From positions 4,774,001 through 4,838,000 of the forward strand of contig NZ_CP041692.1 in NCBI RefSeq assembly GCF_007362775.1: a DNA stretch of 64,000 nucleotides. Direction: 5' to 3'. This document shows positions 1-64,000 of this stretch, piece by piece. The DNA is from Microlunatus elymi (lineage in GTDB: Bacteria > Actinomycetota > Actinomycetes > Propionibacteriales > Propionibacteriaceae). The notes beneath the pieces were generated by a model. The model was not told where the DNA came from. It worked only from the letters and a program-made list of their open reading frames with translations, and made no database searches. The position numbers and the translations under genes are program-made. Each line of letters begins with the position of its first letter. Within the stretch, counting starts at the first letter, position 1.

Positions 1-177
1 GCATTCCGAACAGGCGGGCTAGCATCCCGGCATGCGTAGCGAGCGATTTCTTTGCCCCCGGCCGGGTCACGGCCGCGGGGTCGGTTGCGCACGCGCGCTG
101 TCCTGACGGTTCTCCGTGTTGCCCGCCCGGGGGGGGCTTCGCCCTCATGATCACGGCAACCACTCAGGAGAACTTCC
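1..177 (+). promoter_or_regulatory. Leader region of the PheS-related ligase gene
   Basis: No gene is visible. Two GC-rich hairpins can be drawn: GGCCG/CGGCC around position 60-75, and GGGGGC/GCCCTC with a UUC loop around 130-146. A clear ribosome binding site (AGGAG) lies about 9 nt before the ATG at 178. I could not recognise a T-box or other named riboswitch, so the hairpins may simply be leader structure or the terminator of a gene outside the window. Confidence 0.3.
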
Positions 178-1398
178 ATGTCTGTAACAGATTCTGCGGC
201 AACGCGACCGTCGACGAGCCGGCCGACAACGGCTCAGATCCAGACCGAACGGCGTTGGTCAGCACATCCTCTTCGCTACCTGTCGGCGGCAGAACTTGAT
301 CGCGCCCTGACTCTTCCCGATCTCACCGATCCCGCCGGCGGGACGCACGCGATCAACTTGATCGCCGCCGAGATCATCACGGCGCTGACCCGGCACTGGC
401 GGATCGGTGTCGATCAGGTCCGAGTCCCGCCGCTGGTATCGGTGGCCGACAACTACGACCGGCTCGGCTACGCCGGCGCGGACGTCACCCGGGACAGCCG
501 CTACACCCGCTACACCAGTCCGACCACGATGCTGCGCAGCCAGACCAGCGCCAACATCCCGTACGCCCTGCAGCGGTATGCCCAACCGCAGCACGCCGAG
601 CATGATCAGCCGGTCGATGTGCTGATCACCGTTGCCGGCTTGGTCTATCGCCGTGACGTGGTCGACCGCACCCACGTCGGCGAACCGCACCAACTCGACC
701 TGTGGCGACTGCGGTCCACCCCGGACACGACCGAGTCAGACCTCGAAGAGATGATCATGGTCCTGGTCGACGCGGTATTGCCGGGAGCGCGGTGGCGCAC
801 CACCCCGGCCACCCATCCGTACACCCTGCACGGGCGCCAGATCGACGTCCTGCAGGACGGTCAGTGGCTCGAACTGGCCGAATGCGGGCTGATCCATCCG
901 CACGTCCTCGACAGCAGCGGACTGGATCCGAATCGATGGTCCGGGCTGGCGCTGGGGATGGGACTGGACCGCGCGGTGATGCTGCGCAAACGCATCCCGG
1001 ACATCCGCTATCTGCGTTCGGCAGAACCACGGATCGCTGCCCAGCTTGGAGATCTGGAGCCTTGGCGACCCGTCTCGATGCTGCCGCCGATCACCCGTGA
1101 CCTGTCCGTGGTGATCGACGAGGACACCGCCGACGAGACGCTGGGCGACGCGATCCGAGAGTCGCTCCAAGATCAGATCGACGACGTCGAGAGCATCGAG
1201 ATCCTGCAGCGTACGCCGTACGCTCAGCTACCGCCGACCGCCCGGGAGCGTCTCGGACTCGGTGGTCATCAGCTGAACGCGCTGGTCCGCATCACCGTGC
1301 GTCCGTTGCAGCACACGCTGACCGATGAGCAGGCCAACGAGCTCCGCAACCGTGTCTATCGGGCGATCCATCGCGGCCCGCGACTCGAGCTCGCCTGA
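178..1398 (+). CDS. PheS-related ligase-like protein with C-terminal FDX-ACB domain
   Basis: The 406-residue protein joins a class II aminoacyl-tRNA-synthetase core like the phenylalanyl-tRNA synthetase alpha chain to a C-terminal ferredoxin-fold anticodon-binding (FDX-ACB) domain like the end of PheT. The class II motif 3 region (GLALGMGLDRAVMLRKRI) is at about residues 255-272, and the FDX-ACB part starts near residue 300 (PPITRDLSVVIDE). The order resembles mitochondrial single-chain PheRS. Genes of this type accompany a normal pheST in some actinobacteria and are annotated as PheS-related or mystery ligases; their substrate is unknown. No pheT lies next to it, so it is not the ordinary PheS. 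The ATG at 178 has an AGGAG site. It converges on the DUF2207 gene. Confidence 0.75.
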   Translation: MSVTDSAATRPSTSRPTTAQIQTERRWSAHPLRYLSAAELDRALTLPDLTDPAGGTHAINLIAAEIITALTRHWRIGVDQVRVPPLVSVADNYDRLGYAGADVTRDSRYTRYTSPTTMLRSQTSANIPYALQRYAQPQHAEHDQPVDVLITVAGLVYRRDVVDRTHVGEPHQLDLWRLRSTPDTTESDLEEMIMVLVDAVLPGARWRTTPATHPYTLHGRQIDVLQDGQWLELAECGLIHPHVLDSSGLDPNRWSGLALGMGLDRAVMLRKRIPDIRYLRSAEPRIAAQLGDLEPWRPVSMLPPITRDLSVVIDEDTADETLGDAIRESLQDQIDDVESIEILQRTPYAQLPPTARERLGLGGHQLNALVRITVRPLQHTLTDEQANELRNRVYRAIHRGPRLELA

Positions 1399-1424
1399 GT
1401 CTGGATCCACGCTGAGTCAGGAGA

Positions 1425-3176
1425 TCAACGACTGAACAGGGTGCCGTTCACCGTGGTGACGAAGTTCTGCAGCGAGTGCGGCAGGTCCGACAGTTGCCAG
1501 TCGGACGGGCCGTGATACCAGCTGAGATCCTCGGGATCCGGATCGTCGTCGTCATCGGCGGCGACGATGCCGTCCAGCCAGCGGTCGGCACCGCCCAGCA
1601 CCACAGCGTAGGGCAGCACCTCGGACAGTTCGGACAACTCGCGCCCGGCCGGCATCCGATCGGTCGGCGTGGTCAGCAGATCCGACCGCAACGCGCCCAG
1701 CCCGGCCAGCAGCGCCGAGCCCTGCGCCGTACGCGCCGGCATCTCCTGGCCGATGAACATCAGCCCGAGCGCGAGCAAGATCAACGTGATGCCGACCAGT
1801 CCGAACTCGGTGAAGATCGCCAGCAGCGCGGTGATCACCACCGCGACCACCAGCCCGGCCAATGCCGCCCGGGTCCAGGTGTTCCGGGTCGCATCCGGAC
1901 GCCGCTGGAACCAACCGTTGGCGACCATCTCGTCGTACAGCGCCGATTGCACTCCGGCCACCGCGTCCTGATGCACCCGGGTGCCCAGCTCGGAGACCAG
2001 CACGCTCTCCCCCTGCGGCGCGACGGCTTCGAGCAGTTCGCGTTCGAAGGGGCGCAGGTCGTCCGGCGCCTCGCCCTCGGCGGCCCGGGTCAGCCGCCAG
2101 TCGGCGCGGGCGTACGTGCTCTGCCGCGGCAACTCGGTGATCAACACGTGCCCGCGGACAGCAAGATCAAGAAGACTGGCGGTGATGTCGATCGGGTCGA
2201 CCCGCTCGTCCACCACGGTGCCGACGTGACCGGGCCGGATGTCGCCGACGATCCGGAACTCGGCCTGCCCCTCGGCCACCGGGACGAACTCGGCCGGCTT
2301 GTGAATCTCGTTGGTGGGTTGGGAATCCCGGCCGATCCGGCGATGCGCGACCAGCAGACCGATGCCGCCGAGCACCAGCAGTCCCAGCGCGATGCCCAAC
2401 GGCAGCGGCTTGGCCGAGAACGCCCGCGCCACGGTCCAGTGCTCATCGATCTTCTCGTTGATGGCCACCACGCCGGCCGGGAAGCCGATGTCGATCGCGA
2501 CCACCTCACCCGGGCCGCGCGGCCCGTCGGTGAAGGTTGGTGTGTTGCTCACTCCGGCCGAGGCGCTGGTGCACGGGGTGGTCGCGTTCGGCGGCCCGGA
2601 GGTGCATCGTACGTAGCTGAAAGCACCAGGGATGTTGATCTTGGCGTCGAACTTGTCGACCGGCATCGACAGCCCCTGCAACACCCGCCATTGAAGCGCC
2701 GGGGTGCCGCTCTCGTTCACCACCGCACCGGTCACGGTGTAGCTGAGGGTGGCCGACTTGGCACCGGCCGGGTCGAAGCTGACCGTCTCCAGGTCGCCGT
2801 CGGTCTTGATCTGTGGTGACAGCTGCTTCCCGTCGGCGGTGACACTGATCTTGCTGAGTTCGAACTCACGGCTGCGATTGCCGACCAGGGTCTCGCTGGT
2901 CTCGAAGGTCTGACTGACGTTGCCGGGTGCCGAGCCGGAGAAGGTGATCTGCTGGTCGACCCGGAAGGTGCCGTTCTTGTCCAGGGTGCCGGTCACGTTG
3001 ACGTTGCTCGCCGAGCCCTCGGCATGGGCGATCCCGGCCGGGCCGAACATCAGTCCGCCGACCATGATCAACATTGCGCCGGCGGCGGTGGCGATCCGCC
3101 CGGCCGTCACCGGCCGGCGGCCGGCATTCGAGGTCCTCGACGACAGGTGCCGGAGCGCTCGGAGATGTCGTTGCAC
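1425..3176 (-). CDS. DUF2207 family membrane protein
   Basis: A 583-residue predicted membrane protein. It has an N-terminal signal peptide (hydrophobic stretch about residues 28-52 ending AHA-EGS), an extracellular beta-rich DUF2207 domain (about 53-250), a transmembrane helix (about 258-278), a cytoplasmic stretch, and a hydrophobic pair near 438-480. The C-terminus is acidic (DDDDD). The function of DUF2207 proteins is unknown. It starts with GTG at 3176 and is divergent from the metalloprotease gene at 3302, sharing a 125-nt promoter region. Confidence 0.7.
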   Translation of the reverse strand: MQRHLRALRHLSSRTSNAGRRPVTAGRIATAAGAMLIMVGGLMFGPAGIAHAEGSASNVNVTGTLDKNGTFRVDQQITFSGSAPGNVSQTFETSETLVGNRSREFELSKISVTADGKQLSPQIKTDGDLETVSFDPAGAKSATLSYTVTGAVVNESGTPALQWRVLQGLSMPVDKFDAKINIPGAFSYVRCTSGPPNATTPCTSASAGVSNTPTFTDGPRGPGEVVAIDIGFPAGVVAINEKIDEHWTVARAFSAKPLPLGIALGLLVLGGIGLLVAHRRIGRDSQPTNEIHKPAEFVPVAEGQAEFRIVGDIRPGHVGTVVDERVDPIDITASLLDLAVRGHVLITELPRQSTYARADWRLTRAAEGEAPDDLRPFERELLEAVAPQGESVLVSELGTRVHQDAVAGVQSALYDEMVANGWFQRRPDATRNTWTRAALAGLVVAVVITALLAIFTEFGLVGITLILLALGLMFIGQEMPARTAQGSALLAGLGALRSDLLTTPTDRMPAGRELSELSEVLPYAVVLGGADRWLDGIVAADDDDDPDPEDLSWYHGPSDWQLSDLPHSLQNFVTTVNGTLFSR

Positions 3177-3301
3177 GAAAGGGCCCTTCTGGTTCCCGTA
3201 CGCCTGCCGGTGCAGGTCAGTAACGCCGGTTGTCTGCCGGAAACTATCGCACAGACAGGCCGCAGAGCCTCAGACCCCGGCTGTCGTTAGGGTTAGCAAC
3301 C

Positions 3302-4390
3302 GTGACGCAGCAGCAGTGGGGGCAACCCGGCGGACAGTTCGGTCGTACGAGTCCGACGTGGGGCCGACCGGCAACCGCACCCGGTTGGGGCAACCCACCC
3401 GGCCGGCCGGGATCCTTCCCGACCGCCCCGGCACCGGCCGGCGGCGGTTCCTGGCAGCAGCCGCCCGCGGGCAGGCCGCGCAGCAATCCGCTGAAGAAGG
3501 TGCTGGCGGCAGTGATCGGGCTGGTCGCGCTGGCACTTGTGTCGCTGATCATCGTCAACCTGGTCAGCAATTCCGACCAGGTCGCCTACCAGAACGACGA
3601 CTACCAGGTGCCCGCTCCGGACAAGAACCCGCCGCCGCTGCCGGCGCCGGAAACCAAGAGCCAGGCGGTCGACTGGACCCAGCACAACAAGCTCTACGAC
3701 CAGACCATGCCGGTGCCGATCCGCTGCGAACTGGATCCGATCACCGCCGCCTCCACCGACGCCGAACTGCAGACCCACCTGAACAAGCTGGTCGCCTGCC
3801 TGATGCGGGCGTGGGAGCCGCCGGTGACCGCGGCCGGCTATCAACTGGTCCGGCCGTCGGTGACGATCTACGGCGACGCGATCGAGACCAAGTGCGGCAA
3901 GGCCGGCGGTGGCAACGCGTTCTACTGCCCGGCCGATCAGCAGATCTACTACAGCCGTACGTTGCCGGACGCGATCGCCGACCTGCAGGACTCGCCCTGG
4001 GGTCCCGACATCGTGATGGCGCACGAGTTCGGTCACGCCGTCCAGGCCCGGACCGGGATCCTGATCTCGGCCAACGGTCTGGAGCAACTGGCCGGTGACG
4101 ACACCGAGGAGGGCCTGGAGATGAGCCGCCGGGTAGAGGTCCAGGCGGACTGCTTCTCCGGGCTGTTCCTGCAGGCCAGTTCTCGATCGCTGGGCATGCA
4201 GCAGAGCGATGTGGACGCGATCGAGACCATCTACGTGGCGATCGGCGACGACACGTTGAGCGGCAACCCGGACATCGAGGCCACCCACGGCCACGGTGAC
4301 ACCCGGCTCTACTGGGGCCGGCAGGGAATGGCCGACCCGCACATCAAGGTCTGCGACACGTTCACCGCACCGTCTGATCAGGTCAAGTAG
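3302..4390 (+). CDS. Membrane-anchored neutral zinc metallopeptidase (YpfJ-like)
   Basis: A 362-residue protein with a Gln/Gly/Pro-rich cytoplasmic N-terminus, one transmembrane helix at about residues 60-85, and an extracytoplasmic zinc metallopeptidase domain of the PF04228 (YpfJ) type. The HEFGH zinc motif begins at residue 241, and a downstream EVQADC segment supplies the likely third ligand. GTG at 3302 is preferred over an in-frame upstream codon at 3230 because the Q/G/P-rich tail typical of such actinobacterial proteins starts exactly there. Cys pairs in the exposed domain may form disulfides. The substrate is unknown. Confidence 0.8.
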   Translation: MTQQQWGQPGGQFGRTSPTWGRPATAPGWGNPPGRPGSFPTAPAPAGGGSWQQPPAGRPRSNPLKKVLAAVIGLVALALVSLIIVNLVSNSDQVAYQNDDYQVPAPDKNPPPLPAPETKSQAVDWTQHNKLYDQTMPVPIRCELDPITAASTDAELQTHLNKLVACLMRAWEPPVTAAGYQLVRPSVTIYGDAIETKCGKAGGGNAFYCPADQQIYYSRTLPDAIADLQDSPWGPDIVMAHEFGHAVQARTGILISANGLEQLAGDDTEEGLEMSRRVEVQADCFSGLFLQASSRSLGMQQSDVDAIETIYVAIGDDTLSGNPDIEATHGHGDTRLYWGRQGMADPHIKVCDTFTAPSDQVK

Positions 4391-4425
4391 GGCGGATCAG
4401 GTGGAGTAAGGATCCTTCCGCAGGA

Positions 4426-4914
4426 TCACTCGTCGGTGTTGATCACCAGCGCGGTCGCGATCGCCGCCACGCCCTCACCCCGGCCGGTCAGCCCGAGCCC
4501 GTCGGTGGTGGTGCCGGACACCGACACCGGCGCGCCGACGAGACCCGTCAACAGCTCCTCCGCCTCGGCCCGCCGACGGCTGAGTCTGGGTCGGTTGCCG
4601 ATCACCTGAACGGCGACATTGCCGACCCGGATTCCTGCCGCAGCAAGAAGTCGTACGGTCTCGGAGACGAAGTCACGCCCGGGCCGGCCGGCCCACTCCG
4701 GCCGGTCGGTGCCGAAGTTCGTACCAAGATCACCGAGGCCTGCGGCCGACAGCAACGCGTCGCAGATCGCGTGACAGGCGACGTCGCCGTCCGAGTGGCC
4801 CTCCGGCCCCGAATCCTCGTCTGCAAAGAGAAGTCCGGCCATCCACATCGGCCGGCCGGCGACCAGTCGATGCACGTCGACGCCGATACCGGTACGGATC
4901 CCGCCCGCTGTCAT
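4426..4914 (-). CDS. ispF: 2-C-methyl-D-erythritol 2,4-cyclodiphosphate synthase
   Basis: IspF turns CDP-methylerythritol 2-phosphate into the cyclic diphosphate in the non-mevalonate isoprenoid pathway. The protein has 162 residues, the usual length. The zinc-binding DVHR motif is near the N-terminus, followed by GHSDGDV and the C-terminal [11 protein letters not shown] signature. Its ATG overlaps the ispD stop codon by 4 nt (ATGA), so the two are translationally coupled in a carD-ispD-ispF run, as in mycobacteria. Confidence 0.95.
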
Positions 4915-5636
4915 CGCACCTGCCGTTCGTTGTTGATCATGATCTCGGCCAGCGCCAGATCCGGCGGATGGGTGATCTTGAACGATGCCGAGTCGCCGTC
5001 CACCAAGGTGATCGGATGTCCGGCCCGCTCGCAGACTCCGGCATCGTCGGTGATCACGTCCGCGCCCAGCCGACGATAGGCCGCCAACAAGGTTTCAAGA
5101 TCAAATCCCTGCGGTGTCTGGACGGCACGCAGCATCGACCGGTCCAACATCCTCGATCCGTGGCCATCGTCCTGCGGGCCGGTCAGTTCCCGGATCGTGT
5201 CGGTGACCGGGACCGCCGGCACCACCGCCGGCGCGCCGGCCGCGACCGCAGCGACCACCCGGCGCGTGACCTGGAGCGGGACCAGCGGCCGGGCGGCGTC
5301 GGTGATCAGCACGATCGGCGGACGATCCTCCGACGCGGCCAGGGCTGCCAGGCCGTTGCGTACCGAGTCCGTCCGCTCGGCACCGCCGGTGACCAGCGCG
5401 TCGACCGCGAGCCCGTGCAGCGCGCGGGCGAACCCGTCGGCGCCGCCGTCGGGAATGACCACGATCAGCCGTACGGCACCGGCGGCGAGCATCGACTCGG
5501 CCGCATGCCGCACCAGTGGACGTCCAGCCAACTCGAGCAGCGCCTTCGGCCGCTCGGCGCCGAAACGGGTGCCGGCGCCGGCGGCCACCACGATCGCGCC
5601 GAAGGACGTGTCCTGCGCCGAAGGTGAGGTGATCAT
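4911..5636 (-). CDS. ispD: 2-C-methyl-D-erythritol 4-phosphate cytidylyltransferase
   Basis: IspD couples methylerythritol 4-phosphate to CTP, the step before IspE and IspF. The nucleotide-binding N-terminus [15 protein letters not shown] is clear, as are the D-A-A-R-P and QTPQ motifs. I start it at ATG 5636 (241 residues). The open frame runs back to 5717, but that extension would translate a strong hairpin (5687-5722) and has no family match. A GGAAGA lies about 12 nt upstream of the chosen start. An alternative in-frame ATG is at 5654. Confidence 0.93.
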
Positions 5637-5686
5637 CGAGCGAGATTCTTCCATCTCGTGGCCCGGCCGCCGACGGGCAGACAAGA

Positions 5687-5722
5687 ACCGGGTGGGCACG
5701 TCCCTCGACGTACCCACCCGGT
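5687..5722 (-). terminator. Strong hairpin between carD and ispD
   Basis: ACCGGGTGGG and CCCACCCGGT form a perfect 10-bp outer stem. After one mismatch, ACGTC/GACGT adds 5 bp closed by a GAGG tetraloop. On the minus strand it follows the carD stop by about 47 nt. There is only a weak U-rich tail (TTCTTGTC), so it may be a partial terminator or an RNA-processing/stability element that separates high carD expression from ispDF. Confidence 0.6.
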
Positions 5723-5769
5723 GGTTTCAGACTTGCTTGATCGCCCTTGTTTGATCGCGTCAGCGATGC

Positions 5770-6255
5770 TCAGGAGGCGAGAACCTCTTCGAGCAACTCC
5801 TCGGCCTTGTCCTCCTCGATCTTCTCGGCCAACGCCAGTTCGGAAACCAGAATGTGCCGGGCCTTGGCGAGAATCCGCTTCTCACCGGCGGAGAGGCCGC
5901 GCTCACGCTCCCGGCCCCACAGGTCGCGGACCACCTCGGCGACCCGCATCACGTTGCCGGAGTGCAGCTTCTCGATGTTGGCCTTGTACCGTCGCGACCA
6001 GTTGGTCGGCTCGACGGTGCGCGGGGCGCGAAGGATGCTGAAGACCCGCTCCAGGTCTTCCGAACCCACCACGTCCCTGACTCCAACGAGATCGAGATTG
6101 CAGGCCGGGACCCGGACGACGAGGTCGTTCTGGCCGACGATGCGTAGTACGAGATAGAGCTGGTCCTCGCCTTTGATCTTGCGAGTTTCGATGTCCTCGA
6201 TGACGGCCGCCCCGTGATTGGGGTACACCACCGTTTCGCCGACTGTGAAGGTCAT
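5770..6255 (-). CDS. carD: CarD family RNA-polymerase-binding transcription regulator
   Basis: CarD binds the RNA polymerase beta subunit and stabilises open promoter complexes. The 161-residue protein begins with the RNAP-interaction (Tudor-like) domain ([20 protein letters not shown]) and continues into the helical C-terminal DNA-binding domain rich in Arg/Lys/Glu. Length and domain order match the actinobacterial family. It heads the carD-ispD-ispF run and is divergent from the lpqE-like gene, the arrangement known from mycobacteria (Rv3581c-Rv3584). Confidence 0.95.
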
Positions 6256-6582
6256 ATTGTCTACCTACCCCTTTCGCAGCACCTAGTTTAGCACGCTCTC
6301 AGGGTGTTCCCCGAAGCGTTTCCGCTAGCCAGAGGCACAATCACCGGCCGCCTACCGCTTGACAAGACCACCCGGATGTGCTTCGCGTCGCTAACCATCA
6401 GGCCGGTCCGTCCCCTCGACGCCAGCCGGCGGGCCGCGCCGGGGCCGACCTTGGCTGCGCGGCCGGGCGTCGAGTCGCTAGGCTGACCGTCGACGATCGG
6501 CTGTAGTAGTTGGCGGGGCCGACGTCGTACGCCGGTTCGTTGCGTACGAGGTGGCCGCCGGCACGTCGAGGAGTAGACCACG
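6256..6582. promoter_or_regulatory. Divergent promoter region carD / lpqE-like gene
   Basis: This is 327 nt without a gene. On the minus strand a TAnnnT-type -10 box, TAAACT, lies at 6285-6290, about 30 nt before the carD ATG, and AAAGGGG serves as ribosome binding site. On the plus strand there is a TTGACA hexamer at 6359-6364 without a good -10 partner, and GAGGAG precedes the GTG at 6583. Nothing else is recognisable. Confidence 0.45.
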
Positions 6583-7206
6583 GTGAAGCACATCGGCCTG
6601 AATCCCAGCAAGCGCAACTGCGGCAGGACCGGCCTGGCGACGAGCCCGTCACGCAGTCGTCGCAGCCGAGTCGGCACCCGGATCGGTGCGGCCGCGGCCT
6701 CCCTCACGCTGCTGGTCGGGGTCTCGGCCTGCGGCTTCGATGTGCAGACCCTGCAGCACTACCAGCCCTCCGACGGTGTGGACGTCAACGTCGGCCTCGG
6801 CGCAGGAGGCCAACCGGTCGCCAGCACCGCCAAGGTCCGCGGGCTGATGATCCTGGCCCGCACGCCCACCTCGGGCTTCCTGTCGGCCACCCTGAACTCC
6901 ACCGCCGGGGACGAGCTCACCGACGTGACCGGCAACCTGCTGAAGGCCGACCTCAGCACCGGTGCCCCGTTGACGATCAAGATGCCCGGCCCGATCACTG
7001 TCGCCCCGGGCGAGCCGACCGTGCTGGTGAACCGGGCGCCGATCGAGGTCAGCGGCTCCGGGCTGCCGACGGGACAGACCGCCCGGCTCACGCTGACCTT
7101 CGAGAAGGCCGGCAGCCGGCAGGTCGAAGTGCCGATCATCGACGGCAACAACCGCACCTACAAGAACGTCACCCCGTCGCCGGCCCCGAGCAACGGCACC
7201 GTCTGA
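6583..7206 (+). CDS. LpqE-like putative lipoprotein
   Basis: A 207-residue exported lipoprotein. An Arg-rich n-region is followed by a hydrophobic stretch and the lipobox VSAC with Cys at about residue 50. The mature part is a beta-rich domain of the LpqE / PCuAC-like type, ending in a Pro/Ser-rich tail. In M. tuberculosis the lipoprotein gene lpqE sits in the same position next to carD, which supports the call. The GTG at 6583 has a GAGGAG site. The role is unknown. Confidence 0.7.
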   Translation: MKHIGLNPSKRNCGRTGLATSPSRSRRSRVGTRIGAAAASLTLLVGVSACGFDVQTLQHYQPSDGVDVNVGLGAGGQPVASTAKVRGLMILARTPTSGFLSATLNSTAGDELTDVTGNLLKADLSTGAPLTIKMPGPITVAPGEPTVLVNRAPIEVSGSGLPTGQTARLTLTFEKAGSRQVEVPIIDGNNRTYKNVTPSPAPSNGTV

Positions 7207-7220
7207 GCCCGGTTCAGTCC

Positions 7221-8195
7221 TCAGCCGTAGGTGGGTTCGTCGCTGAACAGGCTGCTCACCGACTCGCCACAGTTGATCCGCCGCACGGCTTCGGCGAACA
7301 GCGGAGCCACCGAGCGGGTGACCATGTTGGGCAGCTGCTTCTCCGGTGCCAGCGGGACCGTGTTGGTGGTGACGATCTCGTCGATGTCGGACTCGGCCCG
7401 CAGACGTTCGATCGCCGGCCCGGTGAACAGACCGTGCGTGCAGGCCAGCGAAATCCGCCGGGCTCCCTCCGATCGCAGCTTGCGCAGCACCTCGACGATC
7501 GAGCCTGCGGTGGCGATCTCGTCGTCGAAGACGATCACGTTCTTGCCCTGCACGTCTCCCACGATGTTGTCGACCACCACGGTGTCGTCGGCCAGCCGAC
7601 GCTTCGACCCGGCGGCGACGCCGAGCCCGAGCTTGCGCGCCAGTTGGGTGGCGACCTTGGCGTTGCCCAGGTCCGGTGAGACCACCACGGTGTCGCTGAG
7701 GTCGGTCTGTTTGAAGTGATCGGCCAATTCGGCGACCGCGCTGAGGTGATCGACCGGGATCGAGAAGAAGCCGTGCACCTGCGGCGCGTGCAGGGCCATG
7801 GTGACCACCCGGGTGGCACCGGAGGCTGCGATCATGTCGGCCACCAGCCGGCCGCCGATCGAGATCCGCGGCGCGTCCTTCTTGTCCGAGCGGGCGTAGG
7901 CGTAGTGCGGGATCACCGCGGTGATGTGGGCGGCCGACGCACCTCGGGCGGCGTCCAGCATCAGGCACAGCTCGACCAGATGCTCCTGCACCGGCGGCAC
8001 CAGCGGCTGCACGATGAACACGTCGCGTTGCCGGCAGTTGGCGCGCAGTTGCACCTGCAGACAGTCGTTGCTGAAGCGCGTCGTACGCGATGGGGCCAGA
8101 TCGATGCCGAGGATCTCGCACATCTCTGCGGCGAACTCCGGGTGGGCCGAGCCGGTGAATACGGTGACGTCGCGAAGAGCGCGTTCGCTGAGCAC
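7221..8195 (-). CDS. prs: Ribose-phosphate pyrophosphokinase
   Basis: PRPP synthetase transfers pyrophosphate from ATP to ribose 5-phosphate, feeding nucleotide, His and Trp synthesis. It has 324 residues with the N-terminal RFSNDCLQVQL segment, the Mg/ATP region HYAYARSDKKD, the flexible-loop KRR, and the PRPP loop. That loop reads FDDEIATAGS instead of the usual VDDMIDTGGT, so the key D-D-x-I-x-T-x-G-S/T positions are kept but three side chains differ. This could be a second, divergent PRPP synthetase. It converges on the lpqE-like gene. Confidence 0.88.
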   Translation of the reverse strand: MLSERALRDVTVFTGSAHPEFAAEMCEILGIDLAPSRTTRFSNDCLQVQLRANCRQRDVFIVQPLVPPVQEHLVELCLMLDAARGASAAHITAVIPHYAYARSDKKDAPRISIGGRLVADMIAASGATRVVTMALHAPQVHGFFSIPVDHLSAVAELADHFKQTDLSDTVVVSPDLGNAKVATQLARKLGLGVAAGSKRRLADDTVVVDNIVGDVQGKNVIVFDDEIATAGSIVEVLRKLRSEGARRISLACTHGLFTGPAIERLRAESDIDEIVTTNTVPLAPEKQLPNMVTRSVAPLFAEAVRRINCGESVSSLFSDEPTYG

Positions 8196-8242
8196 GAGGT
8201 CACTCTATCGGCGCCGCGATGTCATCCGATTGTCACCATCGG

Positions 8243-8707
8243 TCAGAGCCACCGACCGTCTCGCATCAACGTACGGCCCTTGATCTCGTCTGCCTCGCGC
8301 CATGCCTGGATCCGGATCGGTCGGAGCACCAGATAGAGATACCCGTCGTCACCGCGCGGATCCCAGTCGGCCTGGCCCGCGTACCCCTCGACGATCTCGG
8401 CCGGCGCCTGCTGCACCGGGAGCGCCCGCTCCAGTTCGGCGTCGATGATCACCACATCCCGGGTCGGCCCGAGCGCCAGTCGGGCGCGACCGGAGTTGAT
8501 CAAGTTCCGCGCCGTACGTGATCGTTCCTCGACCGCGATCACCACCCGATTCTCCAACCAGGCAAGGGAAAGCGGGACCAGGTACGGCGCCGCCGTACCG
8601 TCCTCGTCGATCGACGATGTGGACATCCAGACGTCGATCGCTGGCGTCGTCAACAGAGCGAGGGTGTCAGCACGGCGTTGTTCCCGGCTGCGGGGCGCGT
8701 CGGTCAT
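8243..8707 (-). CDS. Pyridoxamine 5'-phosphate oxidase-fold protein
   Basis: A 154-residue split-barrel flavin/F420-binding family protein. It shows the typical N-terminal helix (RADTLALLTTPAIDVWMST), a PYLVPLSLAW strand region, ARNLINSGRARLALGPTRDV, and a C-terminal strand that carries the Trp-rich end. Such proteins reduce diverse substrates with FMN or F420; neither cofactor nor substrate can be fixed here. ATG 8707 is chosen; a TTG three codons upstream (8716) is also possible. Confidence 0.7.
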   Translation of the reverse strand: MTDAPRSREQRRADTLALLTTPAIDVWMSTSSIDEDGTAAPYLVPLSLAWLENRVVIAVEERSRTARNLINSGRARLALGPTRDVVIIDAELERALPVQQAPAEIVEGYAGQADWDPRGDDGYLYLVLRPIRIQAWREADEIKGRTLMRDGRWL

Positions 8708-8787
8708 GGCCCCCAATCATGCCGGGTGGGATCGGCCGTGCACCGGAGTGGCCGGACCAGCGTCGACCTCGTGTAGCTTCCGGGCCT

Positions 8788-9567
8788 GTGACAAACCGCA
8801 GAGCACGACAGACACACCACCTTCGTCGCGACCGCGATCTGATCACCAAGACGTACCGGACGTGGGGCCGGCAGGAGCATCACCGGGAGTGGACCACCCT
8901 CAACCTTTTGGCGCTCCACCAGCCCGGCCTGGCGCCCGAACCCATATCCGCAGAACTCGATCGAGAACCGCCATCCATCACCATGACCGCGCTTCCCGGC
9001 GACCCGATCGTCGGCTACTGGACCGACGATCAGATCCACCTGCTCGCCAAGGCAATGCGACGACTTTGGGACGTGCCCGGCGATCGGCCGGCGCCCATCG
9101 ATATGCACAATGCACACTATTGGCGTCACCTCGCAGCGAGGTCACTACGGCCGGCGAGCGGAGTCGAACTGCGAGCATTCGACCTGACCGTGGACTGGAT
9201 CACCGGTCCCGCGCTGAACTCCCTGCTGGACGGACGAACGCTCCAAATCCTCGGTCAGGGCGACCCGCAGCCGGGAAACATGCTGTACGACGGCAGAGGG
9301 ATCCGACTGGTGGACTTCGAAGACGCCGGCGCCAGCGACGTGTGTTTCGAGTTGGCGAACTTCGCCGAGCATCTCGGCGCGCGCGGTACCGGCCTCGACC
9401 GACTCGCCGATCTCATCGACCACGACCATCGGCGCTATCACCTGTATCGACGCCTGATCGCCTCTTTCTGGTTGTTCCGACTGCTGCCTGACCCCACCGG
9501 AGCCAGGCCACCGAGGACAGCTGAGCTGCATGACCAGGCGGTCCGCCTGATCGACCTGTTCGACTAA
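8788..9567 (+). CDS. Aminoglycoside phosphotransferase (APH)-like kinase
   Basis: A 259-residue protein of the APH/choline kinase superfamily. The catalytic loop reads GQGDPQPGNML (the Asp and Asn are kept) and the metal-binding VDFEDAG follows. The N-terminal lobe is short and Arg-rich, with a KTYRTWG strand providing the likely ATP Lys. Substrates in this superfamily range from antibiotics to sugars and choline, so no resistance role should be assumed. GTG 8788 is preferred over an in-frame extension to 8518 that would overlap the neighbouring gene on the other strand. Confidence 0.7.
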   Translation: MTNRRARQTHHLRRDRDLITKTYRTWGRQEHHREWTTLNLLALHQPGLAPEPISAELDREPPSITMTALPGDPIVGYWTDDQIHLLAKAMRRLWDVPGDRPAPIDMHNAHYWRHLAARSLRPASGVELRAFDLTVDWITGPALNSLLDGRTLQILGQGDPQPGNMLYDGRGIRLVDFEDAGASDVCFELANFAEHLGARGTGLDRLADLIDHDHRRYHLYRRLIASFWLFRLLPDPTGARPPRTAELHDQAVRLIDLFD

Positions 9568-9906
9568 CACCAGACACGACGTGTCACCCGGAACCTTTGG
9601 CGCCACCACGCGGTCCGCACGGCGTCCCGCGCCCAGTTATCTCGCCCAATCGCGAATGGTGACGCGAATGTGCTCACCGGCATCGGCGGGCCGGAGCATC
9701 GACACTTCTGGCCCCAGAGGTCTGGCTTCGGGCGCGAGCGTTGCCATGACCGAGGACGTTGGCCCAGGACGAGGACGTACATTCGACGGCTCGCCTGGGT
9801 GAGCGAAGGGCGAAACGCGTCCGGTCAGGTACCCCCTGAGACACGGCCGGGGCGATGTTTCGTAGCCCGCTTGAACCGACCTGCTGTCTTCGTGGCTGGT
9901 CCGGGC
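9568..9906. other. Gene-free stretch, 339 nt
   Basis: It lies between the 3' ends of the APH-like gene and parE. I see no coding pattern with family resemblance, no tRNA and no long inverted repeat. It may be degenerate sequence. Confidence 0.4.
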
Positions 9907-10197
9907 TTACAGGTGCCGGGTCGGGTCCATCCGCTGGTGCAGGATGCGGACCACGTCCACACTGTCTTGGTTCACGACGTAGAAGATGATGTGGCTGCCG
10001 ATCCCGTACCGGCGGTAGCCTTCGCGGATCTCGTCGCAGGCACGGCCGCGGTCGGGGCTCTCGGCGAGGCGCTCGACCGCGGCCCTAATCTCGTTGACAT
10101 AGGTCTCGGCCTGACCGCCATCCCACCGCTCTACCGTGTAGTCCCAGATGGACGAGAGGTCCTGGACGGCGGCCGGAGTGAGCCGGTAGCTCCTCAT
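9907..10197 (-). CDS. parE: ParE/RelE-family toxin
   Basis: A 96-residue toxin of the RelE/ParE superfamily: an N-terminal YRLTPAAVQDLSSIWDYT helix pair, a central RGRACDEIREGYRRYGIGSHIIFY strand region and a C-terminal VVRILHQRMDP. The last segment, I-L-H-x-R-M-D, is a ParE hallmark, which favours gyrase inhibition over mRNA cleavage. Its ATG overlaps the end of the antitoxin gene by 4 nt, the standard antitoxin-first order. Confidence 0.9.
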   Translation of the reverse strand: MRSYRLTPAAVQDLSSIWDYTVERWDGGQAETYVNEIRAAVERLAESPDRGRACDEIREGYRRYGIGSHIIFYVVNQDSVDVVRILHQRMDPTRHL

Positions 10198-10427
10198 GCC
10201 TTCTTCGCCGTGATGAACGCATCGAAGTCGAATGGCTTCGCCCCGCCGCTCTCCTCCCCGGACACCAGCGCGGCGCGCAGTGCAGCCATTTGGGACTCCT
10301 GGTCCTCCAGCAAACGCAATGCCGCGCGTACCACCTCGCTCGCCGATCGGTAGCGCCCCGTCGCGACCTCGTGGGCGAGGAAATCCGCGAAATGCTCGTC
10401 CAGACTGATCGACGTGTTCAAGCTCAT
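10194..10427 (-). CDS. parD: ParD-family antitoxin
   Basis: A 77-residue antitoxin. The N-terminal ribbon-helix-helix (SLNTSISLDEHFADFLAHEV...SASEVVRAALRLLED) binds DNA and dimerises, and the C-terminal tail, rich in Ala, Gly and acidic residues and ending AKKA, wraps the toxin. It is the first gene of the parDE pair and presumably autorepresses from the palindrome at 10438. Confidence 0.9.
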   Translation of the reverse strand: MSLNTSISLDEHFADFLAHEVATGRYRSASEVVRAALRLLEDQESQMAALRAALVSGEESGGAKPFDFDAFITAKKA

Positions 10428-10437
10428 GGGTGCAGAA

Positions 10438-10452
10438 TACCAAGAGTTGGTA
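10438..10452 (-). promoter_or_regulatory. Palindromic operator of parDE
   Basis: A perfect inverted repeat TACCAA-GAG-TTGGTA lies 11 nt upstream of the parD start. Position and symmetry fit a ribbon-helix-helix dimer-of-dimers site for autoregulation. Confidence 0.7.
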
Positions 10453-10616
10453 GGACAGTCCGTCGGCGTCGATCCCCTGGGATCAAGGCGTCAGATCGCG
10501 AAAATGGCGGTCCGCCGGTGATTTTGACCATCTGGCGCCTCATATTCAGGTCCCCGGACCCACCAGGCGAAACTCGTTCGTCGGCGATCCAGGTGAGACC
10601 CCGCCTGCCGAGGCCG

Positions 10617-11294
10617 TCAGCCTTCGAACTTGTAGCCCAGACCTCGTACGGTGACCAGGAACTGCGGGGCGGCGGGGTCGGGTTCGATCTTGGTCCGCAG
10701 CCGCTTCACGTGCACGTCCAGGGTCTTGGTGTCACCGACGTAGTCGGCGCCCCAGATCCGGTCGATCAACTGGCCGCGAGTCATCACCCGGCCGGCGTTG
10801 CGCAACAGCATCTCCAGCAGCTCGAACTCCTTCAGCGCCAGCTTGACCCGTTCGCCGTTGACCGACACCTCGTGCCGCTCGACGTCCATCCGGACACCGG
10901 CGGACTCGACCACGTCCGGCAACAACTCGAGGTCCTGGCCGCGGCGCAGCACCGCCCGGATCCGGGCGACGAGTTCGCGATGGCTGAACGGTTTGGTGAC
11001 GTAGTCGTCGGCACCCAGTTCGAGCCCGACCACCTTGTCCACCTCGGAATCCCGGGCGGTGACCATGATCACCGGGACGGCGGCACGGGCACGCAGCTGC
11101 CGGCAGACCTCCGTACCGGGCAAGCCCGGCATCATCAGGTCGAGCAGCACGATGTCGGCGCCGACCCGATCGAATTCGGCCAGGCCCTGGGTCCCGTCGG
11201 CGGCCTCGACCACCTCGAAACCTTCCTTGCGCAACATGTAGGACGTGGCTTCGCGATAGGACTCTTCGTCCTCGATCACCAGCACACGGGTCAT
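10617..11294 (-). CDS. regX3: RegX3-like response regulator (OmpR/PhoB family)
   Basis: A 225-residue response regulator. The receiver domain has the acidic pocket (IEDE) and phosphorylatable Asp52 (VLLDLMMPG), T (VTARD) and K (TKPFS). A winged-helix DNA-binding domain follows (GADYVGDTKTLDVHVKRLRTKIE). With SenX3 it controls phosphate starvation genes through PHO-box direct repeats. The senX3 3' end overlaps its start by 4 nt, and phoU stands divergently upstream, as in mycobacteria. Confidence 0.92.
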   Translation of the reverse strand: MTRVLVIEDEESYREATSYMLRKEGFEVVEAADGTQGLAEFDRVGADIVLLDLMMPGLPGTEVCRQLRARAAVPVIMVTARDSEVDKVVGLELGADDYVTKPFSHRELVARIRAVLRRGQDLELLPDVVESAGVRMDVERHEVSVNGERVKLALKEFELLEMLLRNAGRVMTRGQLIDRIWGADYVGDTKTLDVHVKRLRTKIEPDPAAPQFLVTVRGLGYKFEG

Positions 11295-12631
11295 CTGACG
11301 ATCTCCTGGGGTTCGGATGTACGGGGGTGCACCGACTCCGCATCGTCGCGGCGCTGGCGGGCAGGGACCGCTGCAGTGCTTGCGTTCCTGCCGGGACTGG
11401 ATGAATCGGTACCGTCTGCCGGCGCCACGCCGTCGACCATTTCATGATCAACTTCGGGCAGCCGGGCGGTGAGGGGTGCCGCGGCGTCGCCGATCGGCGC
11501 GGGTAAGGCGACGGTGAACGTCGAGCCCTGCCCGGGCTGGCTCCAGACCGCCACATCACCGCCATGGGCGGCGGCGATGTGCTTGACGATCGACAGCCCC
11601 AGCCCGGTGCCGCCGTTGGCGCGGCTGCGGGCGTAGTCGACCCGGTAGAAACGTTCGAAGATCCGGTCCAGGTCGGCCGGGGCGATGCCGATGCCGTTGT
11701 CGGAGACGGTGATCTCGACCACGTCGTCGTCGCCGCGCTCGACCCGGTGGACGGCGACGGTGACCCGGGCGCCCGGGTCGGAGTAGAGGATTGCGTTCTC
11801 GACCAGATTGCCGACGGCGGCGACCAGTTGGAGCTCGCTGCCGAGGACGTAGCAGCCGGGCAGACCGGCGACAGCGAGCTGGACGTCCCGCTTCTGGGCA
11901 TCCACCCGGCAGCGGTCCACCGCCTGGGTGAGGATGTCGTCCACCTCGACCGGTTCGGCCTGGACCAGCGGATCGTCGGCCTGCAACCGGGACAGTTCGA
12001 TGATCTGGCCGACCAGCTCACTCAACCGCTGGGACTCGATCGTCATCCGCGCGGCGAACCGCAGCACCGCCTCGGGATCGTCGGCCGCGCTCTCCACCGC
12101 CTCGGCCAGCAGGGCCACCGCCCCGATCGGCGTCTTCAGCTCGTGGCTGACGTTGGCCACGAAGTCGCGGCGGGTCTCCTCCACCCGGACCGCGGTGGTC
12201 CGGTCCTCGGCCAGCACCACCACCAGTCCGTCGGCCAGCGGCGCGACGCGTACCGCCAGGAAGGTCGCGGCCCCGCCTGCACCGCCACGCTGCAGCTCCA
12301 GGTCGACGCTGCGGAGGACCTCGTCGGTGCGCACCGTACGGACCAGGTCGAGCAACTCGGCGATGCCGATCCGGCTGCCGCGTACGATGCCGACGGTCCG
12401 GGCCTGCGCGGTCGCCTCCAGGATCTCGTCGTGCGGACCGACCACCACCGCCGACGAGCCGAGCGCCGCCAACATCTGGGACACCCCCGGCGGGACCTCC
12501 ACCGGTTCGTCGATGAAGTCCTCGGATTCGCCGGTCGCCTCGGCCGGCCGGCGCAACACCAGCACCGCGATCAGAGCACCGATGGCCAGGCCGACGATCA
12601 GCGCCAGGCCCGCGGCTGCTCCTGCGTTCAC
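11291..12631 (-). CDS. senX3: SenX3-like sensor histidine kinase
   Basis: A membrane histidine kinase of about 446 residues. It has one N-terminal transmembrane helix (GLALIVGLAIGALIAVLVL), a PAS-like region (about 55-150), the H-box FVANVSHELKTPIGA, an N-box LVENAILYS, and G-boxes DNGIGIAP and GTGLGLSIVKH. A Ser/Pro-rich tail follows. The single TM with a PAS domain is the SenX3 layout. GTG 12631 is chosen because the TM helix follows immediately; the frame stays open to 12679. A TAGTAT box just upstream might give a nearly leaderless transcript. Confidence 0.9.
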   Translation of the reverse strand: MNAGAAAGLALIVGLAIGALIAVLVLRRPAEATGESEDFIDEPVEVPPGVSQMLAALGSSAVVVGPHDEILEATAQARTVGIVRGSRIGIAELLDLVRTVRTDEVLRSVDLELQRGGAGGAATFLAVRVAPLADGLVVVLAEDRTTAVRVEETRRDFVANVSHELKTPIGAVALLAEAVESAADDPEAVLRFAARMTIESQRLSELVGQIIELSRLQADDPLVQAEPVEVDDILTQAVDRCRVDAQKRDVQLAVAGLPGCYVLGSELQLVAAVGNLVENAILYSDPGARVTVAVHRVERGDDDVVEITVSDNGIGIAPADLDRIFERFYRVDYARSRANGGTGLGLSIVKHIAAAHGGDVAVWSQPGQGSTFTVALPAPIGDAAAPLTARLPEVDHEMVDGVAPADGTDSSSPGRNASTAAVPARQRRDDAESVHPRTSEPQEIVR

Positions 12632-12704
12632 GTCGCTGATACTAAGCCGACACCACGGGTGGGTTTGACCGTTGCCCACCGCTCAGGCCGGATCGAGACC
12701 GAGG

Positions 12705-12733
12705 GTTCCGGCTTTGTTAACCCGGCGTTCACC
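12705..12733 (+). promoter_or_regulatory. PHO box (three 11-nt direct repeat units)
   Basis: Three direct repeats with an 11-nt period: GTTCCGG, then CTTT, GTTAACC, then CGGC, GTTCACC. The last two units match the actinobacterial PhoP/RegX3 box (GTTCACC-type units spaced by 4 nt). The site lies between divergent senX3 and phoU, so it probably serves autoregulation of senX3-regX3 and control of phoU. Confidence 0.7.
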
Positions 12734-12829
12734 GACCCTGGCCGGTCACGTACGGCTTGCACCTAGAGTGGGAGCGCATCCGGGCCGATCAGGGCCGCGG
12801 ACCCGACGATGTGTTGAGGGTGAGAACCA

Positions 12830-13495
12830 GTGCGCGACTCCTACCGGGAGCAACTCGACGACATTCTGACCGACCTGGTGCAGATGTCGCAGACCGTTTC
12901 CACTGCCGTGCGGCAGGCGACCACGGCCCTGTTGGAGGTCGACATCCATGCCGCCGAGAAGGTGATCAGCTCCGACGCCGACATCGACGCGGCCCAGGCC
13001 GACATCGAGGCGAGAGCCTTTTCGCTGCTGGCCCGGCAGGCGCCGGTGGCGGGCGAGCTGCGGACGGTGGTGGCCACCCTGCGGATGGTCACCGAGCTGG
13101 AGCGGATGGGCGACCTGGCCGCGCACGTGGCCAAGATCGCCCGGCTGCGCTACCCGGAACCAGCGGTGCCCGAGGGGCTGCGGCCCAACTTCGTCCGGAT
13201 GGGCGATGTGGCCGAGAAGATGGTGATCCGGGCCGGCCAGACGCTGAGCGAACGTGACCTGGACTCCGCGCAGGAGTTGCACGACCGCGACCAGGAGATG
13301 GACGAGCTGCGTCGCGACCAGTTCCGGCTGCTGCTCGGCGACGACTGGAGCTACGGGGTCGAGGCGGCCGTCGACGTCGCGCTGCTCGGCCGCTACTACG
13401 AGCGGATCGCCGACCATGCCGCCTCGGTGGCTCGCCGGGTGATCTACGTGGTCACCGGCAAGTTCCCCGATGACGAGGTCTGGCCCCAGCCGTGA
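12830..13495 (+). CDS. phoU: PhoU phosphate-signalling protein
   Basis: A 221-residue all-helical protein with two tandem PhoU domains, each a three-helix bundle. Metal-binding acidic motifs are visible (ELERMGDLAAHVAKIA and RYYERIADHAASVARRV, the E-R-(M/I)-(G/A)-D signature twice). PhoU links the Pst transporter to the SenX3/RegX3 kinase and shuts the response off when phosphate is plentiful. It starts with GTG, is divergent from senX3, and has the PHO box in the shared intergenic region. Confidence 0.95.
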   Translation: MRDSYREQLDDILTDLVQMSQTVSTAVRQATTALLEVDIHAAEKVISSDADIDAAQADIEARAFSLLARQAPVAGELRTVVATLRMVTELERMGDLAAHVAKIARLRYPEPAVPEGLRPNFVRMGDVAEKMVIRAGQTLSERDLDSAQELHDRDQEMDELRRDQFRLLLGDDWSYGVEAAVDVALLGRYYERIADHAASVARRVIYVVTGKFPDDEVWPQP

Positions 13496-13516
13496 TCGAC
13501 CGGGTCTACTCCGGAT

Positions 13517-14266
13517 CTACTTCCGGCCCTGGTTCTTGACCGCCTCGATCGAGGCCTTGGCGGCTTCCGGGTCGAGGTAGCGACCGCCCGGCGTGACGGG
13601 CGTGAGGTCGTCGTTCAGCTCGTACAGCAACGGGATGCCGGTCGGGATGTTGAGCCCGACCACGTCGACGTCGCTGATCTGATCGAGGTGCTTGACGATC
13701 GCGCGCAGGGAGTTGCCGTGGGCGGCGACCAGCACGGTCTTCTCCGCCAGCAGGTCGGGCACGATCCGGTCGTACCAGTAGGGCAGCGCCCGGATCAGCA
13801 CGTCCTTGAGGCACTCGGTGGCCGGCCGCGCATCCGGCGGCAGCGACCCGTACCGCGGGTCGGCGAAGTTGGCGTACTGGTCGTCCGGGCTGATCGCCGG
13901 CGGCGGGATGTCGTAGGACCGGCGCCAGATCATGAACTGTTCCTCGCCGAATTCGGCCAGGGTGGCGGCCTTGTCCTTGCCCTGCAGGGCGCCGTAATGA
14001 CGTTCGTTCAGCCGCCAGGACCGCTGCACCGGCAGCCACGGCCGGCCGATCACGTCGAGCGCGATCTGTGCGGTGTGGATGGCGCGGGTCAGCAGCGACG
14101 TGTGCAGAACGTCCGGCAGCAGGTCGTTCTCGGCCAGCAGTTCGCCGCCGCGCTGCGCCTCCGCCCGACCCTTGTCGTTGAGGTCGACGTCGACCCAGCC
14201 GGTGAACAGATTCTTCGCGTTCCATTCACTTTCACCATGTCGCAGCAAGATCAATTTGAACGTCAT
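13517..14266 (-). CDS. gpmA: 2,3-bisphosphoglycerate-dependent phosphoglycerate mutase
   Basis: It interconverts 3- and 2-phosphoglycerate in glycolysis. The protein has 249 residues, the usual length. The phosphohistidine is in LRHGESEWN (His10), the second active-site His in AAHGNSLRA, and the acid/base Glu in [12 protein letters not shown]. The ATG at 14266 begins the family sequence [11 protein letters not shown]; the frame stays open far upstream but without resemblance. It converges on phoU. The gpm-senX3-regX3 neighbourhood matches mycobacteria. Confidence 0.96.
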
Positions 14267-14359
14267 GAGGCCGCAGCCTAATCCCCGCGGATCGGGCCGC
14301 CGTCCGCGGTCCACCGGGTGCGCGGCGGGCTCCCCGGCGGGCATTGCAACAATCTGCCC

Positions 14360-15124
14360 ATGAGCGATCCGACAGCTAGCAGTCCTGACCGGCCGGTCGC
14401 GGTGGTCACTGGAGCCAGTAGCGGAATCGGTGCGGCGACCGCGCGCCGGCTCGCCGATGAGGGGTACGAGGTGGTGTGCGCCGCACGGCGTGCCGACCGG
14501 ATCGAAGCGCTGGCCGACGAGATCGGCGGCGTCGCGGTGACCTGCGATGTGACCGACACCGAGTCGGTTGCGGCGTTGGCCCGGGCGGCCGGCGATCGGT
14601 GTTCGTTGTTGATCAACAACGCCGGCGGAGCTCTCGGTCTGGAGCCGGTGGCCGAGGCAGATCTTGCTGCCTGGCAAGCGATGTACGCCTCCAACGTGCT
14701 CGGCGCGACGTCCGTCACCAAGGCACTGCTGCCGACCTTGATCAACAACGTGGGCCAGGTGATCTTCGTGACCTCGGTGGCCGCGGACGGCGGCTACGAG
14801 GGCGGAGCCGGCTACTGCGGCGCCAAGGCCGCCGAGCGCGCGGTGGTCGAGTCGATGCGGCTGGAACTGGTCGACCAGCCGGTGCGGATCGCCGAGGTCT
14901 CCCCCGGGATGGTGCACACCGAAGAGTTCTCGCTGACCCGGTTCGGCGGTGATCAAGAACGCGCCGACAAGGTGTACGCCGGAGTGGAAAAGCCCTTGCT
15001 CGCCAGCGACATCGCCGACGTGATCGGCTGGATCGCCACCCGGCCGGACCACGTCAACATCGATCGGATCACCGTACGGCCCCGTGCGCAGGCTGCACAG
15101 CACAAGGTGCACCGCAGCAGCTGA
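14360..15124 (+). CDS. Short-chain dehydrogenase/reductase
   Basis: A 254-residue classical SDR. The cofactor motif TGASSGIG lies near the N-terminus, followed by NNAGG and the catalytic Y-x-x-x-K in GYCGAKAAE with an upstream Ser (VTSVAADGG). The AARRADR stretch after strand 2 suggests an NADP preference. Substrate unknown. ATG 14360 fits the family start. It is divergent from gpmA and ends at a strong bidirectional terminator. Confidence 0.85.
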
Positions 15125-15153
15125 CTGCTCGGATTGCCTTGCAGACAAGACAA

Positions 15154-15193
15154 AACCGGCCGATCGAGGCTCGTACGCTTCGATCGGCCGGTT
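15154..15193. terminator. Bidirectional terminator hairpin
   Basis: A perfect 14-bp stem AACCGGCCGATCGA / TCGATCGGCCGGTT with a 12-nt loop lies between two convergent genes. A short A-run before and a GTGT-rich stretch after it give only weak U-tracts. Confidence 0.8.
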
Positions 15194-15218
15194 GTGTTCG
15201 ACGGGATCCGGAGGCCGG

Positions 15219-16637
15219 TCAGCTCCAGGTCACGGTCAGGTTCGGATCGGTCAGATCGATCGACGGATCGTCGAAGGAGTTGCCCTCACCGTAGTAGCTG
15301 ACCTTGCTCGAGCGACCGCTCTTTGTCGCGGTCACCGTGGTGGACACGTTGGCGTAGAACGAGTCCGCCTCGGCGACGGTCGGGGCGTCGTAGCTGAGCT
15401 CGCCCTTGATGTTCTTCACCTGAGACTTGTCGGAGGCGTCCATGGTCCGCTTGACCGAGTTCTCCTTGATCTTGTAGCCCTGGACTGTGCTGGCGACATC
15501 GAGTCCGCAGCCGGCCTTGAGCTTGTGCGAGGCGACGCAGGCGTTGATCGCGGCGGTGACCTTCTTCTGGAACATCGCCTGGCCGTCGCTGTCCAGCGCC
15601 GGCTTCAGCTGCACATCCGGGTAGTCGGACGGATCCTTGACCACGAAGTCGGCACCGCTGCCCAGATCGATGTACTTCTGCGAGGTGTCGATCTGGTAGC
15701 TGCCCGGGAAGAGGTACACCTTGTCGGCGGTCGCCTTGACACCGTTGATGGTGATCGGCAGGCCCTTGGTCTGGTAGCTCAGATCGACGTCGGCGTAGCC
15801 CTCGCTGAGGGTGTACTTGTCGCCGCTCTTGGTCACCGTGAAGGTGGCGTTGATGGCCTGATCGCCGAGCTTGTAGGAGGCGTTGACCGAGGCGTAGGAG
15901 CTCTCGGCCACGTCGGGCACGTTGATCGCGGTCAGCGGAGCCGCCTTGTTGGACGCCTGCAGCACCTCGTCGGTCAGGAACGTCTTGTCCGACGGCTGAT
16001 CATCAACATAGCCGAGCGCCGTATCGGCCTTGCCGTCGGCCAACGCCTGCAGATAGCCCTTCACCGCATCCGACGGCTTTTGTGCTTCGGCCGGCTTCGT
16101 CGCCCCGCCGCCGGTGCTGCCGGTGGCCTCGTCGGTGTCGCCACCGGAGTTGACCACCGCGACCACGATCAGCACGACCACGATCACCAGCGCCAGAGCG
16201 CCGCCGCCGATGATGAACGGCAGCTTGCTCTTCCCGCCACCGGAACCCGGCGGCTGCTGTCCGCCGCCGTACGGTGACTGACCGTACTGAGGCTGCTGCG
16301 GCTGCTGACCGTATTGCGGCTGCTGACCGTACGGCAGCTGGCCGGCCGGCCCCGGCTGACCGTACTGATTCGGTTCGCCGTACTGGGGCTGTTGACCCTG
16401 CTGGCCGTACTGGCCCGGTTCGCCGTATTGCGGCTGCTCGGATCCCGGCCGCGGTGCCGACGGCTGACCGTACGGGGTCTGGCCGGAAGCCGGAGCGCCG
16501 TAGCCGGGCTGTTGGCTCGGGCCGTAGTTCGGCTGCCCCGGACCGAACCCGGGCTGCTGGCCGTACTCCGGGTTCGGACCGAAGCCGGGTTGATTCTGAT
16601 CCGGCTCGCCGGAGTTCGGGGGATAGTTTGTGGTCAC
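15219..16637 (-). CDS. Membrane-anchored protein with YGQ-rich N-terminus
   Basis: A 472-residue protein of unknown function. The N-terminal ~135 residues are low-complexity repeats of Gln, Gly, Pro and Tyr (YGQQ, QYGEP), followed by a Gly/Lys hinge, one transmembrane helix (about 143-166) and an extracytoplasmic region of about 300 residues. Two Cys near the end ([14 protein letters not shown]) may pair. GTG 16637 is chosen because GAGGAA lies 5 nt upstream; an in-frame extension to 16709 lacks such a site. The layout resembles other actinobacterial proteins with proline-rich tails and DUF4352/DUF4878-like outer domains. Confidence 0.7.
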
Positions 16638-16781
16638 GGTTTCCTCTGTTCCTGATGCGCGGCGATTTCCCTGACGGGACACAAACAGGCCTTGAGAGTA
16701 GCCGAACAATAGTTCATCTCCGACATTTCGTGGGCCGCTGAGACGTGCACCACAAGACGTCGGTCATCACGCGTGGGCGGA

Positions 16782-18218
16782 CTAACGAATCGGCGGATCC
16801 GTCCTGTCCGCGCGGCGCTCGAGCTGTGCTGTCTCCTGCTCCACGTAGCCGTACAGCTCGGGCAGAATGAACTTCGCCGACAGGAATCCGGTCAGTGACA
16901 GGGCCGACACCGCGAGCGTGGCGCCGACCGGTCCCCAGGCGGCGGTCATGATCGGAAACACGAAGGCGCCGAAGAACGAGGCGCCCTTGACGAACACGTA
17001 GCCGAAGCCGGACGCGGTGCCCTTGAACCGTGGCGGCGCCACCATCGAGGTGATCGTCATCCCGTTCGACGCGTCCCAGTAGTGGCCCCACATCAACACA
17101 CAGGCAGCGATCACGATCAGCACCTTGAAATCCATGCCGATCGCGAAGGCGCCGACCACCAGGCCGACGAAGGCCATCCCGAAGCCCCACATCGCCACCC
17201 CACGATGACCGATCTTGGGCAGCATCAGCGGCGCCACGAATCCCGACACGGTCGCCAGGCAGTAGACCAGCGCGGTGACCAGATTGGTGCCGACGAGGTT
17301 CTGGGTCTCGCCGCTGCCGGTGACACCGACGCCGGCGGCGACCAAGATCACCGGTAGGTAGAAGCCGAACGCGGTGAACTCCGCACCCTGCATCGCGTTG
17401 GAGATCCAGCCGTAGATGGTGGCCCGCTTCTTGATCGGATCGGCCCACATCACCTTCAGGAAGTCGCCGACCTTCACCCGTTCGATGTGGACGTCCTCGT
17501 CCGGCAGCATGTCCAGCGGGTCGTCGAACAGTTGCTGGGACACTTCCTTCGCCTCGTGGAATCGGCCCCGTTGGACCAGCGACGACGGCGTCTCCGGCAG
17601 GCCCAGCCGGGAGATCAGCAAGATCACCGCGGGCACCGCGCCGAGTGCCAGACCGACGCGCCACAACAGATCATGATCAATTCCGGCGACGTACATGATC
17701 GTCACCACCACGATCGCGATCACCTCGCCCAGGCCGAACATGAACTGCCAGCGACTGCCCATCTGCTCGCGCTTGCCCTTGGGCATCGACTCCATGATGT
17801 AGGCGTAACCGTTGGAGATGTCGCTGCCGAGCGGAATGCCGATCAGGAACCTGATGATGATCAGATCCCAGATGTTCTGGGAGAATCCTTGGGCCACGGC
17901 CAACACGATGAACAGGGCCATGGTGAGGATGAAGACCCGCTTACGGCCGAGCTGATCGGCGATGTAACCGCCGATCAGTGCACCGACCAGGGCGCCGCCC
18001 TGCACCGCCGCGGTGGCCAGACCGAGTTGGACCGGCGTCGGGTTGTACTCGTTCTTGATGAAGATCAACAGGAACGAGATCGCGTACAGGTCCCAGGCCT
18101 CGATCAAGATCGTCGAGATCATCATCCAGCCGCCGCGACGGCTCGTCGTCGTGCCAGGCATGTTCTGCAGCTTGGCGGTGGCTTGATCCGAAAGGTCTCG
18201 CAGTTGCGCTTGATCCAC
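16782..18218 (-). CDS. MFS transporter
   Basis: A 478-residue major facilitator protein with about 12 transmembrane helices. The loop 2-3 signature appears as DQLGRKRVFILTM, and a large hydrophilic central loop (about residues 205-255) separates the halves. The sequence style (ISNGYAYIMESMPKGKRE; PETPSSLVQRGR) is that of sugar-porter/metabolite:H+ symporters including phosphate permease-like members. The substrate cannot be read from the sequence. It starts at ATG 18218, with no co-transcribed partner. Confidence 0.8.
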   Translation of the reverse strand: MDQAQLRDLSDQATAKLQNMPGTTTSRRGGWMMISTILIEAWDLYAISFLLIFIKNEYNPTPVQLGLATAAVQGGALVGALIGGYIADQLGRKRVFILTMALFIVLAVAQGFSQNIWDLIIIRFLIGIPLGSDISNGYAYIMESMPKGKREQMGSRWQFMFGLGEVIAIVVVTIMYVAGIDHDLLWRVGLALGAVPAVILLISRLGLPETPSSLVQRGRFHEAKEVSQQLFDDPLDMLPDEDVHIERVKVGDFLKVMWADPIKKRATIYGWISNAMQGAEFTAFGFYLPVILVAAGVGVTGSGETQNLVGTNLVTALVYCLATVSGFVAPLMLPKIGHRGVAMWGFGMAFVGLVVGAFAIGMDFKVLIVIAACVLMWGHYWDASNGMTITSMVAPPRFKGTASGFGYVFVKGASFFGAFVFPIMTAAWGPVGATLAVSALSLTGFLSAKFILPELYGYVEQETAQLERRADRTDPPIR

Positions 18219-18360
18219 GGTCGGTCCTTACCTCGTCGTCGACCAGTTAATCTCCCCCGTAGACGTGCGTGACATACAACGCCCCGCGACGGTGATCGTC
18301 AAGGGATGCCGAACAATCCGCGCGTCGCGAGCCGGACGGCTTCTTTTCGTCCAGGCGTGG

Positions 18361-18867
18361 TCAGTGATCGTGATCGTGGTCACCAGGTGCCAGGTGTCGG
18401 AAGGCCGCGAGGTTGGCGGTCGACTCGCCGCGGGCCAGTCGCCACTGCCATTCCTGCCGGATGCTGGAGGCGAAGCCGAGCTCCAGGATGGTGTTGAACG
18501 ACGAGTCCGCGGCGTCGGCGACTGCGCCGAGCAGTCGGTCGATCTCGGCGGCAGTGATCGCGTCTCGATGGATCCGGGCGGTCAGGTAGATGTCACCGAG
18601 CGTGTCGATGGTGTAGCGAATCGCGTACAGCTTGAGATTGCGCTCCAGCAGCCAGCGGTAGACTCGTTCGTGGTTCTCGTCCGGGTTGCGGGCGACGAAC
18701 GCCCGCAGTTCAAGATCATGTCGACCCAGCTGTAACGCGCACTCGGTGCTGAGTTTGCGAGTCCCGGGCAGGCTCACGGTGTAGAGACCGGGCCCCGTCG
18801 ACTTCCAGTCCAGTCCGAGCTCACGGAGTCCTCGGACGATCTCGGCCTCGACCGGATCCTGCTGCAC
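18361..18867 (-). CDS. YbjN domain-containing protein
   Basis: A 168-residue cytoplasmic protein with the YbjN fold (type III secretion chaperone-like). Recognisable is the family core LELRAFVARNPDENHERVYRWLLERNLKLYAIR. It ends in a His/Asp-rich tail (DHDHDH) that could bind metal. A YbjN-type gene sits near gpm1-senX3-regX3 in mycobacteria (Rv0487 as I recall), agreeing with the surrounding genes. Function unknown. Confidence 0.75.
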   Translation of the reverse strand: MQQDPVEAEIVRGLRELGLDWKSTGPGLYTVSLPGTRKLSTECALQLGRHDLELRAFVARNPDENHERVYRWLLERNLKLYAIRYTIDTLGDIYLTARIHRDAITAAEIDRLLGAVADAADSSFNTILELGFASSIRQEWQWRLARGESTANLAAFRHLAPGDHDHDH

Positions 18868-18915
18868 CGTTCTGCTCCCCTCCGGGCTGCTGTTCGACGC
18901 CAGACTAGTGTCGAT

Positions 18916-19428
18916 TCAGGTGCGCTTGCCGTCCTCGAAGTACGACGGCAGTCGGCCGGGATAGGGCACGTCGGGTCGAAGCGCCTGCAGCCGGTCGATC
19001 TCTTTCCGGGACAGTTCGCCGCGCCGGGCCTGGGCCGCGACCTGCAGTGTCCGGGCATCCTGCGCCACCCCGGTCGGAACGTTCAGCGGCCCGGCAGGGC
19101 CGTCGGCCCAGTACTGCTGCATGATCGCCCACGCGTAGACGGCCCGCTGCTCCTTCGTGCTGCGGACAAACAGGCGGATCACGACGACCATGGTGATGAT
19201 CAGCCCGATGCCGATCAGCAGGACCAGCAGGCCGCCGCCGGCGTTGTCGTCGCAGCCGCCGGCGGGGCAGGTCACGGAGTCCGGAGCGAACAGCAGGAAT
19301 CCACCGGCTGCCAGGCACGCCAGACCGATGACGGCGCAGGCACCGATCTGCAGCACCCAATAGCCGGTGCCCCGATAGGTGCGTTTGGTCTTGCCGCGGT
19401 CAGCACGCGCTTCCATCGATCGACCCAT
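18916..19428 (-). CDS. Two-helix membrane protein of unknown function
   Basis: A 170-residue protein with two transmembrane helices (about residues 25-49 and 65-86), a short outer loop carrying two Cys (TCPAGGCDD) that may form a disulfide, and a charged cytoplasmic tail. I do not recognise the family; the C-terminal RGELSRKEIDRLQALRPDVPYPG has the flavour of a SHOCT-like helix. ATG 19428 has AGAGG just upstream. It precedes the YbjN gene by about 50 nt on the same strand and may be co-transcribed. Confidence 0.6.
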   Translation of the reverse strand: MGRSMEARADRGKTKRTYRGTGYWVLQIGACAVIGLACLAAGGFLLFAPDSVTCPAGGCDDNAGGGLLVLLIGIGLIITMVVVIRLFVRSTKEQRAVYAWAIMQQYWADGPAGPLNVPTGVAQDARTLQVAAQARRGELSRKEIDRLQALRPDVPYPGRLPSYFEDGKRT

Positions 19429-19587
19429 CTGCCTCTCTGTCCAAGACGCCGCCCGTGCTGGAAAACTACCGCGCCATCAACCACCGACATCGGCCCGCCG
19501 CTTCCGCAGTTCGCGGGCCACGGCGGTTAGTGTGACCGGGCCCAATAGTGTTCGCCGCGAACTGATCCCCGGGAGCTCGACGCCACG

Positions 19588-20505
19588 ATGCCCGCGAAAC
19601 CGCACCAGCAGCGACCCGGCGCCGTCACGACCGGCCGGCGCCGTCGAGTCCGCGGACTGGTGGCAGGATTGTCCGGCGTCGTGCTGACGGTGTTGACCGC
19701 GTGTTCGCACACCGACGGCGGACTGCAGGCGAGCCCTGCGCCGTCGGGTGCCGACTGTACGGTGGCCAAGCTGCCGTTGAAGAATCCGGGCCGGTTCACC
19801 GTGGCGACCGACGAACCGGCGTACGCACCCTGGTTCGCCGACGACAATCCCAACAACGGCAAGGGATACGAGTCCGCGGTGCTGTTCGCAGTGGCCGCGC
19901 GGCTGGGCTTCAAGGCCGAGGACGTCGACTGGCTGCAGGTCCCGTTCAACTCCGCGATCGCCCCCGGCGAGAAGAGCTTCGACGTCGACATCGATCAGGT
20001 CACCATCACCGCCCAGCGGCAGCAGAATGTCGATCTCTCCGCCCCGTACTACGACACCTCGCAGGCGGTGATCGCCCTGGAGGGCAGCAAACTGGCCGGC
20101 ATCTCCACCCTGGCCGAGCTCCGTGGCGCCAAGCTCGGCGCACAAGCCGACAGCACGAGCCTGGCCGCCATCAACGATCAGGTGAAGCCGGAGGTCCCGG
20201 CGGCGGTGCTGGACACCAACGAGGACGGCGTGAAAGCCCTGCAGGACAAGCGAATCGACGGCCTGGTCGTCGATCTGCCGACCGCGGTGCAGATGATCTC
20301 CGGACAGGTCGACGGCGGTCTGATGGTCGGTCGACTGCCCGACCCGGACGGTCAGCCGGAGCAGTTCGGGATGGTGCTCGATCACGGCAGCAAACTCACC
20401 GGCTGCATCAATCAGTCGATCAACAAGCTGCGCGACGACGGCACCCTGGCCAAGCTGGAGGGCAAGTGGCTGGGAGATCTGCCGGATGTGCCGCAGCTGA
20501 CCTGA
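19588..20505 (+). CDS. Solute-binding lipoprotein (family 3, amino-acid type)
   Basis: A 305-residue extracytoplasmic binding protein. A basic n-region, hydrophobic stretch and lipobox LTAC (Cys about residue 39) mark it as a lipoprotein. The mature part follows the SBP_bac_3 pattern: FTVATDEPAYAPWFADD, GYESAVLFAVAARLGF, then a DVDIDQVTITAQRQQNVDLSAPYY core. It probably binds an amino acid or similar polar solute. No permease or ATPase genes are adjacent, so it is an orphan here. Its stop codon abuts that of the convergent GTPase gene without a gap. Confidence 0.82.
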   Translation: MPAKPHQQRPGAVTTGRRRRVRGLVAGLSGVVLTVLTACSHTDGGLQASPAPSGADCTVAKLPLKNPGRFTVATDEPAYAPWFADDNPNNGKGYESAVLFAVAARLGFKAEDVDWLQVPFNSAIAPGEKSFDVDIDQVTITAQRQQNVDLSAPYYDTSQAVIALEGSKLAGISTLAELRGAKLGAQADSTSLAAINDQVKPEVPAAVLDTNEDGVKALQDKRIDGLVVDLPTAVQMISGQVDGGLMVGRLPDPDGQPEQFGMVLDHGSKLTGCINQSINKLRDDGTLAKLEGKWLGDLPDVPQLT

Positions 20506-21663
20506 TCATTTCCGTCGGATCGGAGCCATCCGTTTGCCGAACTCCTGCAGGAAAGCGTCCCGTACGGCGTTGGTGTCGACCGCGCCGCTCTGGGTGAGCA
20601 GCTGGCCGCCGGCCATCCGCTGGCAGACCACCAGCCAGGCCTGGCCGAGGGCGAAGGTGAACGACGATGCCACCGCGGCCCCGATCACGCCACCGGCCAC
20701 CGAGCCCGCGCCGGGCACCATCTTCAACAGTCCGGTGAACGCCGCCCGGCCGCCCTGGGTGGCGGCCGTGGTAGTGGCGACCGCCATCAGCGCGGCCCGT
20801 TCGATCCTGATCTTGTAGATGTGCGCGATCCGGGCCATCAGCCCGAGTTGGATCGGGACCAGCATGGCGGCGTCGGAGAACGGGATCGGCACCGCCGCAG
20901 CGGTGGCCGCACTACCGGCCGCCATCACGATGTCCCGTTGCGCCGCCCACGCCTTCCTCTTCTGGTCGATGGTCTGGGCGGCGGTGAGGGCGAGCTCAAC
21001 GCCCTCCGGCGCCACGCGAAAGGAGGCATCGAGCACCTCGTGCAGGCCGTGCACCGACGTCTGGGTGAAGGGATCGGGCTTGGCGTTGGTCAGGAACGGC
21101 CGGCCGTCGACGATCGGCAGTCCCATCGACCGGATGTGTTCGGCCAGCGTGACCGCATCCGGGTGGTACTGGCCGTCGCGCATCGGCACCTGGGTGAGCA
21201 CCATGATCACCGGCAACCCGAGCTTGTCCAGCCGCCGGACGAAGTCGGCCTCGGCCTCCTCGAACCGGCGGTCCATGCCTCGTACGCAGAACCAGGCGAG
21301 GTGGATCTGATCGCTCAACGGCTGCTTGCGCATCGCCTTGATCGCCTTGTCCAGTTCGGAAAGGATCTCCCGGTCGTCCTTGCCGACCTCCATCCCCTGG
21401 GTGTCGACGATGCCCAGGTGGCCGATCCGGTCGATGTAGATGCGGCTGTCCTTGGTGACCGGCGCCCCGATCCCGGTGGCCGCCACCTCCTCGCCGAAGA
21501 TCGCGTTGATCAGGGTGGACTTGCCGACGCCGGTCTTGCCGAAGATGGCCAGGTTGAAGCGGCCGATCGCGTCGTGCTGCTTGTCGTACTGGGCACGGAA
21601 CTCGCTTGAGAACCAGTCGGAACCGGAAGGCACTGCCGTCTCCTCGAAACTCGGGCCGGACAC
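20506..21663 (-). CDS. Era/IRG-like GTPase with DUF697-type C-terminus
   Basis: A 385-residue P-loop GTPase. G1 is GKTGVGKST (about residues 41-50), G3 is DTQGM, and the G4 position reads TQVP rather than NKxD, so guanine specificity is uncertain. The C-terminal ~150 residues are Ala/Gly-rich with hydrophobic helices (VPIPFSDAAMLVPIQ, GAGSVAGGVIGAAVASSF), the DUF697-like part that inserts in or associates with membranes. Role unknown; such proteins are thought to act at the cytoplasmic face of the membrane. Confidence 0.75.
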   Translation of the reverse strand: MSGPSFEETAVPSGSDWFSSEFRAQYDKQHDAIGRFNLAIFGKTGVGKSTLINAIFGEEVAATGIGAPVTKDSRIYIDRIGHLGIVDTQGMEVGKDDREILSELDKAIKAMRKQPLSDQIHLAWFCVRGMDRRFEEAEADFVRRLDKLGLPVIMVLTQVPMRDGQYHPDAVTLAEHIRSMGLPIVDGRPFLTNAKPDPFTQTSVHGLHEVLDASFRVAPEGVELALTAAQTIDQKRKAWAAQRDIVMAAGSAATAAAVPIPFSDAAMLVPIQLGLMARIAHIYKIRIERAALMAVATTTAATQGGRAAFTGLLKMVPGAGSVAGGVIGAAVASSFTFALGQAWLVVCQRMAGGQLLTQSGAVDTNAVRDAFLQEFGKRMAPIRRK

Positions 21664-21776
21664 TTCCGGCCATCACGACCAGCGTACGGGGGGGTGGCCA
21701 GGACCTCCGCGGCGAGCAAATGGGCTGCCCAGCTGCTTCGGCGGCCGGGCCATGCGTCCTGCGGCGATGCCGCTGC

Positions 21777-21850
21777 TTGTCCGAGGCTCTGCAGACTTCG
21801 CCGAGCTAGCGCAGCAAAATCGCCGAATCGAACTGCACACGCTCGGACAA
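21777..21850 (-). repeat. Palindromic repeat A1 (5' side of nuclease-like gene)
   Basis: 74 nt with perfect 9-nt inverted ends TTGTCCGAG / CTCGGACAA. It is repeated directly as A2 at 22458-22532 with about five mismatches and one indel. On the minus strand its centre reads GATTCGGCGATTTTGCTGCG, which resembles the centre of the B repeats at 33.9-36.3 kb. It ends 7 nt before the GTG of the gene at 21858. Confidence 0.8.
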
Positions 21851-21857
21851 CCCGCCT

Positions 21858-22454
21858 GTGGATAACCAAGCCCGGGCAGCCGAGTCGTGCACCAGGCTTG
21901 ACCGGTGTCCGAACTATCTCGTTTCCGACGCGAGCTGCCGGCAGCTCGGGCAACTGGGCTTGAGCAACGGCGAGCTCACCGAATATGCACTGTCGCATCA
22001 TCGGTTGCATGGCGCCGAACAAGCAGTGCGGGCTAGCGCTTGGGCCGAACCTGGGATCGAGAGCCCGTGGGAAACACGGCTCAGGATCTGTTATCGGCAA
22101 CAGGCCGGACTGCCCGCACCGCTGATCAACCAGCCGATCTTCGACCTCGAAGGGCGCTTTCTTGGAGAGCCCGACCTCTTCGATCCGGAGGCTGCAGTGG
22201 CCACCGAATTTGATGGCGAGTATCACCGGGACCGTTTCCAACATCGCGCCGACAACCTTCGGGAGGAAGTCCTTGAGGAGGCGAACGTGACCGTGCAACG
22301 AATCGACTCGCTCGATCTCATCCGAGATCGGATGCCGCTGATCGAGCGACTGCAACGCGGGCATCGGCGCGGCACCAGGCGGGATCGACGGCTCGATTCT
22401 TGGACCCTGACCCGGCCCGAGTGGTGGCTGCGACGACGACAACCAGAATGGTGA
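21858..22454 (+). CDS. DUF559/Vsr-like nuclease-fold protein, N-terminally deleted
   Basis: A 198-residue frame starting at GTG 21858. From about residue 23 it aligns with residues ~170-330 of the protein at 33972-34958. Shared segments are SPWE-x-RLR-x-CYR, AGLP-x-PLIN, PDLFDP-(E/D)-A-A and E-(F/Y)-DG, then H-RD, DNLREE-x-LE-x-ANVTV and GHRRGT. The PD...E-x-D-G pattern with a following His is that of the PD-(D/E)XK-like DUF559/Vsr fold. The winged-helix/AbiEi-like N-terminal half is missing, so it may be non-functional or a solo nuclease domain. It is flanked by repeats A1 and A2. Confidence 0.6.
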   Translation: MDNQARAAESCTRLDRCPNYLVSDASCRQLGQLGLSNGELTEYALSHHRLHGAEQAVRASAWAEPGIESPWETRLRICYRQQAGLPAPLINQPIFDLEGRFLGEPDLFDPEAAVATEFDGEYHRDRFQHRADNLREEVLEEANVTVQRIDSLDLIRDRMPLIERLQRGHRRGTRRDRRLDSWTLTRPEWWLRRRQPEW

Positions 22455-22457
22455 GTT

Positions 22458-22532
22458 TCTCCGAGGTTCTGCAGACTTCACCGAGCTACCGCAGCCAAGA
22501 TCGCCGAATCGAGCTGCACACGCTCGGACAAA
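22458..22532 (-). repeat. Palindromic repeat A2 (3' side of nuclease-like gene)
   Basis: Direct repeat of A1. Inverted ends TCCGAG / CTCGGA (22461-22466 and 22524-22529) are followed inwards by TGCAG / CTGCA. The minus-strand centre reads GATTCGGCGATCTTGG then CTGCGG, 18 of 22 positions identical to the centre of B3. It begins right after the gene's stop codon. Confidence 0.8.
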
Positions 22533-22567
22533 TCCGGAGTCCGTATCGAATCATGCGACTGGAATCG

Positions 22568-23536
22568 TCAGCCCCGAGCGCGGCGGCGTTTGCCTTCGTG
22601 CATCGCCGCCACCCGGGCGATCGGGATCCGGTGTCCCTCGGCGATCAGCTCGGCGGGCAGCCGTTGCGGCGGCGGCATGGTTCCGCGCCAGGGATCGGTG
22701 ACCTCGTCGGCGTCGAGCAGCGCGGGCACCGTACCGATGGTGAAGTCGGCTGGGCGGACGTCGGCCAACTCAGCCCACGTCAACGGGTACGAGACCGGCA
22801 GACCGGGCCGGGCACGTGGGCTGAAGGCGGCGGCAACCGTCGCGCCACCGGCTCGGGTGGAGTCGACGAACACCTTGCCGCCGCGCTGGTCCTTGACGTA
22901 CGCGACGGTCGCGTTGTCGGGGTCGTGGGTTGCCGTGCGCTGAGCGATCGCCCTGGTCGCCGCCGCGACGTCATCGACCCCATGGTCGAGATCGACCGGC
23001 ACCAGGATGTGGATGCCCTTCGAACCGCTGGTCTTCAACGCTGCTTGGAGTTCCAGCGCCTCGAGCACCTCCCGGACCGCGCCGGCGACCTTGCTCACCG
23101 CGTCGAAATCGGCGCCCTCGGGCGGATCCAGATCGATGATCAACATCGACTGCCGGCCAGCGAGGTCCAGCAGTGCAGGGTGGAATTCGACCGCTCGTTG
23201 ATTGGCCAGCCACAACAACGTGCGTCGGTCCTCGCAGACCGGATAGTGCACGGTCCGGCGCGACGCCTCGGACCACTGGTCGACCCGCGGAATCCACTCG
23301 GGGGCGTAGTCGGGCAGGTTCTTCTGCATGAACGGCGGCTGCCCAGGACGTACCCGAATCACCGACAGAGCCCGGTGTGCGAGCCCCGGCAACAGCAGTC
23401 CCGAGACCCGGTCCAGATAGTCGACGAACTCACGCTTGGTCTGCCCCGAGCCGTCCAGCATCGGCTGATCGAGATGGGTCAGCTCCACCCCGTCCCGTAC
23501 CTCGTCCACCTTGCGGCCGGCCATCAGAACCGCCAC
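22568..23536 (-). CDS. LigD-type polymerase/primase domain protein
   Basis: A 322-residue stand-alone polymerase domain of the bacterial non-homologous end-joining ligase LigD (archaeo-eukaryotic primase fold). The catalytic DLDPPEG carries the two Asp, a third acidic strand follows, and SGSKGIHILVPV is the conserved nucleotide-binding segment. It can add NTPs/dNTPs at DNA ends. No ku or ligase gene is in the window. A GTG at 23536 or an ATG at 23521 may be the start; GGTGGCGG lies before the ATG. Confidence 0.88.
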   Translation of the reverse strand: MAVLMAGRKVDEVRDGVELTHLDQPMLDGSGQTKREFVDYLDRVSGLLLPGLAHRALSVIRVRPGQPPFMQKNLPDYAPEWIPRVDQWSEASRRTVHYPVCEDRRTLLWLANQRAVEFHPALLDLAGRQSMLIIDLDPPEGADFDAVSKVAGAVREVLEALELQAALKTSGSKGIHILVPVDLDHGVDDVAAATRAIAQRTATHDPDNATVAYVKDQRGGKVFVDSTRAGGATVAAAFSPRARPGLPVSYPLTWAELADVRPADFTIGTVPALLDADEVTDPWRGTMPPPQRLPAELIAEGHRIPIARVAAMHEGKRRRARG

Positions 23537-23714
23537 CGGGAGCTCGGAGACTGGGATTGAACTCCCGTCGAGCGCAGCGAGACCGGCCTCGGAGCGAAGC
23601 GGAGAGACCGCGGCGACTCAGCCGGTGAACGTGACCACCGGCGGGGTGCAGGGGTCGCCCCCGCAAGGTGACCTACAGCACCCGACCAGCGGCAGCGGCA
23701 GCAAGCGGACGTAT

Positions 23715-24242
23715 TCAAGACTGGTACGTGCCGACGAGGATTGCCCGGGCGGCCGTCTTGAACGCCAGGTTGAAGCTCATCACCGCCGGGGACGAGTTCC
23801 GATCGATTCCGAGGGTCTCCTCGGTGACCGCGTGCACGACGAAGTAGTACCGGTGCACCTGGTCGCTCTGCGGCGGAGCGGCGCCCATGAACGCGTGCTG
23901 GCCGCCGTCATTGCGGAGCATGAAGGCGTTGCCGGGCAGGTTCGAGTCCTCCTCCCCCGCGCCGGTGTCCAGCGAGGTGACGTCGCCCGGCAGGTCGACC
24001 AGGGCCCAGTGCCAGAAGCCGCTCGGCGTCGGCGCGTCCGGGTCGAAGCAGCTGACCACGAAGCTCTGGGTCTGCTCCGGGAAGCCGGACCAGGACAGTT
24101 GCGGCGACGTGTTGCCGATGCTGGCGACCTGGGCATCCTTCAGCGGCTGCCCGTCGGTGACGTCGGTGCTGGTGACGGAGAACGAGCCGACCTTCGGCAG
24201 CAGTTCGTACGGGTCCGGTGCGACGGGACGTTCGAGGCTCAT
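23715..24242 (-). CDS. YbhB/YbcL-family (PEBP, Raf-kinase-inhibitor-like) protein
   Basis: A 175-residue phosphatidylethanolamine-binding protein family member. The ligand-pocket motif DPDAP and the following HWALVDLPGDV, and the later HRYYFVVHAV (G-x-H-R-type segment), are conserved. The anion-binding pocket role in bacteria is unclear. Length is typical. It is followed on the same strand by the LigD-type gene after a 178-nt gap, so co-transcription is possible but not evident. Confidence 0.9.
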   Translation of the reverse strand: MSLERPVAPDPYELLPKVGSFSVTSTDVTDGQPLKDAQVASIGNTSPQLSWSGFPEQTQSFVVSCFDPDAPTPSGFWHWALVDLPGDVTSLDTGAGEEDSNLPGNAFMLRNDGGQHAFMGAAPPQSDQVHRYYFVVHAVTEETLGIDRNSSPAVMSFNLAFKTAARAILVGTYQS

Positions 24243-24263
24243 GGTTCGGACTCTAGCCTCGAT

Positions 24264-25058
24264 TCAGTTGCCGACGCCTTGATACCGATTCAGGCCCTTG
24301 CGCCAGACCAGGGACGCAACCAGGGATGAGCCGGCCGCGGCGATCACCGGGGTGACGGCCCACCAGCCGGGTGCATCGCCCACCCCGAGGACCAACCGGC
24401 TCGGAAAGTAGCTGATCAACCCGTACGGCAGCAGCACCGTCACCACGAACCGGATGCCGGCACCGTAGATGTCCAGCGGGAACTTGGCGAAGTCCCGCAT
24501 CAGCGCGATCAAGGTCGGAAACGCGCTCTGCGCACTCGGTTCCCAGAACGCGATCATGTTGGTCAGCAGGCTGATCGCCGTGGTCAGGATCGCGCCGCAC
24601 AGCACCGTCAGGACCAGCAGCGGGACCGACCACCAGGCCCACTGCACACCGGAGTGCGCCAGTCCGATGATCAACACCACCACTCCGAGCCCGGCGTTGC
24701 CGACGCCGTGGATGGACGCGAGTGCGGTGAACTGCTGGACCACCGGCGGAACCGGACGGACCAGGACCCGGTCGAAGGACCCGCTGTTGACGTCGGCACG
24801 GAGCTGCCAGGCACCATCGGTGAACATCTCTCGCAGTCCATCGGCGGCCATCACCAGGCCTTGCAGGACGAGGATCTGCCACAGCGTCCAGCCACCCAGC
24901 GAGCTGACGTGCCCGAAGAATGTCACTAGGAACACGATGCTGACCAGCTGCTGCAGAATCGCACCGACCGCGGCGATCCAGAAGTCCGCACGGTATTCCA
25001 TCGCCGACCGCAGTTGGACCAACTGCAACCGGAAAAAGATCTTGATCACGCTGATCAT
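24264..25058 (-). CDS. ABC-2 family permease (second subunit)
   Basis: A 264-residue membrane protein with about six helices, of the ABC-2/DUF990 type. It follows the first permease gene with only 2 nt between stop and start (TGATCATG) and shares its layout, so the two probably form a heterodimeric channel for the ATPase encoded at 25894. ATG 25058 begins MISVIKIFF. Substrate unknown; related three-gene exporters carry drugs or lipids. Confidence 0.85.
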   Translation of the reverse strand: MISVIKIFFRLQLVQLRSAMEYRADFWIAAVGAILQQLVSIVFLVTFFGHVSSLGGWTLWQILVLQGLVMAADGLREMFTDGAWQLRADVNSGSFDRVLVRPVPPVVQQFTALASIHGVGNAGLGVVVLIIGLAHSGVQWAWWSVPLLVLTVLCGAILTTAISLLTNMIAFWEPSAQSAFPTLIALMRDFAKFPLDIYGAGIRFVVTVLLPYGLISYFPSRLVLGVGDAPGWWAVTPVIAAAGSSLVASLVWRKGLNRYQGVGN

Positions 25059-25060
25059 GA

Positions 25061-25897
25061 TCAGCCGCCCTGGATCTCGACGATGCGGAACGCGCGTCGC
25101 CAGGCCAGATTGGCCAGTACCCACAAGGCGACCAGCCAGAACAGCTGCAAGCCGAGCAGGCCGACGGCATCCCAGCCCGTGCTCTGCCCCAGATACAACT
25201 GCAGCGGCGTGGAGACGATGCCGCGCAGTGGCAGCACTCCGGCGATCACCTGCAGCCAGGCCGGCATCAGCGCCAGCGGGACGATCGTGCCCGACAGGAT
25301 CTGCATGATCGCCTGCTGGGACCACATCAGGCCCATGCCGTTGAGAGTCCAGAAGGTCAGCAACGACACCAGAAAGACCACCAGGACCTTGGTCAGGAAG
25401 CCGATGATCAACGCCAGCACGAAGAGCAACGCCGCGGCCACCGATGCCGGTGCCTCGATGTGCAGGAAGATCAATCCGATCGCCAGCGTGAAGGCCAGGC
25501 TGACAGCGCCCTCCACCACCGTGTAGCCGACCGATCGCGCCAGTTGGGTGGTGCAGTAATTGAGTGGCCGTACCATTTCGAAGACCACGTCGCCGGTGCG
25601 GATGGTCGCCATCATCGCCGAACCCGTACGCCACCCGACGAGTGCATTGATCCCGTACGCGATCACCACGTAGGTACGCATCTGGTCCCAGGTCAGACCG
25701 CCGATCGAGGTCCGTCCTGCGTACGCGGATCGCCACAGGTAGTAGAGGATGATCACCCAGATGAAAGTCAGCCCGACGTTGAACAGCGTCGTGATCCGGT
25801 ACGCGATCGCCTGCTGCAGCGTTGTCCGCGCCAGCGACAGGTACTTCGGGCCGGGTTCGGTCCGGCCCCGCCAGGTCGTCTCCTCGACCGCGGTCAC
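25061..25897 (-). CDS. ABC-2 family permease (first subunit)
   Basis: A 278-residue integral membrane protein with six predicted helices (for example TTLFNVGLTFIWVIILYYLW and VVEGAVSLAFTLAIGLIFL). It belongs to the ABC-2 permease group (DUF990-like). Its ATG overlaps the end of the ATPase gene by 4 nt, giving strict operon coupling ATPase-permease-permease. Confidence 0.85.
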   Translation of the reverse strand: MTAVEETTWRGRTEPGPKYLSLARTTLQQAIAYRITTLFNVGLTFIWVIILYYLWRSAYAGRTSIGGLTWDQMRTYVVIAYGINALVGWRTGSAMMATIRTGDVVFEMVRPLNYCTTQLARSVGYTVVEGAVSLAFTLAIGLIFLHIEAPASVAAALLFVLALIIGFLTKVLVVFLVSLLTFWTLNGMGLMWSQQAIMQILSGTIVPLALMPAWLQVIAGVLPLRGIVSTPLQLYLGQSTGWDAVGLLGLQLFWLVALWVLANLAWRRAFRIVEIQGG

Positions 25898-26928
25898 CGT
25901 TCGGTGCCTTCGGCCGGCTGGAAGCTGAGGTTGCCTTCGTACAGTCGGCGAACGATGGACTCGGCCGACGTCTCCTCCAGAGCAAGATCAACAACCGGCA
26001 GCGCGAGTGCGAGTTCCTTGATCACCTCGCCGGAGCTGATCACTCGGCTGTCGAAGGTGACGACCAGGCCGGTCGCCGTGGCTTCGATCAGCGGCTCGAC
26101 CCGAGCCAGCGCAGCGCGCGCCCGCTCGGCCGCGTCGGGCGTGCCGTCACCGAGCGTGGCCACCACCTTCTGCTCCCAGCCGAACCGTCGGGTGACCTCG
26201 TCGAACTGGCCGTCGTAGACGATGCGGCCCTTGTCGATCATGATCATCCGCGGGCACAACTCCTCGATGTCGCCGAGGTCGTGCGAGGTCAGCAGGACGG
26301 TCAGACCACGACGGGCCCGCATGCTGCCGACGAACTCCCGCAGCCGTGCTTTCACGGCGACGTCGAGGCCGATCGTCGGCTCGTCCAGGAACAGCACCCG
26401 TGGTGAGTGGATGAGCGAGGCGCCGAGATCACAGCGCATCCGCTGCCCGAGGGACAACTGCCGGGCGGGCACCCCGAGCAGCGGGGCAAGGTCGAGGACG
26501 TCCACCAACTCGTCCATGGTGGTCCGGAAGTCGGCGCCCGGCACCGCATAGATGTCACCGAGCAGCCGGAACGACTCGCTCACCGGGATGTCCCACCACA
26601 GCTGGGTCCGCTGACCGAACACCACGCTGATGTTGCGGGCGTTGGCCGGCCGGTCGCTGTGCGGCCGCACCCCGCAGACGTCGATCGTTCCCGCGGACGG
26701 CATCAGGATCCCGGTCAGCAGCTTGATGGTCGTCGACTTGCCGGCACCGTTCGGCCCGACGTAGGCGACCGACTCGCCCTCGTCGATGCTCAGGTCGATG
26801 CCGTCGACGGCCGTCACCGTCTCGTGGCGCGGTCGCAACAGATGGCGTACGGCTCCGGCCAGGCCAGGCGCCTTCTGCGGCCGCCGGAACCTCTTCACCA
26901 GACCCTGAGCAGCGATGATCGGGGACAT
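25894..26928 (-). CDS. ABC exporter ATP-binding protein
   Basis: A 344-residue ABC ATPase. Walker A GPNGAGKST, signature LSLGQRM, Walker B VLFLDEPTIGLD and H-loop SHD are all intact. After the ATPase core there is a C-terminal extension of about 90 residues of the kind seen in NatA/DrrA-like exporters. It drives the two ABC-2 permeases encoded downstream. ATG 26928 is the family start; the gene is divergent from typA. Confidence 0.92.
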   Translation of the reverse strand: MSPIIAAQGLVKRFRRPQKAPGLAGAVRHLLRPRHETVTAVDGIDLSIDEGESVAYVGPNGAGKSTTIKLLTGILMPSAGTIDVCGVRPHSDRPANARNISVVFGQRTQLWWDIPVSESFRLLGDIYAVPGADFRTTMDELVDVLDLAPLLGVPARQLSLGQRMRCDLGASLIHSPRVLFLDEPTIGLDVAVKARLREFVGSMRARRGLTVLLTSHDLGDIEELCPRMIMIDKGRIVYDGQFDEVTRRFGWEQKVVATLGDGTPDAAERARAALARVEPLIEATATGLVVTFDSRVISSGEVIKELALALPVVDLALEETSAESIVRRLYEGNLSFQPAEGTER

Positions 26929-27012
26929 GGTCCCAGACCCTAACTTGCACGCCCGGTCCGCCGCAGGTGGGATCCTGACCAGCGACGAATCGGCCTCGTC
27001 GTCTCCGATCGG

Positions 27013-27018
27013 TAGAAT
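27013..27018 (+). promoter_or_regulatory. Likely -10 box of typA
   Basis: TAGAAT lies 54 nt before the typA ATG in the divergent region. No convincing TTGACA is at the right distance, so the match rests on the -10 hexamer alone. Confidence 0.4.
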
Positions 27019-27071
27019 CACCGGGTTGCCCGCCGGGCCTCCCCAACAACGTCGAAGGAAGAAGCATCCGC

Positions 27072-28931
27072 ATGCCCACTCGCTCTGACCTGCGCAACGT
27101 CGCAATCGTCGCGCACGTCGACCACGGCAAGACCACCCTGGTGGACGCGATGTTGTGGCAGTCCGGCGCCTTCCGTACCGGTCAGGACGTGGCCACCCGA
27201 GTGATGGACTCGATGGACCTGGAGCGGGAGAAGGGCATCACCATCCTGGCCAAGAACACCGCGGTCCGGCACACCATGCCGGACGGCCACGAGGTCACGA
27301 TCAACATCATCGACACCCCCGGGCACGCCGACTTCGGCGGCGAGGTGGAGCGCGGGTTGGAGATGGTCGACGGGGTGCTGCTGCTGGTGGACGCCTCCGA
27401 AGGTCCACTGCCGCAGACCCGGTTCGTGCTGCGCAAGGCGTTGGCCAAGAAGCTGCCGATCATCGTGGTGATCAACAAGGTCGACCGGCCCGACGCCCGG
27501 ATCGCCGAGGTGATCGAGGAGACCAGCGAGCTCTTCCTCGACCTGGCCGGCGATGATGATCTTGAGATCCTGGACTTCCCGGTGGTGTACGCGTCCGCAA
27601 AGGCCGGCCGGGCGTCGGTCAACCAGCCCGAGGACGGCGGGATGCCGGACGCGGAGGATCTGCAGCCGTTGTTCGAGGTGCTGCTGGACAAGATCCCGGC
27701 ACCGACCTATGTCGAGGGCGCGCCGCTGCAGGCACACGTGACCAACCTGGACTCGTCCCCGTACCTCGGCCGGCTGGCGCTGTGCCGGATCGTCGCCGGC
27801 GAGCTGAAGCGCAACCAGGCCGTGGCCTGGTGCAAGCGCGACGGTTCGATCAGCACCGTCAAGCTGTCCGAGTTGTTGATCACCAAGAACCTGGATCGGG
27901 AACCGGCCGAATCGGCCGGACCCGGCGACATCGTTGCTATTGCAGGGATTCCGGAGATCACCATCGGCGAGACGCTGGCCGACCCGGAGGATCCGCGGCC
28001 GCTGCCGTTGATCATGGTCGACGAGCCGAGCATCTCAATGACGATCGGCATCAACACCTCGCCGCTGGCCGGCAAGTCGGGCAAGAACCTGACCGCCCGG
28101 CTGGTCAAGGCTCGTCTTGATCAGGAACTGATCGGCAACGTGTCGATCAAGGTGCTGCCGACCGAACGGCCGGACACCTGGGAGGTGCAGGGTCGCGGCG
28201 AGCTGCAGTTGGCGGTGCTGGTGGAGACCATGCGGCGGGAGAGCTTCGAGCTGACCGTGGGCAAACCGCAGGTGGTGACCAAGCTGATCGACGGCAAGCT
28301 GCACGAGCCGGTGGAGCGGCTGACCGTCGACGTGCCGGACGACTTCGTCGGCGTCGTCACCCAGCTGCTCGGGCTGCGCAAGGGCCGGCTGGAGCAGATG
28401 ATCAACCACGGTTCGGGCTGGGTGCGGATGGAGTATCTGGTGCCGGCGCGCGGGCTGATCGGCTTCCGGACCGAGTTCCTCACCGAGACCCGCGGCACCG
28501 GTCTGATGCACCACGTCTTCGAGCGCGAGGAGCCGTGGGCGGGCGACTTCAGGACCCGGCCGACCGGGTCGCTGGTGGCCGACCGGTCCGGGCAGGTCAC
28601 CGGGTACGCGTCGTTCAATCTGCAGGAACGCGGCACCCTGTTCGTAGGCCCGGGCACCGACGTCTACGAGGGCATGATCATCGGCGAGAACCCGCGGCCG
28701 GAGGACATGGACGTCAACATCACCAAGGAGAAGAAGCTGACCAACGTGCGCTCCTCCACCGGTGAGGAGCTGGAGCGGCTGGTGCCGCCGAAGTTGATGA
28801 GCATGGAGCAGGCGCTGGAGTTCTGCCGCGAGGACGAGTGCATCGAGGTCACCCCGAACGCGGTACGGATCCGCAAGGTGATCTTGAACGCCGGCGAACG
28901 CGCCCGGGCTCGTACCCGGGTCAAGCGCTGA
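27072..28931 (+). CDS. typA: Translational GTPase TypA/BipA
   Basis: A ribosome-associated GTPase of 619 residues that assists 50S assembly and stress or cold adaptation. G1 [10 protein letters not shown]3 DTPGHADF and G4 NKVD are intact, followed by EF-Tu-like domain 2, EF-G-like domains III and V ([36 protein letters not shown]) and the Lys/Arg-rich C-terminus. ATG 27072 has GGAAG upstream. Confidence 0.97.
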
Positions 28932-29136
28932 CCCGGCGGCTCCTCGTGTGCGAGGCTCGGTGTGGATTTTTGACCGTACCGTGACCCGTTTTGTCGGCCC
29001 CTTGTGTCGACACCGGACCCGGCGTAGGGCAAAGTTAGCGCTCGCCGGGCAAACGCCGGCATTGCGCGCATCTTCCCCCAATGGCGCTGGTTAGATGTCA
29101 GCAGCATGAGCAAGATTCACAGGGGGGACACCACCG

Positions 29137-30006
29137 ATGACCCGGTTGTCATCCGATCCGTCACGCGACGAATCGACTGCCGTGGCGGCACCAGCCACCG
29201 ACGACGGCACCCAGCACACTGACCTGCGGCCGACCCGCCGGCTGCCGTTCGCGGCCCGGATCGGCCTGAGCGGTCTGGTCGCGATCATGATGGCGCTCGG
29301 CCTGCTGGTTGCCGGCAACGCGGCCACCGCCGAGGCGAAGACCACCTACCTGACCACGAAGTTCCAGCATCCCAAGTACGGCCAGACCAACAGCGCGGTG
29401 AAGAATCTGCAGCTGCGGCTGGCCGATGTGGGCCTGTTGAAGAAGAAGTACGCCACCTCGTACTTCGGGTCGATCACCCGCGACGCGGTGAAGGACTTCC
29501 GGCATTCGGTCGGGATGAAGCGCGGCAAGGGCACCGTGACCAAGAAGGTGTGGAAGAAGCTGGTCAAGAAGAGCGGCAAGGTCAAGGCTGCCAGCAGCAC
29601 CGGCGGTTCCTCGCATGCGTCCAAGGGCGTGATCGACAAGCGCTGCAAGACCAACGGTCGGGTCATGTGCATCGACAAGACGACCCGCAAGCTCTACTAC
29701 ATGAACAAGGGCAAGGTCATCAAGACCCTGGACGCCCGCTTCGGTTGCTCCAACTCGCCGACCCGCAACGGCACCTGGAAGGTCTTCCGCAAGGTCCGTC
29801 ACGACTGGTCTCGCGCCTACGGTTCGGCGATGCCGCTGTCGATGTACTTCAGCGGTGGTGAGGCGGTGCACTACTCCTCCGACTTCGCGGCCCGCGGCTA
29901 CGCCGGCTGCAGCCACGGCTGTGTGAACATCCGCGACAAGAAGACCCTGACCTACGTCTACAACCGGATCCACGTCGGCGACCGCGTGGTCGTCTACTGG
30001 AGCTGA
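29137..30006 (+). CDS. L,D-transpeptidase with peptidoglycan-binding domain
   Basis: A 289-residue exported enzyme. The N-terminus carries a long cytoplasmic segment and a signal/anchor helix (about residues 44-66, ending AEA-KTT). A PG_binding_1 domain follows (about 80-145, Lys-rich), then a YkuD catalytic domain. The active site is HYSS followed by SHGCVNIRD with the nucleophilic Cys. It cross-links peptidoglycan stems 3-3 or attaches proteins. AGGGGGGA provides a strong ribosome site. The protein is strikingly Lys-rich for so GC-rich a genome. Confidence 0.9.
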   Translation: MTRLSSDPSRDESTAVAAPATDDGTQHTDLRPTRRLPFAARIGLSGLVAIMMALGLLVAGNAATAEAKTTYLTTKFQHPKYGQTNSAVKNLQLRLADVGLLKKKYATSYFGSITRDAVKDFRHSVGMKRGKGTVTKKVWKKLVKKSGKVKAASSTGGSSHASKGVIDKRCKTNGRVMCIDKTTRKLYYMNKGKVIKTLDARFGCSNSPTRNGTWKVFRKVRHDWSRAYGSAMPLSMYFSGGEAVHYSSDFAARGYAGCSHGCVNIRDKKTLTYVYNRIHVGDRVVVYWS

Positions 30007-30023
30007 TCGCTCGACCGCAGCCT

Positions 30024-30425
30024 TCAGGAGGCTTGCTCCTGCGCGGCCTCGGCTGCCGAGGCCGCGTTCTCCCGGACGAAGGACGCGTACACGTCGATCA
30101 GCACCCGCTTCTGGCGCTCGCTGATCGCGGTGTCGGCGAGCACGGCGGTCTCCACCGGCAGCGACGGATGATCATCGGGGTCCAGGATCCCGGCCCGGAC
30201 GTACAGCTGTTCGGCGGAGATCCGCAGCGCCCGGGACAACTGCTGCAACACCTCGGCCGAGGGTTTGCGCAGACCCCGCTCGATCTGACTGAGGTACGGG
30301 TTGGAGACACCGGCCTGCTCGGACAGTTGGCGTAGCGACAGCCGCGCCGCCCGGCGCTGCGCCGCGATGAACTCCCCGAGTGAGCCGAACTGCTCCCCCA
30401 AATTCGGTGCCTTGATCCGTGTCAT
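30024..30425 (-). CDS. XRE-family helix-turn-helix regulator
   Basis: A 133-residue regulator. The HTH is at about residues 17-70 (LSLRQLSEQAGVSNPYLSQIERGLRKPS). The C-terminal helical part (ISERQKRVLIDVYASFV) ends in an Ala/Glu/Gln-rich tail. The same architecture is seen in the mycobacterial Rv0474-type regulators. It has a perfect palindrome directly upstream, implying autoregulation. Confidence 0.85.
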   Translation of the reverse strand: MTRIKAPNLGEQFGSLGEFIAAQRRAARLSLRQLSEQAGVSNPYLSQIERGLRKPSAEVLQQLSRALRISAEQLYVRAGILDPDDHPSLPVETAVLADTAISERQKRVLIDVYASFVRENAASAAEAAQEQAS

Positions 30426-30434
30426 GCGGCCAGC

Positions 30435-30454
30435 CTGCTTGCAATAGCAAGCAG
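30435..30454 (-). promoter_or_regulatory. Palindromic operator of the XRE regulator
   Basis: Perfect inverted repeat CTGCTTGC-AATA-GCAAGCAG, 9 nt upstream of the XRE start codon. The symmetry and position are what an HTH dimer repressing its own gene would need. Confidence 0.65.
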
Positions 30455-30485
30455 ATTCAAGGGTTCGGCTAGCAGCGTCGCCCGG

Positions 30486-33101
30486 TCAGTGCCGGACGGA
30501 GCGCGGGACCGAGGCGGTGATCAGGCTGCCGTCCTCGCGACGGCCGCGGGTGGTGAAGGCCTTCTCGGCGTCGATCCGCGGACCTTGTCCGTCCAGCGGG
30601 ACGGTCTTGGTCTCGCCGTTGCGCAGACGTACCTCGGTGCCGCGGACCGAGAAGTGCGCCTCGGTGCCTTCCTCGACGGTGAACTCGTACTGATCGTGCG
30701 TCAGCACCGCACGCACCCGGGTCCCGCGGACGGTGAAGCGGAAGGTCAGCGACGGCCACTCGTCCGGCAGTCGCGGGTCGAAGCTGATGTTGCCGTTGTA
30801 ATCCCGCATGCCGCCGAAGCCGGACACCAGCGCGGTCCAGACGCCGCCGGCGTTGGCCACGTGCACACCGTCGCTGGTGTTGCCGTGCAGATCGGCAAGA
30901 TCAACAAAGAGCGCCTGGGTGAAGTAGTTCATCGCCAGTTTGTGATAGCCGACCTCGGCCGCGATGATCGCCTGCACCACCCCGGACAGCGTCGAGTCAC
31001 CGGTGGTGATCGAGTCGTAGTACTCGAAGTCGGCCTTCTTCTCCTCCAGGGTGAAATGATCACCCTGCAGGAAGAGCGCCAGCACCACGTCGGCCTGCTT
31101 GAGCACCTGGAAGCGGTAGATCACCAACGGGTGGTAGTAGAGCAGCAACGGCCGCCGATCCGACGGCGTGTTGGCCAGGTCCCACACCTCGCGCTCGAGG
31201 AAGTGGGCGTCCTGCGGATGCACACCGAGCCCTTCGTCATAAGGGATGTGCATGGCCTCGGCGGCCGACGCCCAGTCCTCGACCTCCTCCGGCTCCAACT
31301 GCAGCCGTTCGACCATCCGGCGGTATTCGTCCGGTGCCCGCTCGGCCATCCGGTTCACCGTCTCCGCGGCCTTACGCAGGTTGTAGCGGGCCATCACGTT
31401 GGTGAACAGGTTGTCGTTGACCACCGTGGTGTACTCGTCCGGCCCGGTCACGCTGTGGATGTGGAAGGCGCCGTCGCCGTTCTCCCGCCAGAAGCCGAGA
31501 TCGGTCCACAGCCGCGCGGTCTCCACCAGAATGTCAATACCTTGACGTCTCATGAAGTCGTCGTCACCGGTGGCCGCGACGTATTTGCACAGGGCAAAGG
31601 AAATGTCGGCGTCGATGTGATACTGCGCGGTGCCGGCCGCGTAGTAGGCCGACGCCTCGTGGCCGTTGATCGTCCGCCACGGGAACAGCGCACCGCGTTC
31701 GGCAAGATCACCCGCCCGGGTGCGGGCCGCGTCCAGCAGGTTGTAGCGGAAGCGCATCGCGCTGCGCGCCATCGACGGGGTGGTGTAGATCAGGAACGGC
31801 AGCACGTAGATCTCGGTGTCCCAGAAGTAGTGCCCGCCGTAGCCGCTGCCGGTCACCCCCTTCGCCGGTACGCCGGCCTGCTCGGCTCGGCCGGCCGCCT
31901 GCGCCAGCTGGAAGATGTTCCAGCGAACGGCCTGCTGCAGTTGAGGACTGCCCTCGATCCGTACGTCGGAACGGGCCCAGTAGCCGTCCAGCCAGGCCCG
32001 CTGATCGTCGTACTGCTGCTGCACACCCTGATCGCGCGTCCGGTCCAACGTACGGCGGCACCGATCGACCAGCTCGCGCACCGGCACCCCGCGGGAGGTG
32101 TGGTAGGCGACCAGCTTGGTGATCTTGATCGGCACGCCGGGCTCGGCCTGCACCCGGTAGACCATCTTGCCGGCGTCCTCGTCGGTGTCGATCAATCCCT
32201 CGTGCCGGTTGGCGGTCTCGATCAGATGATCAACTCCGACCGCCAGCGTCATCCGCGAATTCGCGCACCGGTAGCCCAAGATCATCCGACCGTCGCCGTG
32301 CCAGTGACTCTGCGGTTCCAGCACCCGCGACTCGAAGGCGTCGGCCTTGCGCGGATCCCAACCCTCGCCCATCGCGGCCGATCGGACGTGGTACTCGTCC
32401 TTGCCGTCCTGCCGGTTCAGCACCTGCGAGGACACCACCACCGGCGCCGGTTGATCGAGAACGGTGATCTCCATCTCCATCACCGCCAGATGCCTTTGGG
32501 TGAAGGAAACCATCCGGCTCGACTTCACCAGCACCCGCTTGCCGCCCGGGGTTCGCCAGAGAATTTCACGGGTCAGCCGCCCGTTCTGGAAGTCCAGCGT
32601 CCGGTCGTAATGATCAAGGTCGGCCACCGACAGCAGCATCGGTTCGTCATCCACGTACAACTTCATCGTCTTGGTGTCGGGCACGTTGACGATGGTCTGC
32701 CCGACTCGGGCGAAGCCGAACGCCTCCTCGGCATGCCGGATCGGCCAGGTCTCGTGGAAGCCGTTGATGAAGGTGCCATGGGTGTGGGTCTCGCGGCCCT
32801 CCTCCACGTTGCCGCGGAAACCCAGATAACCGTTGCCGACCGCGAACAGCGTCTCAGTGGTACCAAGATCATCGGCGCCGTACGAGGCTTCGGTCAGTCG
32901 CCATTCGTCCACCGGGAAGCGCAGCCGATCGAGATGATCACGGACCGGGGCGGGCTCGTCGCCCGCGGTCCCCGGCGTCGCACCGGTGCTCAACCGCTGC
33001 CGGCCCAGGCTCTCTTCCCAGCCGTCGCTGACACCATCGCGCTCGGCGACCAGCCGGGCGTCGGTGCTGTCGGTCGGCTCGATCAGGTCATGACGGTCCA
33101 T
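30486..33101 (-). CDS. Glycoside hydrolase family 65 disaccharide phosphorylase
   Basis: An 871-residue GH65 enzyme, likely maltose, trehalose or kojibiose phosphorylase, which splits an alpha-glucobiose with phosphate to give beta-glucose 1-phosphate. The N-terminal beta-sandwich is followed by the (alpha/alpha)6 barrel. The general acid is in TGPDEYTTVVNDN and the phosphate-binding loop in TGDSTLSGVVQ. GGHYFWDTEIYVLPF is also family-specific. Its start overlaps the HAD phosphatase/mutase gene by 14 nt, and that partner converts the product to glucose 6-phosphate. The exact disaccharide cannot be told from sequence. Confidence 0.92.
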   Translation of the reverse strand: MDRHDLIEPTDSTDARLVAERDGVSDGWEESLGRQRLSTGATPGTAGDEPAPVRDHLDRLRFPVDEWRLTEASYGADDLGTTETLFAVGNGYLGFRGNVEEGRETHTHGTFINGFHETWPIRHAEEAFGFARVGQTIVNVPDTKTMKLYVDDEPMLLSVADLDHYDRTLDFQNGRLTREILWRTPGGKRVLVKSSRMVSFTQRHLAVMEMEITVLDQPAPVVVSSQVLNRQDGKDEYHVRSAAMGEGWDPRKADAFESRVLEPQSHWHGDGRMILGYRCANSRMTLAVGVDHLIETANRHEGLIDTDEDAGKMVYRVQAEPGVPIKITKLVAYHTSRGVPVRELVDRCRRTLDRTRDQGVQQQYDDQRAWLDGYWARSDVRIEGSPQLQQAVRWNIFQLAQAAGRAEQAGVPAKGVTGSGYGGHYFWDTEIYVLPFLIYTTPSMARSAMRFRYNLLDAARTRAGDLAERGALFPWRTINGHEASAYYAAGTAQYHIDADISFALCKYVAATGDDDFMRRQGIDILVETARLWTDLGFWRENGDGAFHIHSVTGPDEYTTVVNDNLFTNVMARYNLRKAAETVNRMAERAPDEYRRMVERLQLEPEEVEDWASAAEAMHIPYDEGLGVHPQDAHFLEREVWDLANTPSDRRPLLLYYHPLVIYRFQVLKQADVVLALFLQGDHFTLEEKKADFEYYDSITTGDSTLSGVVQAIIAAEVGYHKLAMNYFTQALFVDLADLHGNTSDGVHVANAGGVWTALVSGFGGMRDYNGNISFDPRLPDEWPSLTFRFTVRGTRVRAVLTHDQYEFTVEEGTEAHFSVRGTEVRLRNGETKTVPLDGQGPRIDAEKAFTTRGRREDGSLITASVPRSVRH

Positions 33102-33819
33102 CGGTTACCAACTCTCCAAGATCGGCCACCACGATGTCAGCCCCTGATTCGATCAACTTGTCTGCTCCGGCGCCGCGGTCGACCCCGACCACCAGCCCGA
33201 AACCGCCGGCGCGGCCGGCGGCCACCCCGGACAACGCGTCCTCCATCACCACGGCCCGATCGACCGGTACGCCCAGCTCCTCCGCGGCGGCCACGAAGGT
33301 GTCCGGTGCCGGCTTGCCGGGGAGTTCGCGCTCGGTGGCGACGTTGCCGTCCACGATCACCTCGAACCGATCCAGCAGCCCGGCCGCCCGCAACACCGGC
33401 CGGGCGTTGCGGGAGCTCGACACGACGGCCACCGCGACCTTCTGGTCGGTCAGCTGGTCCAGCAGCCGGACCGACCCGGCGAAGGCCCGAACGCCATCGG
33501 TCTCCAGCACCCCGGAGAATTCGCGATTCTTGCGATTCCCCAACCCACACACCGTTTCCGCCTCCGGTTGATCGTCCGGACTGCCTTCCGGCAATTCGAT
33601 CCCCCGCGAGGCCAGGAAGCTGCGTACGCCGTCGTAGCGCGGCTTCCCGTCCACATAGTCGTAGTAATCCTGCTCCGTGTACGGCCTGGTGTCACCGCGG
33701 CGCGCGAGGAAGTCGCTGAACATCCGCTCCCAGGCCCGCATGTGTACCTCAGCGGTCGGCGTCAGCACGCCGTCGAGATCGAACAGAACGGCCGCGTACG
33801 TGCCCAGAGTGGTTGTCAC
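33088..33819 (-). CDS. Beta-phosphoglucomutase-family HAD protein
   Basis: A 243-residue HAD-superfamily protein. The nucleophile motif is FDLDGVLTPTAEVH, with motif II VVSSS, motif III Lys in LPGKPAPDTF and motif IV VMEDALSGV. It most likely isomerises beta-glucose 1-phosphate to glucose 6-phosphate. Overlap with the GH65 gene shows they form one operon. GTG 33819 fits the family N-terminus; the frame remains open to 33975, into repeat B1. Confidence 0.9.
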   Translation of the reverse strand: MTTTLGTYAAVLFDLDGVLTPTAEVHMRAWERMFSDFLARRGDTRPYTEQDYYDYVDGKPRYDGVRSFLASRGIELPEGSPDDQPEAETVCGLGNRKNREFSGVLETDGVRAFAGSVRLLDQLTDQKVAVAVVSSSRNARPVLRAAGLLDRFEVIVDGNVATERELPGKPAPDTFVAAAEELGVPVDRAVVMEDALSGVAAGRAGGFGLVVGVDRGAGADKLIESGADIVVADLGELVTDGPS

Positions 33820-33890
33820 AGCCGTCAAGCGTAGGGCCCAGCCGATTGAAATCTCGACCGCCCGCACCGCGAGCGACGGCCTCCCCGGCG

Positions 33891-33950
33891 CAATCTGCCG
33901 GCCAGACGGCTGGGATGTGGGCCTTTTCGGGTGCGTTTCCCCGGCAGATC
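33891..33950 (+). repeat. Palindromic repeat B1 (3' side of nuclease-like gene)
   Basis: 60 nt with inverted ends ATCTGCCGG / CCGGCAGAT. It is a diverged copy of B2 and B3; its centre reads GTGGGCCTTTTCGGGTGCG. It lies between the start of the HAD gene and the stop of the nuclease-like gene on the minus strand. Confidence 0.75.
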
Positions 33951-33971
33951 GGGGCCCGCCCGCACCCTTCG

Positions 33972-34958
33972 TCATCGCCGGTCAGGATCGATGAGGGTCC
34001 AGCTGTCGTGCGAGCGGTTGCGTTGTGTCCCACGTCGGTGACCGTCGAGGATCCTTCGCCTCAATCCTCGCCGGTCGCGGATGATGTCTGCCTTGGTGAC
34101 CCGAACGACAGTCACGTTCGCCGACTCCAGCGCTTCCTCCCGCAGGTTGTCCAGCCGATGCTGCTGGCGATCGCGGTGTTGATCGCCGTCGTATTCGACC
34201 GCGAGCGCGGCATCGGGATCGAACAAGTCGGGAATTCCGAGCAGGCTCGCGTTCCGAGCGGAGAACACCGAGGAGTTGATCAGCGGCTCGGGCAGTCCGG
34301 CATCGAACCGATAGCAGTACCGCAGCCGGGACTCCCACGGACTGCGCACGTCGCGACGGGCCAACTTGACCGCGTGCTCCGCACGGGCATGACCGCTGAT
34401 CCCCGGATGCTCCGCCAAGTAACTGGCCAGGTCCGCGTCGCGCACCGCGAGAAACGCCAGCACCGAGTCGACGAACACGATGGCCTCCGGGAGACTCGTC
34501 GCCCAGCGCGCGCCGTCGATACTGCTGCGGATCGGACCGGTGATCCGGATCCCGTTGCGCTGCTGGATTCTCGACATCGGTCCCAGCCGATGGAAGCGCT
34601 TCGTCGACGTACTGCGACGTTTGAGTCGATCAGTCAGCACGTCGATCGGCAACGGTCGCAGACTGAACGGATCCAGCCCGTCGAGCCAATCCACCCCCAA
34701 CACGTACGCCGCCGCCCACCCGCCGATGACCACGTCGTCGCCCAGCTCGGCTACACAGTCGACGATCCGCTGGGCCGTCGTTGGTGCAGCGCCGTTCGTC
34801 GGCGCGTACACGCCGTACCCCGCCTTGCGCCACTTCGCCCCGCGCAGCGCGCCACGCCCGACACCTTGACTGCGAAGTTCCTCGACACGGAGCGGCTTGG
34901 CTGCGGTCGCCAACTCCCGCGCGAATCTCGATCTGGCCACCCGCCAACCCTGAGCCAT
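33972..34958 (-). CDS. AbiEi-like N-terminus plus DUF559/Vsr-like nuclease-fold protein
   Basis: A 328-residue protein. The N-terminal half looks like the winged-helix AbiEi/antitoxin-type DNA-binding region (RVEELRSQGVGRGALRGAKW...GYGVYAP, then a VIGGWAAAYVLGVDWLDG core). The C-terminal half is a PD-(D/E)XK-like DUF559 domain (GIPDLFDPDAALAVEYDG, then H and DNLREEALESANVTVVRV). No AbiEii partner lies beside it. ATG 34958 has GGGGAGG 11 nt upstream; an in-frame GTG at 34988, inside GTGGATAAC, is also possible because the shorter relative begins at that same signature. Function unknown. Confidence 0.65.
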   Translation of the reverse strand: MAQGWRVARSRFARELATAAKPLRVEELRSQGVGRGALRGAKWRKAGYGVYAPTNGAAPTTAQRIVDCVAELGDDVVIGGWAAAYVLGVDWLDGLDPFSLRPLPIDVLTDRLKRRSTSTKRFHRLGPMSRIQQRNGIRITGPIRSSIDGARWATSLPEAIVFVDSVLAFLAVRDADLASYLAEHPGISGHARAEHAVKLARRDVRSPWESRLRYCYRFDAGLPEPLINSSVFSARNASLLGIPDLFDPDAALAVEYDGDQHRDRQQHRLDNLREEALESANVTVVRVTKADIIRDRRGLRRRILDGHRRGTQRNRSHDSWTLIDPDRR

Positions 34959-35018
34959 CCACGAGGTACCTCCCCGCCAGTTATCCACAGGCCTCTGTTG
35001 CGTACCTCGGGAAAAGTC

Positions 35019-35089
35019 GAATCTGCCGGGCAGACGGCTGCGAATGGGCCGATTTCGGGTGCGCCTGGCCGGCAGATTCGGTTCAATCG
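35019..35089 (+). repeat. Palindromic repeat B2 (5' side of nuclease-like gene)
   Basis: The 61-nt palindrome core (35019-35079) has ends pairing over 15 nt with one mismatch: GAATCTGCCGGGCAG / CTGGCCGGCAGATTC. Identity with B3 continues for 10 nt (GGTTCAATCG), which overlaps the stop codon of the DUF2332 gene. The centre is GAATGGGCCGATTTCGGG then TGCG. Confidence 0.85.
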
Positions 35090-36137
35090 AGGGGCCGGAT
35101 CCACTCGCCGTGCTGATCGACCAAGGCCAGGTGGGAGGTGATGACAGGTTCGCCTGGGCGCCGCTCCTCCAGCGTGAGCAAGAAGGATCCTCGATGCCGA
35201 CGGAATCTTGGGTCGGCAGATCCCTCCAAACTCAGGTGGAACAGCGTGTGCGACGCACCCATCTGGTTGATGGCGTCGTCGAACTCGGGTCGGTCCTCCG
35301 GCGGCACGTGCGCCCTGGTCGCAGCGTGGAAGATCACCACGGATAGCTCAGGCGGGAGATCGCGCACGACTGGCGCGATCAGACGTCGCGCGTCGCCGAC
35401 GACCCGCCGCGGCGGATCAGTCGCGAGCACCGACAACGCAGCGTCCAGCAACGCGGCCTCGTGCAGGTTCTCGGGCCAGACCAACGCCTGCATCCAGGCC
35501 CGGTCGTCCGGATCACCGGGATCGATGGGGTTCAAATCGATCCCGACGGCGACTCGCAATTCGGGCGTCAGATCCAGGTCGGGCACCCGGTGGGTGGATC
35601 GCCACTCGAAGTCGATGTGCACGGGAGACTCGTTCGCTCCCCAGGTCGCGCCCGCGACGCTGTACCGGTAGCCGTCATGCGCCAGCAACAGCCCAGCACT
35701 ACAACCGACTCGACCAACGCGACCGGCCCGTCGGTCCGGTCGGCGACGCTGGTCAGCCCGAGCCGCACTGCGGCCGCGCGCTTGACCACGTTCGTCTGCA
35801 CCAGCCTGCTTGCGATCACCGAACCGAGGAAATCGGATCGGTCCCGGCAGTGCGCAATGAATGCTTCCCCGGCGTCGGGCGGGTTTCGGACGGCCTCCGG
35901 GCCAACGATCGAGGCGTACCACTGCGCCAGGTCGGCGGTCGGTTGCCGCATGAGCGAGAGGTGTACGGCGGCGAACAACATGTTCGGTGGCGGTTGCCCA
36001 CGGCGACAATGACTCGCGAGCTCGAGCAAGTCGCTGTTGTCTGCAATCACGGGACACAGTGCCTGATACAGCGGCGACAATGCGAACGTCGGTGCCGCGC
36101 CGAAGAAGAGCTCCCGGAGATCGGAGTACGGATCCAT
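35083..36137 (-). pseudogene. Frameshifted DUF2332 family gene
   Basis: Two overlapping frames together make one DUF2332 protein of about 350 residues. The first frame (start 36137, MDPYSDLRELFFGAAPTFA) runs well to ...GPVALVE. The second continues VGCSAGLLLAHDGYRYS... to the stop at 35083, the usual (E)-(V/I)-G-x-S-A-G-L motif of the family. The shift is near 35709-35713 on a GAGTCGG stretch; a single missing G in the reading strand would restore the frame. There is no slippery heptamer, so this is a decayed gene or a base-calling error rather than programmed frameshifting. Function of DUF2332 is unknown. Confidence 0.75.
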
Positions 36138-36205
36138 AGCCGAGGATCCTGCACGTCTCCGCGGATCGGAGGTTGCTCCTCGCCGAGTTGTCTCACCTGG
36201 TTGGT

Positions 36206-36276
36206 GAATCTGCCGGCCAGACGGCTGCGAATGGGCCGATCTTGGGTGCGTTTCCTCGGCAGATTCGGTTCAATCG
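36206..36276 (+). repeat. Palindromic repeat B3 (solo copy)
   Basis: Near-identical to B2: a 61-nt core 36206-36266 with ends GAATCTGCCG / CGGCAGATTC and the same 10-nt extension GGTTCAATCG. Its centre is GAATGGGCCGATCTTGGG then TGCG. It lies 69 nt upstream of the DUF2332 start with no nuclease gene adjoining on its other side. Confidence 0.85.
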
Positions 36277-36292
36277 CGGGTGTGAACTCAGG

Positions 36293-37273
36293 TCAGCGGA
36301 ACTGGGGGCGGAAGTGGTCGCCGATCTCGGGGTCGACCAGCACTTCCTGGGCGGCGGCGATGCCGTCGACGACGAAGTCGGCGTCGACCGGGGTGTTGCG
36401 CTTGACCAGGGCCAGGCCGATCGGGCCCTCCTCGTAGTGCCGGGCCGAGCTGCCCATCCGGCCGACCTGCCGCTCCCCCAGCATGATCGCCGCGCCGACG
36501 TCGGGCAGGGCGTCGGCCGAGCCGTCCAGTTGCAGCCGAACCAGGCGCCGCGGCGGACGGCCGAGTGCTTGTACCCGGCCGACCGTCTCCTGGCCGGGAT
36601 AGCAGCCCTTGTTCAGATGGACCGCGGTTTCCAGCAGCCCGGCCTCGTTGGGGATCGCCCGCTCGTCGGTGTCGACGCCGATCCGCGGGATGCCGGCAGC
36701 GATCCGGCGGGCCTCGTACGCCCAGGTCCCGGCGGGATGCTCGGTCTCGGCCATCAACGTGGCGATCCGGTCGCGCGGTACGAAGACGTCGTGGCCGCCA
36801 AGTGAGTCGGGAGCGGTTCTGGTCAGGAGTCCGGTCAATGGTCCTTCGACCGGCTCAGGACCCTGGAGTTGCCAGACGATGCCGTAATCGGTCGTACGGT
36901 CGGCCACGTCGACTCGGAGCATGAAGCGCATCGAGTCCAGGAACGCGACCAGGGCGGTGGCCGCGCCGGGTTCGGTGTGGGCCCAGAAGGTCTCGCCGTC
37001 GTCGACGCCGTAGAGCACATGCTCGATGTGTCCCTGCGAGCCCGACAGCACCAGCGCCGTGGTGCCGACGCCGGGTGCGAGGTCGGTGAGGTGCTGGGTG
37101 GTCAGCGAATGCAGCCAGCTCAGCCGATCGGGCCCGGTCACGGTGAGCACGCCGCGATGCGACAGGTCGACCAGTCCGCGGCCGGCCTCGAGGTCGCGCT
37201 GCTCCCGCATCGGATTCCCGTAGTGCCAGGCGACACCCTGGTCGGGGCCGCTCTCGGCCATCACCGCATGCAC
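36293..37273 (-). CDS. ygfZ: Folate-binding YgfZ/GcvT-like protein
   Basis: A 326-residue tetrahydrofolate-binding protein of the YgfZ/IBA57 family, which supports repair or assembly of certain Fe-S enzymes. The family hallmark KGCYPGQE is at about residue 220. The GcvT-like core starts at VDLSHRGVLTVTGPDRLSWLH. GTG 37273 is preferred because GGAGG ends 9 nt before it; ATG codons at 37282 and 37261 are less well spaced. Residues about 137-144 (GPEPVEGPL) are encoded by a dispersed repeat of the CTTCGACxGGCTCAGG kind inserted in frame. Confidence 0.88.
   Translation of the reverse strand: MHAVMAESGPDQGVAWHYGNPMREQRDLEAGRGLVDLSHRGVLTVTGPDRLSWLHSLTTQHLTDLAPGVGTTALVLSGSQGHIEHVLYGVDDGETFWAHTEPGAATALVAFLDSMRFMLRVDVADRTTDYGIVWQLQGPEPVEGPLTGLLTRTAPDSLGGHDVFVPRDRIATLMAETEHPAGTWAYEARRIAAGIPRIGVDTDERAIPNEAGLLETAVHLNKGCYPGQETVGRVQALGRPPRRLVRLQLDGSADALPDVGAAIMLGERQVGRMGSSARHYEEGPIGLALVKRNTPVDADFVVDGIAAAQEVLVDPEIGDHFRPQFR
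36842..36862 (+). repeat. CTTCGACxGGCTCAGG-type repeat inside ygfZ
   Basis: CCTTCGACCGGCTCAGG lies in frame within ygfZ and encodes PEPVEGP on the coding strand. The same repeat family clusters at 52079-52204 and occurs in mshD. Confidence 0.75.
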
Positions 37274-37296
37274 CCTGCTCATCCTCCACTCATTCG

Positions 37297-37364
37297 TTCC
37301 CGCGCACCCGCGGCGCTGCCGCGGAAGTTCGAACCTACGCGGGAGCGCCAACGGTGCGCGGGAA
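37297..37364. repeat. Nested palindromic element (class E/F)
   Basis: 68 nt with three nested complementary arms: TTCCCGCGCACC / GGTGCGCGGGAA at the ends, then GGCGCT / AGCGCC, then CCGCG / CGCGG. The centre CGGAAGTTCG resembles the centre CGGAATTTCG of the element at 55732. It lies just upstream of ygfZ. It could act as a transcription hairpin, but the shared centre suggests a dispersed repeat. Confidence 0.6.
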
Positions 37365-37400
37365 GCTCACTTCCACGGCCGCGGGTCCGCCGCCCTACGG

Positions 37401-37901
37401 TCAGGCGGCGATCCGCTGCAACCGGCCCCACTGGTAGTTCTGCAGCGACTGCCCGTCGGCCGCCTTGTCGAAGGTCCACAGCAGATCACCCTCGACCTGG
37501 CCGTAGAGCCGATGTCCGGCGGTGTAGTCGGGGGCGCTGGCGGTACGAGCCACGGCGTCGGTGGCGATCTCGATCTTGGCGCCGGTGATGTGCCCGTACC
37601 AGACCTCGACCACCCCTTCGGGATGGCTCATCACCACCTCCAGCGAACCGTCGGACTGCGGCCGCCAGAAGCCGGTCTCCATCTGCAGCGGCTTGGTCGG
37701 GGTGCCGTCCTCGCCGACCTCGTACGTCTGCGACAGGTAGTGCAGATAGCTACCGCCGTTGTGACTGAAGTCGATCTGCTGCCCGAAGTCGATGTCGTCG
37801 CTGCCGGGATAGCTGGCCTTGCCACTGCCCTGCCAACTGCCGATCATCCAGGCCAGTGCGACCAGGTCGGGGTTCAGGTCGGACGGAATCTCAAATGGCA
37901 C
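37401..37901 (-). CDS. FABP-like (nitrobindin-fold) protein
   Basis: A 166-residue beta-barrel protein of the nitrobindin/FABP-like family. The barrel opens with the conserved IGSWQGSGKASYPG. True nitrobindins carry an axial haem His close to the C-terminus; here the last 14 residues (QNYQWGRLQRIAA region) contain none, so haem binding is doubtful and a lipid- or other small-ligand role is as likely, as for the second mycobacterial paralogue (Rv0813c). Its start overlaps the GNAT gene end by 11 nt. Confidence 0.8.
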   Translation of the reverse strand: MPFEIPSDLNPDLVALAWMIGSWQGSGKASYPGSDDIDFGQQIDFSHNGGSYLHYLSQTYEVGEDGTPTKPLQMETGFWRPQSDGSLEVVMSHPEGVVEVWYGHITGAKIEIATDAVARTASAPDYTAGHRLYGQVEGDLLWTFDKAADGQSLQNYQWGRLQRIAA

Positions 37902-38388
37902 CCGTCAAGGATAGGGGTTTGCTGTAGGTGAAACAGACCGTCGCATAGCTGCGGCCGGGACCCTCCGGCCAGCCGTCGAGCACCAACCCGTCCTGAACGT
38001 AGCCGAGGCGCTGATACAGCGCTGCCGCGCGGGGATTGTCGTGTTCGACCCCGAGCGTGGCCCGGGACAGCCCGCGCCGCCGGATCCGATCCTCCAACTC
38101 GGTGATCAAGATCGTGCCGACGCCGAGGGACTGCCACTCATCCCGTACCGACAGCATCCACAGCTCGCCGGCCGCATCACGCTTGGCGAAGTCGACCGCG
38201 CCGACGGCGATCGGCAGGCCGTTGCCAAGGGTGATCAACACCAGCTCGACCTGATCGGCGAAGCTGCGCTCGTACGCCGCCGCCAGCGCCCGGATGTGGT
38301 GTGGGCCGCCGGACCAGTCCAGATCGGCAAGGTCGGTCGGTTCAAGATCACGAACGGCCAGTCCGACCTCGATCCGTACGTCGTGCAT
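37891..38388 (-). CDS. GNAT family N-acetyltransferase
   Basis: A 165-residue acetyltransferase. The acetyl-CoA loop is QSLGVGTILITELEDR (motif A, Q-x-x-G-x-G), and the C-terminal NPRAAALYQRLGYVQDG is typical. Substrate unknown. ATG 38388 follows an AGGAGAGGG site. It overlaps and precedes the FABP-like gene, so the two are one transcription unit. Confidence 0.85.
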   Translation of the reverse strand: MHDVRIEVGLAVRDLEPTDLADLDWSGGPHHIRALAAAYERSFADQVELVLITLGNGLPIAVGAVDFAKRDAAGELWMLSVRDEWQSLGVGTILITELEDRIRRRGLSRATLGVEHDNPRAAALYQRLGYVQDGLVLDGWPEGPGRSYATVCFTYSKPLSLTGAI

Positions 38389-38447
38389 CACCCTCTCCTC
38401 CGTGTCCGCGTGAGCACCAGATCGCGCTGCCGATTAGGGTTCCAGAC

Positions 38448-39476
38448 GTGGCGAGATATGTCTTCATCGGAGCCGGCGCGGTCGGCAGCGCGATCGGTGG
38501 CCTGTTGGCGCAGCAGCAGATCGACGTGCTGCTGGTCGCCCGCGGCGATCATGCCCAGGCCATGATCAACAACGGCCTGACCGTACGCTGCCCGGACCTC
38601 AGCTTCACCGTGCGGCCCAAGACCGTCACCGGTCCCGAACAGGCCCGGCTGCGGGTCGACGACGTACTGGTGCTGACCACCAAATCCCACCAGGCCGAGG
38701 CAGCCGTCCAGACCTGGGCCGATGCGCCGGTCTACGACGGGGACGCCGAGGTCGGGCGGGCCGGTGAGAGATTGCCGATCCTGATCGCGCTGAACGGGGT
38801 GGCCGGCGAGGAGATCGCGCTGCGTTACTTCGACCGGGTGTACGCGGTCTGCGTCTGGACCCCGGTGGTGATGATCGAACCGGGCGAGGTACTGGTCCGC
38901 TCCGTGCCCCGTCGCGGCGTCTTCCATGTCGGCCGCTACGGCGGCAGCACCGACCGCGCCGCCGATGACGCCCTGCTGGACACCGTGGCCAAGGACTGGC
39001 AGTCGGCAGCCTTCACCGTCCATCGTCCGGCCGCGGTGATGGAGTGGAAATACCGCAAGTTGATCAGCAACCTGTCGAACGTGTTTCAGGCGTTGCTCGG
39101 CGACACCAGCCAGGCCGGCGAGCTGAAGGAAGCAGCCGACGCCGAGGCTCGGCGGGTGCTGTCGGCCGCCGGGATCGCGGTCACCAGCGACGAGGACGAG
39201 CGGGCGGCCCGGGAGGACAGCTTCCACGTGCAGCCGATCCCCGGCGAGCCGGCCGAGCTGGGCGGCTCGACGTGGCAGTCGCTGGTCCGCGGCACCGGCA
39301 GCATCGAAACCGACTACCTCAACGGCGAGATCGCGTTGATCGGTCGCCGGGTCGGCCATCCGGCCCCGATCAACGCGCGACTCGCCGGCCTGGCCCGATC
39401 GGCGGCCCGCAACGGGCTTCGCCCCGGTGCCGTCGGTGTCGACGAGTTGACGGCGATCCTGACCGGGTCCGAGTAG
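38448..39476 (+). CDS. Ketopantoate reductase (PanE/ApbA)-family protein
   Basis: A 342-residue NADPH-dependent reductase-like protein. The Rossmann motif [11 protein letters not shown] is at the N-terminus, then TTKSHQAE, the family Lys in [12 protein letters not shown] and a C-terminal helical domain ([23 protein letters not shown]). True PanE enzymes make pantoate; the extended C-terminus and catalytic surroundings fit the wider family, so the substrate is not certain. GTG 38448 begins the family sequence. Confidence 0.82.
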
Positions 39477-39511
39477 ACGATCTGGGCTGCGTCCGAGCAG
39501 AGGAGTCCCTG

Positions 39512-39943
39512 ATGAGACTGGTGATTCAGCGGGTCAGCCGGGCCGCGGTCGAGGTCGAGGGCGAGATCGTCGGCGCGATCGACGAGCCCGGGTTGTTGAT
39601 CTTGGTCGGCGCGACCCACGATGACACCCCGGCGGTGGCGCGCAAGCTTGCGGAGAAGGCGTGGTCACTGCGGATCATGCCGGGTGAGCGGTCCGCCTCC
39701 GATCTCGGCGCACCGATCCTGGTGGTCAGCCAATTCACCCTGTACGCCGACACCCGCAAGGGCCGCCGGCCGTCCTGGAACGCGGCCGCACCCCGGCCGA
39801 TCAGCGAACCGCTGGTGGACGAGTTCGCCGCCGCACTGCGCGAGTTGGGAGCAGCCGTACAGACCGGAGTTTTCGGTGCCGAGATGGAGGTTTCCTTGAT
39901 CAACAGCGGCCCGGTGACGATCCTGCTCGACTCTGCCGACTGA
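39512..39943 (+). CDS. dtd: D-aminoacyl-tRNA deacylase
   Basis: Dtd hydrolyses D-amino acids from mischarged tRNA. The 143-residue protein has both signature motifs: SQFTLYAD with the catalytic Thr region and the NSGPVTI cross-subunit Gly-cisPro loop. ATG 39512 has GAGGAG upstream. It follows the PanE-like gene by 35 nt and is probably co-transcribed. Confidence 0.96.
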
Positions 39944-40140
39944 GCCTCCTGGGAGCTTCGAGCTTCCTGAGCCGCGGCTGCTCGGCGCCGATCCTGAGCG
40001 CCGGTTGCCAGCCGGCGCTCAGCAACACGTACGCGATTGCGTTGCTCTGCCGGTCGCAGCGGGTGACTATGGCAGTGGACCGGGCATCGCAGATGTTGCT
40101 CAGCGAGGGAGCCCGGCACTGGCGAGAGGTAGGCCGAGAA

Positions 40141-41634
40141 ATGACATCGGTTCATCAAGATCTGACCCAGCCGCAGGGCCAGAACCCCCGGAATGCTCAG
40201 AGGGTTCAGGATGCCGAACAACAGTGTGAGCTGTTAGTGATCGGCGCCGGTTCGGCCGGCATCGCGGCCGCCGCGGCCGGGCAGCGGGCGGGCGCCAAGG
40301 TGACCGTGATCGAGCGGGAACGCCCCGGCGGCGCCTCCCTGTGGACCGGCACCGTACCGACGAAGGCGTTGATCGCCGCCGCTCGGGCCGCGCACCTGAT
40401 GCGGACCGCGGACCGCTTCGCGATCACCCCGGTCGAGCCGCAGCTCAACTTCGGTGAACTGATGCGTGGCATCCAGGACCGGGTGTCCGCGGCGGCACCG
40501 ACCGAACCGTCGGGTGCCTTGCAACGACTCGGCGTCGACGTGGTCGCCGGTGCGGCTCGCTTCACCGGACCGGAAACGATCATGGTCGGCGACGTCAGCT
40601 ACCGCTTCTCCCGGGCCGTGATCGCCAGCGGCACCGCCCCGGCGATGCCGCCGATTCCCGGCCTGGTCGAGTGCAATCCGCTCACCGTCACCTCGTTCTG
40701 GGAGCTGCGTTTCCTGCCCGAACAGGTCACCCTGATCGGCGGCGGACCGACCGGTTGCGAATTCGCCCAGGCGCTGGCGCGGCTGGGTTCGAAGGTCCGG
40801 ATCATCGAACTCGCCGACCGGCTGCTGCCGCGGGAGGAGCCCGAGGCCTCCGAGATGATCGCCGAGCGGCTGCGCTCCGAAGGGGTCGAGGTGTTGACCG
40901 GTACGGCGGTGCGGCGCGCGATCTCGTACGCGCATCATCAGCAGTTGATCATCGCCGGCCCGGACGGCGCCGAGCCGGTGACGATCGAGTCGGGCCGGAT
41001 CATGGTCACCGCCGGACGGCGTCCGGTGACGGTGGGTCTGGATCTTCCGCGCGCCGGGGTTTTCCTCAATGAGCAGGGATACATCGCCGTCGACGATCGG
41101 CTGCGGACCGAGAACCGGAAGGTGTACGCCGCCGGTGACGCGGTCGGCGACCGGCCGCTGGCCAGCCTGGCCGAGTTGGACGGCGAGATCGCCGCAACCA
41201 ACGCGGTCTCCGGACGGTCCCGGATCGCCCGGCACGAGCTCGGGCCGCAGGTGGTCTTCACCGATCCGGAGATCGGCCGGATCGGGCACACCGAGATGTC
41301 GGCCCGGGTCGGGTTGGGCGACTGGCTGCGGGTGCGCAAGTCCAGCGGCCGGATCGATCGCGCGATCGCCGAGAACGAGCCCAGCGGGCTGACCAAGATC
41401 ATCAGCAACGGTCACGGCCGGATGGTCGGCGCGACGGTGATCTCACCGCGGGCCGGCGAGGTGATCACCGAACTGGCGACGGTTCTGCAACGCGGCGGCC
41501 GGATCGCCGACCTGGCGTCGGTCCCGCACGCCTACCCGACCTGGTCCGACGCCCTCTGGCACGCGGCCATGGATGATCAGGCGGAACGGCAGACCGCACC
41601 GACCGGACGAACCGCCGTACTGCGCCGCCGGTAA
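40141..41634 (+). CDS. SthA/Lpd-like flavoprotein lacking the redox disulfide
   Basis: A 497-residue FAD/NAD(P)-binding pyridine-nucleotide oxidoreductase. The FAD site GAGSAGIAAAAAG, the NAD site GGGPTGCEFAQAL, the second FAD motif VYAAGDAVGD and the dimerisation domain are all present. At the redox-active site, residues 63-75 read GASLWTGTVPTK, so both Cys of the usual C-x4-C are gone. The C-terminal site is HAYPTWSD. It therefore cannot act as lipoamide dehydrogenase or mercuric reductase; a soluble transhydrogenase-like or quinone-reductase role is possible. ATG 40141 is chosen (GAGAGGTAGG upstream). Confidence 0.8.
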   Translation: MTSVHQDLTQPQGQNPRNAQRVQDAEQQCELLVIGAGSAGIAAAAAGQRAGAKVTVIERERPGGASLWTGTVPTKALIAAARAAHLMRTADRFAITPVEPQLNFGELMRGIQDRVSAAAPTEPSGALQRLGVDVVAGAARFTGPETIMVGDVSYRFSRAVIASGTAPAMPPIPGLVECNPLTVTSFWELRFLPEQVTLIGGGPTGCEFAQALARLGSKVRIIELADRLLPREEPEASEMIAERLRSEGVEVLTGTAVRRAISYAHHQQLIIAGPDGAEPVTIESGRIMVTAGRRPVTVGLDLPRAGVFLNEQGYIAVDDRLRTENRKVYAAGDAVGDRPLASLAELDGEIAATNAVSGRSRIARHELGPQVVFTDPEIGRIGHTEMSARVGLGDWLRVRKSSGRIDRAIAENEPSGLTKIISNGHGRMVGATVISPRAGEVITELATVLQRGGRIADLASVPHAYPTWSDALWHAAMDDQAERQTAPTGRTAVLRRR

Positions 41635-41640
41635 CGCCAC

Positions 41641-41706
41641 ACAACCCCGACTTGTCAGCCCCAGAAAGCGTTGTAGCGCTTGCTGAAGCTGACAAGTCGG
41701 GGTTGT
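41641..41706. terminator. Long hairpin between convergent genes
   Basis: A perfect 19-bp inverted repeat, ACAACCCCGACTTGTCAGC and its complement, closes a loop that itself contains AAGCG / CGCTT. It separates the flavoprotein gene from the convergent DUF1416 gene, 6 nt after the former's stop. It may be a bidirectional terminator, but the perfect long arms and lack of a U-tract also fit a dispersed palindromic repeat. Confidence 0.7.
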
Positions 41707-41721
41707 TGGTGTCCTGAGAGC

Positions 41722-42027
41722 TCAGGCCGGTTGGGCGGCCAGCTCGATGTCCACGTCGGCGACCGCACCGACCTTGGCCACCACGGCCCGGTCGATGGAG
41801 ACGCCCGGCGCCAGGGTCCGCAGCGTCCAACGGCCGTCACCGGCGAAGAACCGGAACGTCCCGTCGGCCGACGTCGGCACCTCGGCCGTGAACTCGCCGG
41901 TGGAGTCCAGCAGCCGCACGTAGGCGGCCACTGGTGCACCGTCGCGCAGGACCCGGCCCTGCACCAGGGCCTGGTTGGACAGGTCGACACCGGCCAGGCT
42001 CACGCCGCCGGTCGTTGCTCCGCACAT
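41722..42027 (-). CDS. DUF1416 (SseC-like) protein
   Basis: A 101-residue protein, one beta-sandwich (carboxypeptidase-regulatory-like fold), with Cys at residue 2 (MCGATTGG). It is invariably found next to thiosulfate sulfurtransferase genes in actinobacteria (sseC next to cysA in mycobacteria) and is presumed to act with the sulfurtransferase, possibly through that Cys. It is 55 nt downstream of the sulfurtransferase gene. Confidence 0.85.
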   Translation of the reverse strand: MCGATTGGVSLAGVDLSNQALVQGRVLRDGAPVAAYVRLLDSTGEFTAEVPTSADGTFRFFAGDGRWTLRTLAPGVSIDRAVVAKVGAVADVDIELAAQPA

Positions 42028-42082
42028 GTTCGAATCTCCTTGTCGCGGGGTTGGTGTCAGGCGTCGAGCTCTGCTCGCCCGA

Positions 42083-42931
42083 TCACGGTTGGCCGGGCTC
42101 GTCGCCGAGGGCCACCGGCACCCCGACCAGCGAGCCGTACTCGGTCCAGGAGCCGTCGTAGTTCTTCACGTTCGGCTGATCCAGCAGCTCGTGCAGTACG
42201 AACCAGGTGTGCGCGCTGCGCTCGCCGATCCGGCAGTAGGCGATGGTGTCCTTGCCGAAGTCGACACCGGCGTCGCCGTAGATCTTCCGCAGCTCGTCCT
42301 CGGAGCGGAAGGTGCCGTCGTCGGCTGCCGACTTGCTCCACGGCACGTTCACCGCGGTCGGTACGTGGCCGGGACGCTGAGCCGACTCCTGCGGCAGGTG
42401 CGCCGGGGCCAGCAGCCGTCCGGCGTACTCGTCGGGGCTGCGTACGTCGACCAGGTTGAGCGAACCGATCGCCGCCACCGTGTCGTCACGGAAGGCGCGG
42501 ATCGAGGTGTCCGGCTGCTGAGCGGTGTACGTGGTGGGCTCGCGCTTGACCTCGTCGCTGCTCAGCTCGCGCGCATCGAGCTCCCACTTCTTCCGGCCGC
42601 CGTCCAGCAGCTTGACGTCGGCATGCCCGTACAACTTGAAGTACCAGTAGGCGTAGGCCGCGAACCAGTTGTTGTTGCCGCCGTAGAGCACCACGGTGTC
42701 GCCATTGGCGACGCCGCGATCGGAGAGCAGGGTCTCGAACTGCTCCTTGTTGACGAAGTCGCGACGGACCGGATCCTGGAGGTCCTGCTTCCAGTCCAGC
42801 TTGATCGCGCCCTTGATGTGGCCGCCGTCGTAGGCGGTGGTGTCCTCGTCGACCTCGATCAGGACGACCTTGTCGTCGTCGAGATGCTCGGCCACCCAAT
42901 CGGCGCTGACGAGAGCTTGATCTCTGCTCAT
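42083..42931 (-). CDS. Thiosulfate/3-mercaptopyruvate sulfurtransferase
   Basis: A 282-residue protein with two tandem rhodanese domains. Only the C-terminal domain has the active-site Cys, in YCRIGERSAHTWF. The N-terminal domain is catalytically empty, as usual. The CRxGxRs loop with R-I-G-E-R is the thiosulfate-type pattern. It probably supplies persulfide sulfur. Start ATG 42931 has CAGGAG upstream. Confidence 0.93.
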   Translation of the reverse strand: MSRDQALVSADWVAEHLDDDKVVLIEVDEDTTAYDGGHIKGAIKLDWKQDLQDPVRRDFVNKEQFETLLSDRGVANGDTVVLYGGNNNWFAAYAYWYFKLYGHADVKLLDGGRKKWELDARELSSDEVKREPTTYTAQQPDTSIRAFRDDTVAAIGSLNLVDVRSPDEYAGRLLAPAHLPQESAQRPGHVPTAVNVPWSKSAADDGTFRSEDELRKIYGDAGVDFGKDTIAYCRIGERSAHTWFVLHELLDQPNVKNYDGSWTEYGSLVGVPVALGDEPGQP

Positions 42932-43385
42932 CTGTGTCTCCTGACGTTCACGCTGCGGTCTGCTTGCTCAATATTTGGATGCCATGAATTTGGATGCCGC
43001 CGAAATCGCAGCGGCGACATCTCCGTCTGCTGCTTGCTTCGGATACGAACCCGCCCCCGATGCAGATCTGCTGAAATCCCATCCGCCGGAGCATCAGATT
43101 CGTGGCTCGTGGCGGGCCGCATCGGGATCGTTCCTCTTGAACCGACAACTCAGCTGGTCAAGACAGGAAGGCGAGTCCGTCAGCTCATTCGACACAACGA
43201 CGACCGCATCCGACCGAAGTCGGTTGCCAGTCGCCGGGTGAGCAGGAGCGCCCACGGTGTCGTCGCGATCACGTGCCAAACACTAGGGGCGATCGCGGGC
43301 CGCACCAAGAGGGTGTCTTGAATGTCAAGACACCCGTCCACATTGTGGTCAGCGCGATCGGCCGATCGTCCCGCAACCGCCCGGG
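42932..43385. promoter_or_regulatory. Gene-free region upstream of the sulfurtransferase
   Basis: This is 454 nt without a recognisable gene and locally AT-richer than its surroundings. It holds two 11-nt direct repeats, ATTTGGATGCC at 42973-42983 and 42988-42998 (period 15), within 70 nt of the sulfurtransferase start, which could bind a regulator. It also holds the hairpin at 43311. No known sulfur riboswitch fold could be recognised. The rest shows nothing I can name. Confidence 0.45.
43311..43335 (-). terminator. Terminator-like hairpin downstream of moaD-like gene
   Basis: GGGTGTCTTGA and TCAAGACACCC form a perfect 11-bp stem with a 3-nt loop, 50 nt after the moaD-like stop on the minus strand. 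The following CTCTTGG is only weakly U-rich. Confidence 0.65.
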
Positions 43386-43637
43386 CTATCCGCCCGCAAA
43401 CGGCGGCAGCACCTCGACCGTGACGTCGGTGTCCAGCCGGCGACGTCGATCGTCGTCGTGCAGCGCCCGGCCGTCGGTCAGCAGCGTGCTGCCGGCGAGG
43501 ATCTGGGCGAATCGAGCATCGCGCGAGTCCGCCGCCAACTCCAGCGCCGTGGCGATGTCGTCGGCCGTGAAGGACTCCTGCTCCACCCCGGCTGCGGCAC
43601 GGGCTCCCGCCCAGTAGTGCAAGAGCACCTGCGTCAT
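43386..43637 (-). CDS. MoaD/ThiS family sulfur carrier protein
   Basis: An 83-residue ubiquitin-like protein ending in the diagnostic PPFAGG, whose terminal Gly is thiocarboxylated. It could serve molybdopterin, thiamine or other sulfur transfer; no moaE or thiG is adjacent. Its place upstream of the sulfurtransferase on the same strand suggests a sulfur-relay link. ATG 43637. Confidence 0.85.
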
Positions 43638-43662
43638 GGGGGTATTGTCTCCCACGAGCGTG

Positions 43663-43703
43663 GAGGCTCGAAGCTGATCGGAATTCAGCTCCGGGCCTCT
43701 TTT
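43663..43703 (+). promoter_or_regulatory. Intrinsic-terminator-like hairpin in the glnR leader
   Basis: GAGGCT / GGCCTC (one G-U) and AGCTGA / TCAGCT form a two-part stem with a 7-nt loop, immediately followed by TTTT (43700-43703). It lies 48 nt before the glnR ATG and reads in the direction of glnR, while the gene on the other side (moaD-like) is divergent. It therefore sits where an attenuator would. A TATTGT box at 43643-43648 may be the -10. Confidence 0.5.
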
Positions 43704-43751
43704 CGTACCCAGACCGTTCAGCCATCGCCGCGTCCAGCCGAGGGAGAACTG

Positions 43752-44459
43752 ATGGCCGCCCTGCTGCTGCTGACCAACGACATGCAGGTGTCGACCGAGG
43801 TGCTGCCCGCGCTCGAACTCCTGTCCCACCACGTACGCGTGACTTCCGCCGAACCGACAGCGCTGCTCGACGCACCGGTCGCCGACGTGATCCTGCTGGA
43901 CGCCCGCCGCGACCTGGCCGGAGCCCGTGCCCTGTGCCGGCTGATCCAGACCGCCGGCAAGGAAGCGCCGCTGATCGTCATCGTCACCGACGGCGGACTG
44001 GCCGCGTTGTCCAACGACTGGGGCTTTGACGACGTGATCCTGTGCACCGCCGGGCCGGCCGAGGTGGATGCTCGGATCCGGCTGGCCACCAGCCCCAGCA
44101 CGCCCGAGGACAGCGAACAGCTCATCCACTCCGGCAGCATCGTGATCGACGAGGCCGGCTACTCGGCCAAGCTGAACGGCCAGCAGCTCGACCTGACCTA
44201 CACCGAGTTCGAACTGCTGAAGTACCTCGCCCAGCATCCCGGCCGGGTCTTCAGCCGGCAGCAGCTGCTCAGCGACGTGTGGGGCTACGACTACTACGGC
44301 GGCACCCGCACCGTCGACGTCCACGTCCGGCGTCTGCGCGCCAAGCTCGGGCCGGAGTACGAATCGGTGATCGGCACCGTACGCAATGTTGGCTATCGCT
44401 TCGTGGTGCCCGCCGACGACACCGCCGCCCAGCAGTCCCGGGTCAGCACCAGCTCCTGA
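43752..44459 (+). CDS. glnR: GlnR-type winged-helix response regulator
   Basis: A 235-residue orphan OmpR-family regulator of nitrogen metabolism. The N-terminal receiver is atypical: Asp50 (VILLDARRD) is kept but the acidic N-terminal pair is missing (LLLTNDMQ), which fits phosphorylation-independent dimers as known for GlnR. The winged helix is at about 130-225 ([32 protein letters not shown]). The neighbourhood with sulfurtransferase and DUF1416 genes matches Rv0814c-Rv0818 of M. tuberculosis. RBS GGGAGAA. Confidence 0.9.
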
Positions 44460-44567
44460 AGCTCCTGAGGCTGCTGCCGGCCGTTGACCCGATGGTCCCA
44501 GCAGCCAACCGATCGGAAACTCACTAGAGTCGACACAGGGTAGGCGCACGCGTAGGGGGCGTGGGGC

Positions 44568-45332
44568 ATGTCGACGTGGACGAGTACGACTCTGATCGGG
44601 TCGGTTCAGCGCGCCCTGAGGGTCCTCGACGTGGTCGCCGATGCGTCCCGGCCGTTGACGGTGAAGGCCGTGGCCACCCGGTCCGGGCTGAGCCTCGGCA
44701 CCACGTACAACCTGGTTCGGACGCTGATCCACGAGGGCTATCTGCGCGGCGACACCGACGGATTGCTTCTCGGCCCCCGGTTTCCGGCGTTGCGAGCCCA
44801 GGATCAGCACGGCATCCTGCTCGCACGGGTGCGTGAGGCGCTGTCCCAGGTCTCGGACGAGATCGGCGCGGCGGCCTATCTGTCTCGCTATCAGGACGGC
44901 GAGATCAACGTGGTGGACATCGTCGATGCCGCCAGCCATCCGCGGGTCGCGCTCTGGGTCGGCATCCAGGACAGCGCGCACGCCACCGCACTGGGCAAGC
45001 AGATCCTGGCCACCCTGTCACCCGAGGAGCGGCTGGACTATCTCTCCCGGCATCCGCCGGCCGACCTGACCCAGAACACGATCAGCAATCGGCGGGTCCT
45101 GCTCCAGCACCTCGATCGGGTCCGGGACGCGGCCCTCGATCGCGGCGAGTACGCCGTCGGCTACACCTGCCTGGCGGTGCCGGTGCAGACCACCGACTCG
45201 ATCGCGGCGTTGGCGATCTCGCTGCCGGCCGACGATCGCCGGATCGCCGACCTGGCCTCGATCACCGACAAACTGCGCGCGATAGCGGCCAACCTGTCGC
45301 TGCAACTGGCCGCCGACCGCTTCGACGAGTGA
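44568..45332 (+). CDS. IclR-family transcriptional regulator
   Basis: A 254-residue regulator. The N-terminal winged helix (GSVQRALRVLDVVADASRPLTVKAV...GTTYNLVRTL) is followed by the IclR effector domain (ALGKQILATLSPEERLDYL; GYTCLAVPV). Effector and targets unknown. It stands alone, about 110 nt after glnR, and converges on the lacI gene. Confidence 0.9.
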   Translation: MSTWTSTTLIGSVQRALRVLDVVADASRPLTVKAVATRSGLSLGTTYNLVRTLIHEGYLRGDTDGLLLGPRFPALRAQDQHGILLARVREALSQVSDEIGAAAYLSRYQDGEINVVDIVDAASHPRVALWVGIQDSAHATALGKQILATLSPEERLDYLSRHPPADLTQNTISNRRVLLQHLDRVRDAALDRGEYAVGYTCLAVPVQTTDSIAALAISLPADDRRIADLASITDKLRAIAANLSLQLAADRFDE

Positions 45333-45653
45333 TCTCGCCTCCATCGGCGACCCGGATTCCAGAGGCTTTGGACCCTGTTTCAGCATCTGAAGATCGACGG
45401 GCTGACGGGATCGCGGACGGCTCCTAAAGTCGGCTGTATCGACACCGGGTGACGCGCCCCCCACTCGAACTTCTGCCGAATCCGGCGTCGACCAGTCACC
45501 GCGCGAAGGGCGTTCGGAAACCCCCGATCCGGGTGCTCCGCCGCCGGTGCCGAGCGAAAGCGTCTCCTGGCCGGGAGGCTGCGCCCCAGCTGCCTCTCCC
45601 TACCTATCAGGCAGCGCCCTGGCCGGAGGCGCTTTCGCATGCTTCAAGACGGA
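45333..45653. other. Gene-free stretch between convergent iclR- and lacI-type genes
   Basis: 321 nt without a gene. Its notable structure is the hairpin at 45554-45638; the rest shows no coding pattern or RNA gene that I can recognise. Confidence 0.5.
45554..45638. terminator. Large hairpin between convergent genes
   Basis: GCGAAAGCGTCTCC pairs with GGAGGCGCTTTCGC (14 bp, one G-T), enclosing a second stem GCTGCC / GGCAGC. It sits 15 nt from the lacI stop and probably ends transcription in that direction. Confidence 0.65.
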
Positions 45654-46670
45654 TCAGGTCGACTCCCTGATCACCAGCTTGTGGCGCACCTTCCGCCGGG
45701 CCCCCCGCGATCCGGCAGCGATGCTGCCGTCCAGCCGGCCGAGGGCGATGTCCACCGCAGCCGCGGCGACCTTGGTCATGTCCAGCGCCAGGCTGGTCAG
45801 CATCGGCGTGACGTAGGTGCCGGCGGCCAGCCCGTCGACGCCGACGACCCGGACGTCGCGTGGGACCTCGCGACCGTGTTGACGCAACGCCTTGAGCGCG
45901 CCGAAGGCGGTGATGTCGTTGAAGCACATGATCGCGTCCGTCCGCGGCATGGTGGTGATGATCTCGGTTGTCGCCCGGATCCCGTCGGAGAGTTGATCAC
46001 CGCCGGCATGCAGTACCGGTGCCGAGATGCCGTGGCCTTGCATGAGTTTGATGAACTGCCGGGCGCGTTCGGTCAAGCCGGACTCGTCCCGGCTGGAGTC
46101 CAACATCACCGGACGCCGGACCCCGCGCTGCAGCAGATGATCAACCACCTCGGCCATCCCGCGACCAAGATCAAAATTCACCGAACCCGGTACTGCTGTC
46201 GGGTCCGGGGCGTCGATCCGTACCACCGGCACCCCGGGCAGCAGCCGGGACAGCTCCTCGTAGTCCAGATGTACGTAGCCGATCAGCGCGTCGACCTGAT
46301 CGGCCAGTTGGCCGATCAGGTCGCGCTGGTTGTCGACTCCGCTGCAGTCCATCAACACCACCGTCCAGCCGCGTTCGGCGGCCCGGGTGACGACCGCCGA
46401 GGACAGCTCGGGATAGTACGGATTGACCAGGTTGTCGATCACCAGGCCGATGGTGTGATGATCATGGAGTACCAGACCGCGACCGAACCGGGACGGGTGA
46501 TAGCCGAGCTCCCGGGCCGCCAGCAACACCCGTTCCTTGGTGCCGGCGTTGATCCCGGGCATGTCGTTCATCGCCCGGGTGACGGTTTGCCGGGACACCC
46601 GCGCCGCCTCGGCGACGTCGCGGATGGTGACCCGGCGCCCCGCCGACGCCGCCACCGGGGCCTTGATCAT
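45654..46670 (-). CDS. LacI-family transcriptional regulator
   Basis: A 338-residue repressor. The N-terminal helix-turn-helix and hinge are clear (TIRDVAEAARVSRQTVTRAM, then GINAGTKERVLLAARELGYHPS), followed by a periplasmic-binding-protein-like effector domain. Its ATG overlaps the end of the fused oxidoreductase gene by 4 nt, so it is co-transcribed with it. The 22-bp palindrome at 48784 is its likely operator. The effector is probably the sugar handled by this locus. Confidence 0.92.
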   Translation of the reverse strand: MIKAPVAASAGRRVTIRDVAEAARVSRQTVTRAMNDMPGINAGTKERVLLAARELGYHPSRFGRGLVLHDHHTIGLVIDNLVNPYYPELSSAVVTRAAERGWTVVLMDCSGVDNQRDLIGQLADQVDALIGYVHLDYEELSRLLPGVPVVRIDAPDPTAVPGSVNFDLGRGMAEVVDHLLQRGVRRPVMLDSSRDESGLTERARQFIKLMQGHGISAPVLHAGGDQLSDGIRATTEIITTMPRTDAIMCFNDITAFGALKALRQHGREVPRDVRVVGVDGLAAGTYVTPMLTSLALDMTKVAAAAVDIALGRLDGSIAAGSRGARRKVRHKLVIREST

Positions 46671-48700
46671 TTGCGCAGATCGAGCCAGGCCAACTGCTCC
46701 TCGGACAGCTCGACACCGACGCCCTGCAAGGAAGAACGGGTCTCGGTGATCGACCGCGGGCCGAACAACGGGAAGGTCGGGAACGGCTGACCCAACACGT
46801 ACGCCAACGCGATCGCCGTGGCCGGCACGCCCAGCTCGGCACCCAGCTTCTCCGCCCGGCGGAGTCGTTCGAAGTTGTCGTCGCTGTAGTAGCAGCGGAC
46901 CAACTCGGGATCGCTGCGATCATCGGGCCGGGCCGGTCGCGCGAAGAAGCCGCGCGCCTGCGAAGACCAAGGCAGCAAGGGAATCTTGCTCTCGGTCAGC
47001 CACTGCTTGGAGGCCGGGTCGGTGACGTGCTTACAGCCGTCCCAGGGCACGTCGTAGGCCTCGGCCAGCCCGAAGTGGTTGCTCAGCACACTGAAGCCCT
47101 GGCGGCCGTTGGCCTCGGCGTAGGCGTTGGCCTCCTCGAACCGTTCCCTGGTCCAGTTGGAGCCGCCGAAGACCTTGATCCGGCCCGCCCGGTAGTGCTC
47201 GTCCAGCACGTCGACGAATTCGCCGACCGGGATGTCCAGATTGTCGCGATGCATCATGTAGATGTCGGCGTAGTCGGACTGCTGGCGTTCCAGCGACTCC
47301 AGCAGCTGGGAGGTCAGCGACTCCGGATCGCAGTGCGGGGTGTGTGCCCCCTTCACGATCACCACCACGTCGTCACGGACGCCGCGATTGGCCATCCACT
47401 GACCGAGCAACTTCTCATGTCGTCCGCCGCCGTAGATGTAGCCGGTGTCGAACGCATTGCCACCGAGGCTGAAGAAGTGATCGAACATCGCCGATGCATG
47501 CGCCAGATCGGGCTGGTTGTCGCAACCCATCACCAACCGGGAGATCTGCTTGTCGATGCCGGGAATCGTTCCGTACTTCATCGGTGGGGTGTGCAGCCGT
47601 TCGCTCGGCCGGACATCCAGCGGTTCGCCGTCCACGGTGGGGATGTCGGCGGTGTCGCCCTCGAACGGGTACTGCAGTCCGATCGCGGCCCGCCACTGAT
47701 CCAGCACCTTGGCGTTACCGAGTGTGTCGTCCAGGCTCATCTCGATCGGGCCGGTCGCGGCTTGATCACCGACCGATTCGGCGACGCCGTCGGCTTCCAG
47801 CGCGTACGGGAAGCTGCCGGCAAAGCTTTGCTGCACAGGGTCTTCGCCGATCTTGGTCACGGTGATCACCGGATCCTCGGACAGTGTCCAGGGATCGGCG
47901 ATCTCGATCTTGCCGGCCGAGCCGTAGATGCTGACCGTGTTGGTGTCCTGCAGCCGGACACCGGTCCGCACCACGGCGGTGATGCCGCCGGCGAAGCCGA
48001 GATCGGCCACCGCCCACTCGTCCACCCCGGTGCTACCGATGCTGCCGGATGCGGTGAACGAGACCGGCTCGGCGACACGCTTGCCCAGGGCGGCGCCCGC
48101 GATCGCGCGGGCGTAGGAGACCGGGTAGCCGCCCACGTCGAGGATTCCGCCACCGGCGGTCTCCGGCGTGAACAGACGTCCCTCCTGCCGGCCGGCGCGG
48201 AAGGCGAAGGTGGCGTCGATGTGCCGGATCTCGCCGATCGCGCCCTCGGCCACCAGCCGCAGCACCTCCCGGGTCTGCGGGTGGAAGCGATACATGTACG
48301 CCTCGACCAGCACCTGGCCGGTGTCGCGGGCGGCGTCGACCACGGCCATCACCTGACCGTTGTTGGGCGCCAGCGGCTTCTCGCACAGCACCTGCTTGCC
48401 GGCCCTAAGCGCGGCGATCGTCAATCGGGCGTGGGTGGTGTGCACGGTCGACACGTAGACCGCGTCGATCTCGGGTGAGGCGAGAACGTCGTCGTAGCTG
48501 CCGATCACCGCGTTGTCGTCGAGGCCGAACTCGTCGGCGAACTTGCGCGCCCGGTCCGCATCGGAGCTGCCGACACCGGCCAGCGTGCCGTACCGGCTGT
48601 GCGGAAGCTGACCGGCGAAGCGGCGAGCGATGTTGCCCGGGCCGAGGACTGCCCAGCGCAGCGAGCGGGCTGAGTCTGTGGAAGGACTCATCGTTGACAT
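46667..48700 (-). CDS. Fused Gfo/Idh/MocA oxidoreductase - aldo/keto reductase
   Basis: A 677-residue two-enzyme fusion. Residues ~15-340 are a Gfo/Idh/MocA dehydrogenase: Rossmann AVLGPGNIARR, the catalytic CEKPLAPN, and the C-terminal beta-sheet domain. Residues ~365-677 are an aldo/keto reductase: FDTGYIYGGG (Asp and Tyr), VIVKGAH (Lys) and YMMHRDNLD (His) give the tetrad. Channelled oxidation and reduction of a sugar or cyclitol is likely. ATG 48700 is chosen; 48691 is possible. It forms an operon with lacI and is divergent from the ABC importer. Confidence 0.88.
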   Translation of the reverse strand: MSTMSPSTDSARSLRWAVLGPGNIARRFAGQLPHSRYGTLAGVGSSDADRARKFADEFGLDDNAVIGSYDDVLASPEIDAVYVSTVHTTHARLTIAALRAGKQVLCEKPLAPNNGQVMAVVDAARDTGQVLVEAYMYRFHPQTREVLRLVAEGAIGEIRHIDATFAFRAGRQEGRLFTPETAGGGILDVGGYPVSYARAIAGAALGKRVAEPVSFTASGSIGSTGVDEWAVADLGFAGGITAVVRTGVRLQDTNTVSIYGSAGKIEIADPWTLSEDPVITVTKIGEDPVQQSFAGSFPYALEADGVAESVGDQAATGPIEMSLDDTLGNAKVLDQWRAAIGLQYPFEGDTADIPTVDGEPLDVRPSERLHTPPMKYGTIPGIDKQISRLVMGCDNQPDLAHASAMFDHFFSLGGNAFDTGYIYGGGRHEKLLGQWMANRGVRDDVVVIVKGAHTPHCDPESLTSQLLESLERQQSDYADIYMMHRDNLDIPVGEFVDVLDEHYRAGRIKVFGGSNWTRERFEEANAYAEANGRQGFSVLSNHFGLAEAYDVPWDGCKHVTDPASKQWLTESKIPLLPWSSQARGFFARPARPDDRSDPELVRCYYSDDNFERLRRAEKLGAELGVPATAIALAYVLGQPFPTFPLFGPRSITETRSSLQGVGVELSEEQLAWLDLRK

Positions 48701-48743
48701 CAATCCCATCGAAAGCTTTGAAGGTTGTGAGCGAACCCAACTA

Positions 48744-48772
48744 TTGACATCCCGCACGGCGGCTGTCAATGT
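48744..48772. promoter_or_regulatory. Overlapping divergent promoters of the sugar locus
   Basis: TTGACA on the plus strand (48744-48749) and TTGACA on the minus strand (48769-48764) face each other. Each has a CAAT-type hexamer about 17 nt away (CAATGT and CAATAG). The two promoters overlap, so one regulator could govern both directions. Confidence 0.45.
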
Positions 48773-48783
48773 TCCAGCCAAAG

Positions 48784-48805
48784 GAATCGTGAACGTTCAC
48801 GATTC
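48784..48805. promoter_or_regulatory. LacI-type operator, perfect 22-bp palindrome
   Basis: GAATCGTGAAC followed directly by its complement GTTCACGATTC, with the central CG typical of LacI-family sites. It lies between the divergent oxidoreductase-lacI genes and the ABC importer genes. A second inverted repeat, CATGATCATC / GATGATCATG with a 5-nt loop, follows at 48817-48841. Confidence 0.8.
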
Positions 48806-48886
48806 GCACCTCGCGCCATGATCATCTTCGCGATGATCATGGTTCGTCCATGTCCGTGTTCACCTCAGAGCCGAGAGTGAGAGCCG

Positions 48887-50179
48887 ATGGCCGGATTCTC
48901 TCGAAGATCGCTCCTCGCCGGCGCCGCCGGCCTGGGAGCACTAGCAACCGCCGGAGCCTTGTCAGGCTGCGGCTCGACCACGTCCATCTCGTCCGACCCC
49001 AAGGAACTGGTGCTCTGGTACTGGGACCGGTCGGCCGATCCGAAGCTCCTGGCCATCGCGGCCAAGGAAATCCCGGGAACCAACGGGATGCGATTGCGCG
49101 CCGACCTCGTCGGCGGCACCTTCGACACCAAACTCCGTACCAGTCTGGCCGGGAACGCCTACATCCCCGACCTGACCTACATCAACTCCAATGTGTCGCT
49201 GTACTTCCCGAACGAGTCGATGTTCCTGGACCTGAACGACCTCGGGGCGCAGCAGTACAAGGACCTCTACTTCGACTGGAAGTGGCAACTCGGCGTCACC
49301 CCGACGAACCGGTTCTGCTTCTTCCCGCTGGACACCGGTCCGACCGGCTTCTACTACCGCAAGGACGTCTTCGACAAGGCCCAGATCGAATCCGATCCGG
49401 ACGCGGTCAGCGAGCAGATCAAGACCTGGGACGGCTATATCGAGCTGGGCCAGAAACTGAAGAAGAACGTCGGCTCGTTCATGGACATCAACGCCGGCGT
49501 GATCTTCGGCCAGTTCATCAACGCCAGCCCCGAGCGCTACTTCAACAAGGCCGGCAAGCTGCTCTACATGGAGCCGAACAGCGCGATCAAGCAGGCCTGG
49601 GACACCGCGGTGAAGGCGATCAAGGCCGGGGTCACCGGCAATCAGCAGAACAGCACCGATCAGAACGCGGCCTGGACCAGCGGCAAGACCGCCGGACACA
49701 TCGAGGCCGTCTGGTGGGCGCAGATCCTGACCGACACCGCACCCGACACCAAGGGCAAGTGGCGACTGGCGTCGCAACCGGTCCGGCCCGGCAACAGCGG
49801 CGGATCGTTCGTCTGCCTGCCGCACACCTGCAAGGATCCGGAGGCCGCGTTCAAGTTGATCACCTGGATGAACAACCCGCAGAACCAGGCCCAGTCCTAC
49901 AACAACATGCAGTTGTTCCCCTCCGCCCTCGACTCGTTCAAGGGCGATCTGATGAAGGGCAACAACAGCTTCTTCGCCGGTCAGGACACCCAGACGTTCT
50001 TCCTGAAGTCGGCCGAGTCCGTACCGACTGCCTTCATCAGCACGTTCGAGACCCAGGCGCAGTACTTCGGCACCGAGATCATCAACGTCGAGAGCGCGGG
50101 CAAGAATCCCGACCAGGCCTGGGAAGACGCGGTGAATCAGACCAACAAGACTCTGCGGAAGCGAGGGATCGACGTATGA
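48887..50179 (+). CDS. Sugar-type ABC transporter substrate-binding lipoprotein
   Basis: A 430-residue family 1 solute-binding protein. The N-terminus has a twin-arginine motif (FSRRSLLAG) and a lipobox LSGC (Cys about residue 28), so it is probably exported folded through Tat and lipid-anchored. The mature part follows the carbohydrate-binder pattern (LVLWYWDRS; TGFYYRKDVFDKA). It heads an importer operon; the two permease genes follow with 4-nt overlaps, and no ATPase is encoded, so a shared MsiK-like ATPase is expected. Confidence 0.92.
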   Translation: MAGFSRRSLLAGAAGLGALATAGALSGCGSTTSISSDPKELVLWYWDRSADPKLLAIAAKEIPGTNGMRLRADLVGGTFDTKLRTSLAGNAYIPDLTYINSNVSLYFPNESMFLDLNDLGAQQYKDLYFDWKWQLGVTPTNRFCFFPLDTGPTGFYYRKDVFDKAQIESDPDAVSEQIKTWDGYIELGQKLKKNVGSFMDINAGVIFGQFINASPERYFNKAGKLLYMEPNSAIKQAWDTAVKAIKAGVTGNQQNSTDQNAAWTSGKTAGHIEAVWWAQILTDTAPDTKGKWRLASQPVRPGNSGGSFVCLPHTCKDPEAAFKLITWMNNPQNQAQSYNNMQLFPSALDSFKGDLMKGNNSFFAGQDTQTFFLKSAESVPTAFISTFETQAQYFGTEIINVESAGKNPDQAWEDAVNQTNKTLRKRGIDV

Positions 50180-51171
50180 CAGCCACGAATCCCGCGGTCT
50201 CGACCACGACTCCCGCGATCAAACCCACCACGGCACCGGCCGGCCGGCCACGGAATCCGTTGAAGCGGTTCTGGCCGCAGTACGTGTCGGTGGCCCCGTT
50301 CTACATCCTCTTCCTGGTGTTCGGGCTGTTCCCGTTGGTGTTCTCGATCTATCTGTCGTTCACCAACTGGGACGGGATGGGCAAGCGGACCTTCGTCGGA
50401 CTGGCCCAGTATCGCTATCTGATCACCGATGCGCGGTTCTGGAACGCGGTCGGCAACACGTTCATCATCTGGTTCATGTCGACGATCCCGATGTTGTTCT
50501 TCGCGTTGATCATCGCCTTCCTGCTGCATCAGAACATCCGGTTCAAGGGCTTCTACCGGGTCGCCTACTTCATCCCGAACGTGACCAGCATGGTCGCGAT
50601 GGCGATCGTCTTCGGCTCGGTCTTCTCCAACAGCTTCGGCTTGATCAACTCCGCCCTGCAGGCCATCGGCGCCGCCCAGATCCCCTGGCTGTCCAGCCCG
50701 TGGGGGATCAAGTTCACCATCGCCATGATGGTGATCTGGCGCTGGACCGGTTACAACGCGATCTTGTATCTGGCCGGACTGCAGGCCATCCCCACCGAAC
50801 TGTACGAATCCGCAAGAGTCGACGGCGCCGGCACCTGGAGCATCTTCGGCCGGATCACCGTGCCGATGCTGCGGCCGGTGATCTTGTTCACCGTGATCAC
50901 CTCCACCATCGGCGGCCTGAGCTTGTTCACCGAACCTCAGGTCCTGCTCGGCAACTCTGGCGGCCCCGGTGAGGCCGGCATGACGATCGTGCTGTACCAG
51001 TACAACCAGGCCTTCACCCAGTTCGACTTCGGCTACGGCTCGGCGATCGCCTGGGCCCTGTTCATCATCGCCGCGATCTTTGCCATCATCAACTGGCGCC
51101 TGGTCTCCGAACGCGACACCGACGGCAACACGAAACGACGGATCCGCCGTCGGCGGGAGGTAGCCCGATGA
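50176..51171 (+). CDS. ABC sugar permease (MalF-type)
   Basis: A 331-residue permease with six helices. The EAA loop that contacts the ATPase reads [21 protein letters not shown] Thr/Pro-rich N-terminal tail precedes helix 1. It overlaps its neighbours on both sides by 4 nt. Confidence 0.92.
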   Translation: MTATNPAVSTTTPAIKPTTAPAGRPRNPLKRFWPQYVSVAPFYILFLVFGLFPLVFSIYLSFTNWDGMGKRTFVGLAQYRYLITDARFWNAVGNTFIIWFMSTIPMLFFALIIAFLLHQNIRFKGFYRVAYFIPNVTSMVAMAIVFGSVFSNSFGLINSALQAIGAAQIPWLSSPWGIKFTIAMMVIWRWTGYNAILYLAGLQAIPTELYESARVDGAGTWSIFGRITVPMLRPVILFTVITSTIGGLSLFTEPQVLLGNSGGPGEAGMTIVLYQYNQAFTQFDFGYGSAIAWALFIIAAIFAIINWRLVSERDTDGNTKRRIRRRREVAR

Positions 51172-52067
51172 CTGCAACGCTGGATGTCGGCTCGGCCCGA
51201 TTGGGCGATCCGACCGGCAAATCGACCAACGCCGCGGCCCGACGCAAGACGCTGGTGACACGGATCGTCACCCACATCTGCATCATCATCGGCGTGATCT
51301 TCTCGCTGTTCCCGTTCTACTGGCTGCTGGTGATGTCCACCCACACCACCGCCGAGATCTTCGGCTACCCGCCGAAACTGTGGGTCGGGTCCAGCTTCGC
51401 CGAGAACGTGAAGGGCGTGATCGACAACGTCGACCTGTTCCGGGCCCTGCTGAACACCTTTCTGATCTCGGCCGCGGTCGCGATCCTGGTGATGTTCTTC
51501 GACTCCCTGGCCGCCTACTCCTTCGCCAAGTACAACTTCCCGGCCAAGAACATCCTGTTCACCATCTTGATGGCAACGTTCCTGGTCCCCGGCAGCCTGT
51601 CCTTGGTGCCCAGCTTCGTGCTGATGAGCTGGCTGGGCTGGATCGGCAGCTTCGCCGCCCTGATCGTGCCCGGCGCCGCCAACGCGTTCGGCATCTTCCT
51701 GCTCAGACAGTTCGCCCAGTCCTCCATCCCCAACGAACTGGTCGAATCAGCACGCGTCGACGGTGCCGGCTTCTTCCGTACCTGGTGGAGCATCGGTGTA
51801 CCGATGATGCGCGGCGGCATTGCCTTCCTCGGCATCTTCACCTTCATCGGCACCTGGAACGACTACGTCTGGCCACTGATCGTGCTGGTCAACCCGCAAC
51901 GCCAGACCCTGCAGGTCGCCCTGTCCACCCTCAACTCCATCTACGCGACCGACTACGGCATGGTGATGGCCGGCGCCGTAATCAGCGTCGTACCGCTGAT
52001 CGGCATCTTCATCATCGGCTCCCGCCACTTCATCGCCAACATCGCCGCCGGCGCCCTGAAGGGGTAG
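51168..52067 (+). CDS. ABC sugar permease (MalG-type)
   Basis: A 299-residue permease with six helices, partner of the MalF-type gene. The EAA loop reads [20 protein letters not shown]. It ends the importer operon, and the repeat cluster at 52079 follows directly. Confidence 0.92.
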
Positions 52068-52078
52068 CTGTCAGCAGG

Positions 52079-52204
52079 CCCTGAGCCTGTCGAAGACCAC
52101 CATCACAACCCCAAGGGTCCTGAGCCTGTCGAAGAAGGACCGGTATCACGCGCCGGTTCACGACCCTTCGACAAGCTCAGGGCCCTTTCAACGAGCTCAG
52201 GCCC
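52079..52204. repeat. Cluster of CTTCGACAGGCTCAGG-type repeats
   Basis: Four copies: CCCTGAGCCTGTCGAAG at 52079, TCCTGAGCCTGTCGAAG at 52118, and in inverse orientation CCCTTCGACAAGCTCAGGG at 52164 and TTTCAACGAGCTCAGG at 52186. The inverse pairs can form long hairpins and may terminate the importer operon. The family is one of the common dispersed repeats in bacteria. Confidence 0.8.
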
Positions 52205-52258
52205 TTTGGCGCTTGGCGGTGACTGAGGGTTCCGAACCTCGGTGCACCTTGCGTAAAC

Positions 52259-52273
52259 ATGCAGTGAGTGCAA
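52259..52273 (+). promoter_or_regulatory. Probable TetR-binding site before the MFS pump
   Basis: ATGCAGTGAGTGCAA matches 12 of 15 positions of the perfect palindrome in front of the tetR-type gene (55703-55717). It lies 63 nt upstream of the pump's ATG. Confidence 0.45.
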
Positions 52274-52335
52274 CGATCGTCCGTGCGTCGCGTTTCGGGG
52301 GCGGCGCACTCATCGACGACGTTGGGGTCTTCGCT

Positions 52336-54114
52336 ATGAGTACGACGACGCGTGCACCGGCACAACTTGATCAACACCATCCGTCCGATCTGACGCACCA
52401 GCAGATCATGGTCGTCTTCGGCGGGTTGATGCTGTGCATGTTGCTGGCGGCGTTGGATCAGACCATCGTCAACACGGCGATGCCGACCATCGCCGGCGAT
52501 CTGCACGGGCTGAACAAGATCAGTTGGGTGCTGACCTCGTACCTGCTCGCCTCCACCGTGGTGCTGTTGATCTACGGCAAGCTCGGCGATCAGTTCGGTC
52601 GCAAGGGCCTGTTCATGTTCGCGATCACGGTCTTCCTGATCGGCTCGATCCTGTCAGGGATCTCCCAGAGCATGAACCAGTTGATCGCTTTCCGTGCCCT
52701 GCAAGGGATCGGCGGCGGTGGTCTGATGATCGGCGCCCAGGCGATCATCGGCGACGTGGTCTCTCCCCGCGAGCGCGGGAAGTACATGGGGATGATCGGT
52801 GCGGTGTTCGGCGTCGCCACCGTGATCGGACCGTTGCTCGGCGGATTCTTCACCGATCACCTGTCCTGGCGCTGGTGTTTCTACGTCAACATCCCGATCG
52901 GCGCGGTCGCCTTGTTCGTGATCAGCACCGTGCTGCACCTGCCGAAGCGGCGGGAACACCATCGTCTCGACATCCTCGGCAGTTTCTTCATGGCAGCCGC
53001 CTCGGTCTGTTTGATCTTGGTCACCACCTGGGGCGGCACCAAGTACGACTGGAGCTCGCCGATGATCATTCTGCTGGCCGGCGGTTTCGTGGTCGCCGCG
53101 GTCGCGTTCGTCATCTCCGAGCACCGCGCCGCCGAGCCGATCCTGCCGCTGCGACTCTTCCGCGATCGCATCTTCGTGGTGTGCGCGGCGATGGGATTCA
53201 TCGTCGGCATCGCCATGTTCGGCGCCGTCGGCTATCTGCCGACATTCATCCAGACGGTGGACGGCGTGAGCGCCACGGCCTCCGGCCTGCTGCTGTTGCC
53301 GTTCGTGGCCGGCATGCTGGTCGGCACCATCGGCTCCGGGCGGCTGATCACCTCGACCGGCCGGTACAAGGTCTTCCCCATCTTCGGCACCGCGATCGCC
53401 GCCTTCGGGTGCGGTCTGCTGTCGCTGATGAGCGCCGACACGAGCCGGGTGACCAACGGCATCTACATGGCAGTGGTCGGCCTCGGTATCGGCCTGACCA
53501 TGCAAGTGCTGGTGCTGGCCGTGCAGAACTCGGCGCCATACCGGGACATGGGCTCGGCCACCGCGGCCACGAACTACTTCCGGCAGATGGGCGGTTCGGT
53601 CGGTGCGGCGGTCGTCGGCTCGGTCTTCATCCACCGGCTGACCGACAAGCTGGCCAGCAAGGTGCCGCCCGGGACCCATGTGCCGGCCTCGAACTCGATC
53701 ACTCCGGCCATGATCAACAAGTTGCCCGAGCAGGTGCAGGTGATCTTCCGTCATGCGTTCGCCGACGCCCTGACGCCGATCTATCTCTACCTCGTACCGG
53801 TGGTGGCGGTCGCCTTCGTACTGGCGTGGTTCCTGAAGGAGATCCCGCTGCGGACCCGGGCACCGGCACCGCAGTCGGGCGCTGAACTTGACGCGGTACG
53901 ACGGGACGCGCTGGCCGCTGGTCTGGTGCTGACCTTGATCGCTCGGCGAGTGAGCCGTTCCGGGGCGCCGGAGGGTGCGTTGAGCAGAGAGCTCGCGCGA
54001 CTCGCCGGCGATCATCCGGGTACCACCACCGAGCGGGCCAGACACGCTGCTGATCATCTGATCAGACCGGCCGCGATCGGGCTGCTCGGCGTCGCGGCCG
54101 GCGACCGGGGTTGA
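52336..54114 (+). CDS. MFS drug:H+ antiporter, DHA2 (EmrB/QacA) family
   Basis: A 592-residue transporter with about 14 transmembrane helices. The family motifs are visible: [17 protein letters not shown] in helix 1, [11 protein letters not shown] in loop 2-3, and the helix 5 [26 protein letters not shown] cytoplasmic tail of about 75 residues with helical Ala/Arg-rich character follows the last helix. ATG 52336. Two small membrane-protein genes follow closely. Confidence 0.9.
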
Positions 54115-54133
54115 CATGTAGGAAGGGATTTCC

Positions 54134-54628
54134 ATGACCAGAAGACTTGCCGGCGCGGTGGCATCCTGCCTGGCCCTGTTGGCCGGATTGTGGCTGATCC
54201 TGTCTCCGTTCGCGCTCGGCCTGCAGCCGAAGGACGTCGATTGGACGCATCAGACCGTCACCGACGTGTGGTCCGGGATCGGGCTCGGCGTGCTGGGTCT
54301 GCTCGGCATGATCATCTTCGCCGCGGCGTTGATGACGAACCTGCAGGAACGCGGGCTGGCCGAGCCGCGTGCCGCTCGACGTGGACCGGCCGAGGCAGCC
54401 GACGAGAGTCCGGCAGCCGCGCCGGCCGCACCGGCGACCACGCCGGCTCCGTCGAGTGATCTGGACAAGCTGCTGTCGCCCTTGGTGGCCGCACTGACCG
54501 AAGATCTGCAGCGGGAACGGGAGAACCGCTCGCCGAACGGTGAGCCGGCGTCCTGGAACGGCGACTCGGGGCGGCGGATCGGTGAACGGCCGGCGGCGAC
54601 AACGCATCGGACGGAGGAGTCAGCATGA
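54134..54628 (+). CDS. Small two-helix membrane protein (tandem paralogue 1)
   Basis: A 164-residue protein with two transmembrane helices (about 8-28 and 48-70) joined by a short outer loop (LQPKDVDWTHQT), and a long Ala/Pro-rich charged tail. Its first 70 residues resemble the next gene: G-L-W-L, P-F, G-x-QP and W-x-H-x-T recur at the same spacing. Unknown function; SPW-repeat-like in layout. It starts 20 nt after the MFS gene. Confidence 0.6.
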   Translation: MTRRLAGAVASCLALLAGLWLILSPFALGLQPKDVDWTHQTVTDVWSGIGLGVLGLLGMIIFAAALMTNLQERGLAEPRAARRGPAEAADESPAAAPAAPATTPAPSSDLDKLLSPLVAALTEDLQRERENRSPNGEPASWNGDSGRRIGERPAATTHRTEESA

Positions 54629-54906
54629 TCAACAGCAGAGACAGGCTCGGTGTCGGCGTCCTGTGCCTGATCTTCCTGGGCGGCCTCTGGTTGATGGCCG
54701 CGCCGTTCATCGTCGGTTATCAACCGCGCAGCGGACATTGGTCGCACGGCACCATTTCCAGCTTCGCGGTCGGGGCCGGGATGTCGGCGCTCGCGCTCGC
54801 CACCGGGATCGTCTTCGTCGCGGGCATCCTGTACGAGTTGCCTCGCGTCGGGCGTTCGGCGCTAGACCCCGAGGTGGCGACGGCGAACCATTCCGAGGTC
54901 GAATAG
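54625..54906 (+). CDS. Small two-helix membrane protein (tandem paralogue 2)
   Basis: A 93-residue protein, two transmembrane helices, paralogous to the membrane part of the preceding gene and lacking the long tail. The start overlaps the preceding stop by 4 nt. The pair may be accessory subunits of the MFS pump, but nothing shows this directly. Confidence 0.6.
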   Translation: MINSRDRLGVGVLCLIFLGGLWLMAAPFIVGYQPRSGHWSHGTISSFAVGAGMSALALATGIVFVAGILYELPRVGRSALDPEVATANHSEVE

Positions 54907-55065
54907 CTGCGGTCTACCGCGTCGGATCAGCCCGCCGATTCCGGGTCCGCGGTCGTCACGGCTCGAATCCGAGGAGCTTGCGCACCCAAAGGTCACCCTG
55001 AGCGACTCGAACCTCCTGGAATCCGCGGTCGGCGGACCCGGTGACCAAGAGGTCGGTGCCGAAGC

Positions 55066-55692
55066 TCAGACAGACAGCGCGCTGCGCAGGGCGGCGATGG
55101 ATTCGTCGATGTAGTCCTCCAGCGGCCGGTCGTCGGCGGCCGAGGTCCATCGGCGCATCGCGACCTTCATGGCGGTCACGGTCATGCCCGCCACCATCTG
55201 TGGGTAGGCGTCGGCGGTCGGATCGGTTCCGGTCCGGAACGCGATCGCCTCGATCAGGCTCTGTTCCAGCGCGGCGAACCGGGCATGCACGCGGGGCATC
55301 AGCGATGGGTGCTGCAACATCCGCCGGCGGGCCAGGAACTCCTCCCGGCGCACGCTGATCCTGGGCGCGTACGAGAGCAACAGGGCACCGAGGTCGTCCC
55401 ACAACCGGTCCGGCCGCCCGTCCCGGATCCGTTCCAGCGCTGCCTGATCGAGATCGGGGGGTATGTCGCCGACCAGCGCCTCGTCCTTGCCGGCGAAGTG
55501 ATTGAAGAAGGTCCGCGGGGCGATCTCGGCAACCTTGCAGATCTCCTCCACGGTGACCCGATCGACCCCACGTTCCAGCGCCAGCTGCAGTGCCGCGGCC
55601 TGGACGGACTGCCGGGTCGCCAGCTTCTTGCGCTCTCGGAGTCCGAGCCGCGCACCCGATAGCGGCGGGGCCTGTTTCGAACCCGGATCCAT
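55066..55692 (-). CDS. TetR-family transcriptional regulator
   Basis: A 208-residue regulator. The helix-turn-helix is RVTVEEICKVAEIAPRTFFNHFAGKDEAL, with the ligand-binding domain behind it. ATG 55692 is the family start; the open frame continues to 55764 through the palindrome F and is not used. It lies downstream of, and convergent with, the MFS pump set; a near-identical operator stands before both genes. Confidence 0.88.
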   Translation of the reverse strand: MDPGSKQAPPLSGARLGLRERKKLATRQSVQAAALQLALERGVDRVTVEEICKVAEIAPRTFFNHFAGKDEALVGDIPPDLDQAALERIRDGRPDRLWDDLGALLLSYAPRISVRREEFLARRRMLQHPSLMPRVHARFAALEQSLIEAIAFRTGTDPTADAYPQMVAGMTVTAMKVAMRRWTSAADDRPLEDYIDESIAALRSALSV

Positions 55693-55702
55693 CCGCCGAT
55701 TC

Positions 55703-55717
55703 TTGCAGAGACTGCAA
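55703..55717 (-). promoter_or_regulatory. TetR operator
   Basis: Perfect inverted repeat TTGCAG-AGA-CTGCAA, 11 nt before the tetR ATG. Confidence 0.6.
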
Positions 55718-55731
55718 CTAACCACAACGAC

Positions 55732-55809
55732 CCCATCAGCCGCGCGCAAGAACCACCGCCGCACCCGGAATTTCGCGCGCGGCGGCAGGTTTGGCGCGCG
55801 GCTGATGGG
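55732..55809. repeat. Nested palindromic element (class E/F)
   Basis: 78 nt with 16-nt perfect ends CCCATCAGCCGCGCGC / GCGCGCGGCTGATGGG, then AACC / GGTT and CGCCGC / GCGGCG, and a centre CGGAATTTCG like that of the element at 37297. It abuts the stop codon of the next gene. Confidence 0.65.
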
Positions 55810-56367
55810 TCAGCGGAGGGATTGGACCTTCGCGTTGAGTTTGCGGAGGTAGGTGGGGATGGTGCCGGGCGGGCCGGATCGGCGCAGGAGCTGGGTGCCG
55901 CCGAGGATCTGGGCGAAGATCACCAGGATGAAGGTGATGCCGAGCAAGGTGCCGGACAGCGAATCCCAGTAGGCCAGGGCGCTGGCGGCCAGCGCCCCGT
56001 ACATGGTGACCAGGACGGCTGGGTAGCTGGCCACGTGAGCGATCAGGGTGAGCCGCGCACGACCGTGATCGAGGCTCTGGTCTCCGGCCTGCCAGCGGCG
56101 GAGTTGCCCGAACCAGCAGACGGCGATCACCGCGCAGCACAACGCCAGGGCGGCAGCGCCGATCACCGCCGTGATCGCGTACGGCCGGGCGTCGGCGGCG
56201 TCGGCGGCCAGACCGACCAGGCCGCCGACGGCGGTGATCAGTCCGAGGATCGCGACCAGGGTGCCGACCAGCGCCAGCAATCGCTGACGACGGGCCCAGA
56301 CGAGGTCCGGCGCGGCAGAGTGATCGGTTCCGGTGTGCTGTCGGTCGGCGGGCGTGCTGTCTTCCAT
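55810..56367 (-). CDS. Four-helix membrane protein of unknown function
   Basis: A 185-residue integral membrane protein with four predicted helices (about 32-55, 66-88, 112-132, 140-162) and a short Arg-rich end. I do not recognise a family. It is divergent from mshD, sharing a 72-nt intergenic region. Confidence 0.6.
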   Translation of the reverse strand: MEDSTPADRQHTGTDHSAAPDLVWARRQRLLALVGTLVAILGLITAVGGLVGLAADAADARPYAITAVIGAAALALCCAVIAVCWFGQLRRWQAGDQSLDHGRARLTLIAHVASYPAVLVTMYGALAASALAYWDSLSGTLLGITFILVIFAQILGGTQLLRRSGPPGTIPTYLRKLNAKVQSLR

Positions 56368-56439
56368 AACCGGGCCACTGTATGTTCGCCCATCGATTCG
56401 GCCGGCATCGGGCCGCGCCGGGCTCGATACGGTAGGCCC

Positions 56440-57429
56440 GTGGACTCCGAGAACCAGCATCGTTACACGGTCACCGCGGCGGACGCGGTGCCGACGGCTG
56501 ACCGCGACACCGTGCTGGAGATGGCCCGCCAGACCGAGGCTGTCGACGGCCATCCCCCACTCAACGACGAAGCACTGCAGGCGATCCAGCATCCGGAGTC
56601 CCTGCCGTCCGGACAGGCCCCGTTGCATGTCACCGTCCATCGGGTCGGTACCGATCCCGACGGCAACGAGTCGCTGGCCTGGGTCGGATACGCGTTCCTC
56701 CGGGACGCGCACAGTGATCCGACCGGGTCGTTGTTCGTGCTGCCGGATGCCCGTCGCGCCGGCGCCGGACGGCGGCTGCTGGCCGCGACCATCGAGGCGG
56801 CCGAGTCGTCGGTACGGATCTGGGCGCCGGGTAACTCGCTGGCCGCTCGGACGCTCGCGGCCAGCGCTCACTTCGTACCGGTCCGGGAGTTGTTGATCAT
56901 GGCTCGGCCGCTGGACACGCCGATCCTCGACCCGGAGCTGCCGGACGGAGTGACCATCAGGGCGTTCCGGCCCGGCGTCGACGACGAGGCCTGGGTACGA
57001 GTCAACGCCCGAGCCTTCGCGCAGCATCCGGAGCAGGGCCGGGTGAGCCTCGACGGGCTGCACGCCACCATGGCCGAGTCGTGGTTCGATCCGGATGACT
57101 TCCTGGTTGCGGTCGGATCGAGTCCTTCGACAGGCTCGGCAACCTCGTTGCTCGGGTTTCATTGGCTGAAGCAGCACTCCGACACCCGGGGGGAGGTGTA
57201 CGTGCTGGGGGTCGATCCCGACCATGCCGGCCGGGGCCTGGGCAAGGCGCTGCTGCGGGCGGGGCTGCGGCATCTGCGGGATGATCTCGGGCTGACCGAG
57301 GTCATCTTGTACGTGGAGGGAGACAATGAGCCCGCGGTCGGCCTGTACGTGCTGAACGGGTTCGACGAGATCAATCGCGACGTGCTGTACGCCCAACACC
57401 GTGAGACCGACGATCGAGCGGCCGATTGA
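56440..57429 (+). CDS. mshD: Mycothiol synthase
   Basis: MshD acetylates Cys-GlcN-Ins with acetyl-CoA, the last step of mycothiol biosynthesis. The 329-residue protein has two tandem GNAT domains. The family segment NARAFAQHPEQG is in the second, where the acetyl-CoA loop DPDHAGRGLGKALL is complete; the first has the degraded loop LPDARRAGAGRRLL. Residues 227-234 (SSPSTGSA) come from an in-frame CTTCGACAGGCTCGG repeat. GTG 56440. The product shows the organism makes mycothiol. Confidence 0.92.
   Translation: MDSENQHRYTVTAADAVPTADRDTVLEMARQTEAVDGHPPLNDEALQAIQHPESLPSGQAPLHVTVHRVGTDPDGNESLAWVGYAFLRDAHSDPTGSLFVLPDARRAGAGRRLLAATIEAAESSVRIWAPGNSLAARTLAASAHFVPVRELLIMARPLDTPILDPELPDGVTIRAFRPGVDDEAWVRVNARAFAQHPEQGRVSLDGLHATMAESWFDPDDFLVAVGSSPSTGSATSLLGFHWLKQHSDTRGEVYVLGVDPDHAGRGLGKALLRAGLRHLRDDLGLTEVILYVEGDNEPAVGLYVLNGFDEINRDVLYAQHRETDDRAAD
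57121..57142 (+). repeat. CTTCGACAGGCTC-type repeat inside mshD
   Basis: AGTCCTTCGACAGGCTCGG lies in frame within mshD. It is the same family as the cluster at 52079 and the copy in ygfZ. Confidence 0.7.
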
Positions 57430-57436
57430 ACGAATC

Positions 57437-57454
57437 GGCAACCTGCCGTTCACC
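57437..57454 (+). promoter_or_regulatory. Possible PHO box upstream of ppk
   Basis: GGCAACC and GTTCACC are spaced by 4 nt (11-nt period), the second a perfect unit, 93 nt before the ppk ATG. It is weaker than the senX3-phoU site. Confidence 0.4.
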
Positions 57455-57546
57455 TGACGGTGAGGTCGGCATCAGCATGATCTGCAGAGCAGGATGAGAG
57501 TGACGATCGCGATCGGGCGAGCGTCGCGGTGAGGGCAGGAGTGAGC

Positions 57547-59922
57547 ATGAACAGCACGGATACCCTTCTGGGCGGCGAGCCGACCGGCAACGGCAGGCTG
57601 TTGGGCAAGCCGGCAGAGCCGGACGCCTTCGAGCAGCGGGACGCCGCCGAGACGTCGCGGCAGGATCGTACGAAGGTGCCCGCGATCACCACTCGCACCG
57701 CGATGGCCGGAGCGCCGGCCGACACCGACCCGGACAACGAGACCGAGGTGATCGCCGGCAGCCAGACCCGGCTGCTGGACAAGAGCAGCCCGGCCGGCCG
57801 GACCAGTCAGGTGACCCGGTCGCTGGCCGACGACGAGGAGGTCGTCGACCCCGACCTGCCCGCCAACCGCTACCTCGACCGGGAGCTGAGCTGGCTGGCG
57901 TTCAACAACCGGGTGCTGGCACTGGCCAAGGACAAGGTCCGGATCCCGCTGCTGGAGCGGGTCCGCTTCCTGTCGATCTTCTCCACCAACCTGGACGAGC
58001 ACTACATGGTCCGGGTGGCCGGGCTGAAGCGCCGGATCGCGGCCGGTGTCGCGGTGCCGAGCGCCAGCGGTCTGATGCCGCGCGAGATCCACGAAGCGAC
58101 CTTGAACCGGACCCGCGAACTGGTGGCCGAGCAGGCCCGGATCTTCATCGACGAGGTGCGCCCGGAGCTGGCCGAGCACGGCATCGAGATCCTCCGCTGG
58201 GATCAGCTGGAGCCGGCCGAGAAGGACCGGATGCGGCAGCTCTTCGCCGAACGGATCTTCCCGGTGCTGACCCCGCTGGCGGTCGATCCGTCGCACCCGT
58301 TCCCCTACATCTCCGGGCTGAGCCTCAATCTCGCCGTGCTGGTGAAGAATCCCGACACCGGCGCCCGCCAGTTCGCCCGGGTCAAGGTGCCCGACGTACT
58401 CCCCCGCTTCCTGTCGCTGTCCGAGGGCCGGTTCGTTGCGTTGGAGGACATCATCGCCCGGCACCTTGATCAACTTTTCGGTGGCATGCAGGTCGTTGAT
58501 CATCACGTCTTCCGGGTCACCCGCAACGAGGACGTCGAGGTCGAGGAGGACGACGCCGAGAATCTCCTGGTGGCGTTGGAGAAGGAGCTGCTGCGGCGCA
58601 AGGTCGGCCGGCCGCCGGTCCGCCTCGAGGTCGTCGACACGATGGACCCGAAGATGCTCGAACTGCTGATGACCGAGTTGGACGTCAGCGAGCAGGAGGT
58701 GTTCAAACTGCCGACTCCTCTTGACCTTGGTGGTTTGAGCGCCCTTGCTGATCTTGATCGGGCCGAGCTGAAGTATCCGGCCTTCCTGCCCAAGACGCAT
58801 CCGCACCTGGCCGAGGTGGAGACCGCCAAACCGGCCGACATGTTCGCCGCGTTGAAGCAGCGCGATGTGCTGCTGCATCACCCGTACGACTCGTTCTCCA
58901 CCAGCGTGCAGCGATTCATCGAGCAGGCCGCCGACGACCCGCAGGTCCTTGCCATCAAGCAGACCTTGTATCGCACCTCCGGCGACTCTCCGATCGTGGA
59001 CGCACTGATCGACGCCGCCGAGGCCGGCAAGCAGGTCCTTGCGGTGGTGGAGATCAAGGCCCGCTTCGACGAGCAGGCCAACATCGCCTGGGCCCGTCGG
59101 CTGGAGCAGCACGGTTGCCATGTGGTGTACGGGTTGATCGGGTTGAAGACCCATTGCAAGCTGGCGATGGTGGTCCGCGACGAGCCCGAGGGTCTGCGCC
59201 GCTACGCCCACATCGGCACCGGCAACTACAACCCGAAGACCGCCCGGTTGTACGAGGACATGGGCCTGCTGACCGCGAACCCGATCGTCACCGAGGACAT
59301 CGGCCGACTGTTCAACCACCTCTCCGGAATGACACAGGAGAAGGAGTATCGGCGACTGCTGGTCGCACCGCACGGCATCCGTACCGGGTTGATCGAGCGG
59401 ATCGAGGCCGAGGTCGAGCATCACAAGGCCGGACGCCCGTCCGGGATCAAGATCAAAGTCAACTCGCTGGTCGACGAAGCGATCACCGATGCGCTGTACC
59501 GAGCGTCGATGGCAGGGGTCAACGTGGACTTGTGGGTGCGCGGCATCTGCACCCTGCGGCCGCAGATCCCGGGCCTGAGCGACAACATCCGGGTCCGCAG
59601 CATCGTCGGCCGTTTCCTGGAGCACAGTCGGCTCTTCTGGTTCGCCAACGGCGGCCAGCCGTCGGTGGGGATGGGATCGTCGGACCTGATGCACCGCAAC
59701 CTCGATCGCCGGGTCGAGGTGCTGGTGCAGATCACCAACCAGGCCCACATCGACGAGATCTCCGAACTGTTCGACATCGCCTTCAACGAACGCACCGGCG
59801 CCTGGTGGCTGAGCGGCGACGGCACCTGGCACGAGCGGGTGCTGGATGCCGAGGGCAAGCCGCTGCGCGACATCCAGGAGATGATGATCAACCGGACCAG
59901 CCGTCGTTCCCGGGCCAAATGA
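57547..59922 (+). CDS. ppk: RNA degradosome polyphosphate kinase
   Basis: Ppk1 transfers the gamma-phosphate of ATP to polyphosphate. Of its 791 residues, the first ~105 are a disordered Asp/Ala/Arg-rich extension; the Ppk domains begin at [18 protein letters not shown]. The phosphorylated His is in [11 protein letters not shown], and the second catalytic segment is [17 protein letters not shown]. Four domains and the ATP-binding [16 protein letters not shown] are complete. ATG 57547 has AGGAG upstream. It is followed by the MutT1-like gene after 42 nt, as in mycobacteria (Rv2984-Rv2985). Confidence 0.95.
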
Positions 59923-59964
59923 TCAACACCGAACGGCCCACCTGATCAACACCGAGGAGACCGA

Positions 59965-60864
59965 GTGAAGATCATCCAGGCAGCCGGCGCGGCCGTGCTT
60001 CGGGACGGTCCCCACGGCCGTGAGGTGTTGATCATCCACCGGCCGCGCTACGACGATTGGACACTGCCCAAGGGAAAGCTGGAACCGTTCGAGACGTTTC
60101 CCGAGGGCGCGGTCCGCGAGGTCGCCGAGGAGGCCTCGTCCTGGATCCGGCTGCTGTCCCCGCTGGATCGCACCAGCCATCTGCTGTCGGAGTCCGCGGA
60201 GAAGATCGTCGCCTGGTGGCGGGCGGACGCGATCGGACCCACCGACGGCCAGGTCAAGATCAACATCTCCAAGGACGGCCTGCCCGAGGTCGACGAGGTC
60301 CGCTGGTGCGGTATGGCAGAGGCGGCGGCACGACTGAGCTACGCGCAGGATCGTTCGGTGGTCGAGCAGGCCGCGAACCAGCCGTACACCACACCGCTGA
60401 TCGTGGTCCGGCACGCCAAGGCGATCAACCGCAAGGACTGGGACGGCACCGAGGCCGACCGGCCGCTGCGGGCCCGCGGCCGGGTGCAGGCCCGGCGGCT
60501 CGCTCCGTTGCTGTCGGCCTACGGGGTGCAGGAGTTGGTCACCTCGCCCTGGCGACGTTGCGCAGCGACAGTTCAGCCGTACGCCTTGGCGCACAAGATC
60601 AAGTCCGAGCAGTTGCCGATCCTCAGTGAGGCCGAGGGCAGCGCCGATCCGGACGCGGTGGCGGCCACCATGCGCCGGATCGCCGAGCGAGCCGTGGTCG
60701 AGCACCGGCCGATCGCGGTCTGCGGACATCGGCCGGTGCTGCCGACGATGTTCGCCGCGCTCGAACTGCCCGAGCGCGCGGTCTCCACCGCCGAATGCGT
60801 GGTGGTGCACCTGACCGACACCGGAGCGGTGCACGCCGTCGAGACCCACCGCCCGCTGGCCTGA
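59965..60864 (+). CDS. Nudix hydrolase - histidine phosphatase fusion (MutT1-like)
   Basis: A 299-residue fusion. The N-terminal Nudix domain has the box G-x5-E-x7-REVAEE (starting at GKLEPFE), with the usual Gly after it replaced by Ser. The C-terminal half is a SixA-like histidine phosphatase (VVRHAKAINRKDW, then GHRPVLP). The mycobacterial MutT1 of this build hydrolyses 8-oxo-dGTP and diadenosine polyphosphates. It probably forms an operon with ppk. Confidence 0.92.
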   Translation: MKIIQAAGAAVLRDGPHGREVLIIHRPRYDDWTLPKGKLEPFETFPEGAVREVAEEASSWIRLLSPLDRTSHLLSESAEKIVAWWRADAIGPTDGQVKINISKDGLPEVDEVRWCGMAEAAARLSYAQDRSVVEQAANQPYTTPLIVVRHAKAINRKDWDGTEADRPLRARGRVQARRLAPLLSAYGVQELVTSPWRRCAATVQPYALAHKIKSEQLPILSEAEGSADPDAVAATMRRIAERAVVEHRPIAVCGHRPVLPTMFAALELPERAVSTAECVVVHLTDTGAVHAVETHRPLA

Positions 60865-61247
60865 TCAGCTGAGGACTTTGGCCTTGCCCTGTTGGAATTC
60901 TTCCTCGGTGATCGTGCCCGCGTCACGTAGCCGCCAACTTCTCGATCTCACCGACCGCTCCGTCGGAGCCGGCCACCGTCCGGATGTACGCGCGGCTCTG
61001 CTGCTCCTGTTCGAGCGCTCGGTGCTGGGCATGCTCACTGATCTTGCGACCCCGCGCGATCAGATAGACCAGCACCCCGAGGTAGGACAGCACGACGATG
61101 AAGATGGTCCACAGTGCCTTGGCCCAACCGGAGAGATCATGGCTGCGGAAGATGTCGGCGAAGACCATGATCATCAGCCAGATCCAGACGAAGAACAGCG
61201 TGAAGGGCCAGCATCGACCACCTCAGGTCCCAAAAAGTGAAGTTCAT
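60865..61247 (-). pseudogene. Frameshifted PLDc_N / SHOCT domain membrane protein gene
   Basis: Three frames together give one protein. It starts at ATG 61247 (GGAGG 4 nt upstream) with MNFTFWDLRWSM, shifts after about 13 residues near 61205-61210 into LFFVWIWLMIMVFADIF...GVLVYLIARG (PLDc_N-type two-helix membrane part), and shifts again near 60935-60938 into LRDAGTITEEEFQQGKAKVLS (SHOCT tail). Both shifts are one extra base, or two missing. A middle frame of 83 residues is open on its own (60923-61174) but has neither end. Decay or base-calling errors are both possible. Confidence 0.7.
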
Positions 61248-61469
61248 CTCGACCTCCTTCGCCGACCATCCTGACCGTGGAAAGGGTGGACCAAAGTCAC
61301 CCATTTCCGGGTGGTTTGCCGAACCGCTTCGCCGTCGTCGCCGAGCGTCTTAGCCTGAGTTGGGGTCGGCATGGGCCACGTTCGACCCGAAGCCACCTGG
61401 GCCCGGCGTCATGTTCGGCCCGCAGTCACGTCGGCCGGGTGGCTTTCCGAGACACACGAGAGCTCGATC

Positions 61470-64000
61470 GTGGACAGTGATCCGGTAGCAACCACCATCA
61501 GCCGGGCGAAGCTGCAACCGCCGGCGTTGACGAACGGTTTCGTTCGGCGACAACGCCTGCACGTCCTCATCGATGAAGCGGTGACCGGACCGCTGACCCT
61601 GGTGATCGCGCCGGCCGGTTCGGGGAAGACGTCGTTGCTGTCGAGTTGGGCCGCCGAACACAGCCGATCCACCGCGTGGCTGTCACTGGACACCGCGGAT
61701 CGAGATCCGGTCCAGCTCTGGACCGGCGTCATCGCCGCCCTGGACAGCATCGCACCGGGCTACGGTTCCGGCGCGCTGGCACTGCTCCGGCACCCGGGTG
61801 AACACTTCGAGGTCGTACAGGACCTGCTCAACGAGCTGTACGGCGAAGACCACGAGCCTGCGGTGTTGGTGATCGAGGACGTCCACCTCGTCGATGACAC
61901 CCGGGAAACCGCCGAGTCGCTGGCCGCATTCGTCCAGGCGCTGCCGCCGTGGCTGCGGGTCGTGTTGACCTCGCGGCGGAAGGCCCGGCTGCCGGTCGAC
62001 CGGCTTCGGGTACGAGGGCAGCTGCGCGAGCTGCACTTCGCCGAGTTGCGTTTCTCCCACGGTGAGGCCAAGGACATGCTCACCAAGATCGCCCCCGCGA
62101 TGCCGGAGGAGGAGATGGCCTCGGCGGTACGACGGGCCGGCGGCTGGGCGGCGAGCATTCGACTTGCCGCGTTGGCCTGGCGTGAGGGCGCTGCCAGGCC
62201 CGACGCGCAGCAGGACGAGCCCTACGACTTCCTCATGCATGTCGACTACCTGTGGCACGAGCTCCTGGAAGGTGAGGACCCGGAGTTGGTGCAGACGCTG
62301 GTCGCGGTGTCGATCGTCGAACGGGTCAACGCGAGCCTGGCTACCGCGTTGACCGGTCGGGACAACGCTGCGGCGATCCTGGCCCGGGCGGAGGCGCACG
62401 GTCAGTTCGTCACCCGGCTCTCCTCGCCCGGCTGGTACGCCGTACACAGACTGGTCGCAGACCTGCTGACCGCCGAGTTGGAGGGGCGGTCGCCGGAACG
62501 ACTTCACGAGCTGCACCGGCTGGCCGGCCGGTGGTTCGAGCAGCACGACGAGATCTCGATGGCGCTCACGCACTGGCTGAAGGGAGACCGGCCGCGAGAA
62601 GCACTCCGGCTGATCGCCGACCAGAACGCCGCCCTGTACGACAGCGGGCGCGAGTCGGTGATCGCCGGCACGCTGGCCCAGATCCCGATCGAGATCGCCA
62701 CCGCGGACCTGACCTCGATGACCCGATACGCCTGGTGCCATCTTCTCGTCGACCGGCGGAAGTTCCTGACCTTGGTCGACCAGCTGATCCAGTGGGCCGA
62801 GGACGCTTCCGATCCTTCCCGACGCGACATCAGCGAGATCGAACGCTCACGGATCGACATCCTGGCGGCGATCGCGCACACGGTCCGTGGCGACTGGCTT
62901 CGGGGCGGTCAGGAGGCACGCCACGCGTTGTCGGAGTTGGGTCCGCGCTGGCCGCAGGACGGACTCGGCCGGTTCGGCTGGAACATGGTCGCCCGCGAGA
63001 TCGCCCTGAGCGAGCGATGGGACGACAGCGTCGCCGAGGTGCGAGAGATGATGCAGCTGCTCAGCCTGGACCCGGAGCGCCGGGTCGCCTTCGAGGCGAC
63101 ACGCGCTCTCGGGGAGGCGTTGTCCGGTCATCCGGTGGACGCGCTCAGGGTGAGCGCCGGGATCCGGCGGCTCTCGGATTCCAACAACATGACGATCCTG
63201 CGCGCCGAGTCGTCGATCGCCGATGCGGTGGCCAGCCGCGAGTTGGGCGATCGGTCGCGCGCGATCAGGCTCCTGCAAGAGCTTGACGAGACCGCGGTCG
63301 GTCCGGCCGAGTACACCAAGCTGCTGGCCAAGATCGAGTTGAGCCTGGCCAACCTGGACGCCGGTGATCTTGATCGGGCCTGGGCGCTGTTCGACGATGC
63401 AGAGGACTTCATGCACAACCGGCTCGACGGCCCTGGTGCGCATGACTGGTTGGCCCGGGCCGGCAGCCTGCTGGCACTCGCGTCCGGGGATGCCGAGCAG
63501 GCGTCGACCTGGGCGGAGCGGATCGGCGATCCGTTCTGGGCCGGGTACTCCTCGGCCCGCATCCTGATCGCGTCGGGTGAGCGGGCACAGGCGGCCCGGC
63601 TGCTCGGTGAGCTGTCGCCTCGGTGCGTCCGCCACTCCGTCCTGCACCGCCTGTTGCTGGCCCGGGCGACAACGTCGTCGGAGGAGTCGCTGGAGCACGT
63701 CGTTGCCGCGGTCGAGCTAGCAACCCAGAACGGACTGCTGCAGACCATCGCCTCGGAGGGCCCGCAGGCCGTCGCCCTGATCGAACGTGCCGCCTGGCGG
63801 GCCCCGCGGACCTGGCTCAATCGATTGCGTCGGGCGGCAACCCCGGATCTGGAGCAACGGGCTCGTGACATGCCGGGCTTGGTGGAGTCGCTCACCGAAC
63901 GAGAGCGGGACGTCCTGCGACTGCTGCCGAGCCGGCTGACCTTGCGGGAGATCGCCGACGAGCTCTACATCTCGGTGAACACGCTGAAATTCCACCTCAA
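61470..64000 (+). CDS. MalT-like LuxR-family regulator (incomplete at window edge)
   Basis: At least 843 codons, running out of the window. The N-terminal STAND-type ATPase has Walker A APAGSGKTS (about residue 49) and Walker B VLVIEDVHLVDD, followed by a TPR-like helical middle (about 270-770). The start of the LuxR helix-turn-helix is seen just before the end (LTERERDVLRLLPSRLTLREIADELYISVNTLKFHLK in two parts, 63895-64000). GTG 61470 is the likely start; only a weak GAGAG precedes it. Ligand unknown. The last ~20 residues lie outside the window. Confidence 0.88.
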   Translation, partial: MDSDPVATTISRAKLQPPALTNGFVRRQRLHVLIDEAVTGPLTLVIAPAGSGKTSLLSSWAAEHSRSTAWLSLDTADRDPVQLWTGVIAALDSIAPGYGSGALALLRHPGEHFEVVQDLLNELYGEDHEPAVLVIEDVHLVDDTRETAESLAAFVQALPPWLRVVLTSRRKARLPVDRLRVRGQLRELHFAELRFSHGEAKDMLTKIAPAMPEEEMASAVRRAGGWAASIRLAALAWREGAARPDAQQDEPYDFLMHVDYLWHELLEGEDPELVQTLVAVSIVERVNASLATALTGRDNAAAILARAEAHGQFVTRLSSPGWYAVHRLVADLLTAELEGRSPERLHELHRLAGRWFEQHDEISMALTHWLKGDRPREALRLIADQNAALYDSGRESVIAGTLAQIPIEIATADLTSMTRYAWCHLLVDRRKFLTLVDQLIQWAEDASDPSRRDISEIERSRIDILAAIAHTVRGDWLRGGQEARHALSELGPRWPQDGLGRFGWNMVAREIALSERWDDSVAEVREMMQLLSLDPERRVAFEATRALGEALSGHPVDALRVSAGIRRLSDSNNMTILRAESSIADAVASRELGDRSRAIRLLQELDETAVGPAEYTKLLAKIELSLANLDAGDLDRAWALFDDAEDFMHNRLDGPGAHDWLARAGSLLALASGDAEQASTWAERIGDPFWAGYSSARILIASGERAQAARLLGELSPRCVRHSVLHRLLLARATTSSEESLEHVVAAVELATQNGLLQTIASEGPQAVALIERAAWRAPRTWLNRLRRAATPDLEQRARDMPGLVESLTERERDVLRLLPSRLTLREIADELYISVNTLKFHL

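Follow-up and report, generated by a model that had tools for sequence, protein, structure and literature searches.

The DNA analysed here, called the window throughout, is a 64-kb stretch of the complete genome of a Microlunatus-like soil actinobacterium. It carries two genes with similarity to AbiEi/DUF559 (Vsr-like) nucleases, n1 and n2, and palindromes of three types, A, B and C (Table 1). An earlier note had described two loci at which such a gene is bracketed by copies of a palindrome. This description holds and is more general than was first seen: A1 and A2 are direct copies on either side of the plus-strand n1 reading frame, and B1, B2 and B3 are direct copies as well. B3 stands alone, and the palindromes therefore occur also without a nuclease gene.

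Table 1. Nuclease genes, palindromes and DnaA-box-like motifs in the 64-kb window
Feature	Position	Strand	Remarks
Palindrome A1	21777..21850	-	upstream of truncated n1; ends TTGTCCGAG...CTCGGACAA; DNA fold z -4.9
DnaA-box-like motif TTATCCACA	21857..21865	-	between A1 and n1; overlaps nominal start codon
n1	21858..22454	+	AbiEi/DUF559 (Vsr-like) nuclease gene, truncated at its 5' end and reduced to the C-terminal domain
Palindrome A2	22457..22531	-	downstream of n1; 91% identical to A1
Palindrome B1	33891..33949	+	downstream of n2
n2	33972..34940	-	full-length AbiEi-like + DUF559/Vsr-like nuclease of 322 aa; reading frame stays open as far as 34988
DnaA-box-like motif TTATCCACA	34981..34989	+	between n2 and B2
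Palindrome B2	35019..35079	+	upstream of n2; DNA fold z -5.7
Palindrome B3	36206..36266	+	solo, past split DUF2332 gene, 1.2 kb further; 88% identical to B2
Palindrome C	55737..55804	+	solo; cognate nuclease gene L016 at about 2.743-2.744 Mb

The best ungapped direct repeat of 59 nt within 1.5 kb in the window is identical at 51 of 59 positions, compared with 31-35 in ten triplet-shuffled windows. Compared with shuffled sequences, folding as single-stranded DNA is far better for A1 and B2 and moderately better for A2 (z -2.4) and B3 (z -2.5), but not clearly so for B1 (z -1.2). A centre common to both types had been proposed in the earlier note, with 18 of 22 positions shared between A2 and B3. 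On recounting we found about 16 of 22, and once more copies were aligned the centre turned out to be the variable part of both families. It is therefore no evidence that A and B are related, and the common core was rejected.

The palindrome ends within the window are TTGTCCGAG, GAATCTGCCGG and CAGCCGC. Over 164 aa the n1 product shares 75.6% identity with the C-terminal half encoded by L305, a full-length gene at ~607 kb in the same genome that has the same TTGTCCGAG-type ends. Four genes, n2, L067, L305 and L321, share 45-49% mutual identity and have different palindrome ends. The close relatives n1 and L305 thus share one palindrome type and these more distant genes do not, as would be expected if each protein had a cognate repeat.

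By sequence, n1 matches the Pfam family MTES_1575 (E 1.4e-4, under the family cut-off), and our own HMM covers it at model positions 151-308 only. Its nominal GTG start falls within the DnaA-box-like motif. Pfam scans of n1, n2 and 30 homologues gave only MTES_1575, DUF2726, DUF559 and AbiEi_1, and a RAYT (HUH/Y1) domain was absent from them. NCBIfam yielded no family match and a PDB sequence search no meaningful one. A structure model of the protein consists of an AbiEi-like half and a Vsr/EDxHD nuclease domain. The model predicts a PD-(D/E)XK nuclease fold with conserved acidic and histidine residues as candidates for the active site. The structure that it resembles most is that of I-Bth0305I, a homing endonuclease of the EDxHD class; the N-terminal half resembles the AbiEi antitoxin and is probably DNA-binding. 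Assignment to a known defence system was rejected, PADLOC giving weak matches only (mREase_II, E 8.4e-5 for n2). An RNA gene was likewise dismissed, as Rfam had no credible match between 21 and 37 kb and a single sub-threshold miRNA match at 27.5 kb.

In the window's genome 16 genes of this family were found. Thirteen lie between palindromes or arrays of them, one has them on a single side and two have none, as judged partly by eye (L067, for instance, was counted as bracketed by eye at a score of 33, the threshold being 36). The palindrome sequence varies from gene to gene and is gene-specific. The wider survey covered part of the homologue matches, namely 29 loci and 60 further stretches. 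Six loci with duplicate genes were removed; 114 genes were located, and L057 and L127 were dropped for short flanks, leaving 112 (L160 is without an HMM match). The public loci L068, L071 and L073 appear to come from the same genomes as G012 and G017, and no 3' end is common to two genes. Upstream and downstream repeats matched each other in 45 of the 112 family genes, compared with 2 of 127 control genes, for which ORFs called on base composition were taken (Fisher p 3e-15); some of the flank hits near the threshold resemble coding sequence. Mismatched flank pairs were similar in 8 of 950 cases, and 36 of 100 genes had matching repeats when the window's own genome was left out. Many homologues are accordingly bracketed, one of the points on which the earlier note had made the association depend, but 67 of 112 stay under the threshold and some clades show little. 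Among 50 cases, 26 have their flanking copies in direct and 24 in inverted orientation; there is therefore no fixed geometry as in RAYT loci. Hairpin score alone separated genes from controls poorly: a score of at least 24 was reached on both flanks by 18% against 0%, on either flank by 54% against 19%, and a score of at least 18 on either flank by 86% against 84%.

Unexpectedly, the motif TTRTCCACA, which we take to be a DnaA box, lies just upstream of 46 of the 112 family genes and of 1 of the 127 controls. Its only two sites in the window are those at n1 and n2. Its place between upstream palindrome and gene may couple expression to replication.

The palindromes are mostly about 45-120 nt long and imperfect, and in the counted families the copies are discrete, mostly intergenic units. 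Intergenic repeats of such kind are common in the window's genome. Dispersal was counted for three families (A was followed less closely, and scoring covered part of the initial candidates), which occupy at least 14 (B), at least 50 (C) and at least 21 (a palindrome of G022, another genus of the family) distinct places. Of the 14 places of B, 13 score 48-80 bits with a model built from nine of them, and the best match in 24 other genomes reaches 29.7 bits; some match at E <= 1 occurs in 24 of 25 genomes, mostly weak. The G022 palindrome is missing from five of six other genomes, the sixth having one 29-nt match. Both families are essentially confined to their own genome. C was searched genome-wide in the window's genome only, where partial copies are included among its 50 places, and 670 kb of relatives' loci contained none at E <= 0.01. 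Its cognate gene L016 lies between a copy at 2743058 and copies at 2744250/2744372.

The C family also showed how sharply the unit is delimited. In 19 copies conservation averages 1.4 bits per position inside and is 0-0.7 outside, with 1.8 at the first base on each side. A C copy folds clearly better than its shuffles (z -5.2), and among 22 copies both sides of the stem have changed in 12 of 32 pairs, with 29 such cells compared with a mean of 16.5 in shuffles, which ignore relatedness among the copies. Of 26 placed copies 11 lie between convergent genes, whereas convergent gaps make up 45 of 182 in relatives' loci; three lie within a predicted ORF.

The earlier note had suggested looking in relatives for sites lacking one whole repeat-gene-repeat unit. 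No clean site of this kind was obtained at n2, n1 or L005. At the n2 locus the HAD gene and its neighbour are kept in ten of ten relatives and GCVT, within the available 10 kb, in nine; n2 and DUF2332 were seen near HAD in none of the ten, and the site is not cleanly empty because other DNA fills the gap. At the n1 locus the GTPase gene is absent beside LigD in the available DNA of all 13 relatives, some of these loci ending at contig ends. At L005 three relatives have unrelated DNA over about 1.9-3.0 kb, and two more match on one side only. One C copy between convergent genes is missing in G012 and G006, two of five relatives; in G011 some 1.6 kb of other DNA occupies the site, and in G004 and G008 the two genes do not lie together. 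At this one locus the palindrome-free site in two of five genomes could also reflect loss there. Flanking DNA is shared by 51% of 49 pairs of genes whose proteins are more than 60% identical, by 9% of 307 pairs at 50-60% and by about 1% below that; Kribbella-like orthologues retain both a neighbour gene and the palindrome ends. Related genes thus often occupy corresponding sites in related species, which favours vertical inheritance of the gene.

We lean towards the view that these genes and palindromes form an independently evolved REP/RAYT-like system built around an unrelated enzyme. Each family protein would recognise its own cognate palindrome, probably in a hairpin or cruciform form that replication exposes, and would nick or cut it, which would let the palindrome copy to new sites; the gene itself would pass on mostly vertically, co-diverging with its repeat, and the DnaA box may couple its expression to replication. 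Binding, cutting, spread by the nuclease and coupling to replication are inferred here. The RAYT-like role suggested earlier for a PD-(D/E)XK-type protein has gained from the matching flanks, the gene-specific palindromes, the near one-genome dispersal of the B and G022 families, the discrete ends of C, the palindrome-free site and the predicted nuclease fold. A bolder version, a second REP machinery with a dozen or more different AbiEi-Vsr nucleases in one genome, each disseminating its own palindromes and tied to replication by the DnaA box, is also plausible, and we hold it a little more tentatively.

Homing is an explanation we regard as rather unlikely: the palindrome would be the nuclease target and the gene would have been copied into a cut solo palindrome, ending up between two copies. 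The match to I-Bth0305I fits, as does the relatedness of n1 and L305, both of which lie between A-type palindromes, yet A is the only type seen with two genes in one genome. There are more solo palindromes than genes (14 and 50 places with one gene each) and their spread is left unexplained; moreover, the complete copies flanking a gene would stay cleavable. The palindromes on either side of a gene are whole, and so are many of the solo ones. The palindromes might instead serve the nuclease genes as operators or terminators, and the protein would then also bind the dispersed copies, as regulatory sites or terminators. AbiEi antitoxins are autorepressors, the N-terminal half is AbiEi-like, copies lie near gene start and stop, and 11 of the 26 placed C copies lie between convergent genes. 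We nevertheless consider this improbable, since length, covariation, sharp ends and family-specific sequence are unlike ordinary terminators, and operators do not account for the downstream copy, the one-genome dispersal and the palindrome-free site.

Still less probable is a single transposon of repeat, gene and repeat with solo palindromes as deletion relics. The layout is transposon-like and n2 and DUF2332 are absent near HAD in the relatives, but genes of high identity often share flanking DNA, the Kribbella-like orthologues keep a neighbour gene and the palindrome ends, the only genes that look like close copies in the window's genome are n1 and L305, and the 19 solo C copies stop exactly at the palindrome end. 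That generic intergenic repeats lie beside genes of a common family by chance is hardly credible: common as such repeats are, this does not fit the excess of matching flanks over controls or the gene-specific sequence.

If the REP/RAYT-like interpretation is true, a non-homologous nuclease family has adopted the REP layout, and such a way of life has arisen more than once. A function would thereby be suggested for a class of DUF559/AbiEi proteins. The matched protein-DNA pairs, a dozen or more in one genome, would serve for working out a specificity code, and through the DnaA box a coupling to replication can be tested directly. Searches of the open-access literature, which leaves most subscription papers and preprints uncovered, showed no paper that links DUF559/Vsr-like genes to flanking palindromes. 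To our knowledge, it is the HUH-type RAYTs that have been connected with the spreading of short palindromic repeats in bacteria.

The likeness to REP/RAYT and REPIN/BIME systems lies in a nuclease-like gene between its own palindromes, in copies that are dispersed over that genome and mostly extragenic, in clusters or arrays of copies and in the co-divergence of gene and repeat. The enzyme here is of PD-(D/E)XK/Vsr type, whereas RAYTs are HUH tyrosine transposases; the flanking copies are direct about as often as inverted, whereas those of REP/RAYT are always inverted; and a DnaA box is often part of the layout, unlike in REP/RAYT. The palindromes are longer than REPs, and the window's copies are without a GTAG-type head. 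The RAYT features compared are those given in PMC2817692, where the tabled REPs begin with GTAG/GTGG-like heads. The scanned neighbours of n1 and n2 encode a GTPase, a LigD primase-polymerase, a HAD hydrolase, DUF2332 and GCV_T; an AbiEii-type nucleotidyltransferase toxin is not among them. Compared with I-Bth0305I and the Vsr mismatch endonuclease, the proteins have an AbiEi-like N-terminal half fused to the nuclease and palindromes of their own, and the scanned neighbours include no methyltransferase; compared with the AbiEi antitoxin of type IV toxin-antitoxin systems, they carry a fused nuclease. The layout has so far been known for an unrelated enzyme.

At two loci of the window, 21.8–22.5 kb and 33.9–35.1 kb, a gene for a Vsr-like nuclease (DUF559 / MTES_1575 type) is located between copies of an imperfect palindrome, A1-n1-A2 and B1-n2-B2, respectively; a third B copy is found at 36.2 kb. 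The top-scoring window repeat is identical at 51 of 59 positions, whereas shuffled windows reach 31–35. The n2 gene is full length (322 aa). The n1 gene is a remnant of which the C-terminal domain alone is left. A full-length gene at ~607 kb of the same genome (L305), likewise flanked by A-type palindrome ends, matches it with 75.6% identity in its C-terminal half. The nominal start codon of n1 falls within a DnaA-box-like motif.

Between B2 and B3 lies a DUF2332 gene that looks frameshifted. At the corresponding locus of the relative G011 (L249) the place of n2 and DUF2332 between HAD and GCVT is occupied by an ORF which, by reading and with no profile, resembles an ERCC4-type nuclease gene. 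Identical DNA, possibly an insertion sequence, was seen at three genome places (L036, L037, L038) and matches A2 over 20 nt only.

Palindromes and nuclease genes in the window and, by locus, in its genome
Feature	Window position	Strand	Remarks
A1	21777-21850		palindrome
n1	21858-22454	+	palindromes/arrays on both sides
A2	22457-22531		palindrome
B1	33891-33949		palindrome
n2	33972-34940	-	palindromes/arrays on both sides
B2	35019-35079		palindrome
DUF2332 gene	35083-36137	-	two overlapping frames (profile 14-135 + 136-332)
B3	36206-36266		solo palindrome
C	55737-55804	+	solo palindrome
Genes in L016, L058, L060, L062, L063, L064, L066, L067, L305, L306, L321			palindromes/arrays on both sides
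Gene in L059			palindrome upstream only
Genes in L061 (fragment), L310			no palindrome on either side

In the complete genome (5.12 Mb), which has Microlunatus species as its closest named relatives, 16 AbiEi/DUF559 nuclease genes were found: ten via Pfam DUF559 (including n2), n1, the L016 gene, and those of L305, L306, L310 and L321, which adjoin DnaA-box motifs (the L310 gene was also matched in L057). The earlier note had asked whether repeats flank other family members; of the 16 genes, n1 and n2 included, 13 had palindromes or palindromic arrays, partly judged by eye, on both sides. The A type is common to n1 and L305; by eye, identical ends were seen in no other two of the 16. At L063, L064, L133 and L135 the gene stands beside a row of several shorter repeats, not one long palindrome.

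For a controlled comparison 112 homologues were assembled from this genome, its relatives (matches in 37 of the 40 genomes searched, its own among them) and, in addition, 13 public loci. The 350 nt upstream and downstream were compared, with the 99th percentile of mismatched pairs as threshold. The flanks of 45 homologues exceeded it, versus 2 of 127 other predicted genes at the same loci; scores above 45 were reached by 34 homologues and no control gene. With the window's genome left out, 36 of 100 homologues passed. With 600-nt flanks 50 of the 112 passed a score of 37; in 26 of these the better match was direct, in the other 24 it was inverted. The L133 and L135 genes lie between multi-copy, BIME-like arrays. 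In a tree of 104 homologues flanked genes are scattered, with few in some clades.

Flank similarity follows gene similarity. A flank score of at least 40 was found in 51% of gene pairs above 60% protein identity (n=49), in 9% of those at 50–60% (n=307) and in ~1% at lower identity, pairs with low or no identity being subsampled. The top scores belong to pairs with common neighbours, and the nuclease gene thus keeps its place. Among orthologues from a presumed Kribbella (L108, L138, L148, L150; L104, L105) the palindrome ends are kept in otherwise divergent spacers; L113, the L059 orthologue at 59% identity, has other ends than L059. Gene and repeat appear to evolve together.

The palindromes are also dispersed. 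A covariance model built from nine B places detected at least 14 distinct places in the genome (13 at 48–80 bits, one at 27.8), with scores computed for 150 of ~4,000 first-look candidates. Among 24 other genomes the best match had 29.7 bits, and 24 of 25 genomes gave some match at E <= 1. The C type, whose cognate gene in L016 is flanked by C copies, occupies at least 50 distinct places, partial copies included (40 of 76 candidates scored). A repeat from L139 of G022, a relative in another genus, was located at no fewer than 21 places in that genome; of six other genomes, five had none and the sixth one 29-nt match. Sharp ends were seen in 19 C copies, and among 22 copies the stems covary, with two-sided changes in 12 of 32 pairs (29 covariation cells versus a shuffled mean of 16.5, exceeding every slid structure). 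Of 26 placed copies, 11 lie between convergent genes, 7 between tandem and 4 between divergent ones, 3 in predicted ORFs, and 1 was unplaced as to class. At some places (211, 2050, 2369 and 2830 kb) C copies are paired or in triplets ~50 nt apart, which is REPIN/BIME-like. At one C copy between two convergent genes, the congeners G012 and G006 have a short junction only; this copy was therefore gained in the window's genome or lost in both. In three other searched genomes the site holds ~1.6 kb of other DNA (G011) or the two genes are apart (G004, G008).

The motif TTRTCCACA, which we take to be the DnaA-box, was found at -300 to +90 in 46 of the 112 genes versus 1 of 127 controls (350 nt upstream), 43 of 48 sites near nuclease genes lying at -120 to 0. 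Downstream it occurred in none of the 112 and in one control; the background is 2 in 562 kb. The longer GTTRTCCACAG occurs 30 times in the genome (reversed pattern, 3), 13 of these at 12 genes of the nuclease family. Genes beside 7 of the remaining 17 boxes were scanned and gave DnaB, SSB, UvrB-interaction, phage integrase, UPF0102 and RcpC, besides one gene that matched no family; a tie to replication and repair genes is thus only hinted at. The box lies upstream of the first five (L301, L312, L327, L307, L317).

We propose, by analogy, that nuclease and palindrome may work like REP/RAYT. The Vsr-like nuclease could nick a hairpin on the lagging-strand template, whereby the palindrome would be copied; alternatively, it could cut a cruciform that is then repaired from another palindrome copy. 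Through the DnaA-box the nuclease would be made when palindromes are single-stranded at forks. The main rival is homing, with the palindrome as nuclease target, and such timing would fit either reading. Since the enzyme is unrelated to RAYT and the window palindromes have no GTAG head, the system, with its proposed REP/RAYT-like action, is not classed as REP/RAYT. The likeness lies in the layout, gene-specific repeats, within-genome dispersal and co-divergence, which are described for REP/RAYT (PMC2817692) and are found here too.
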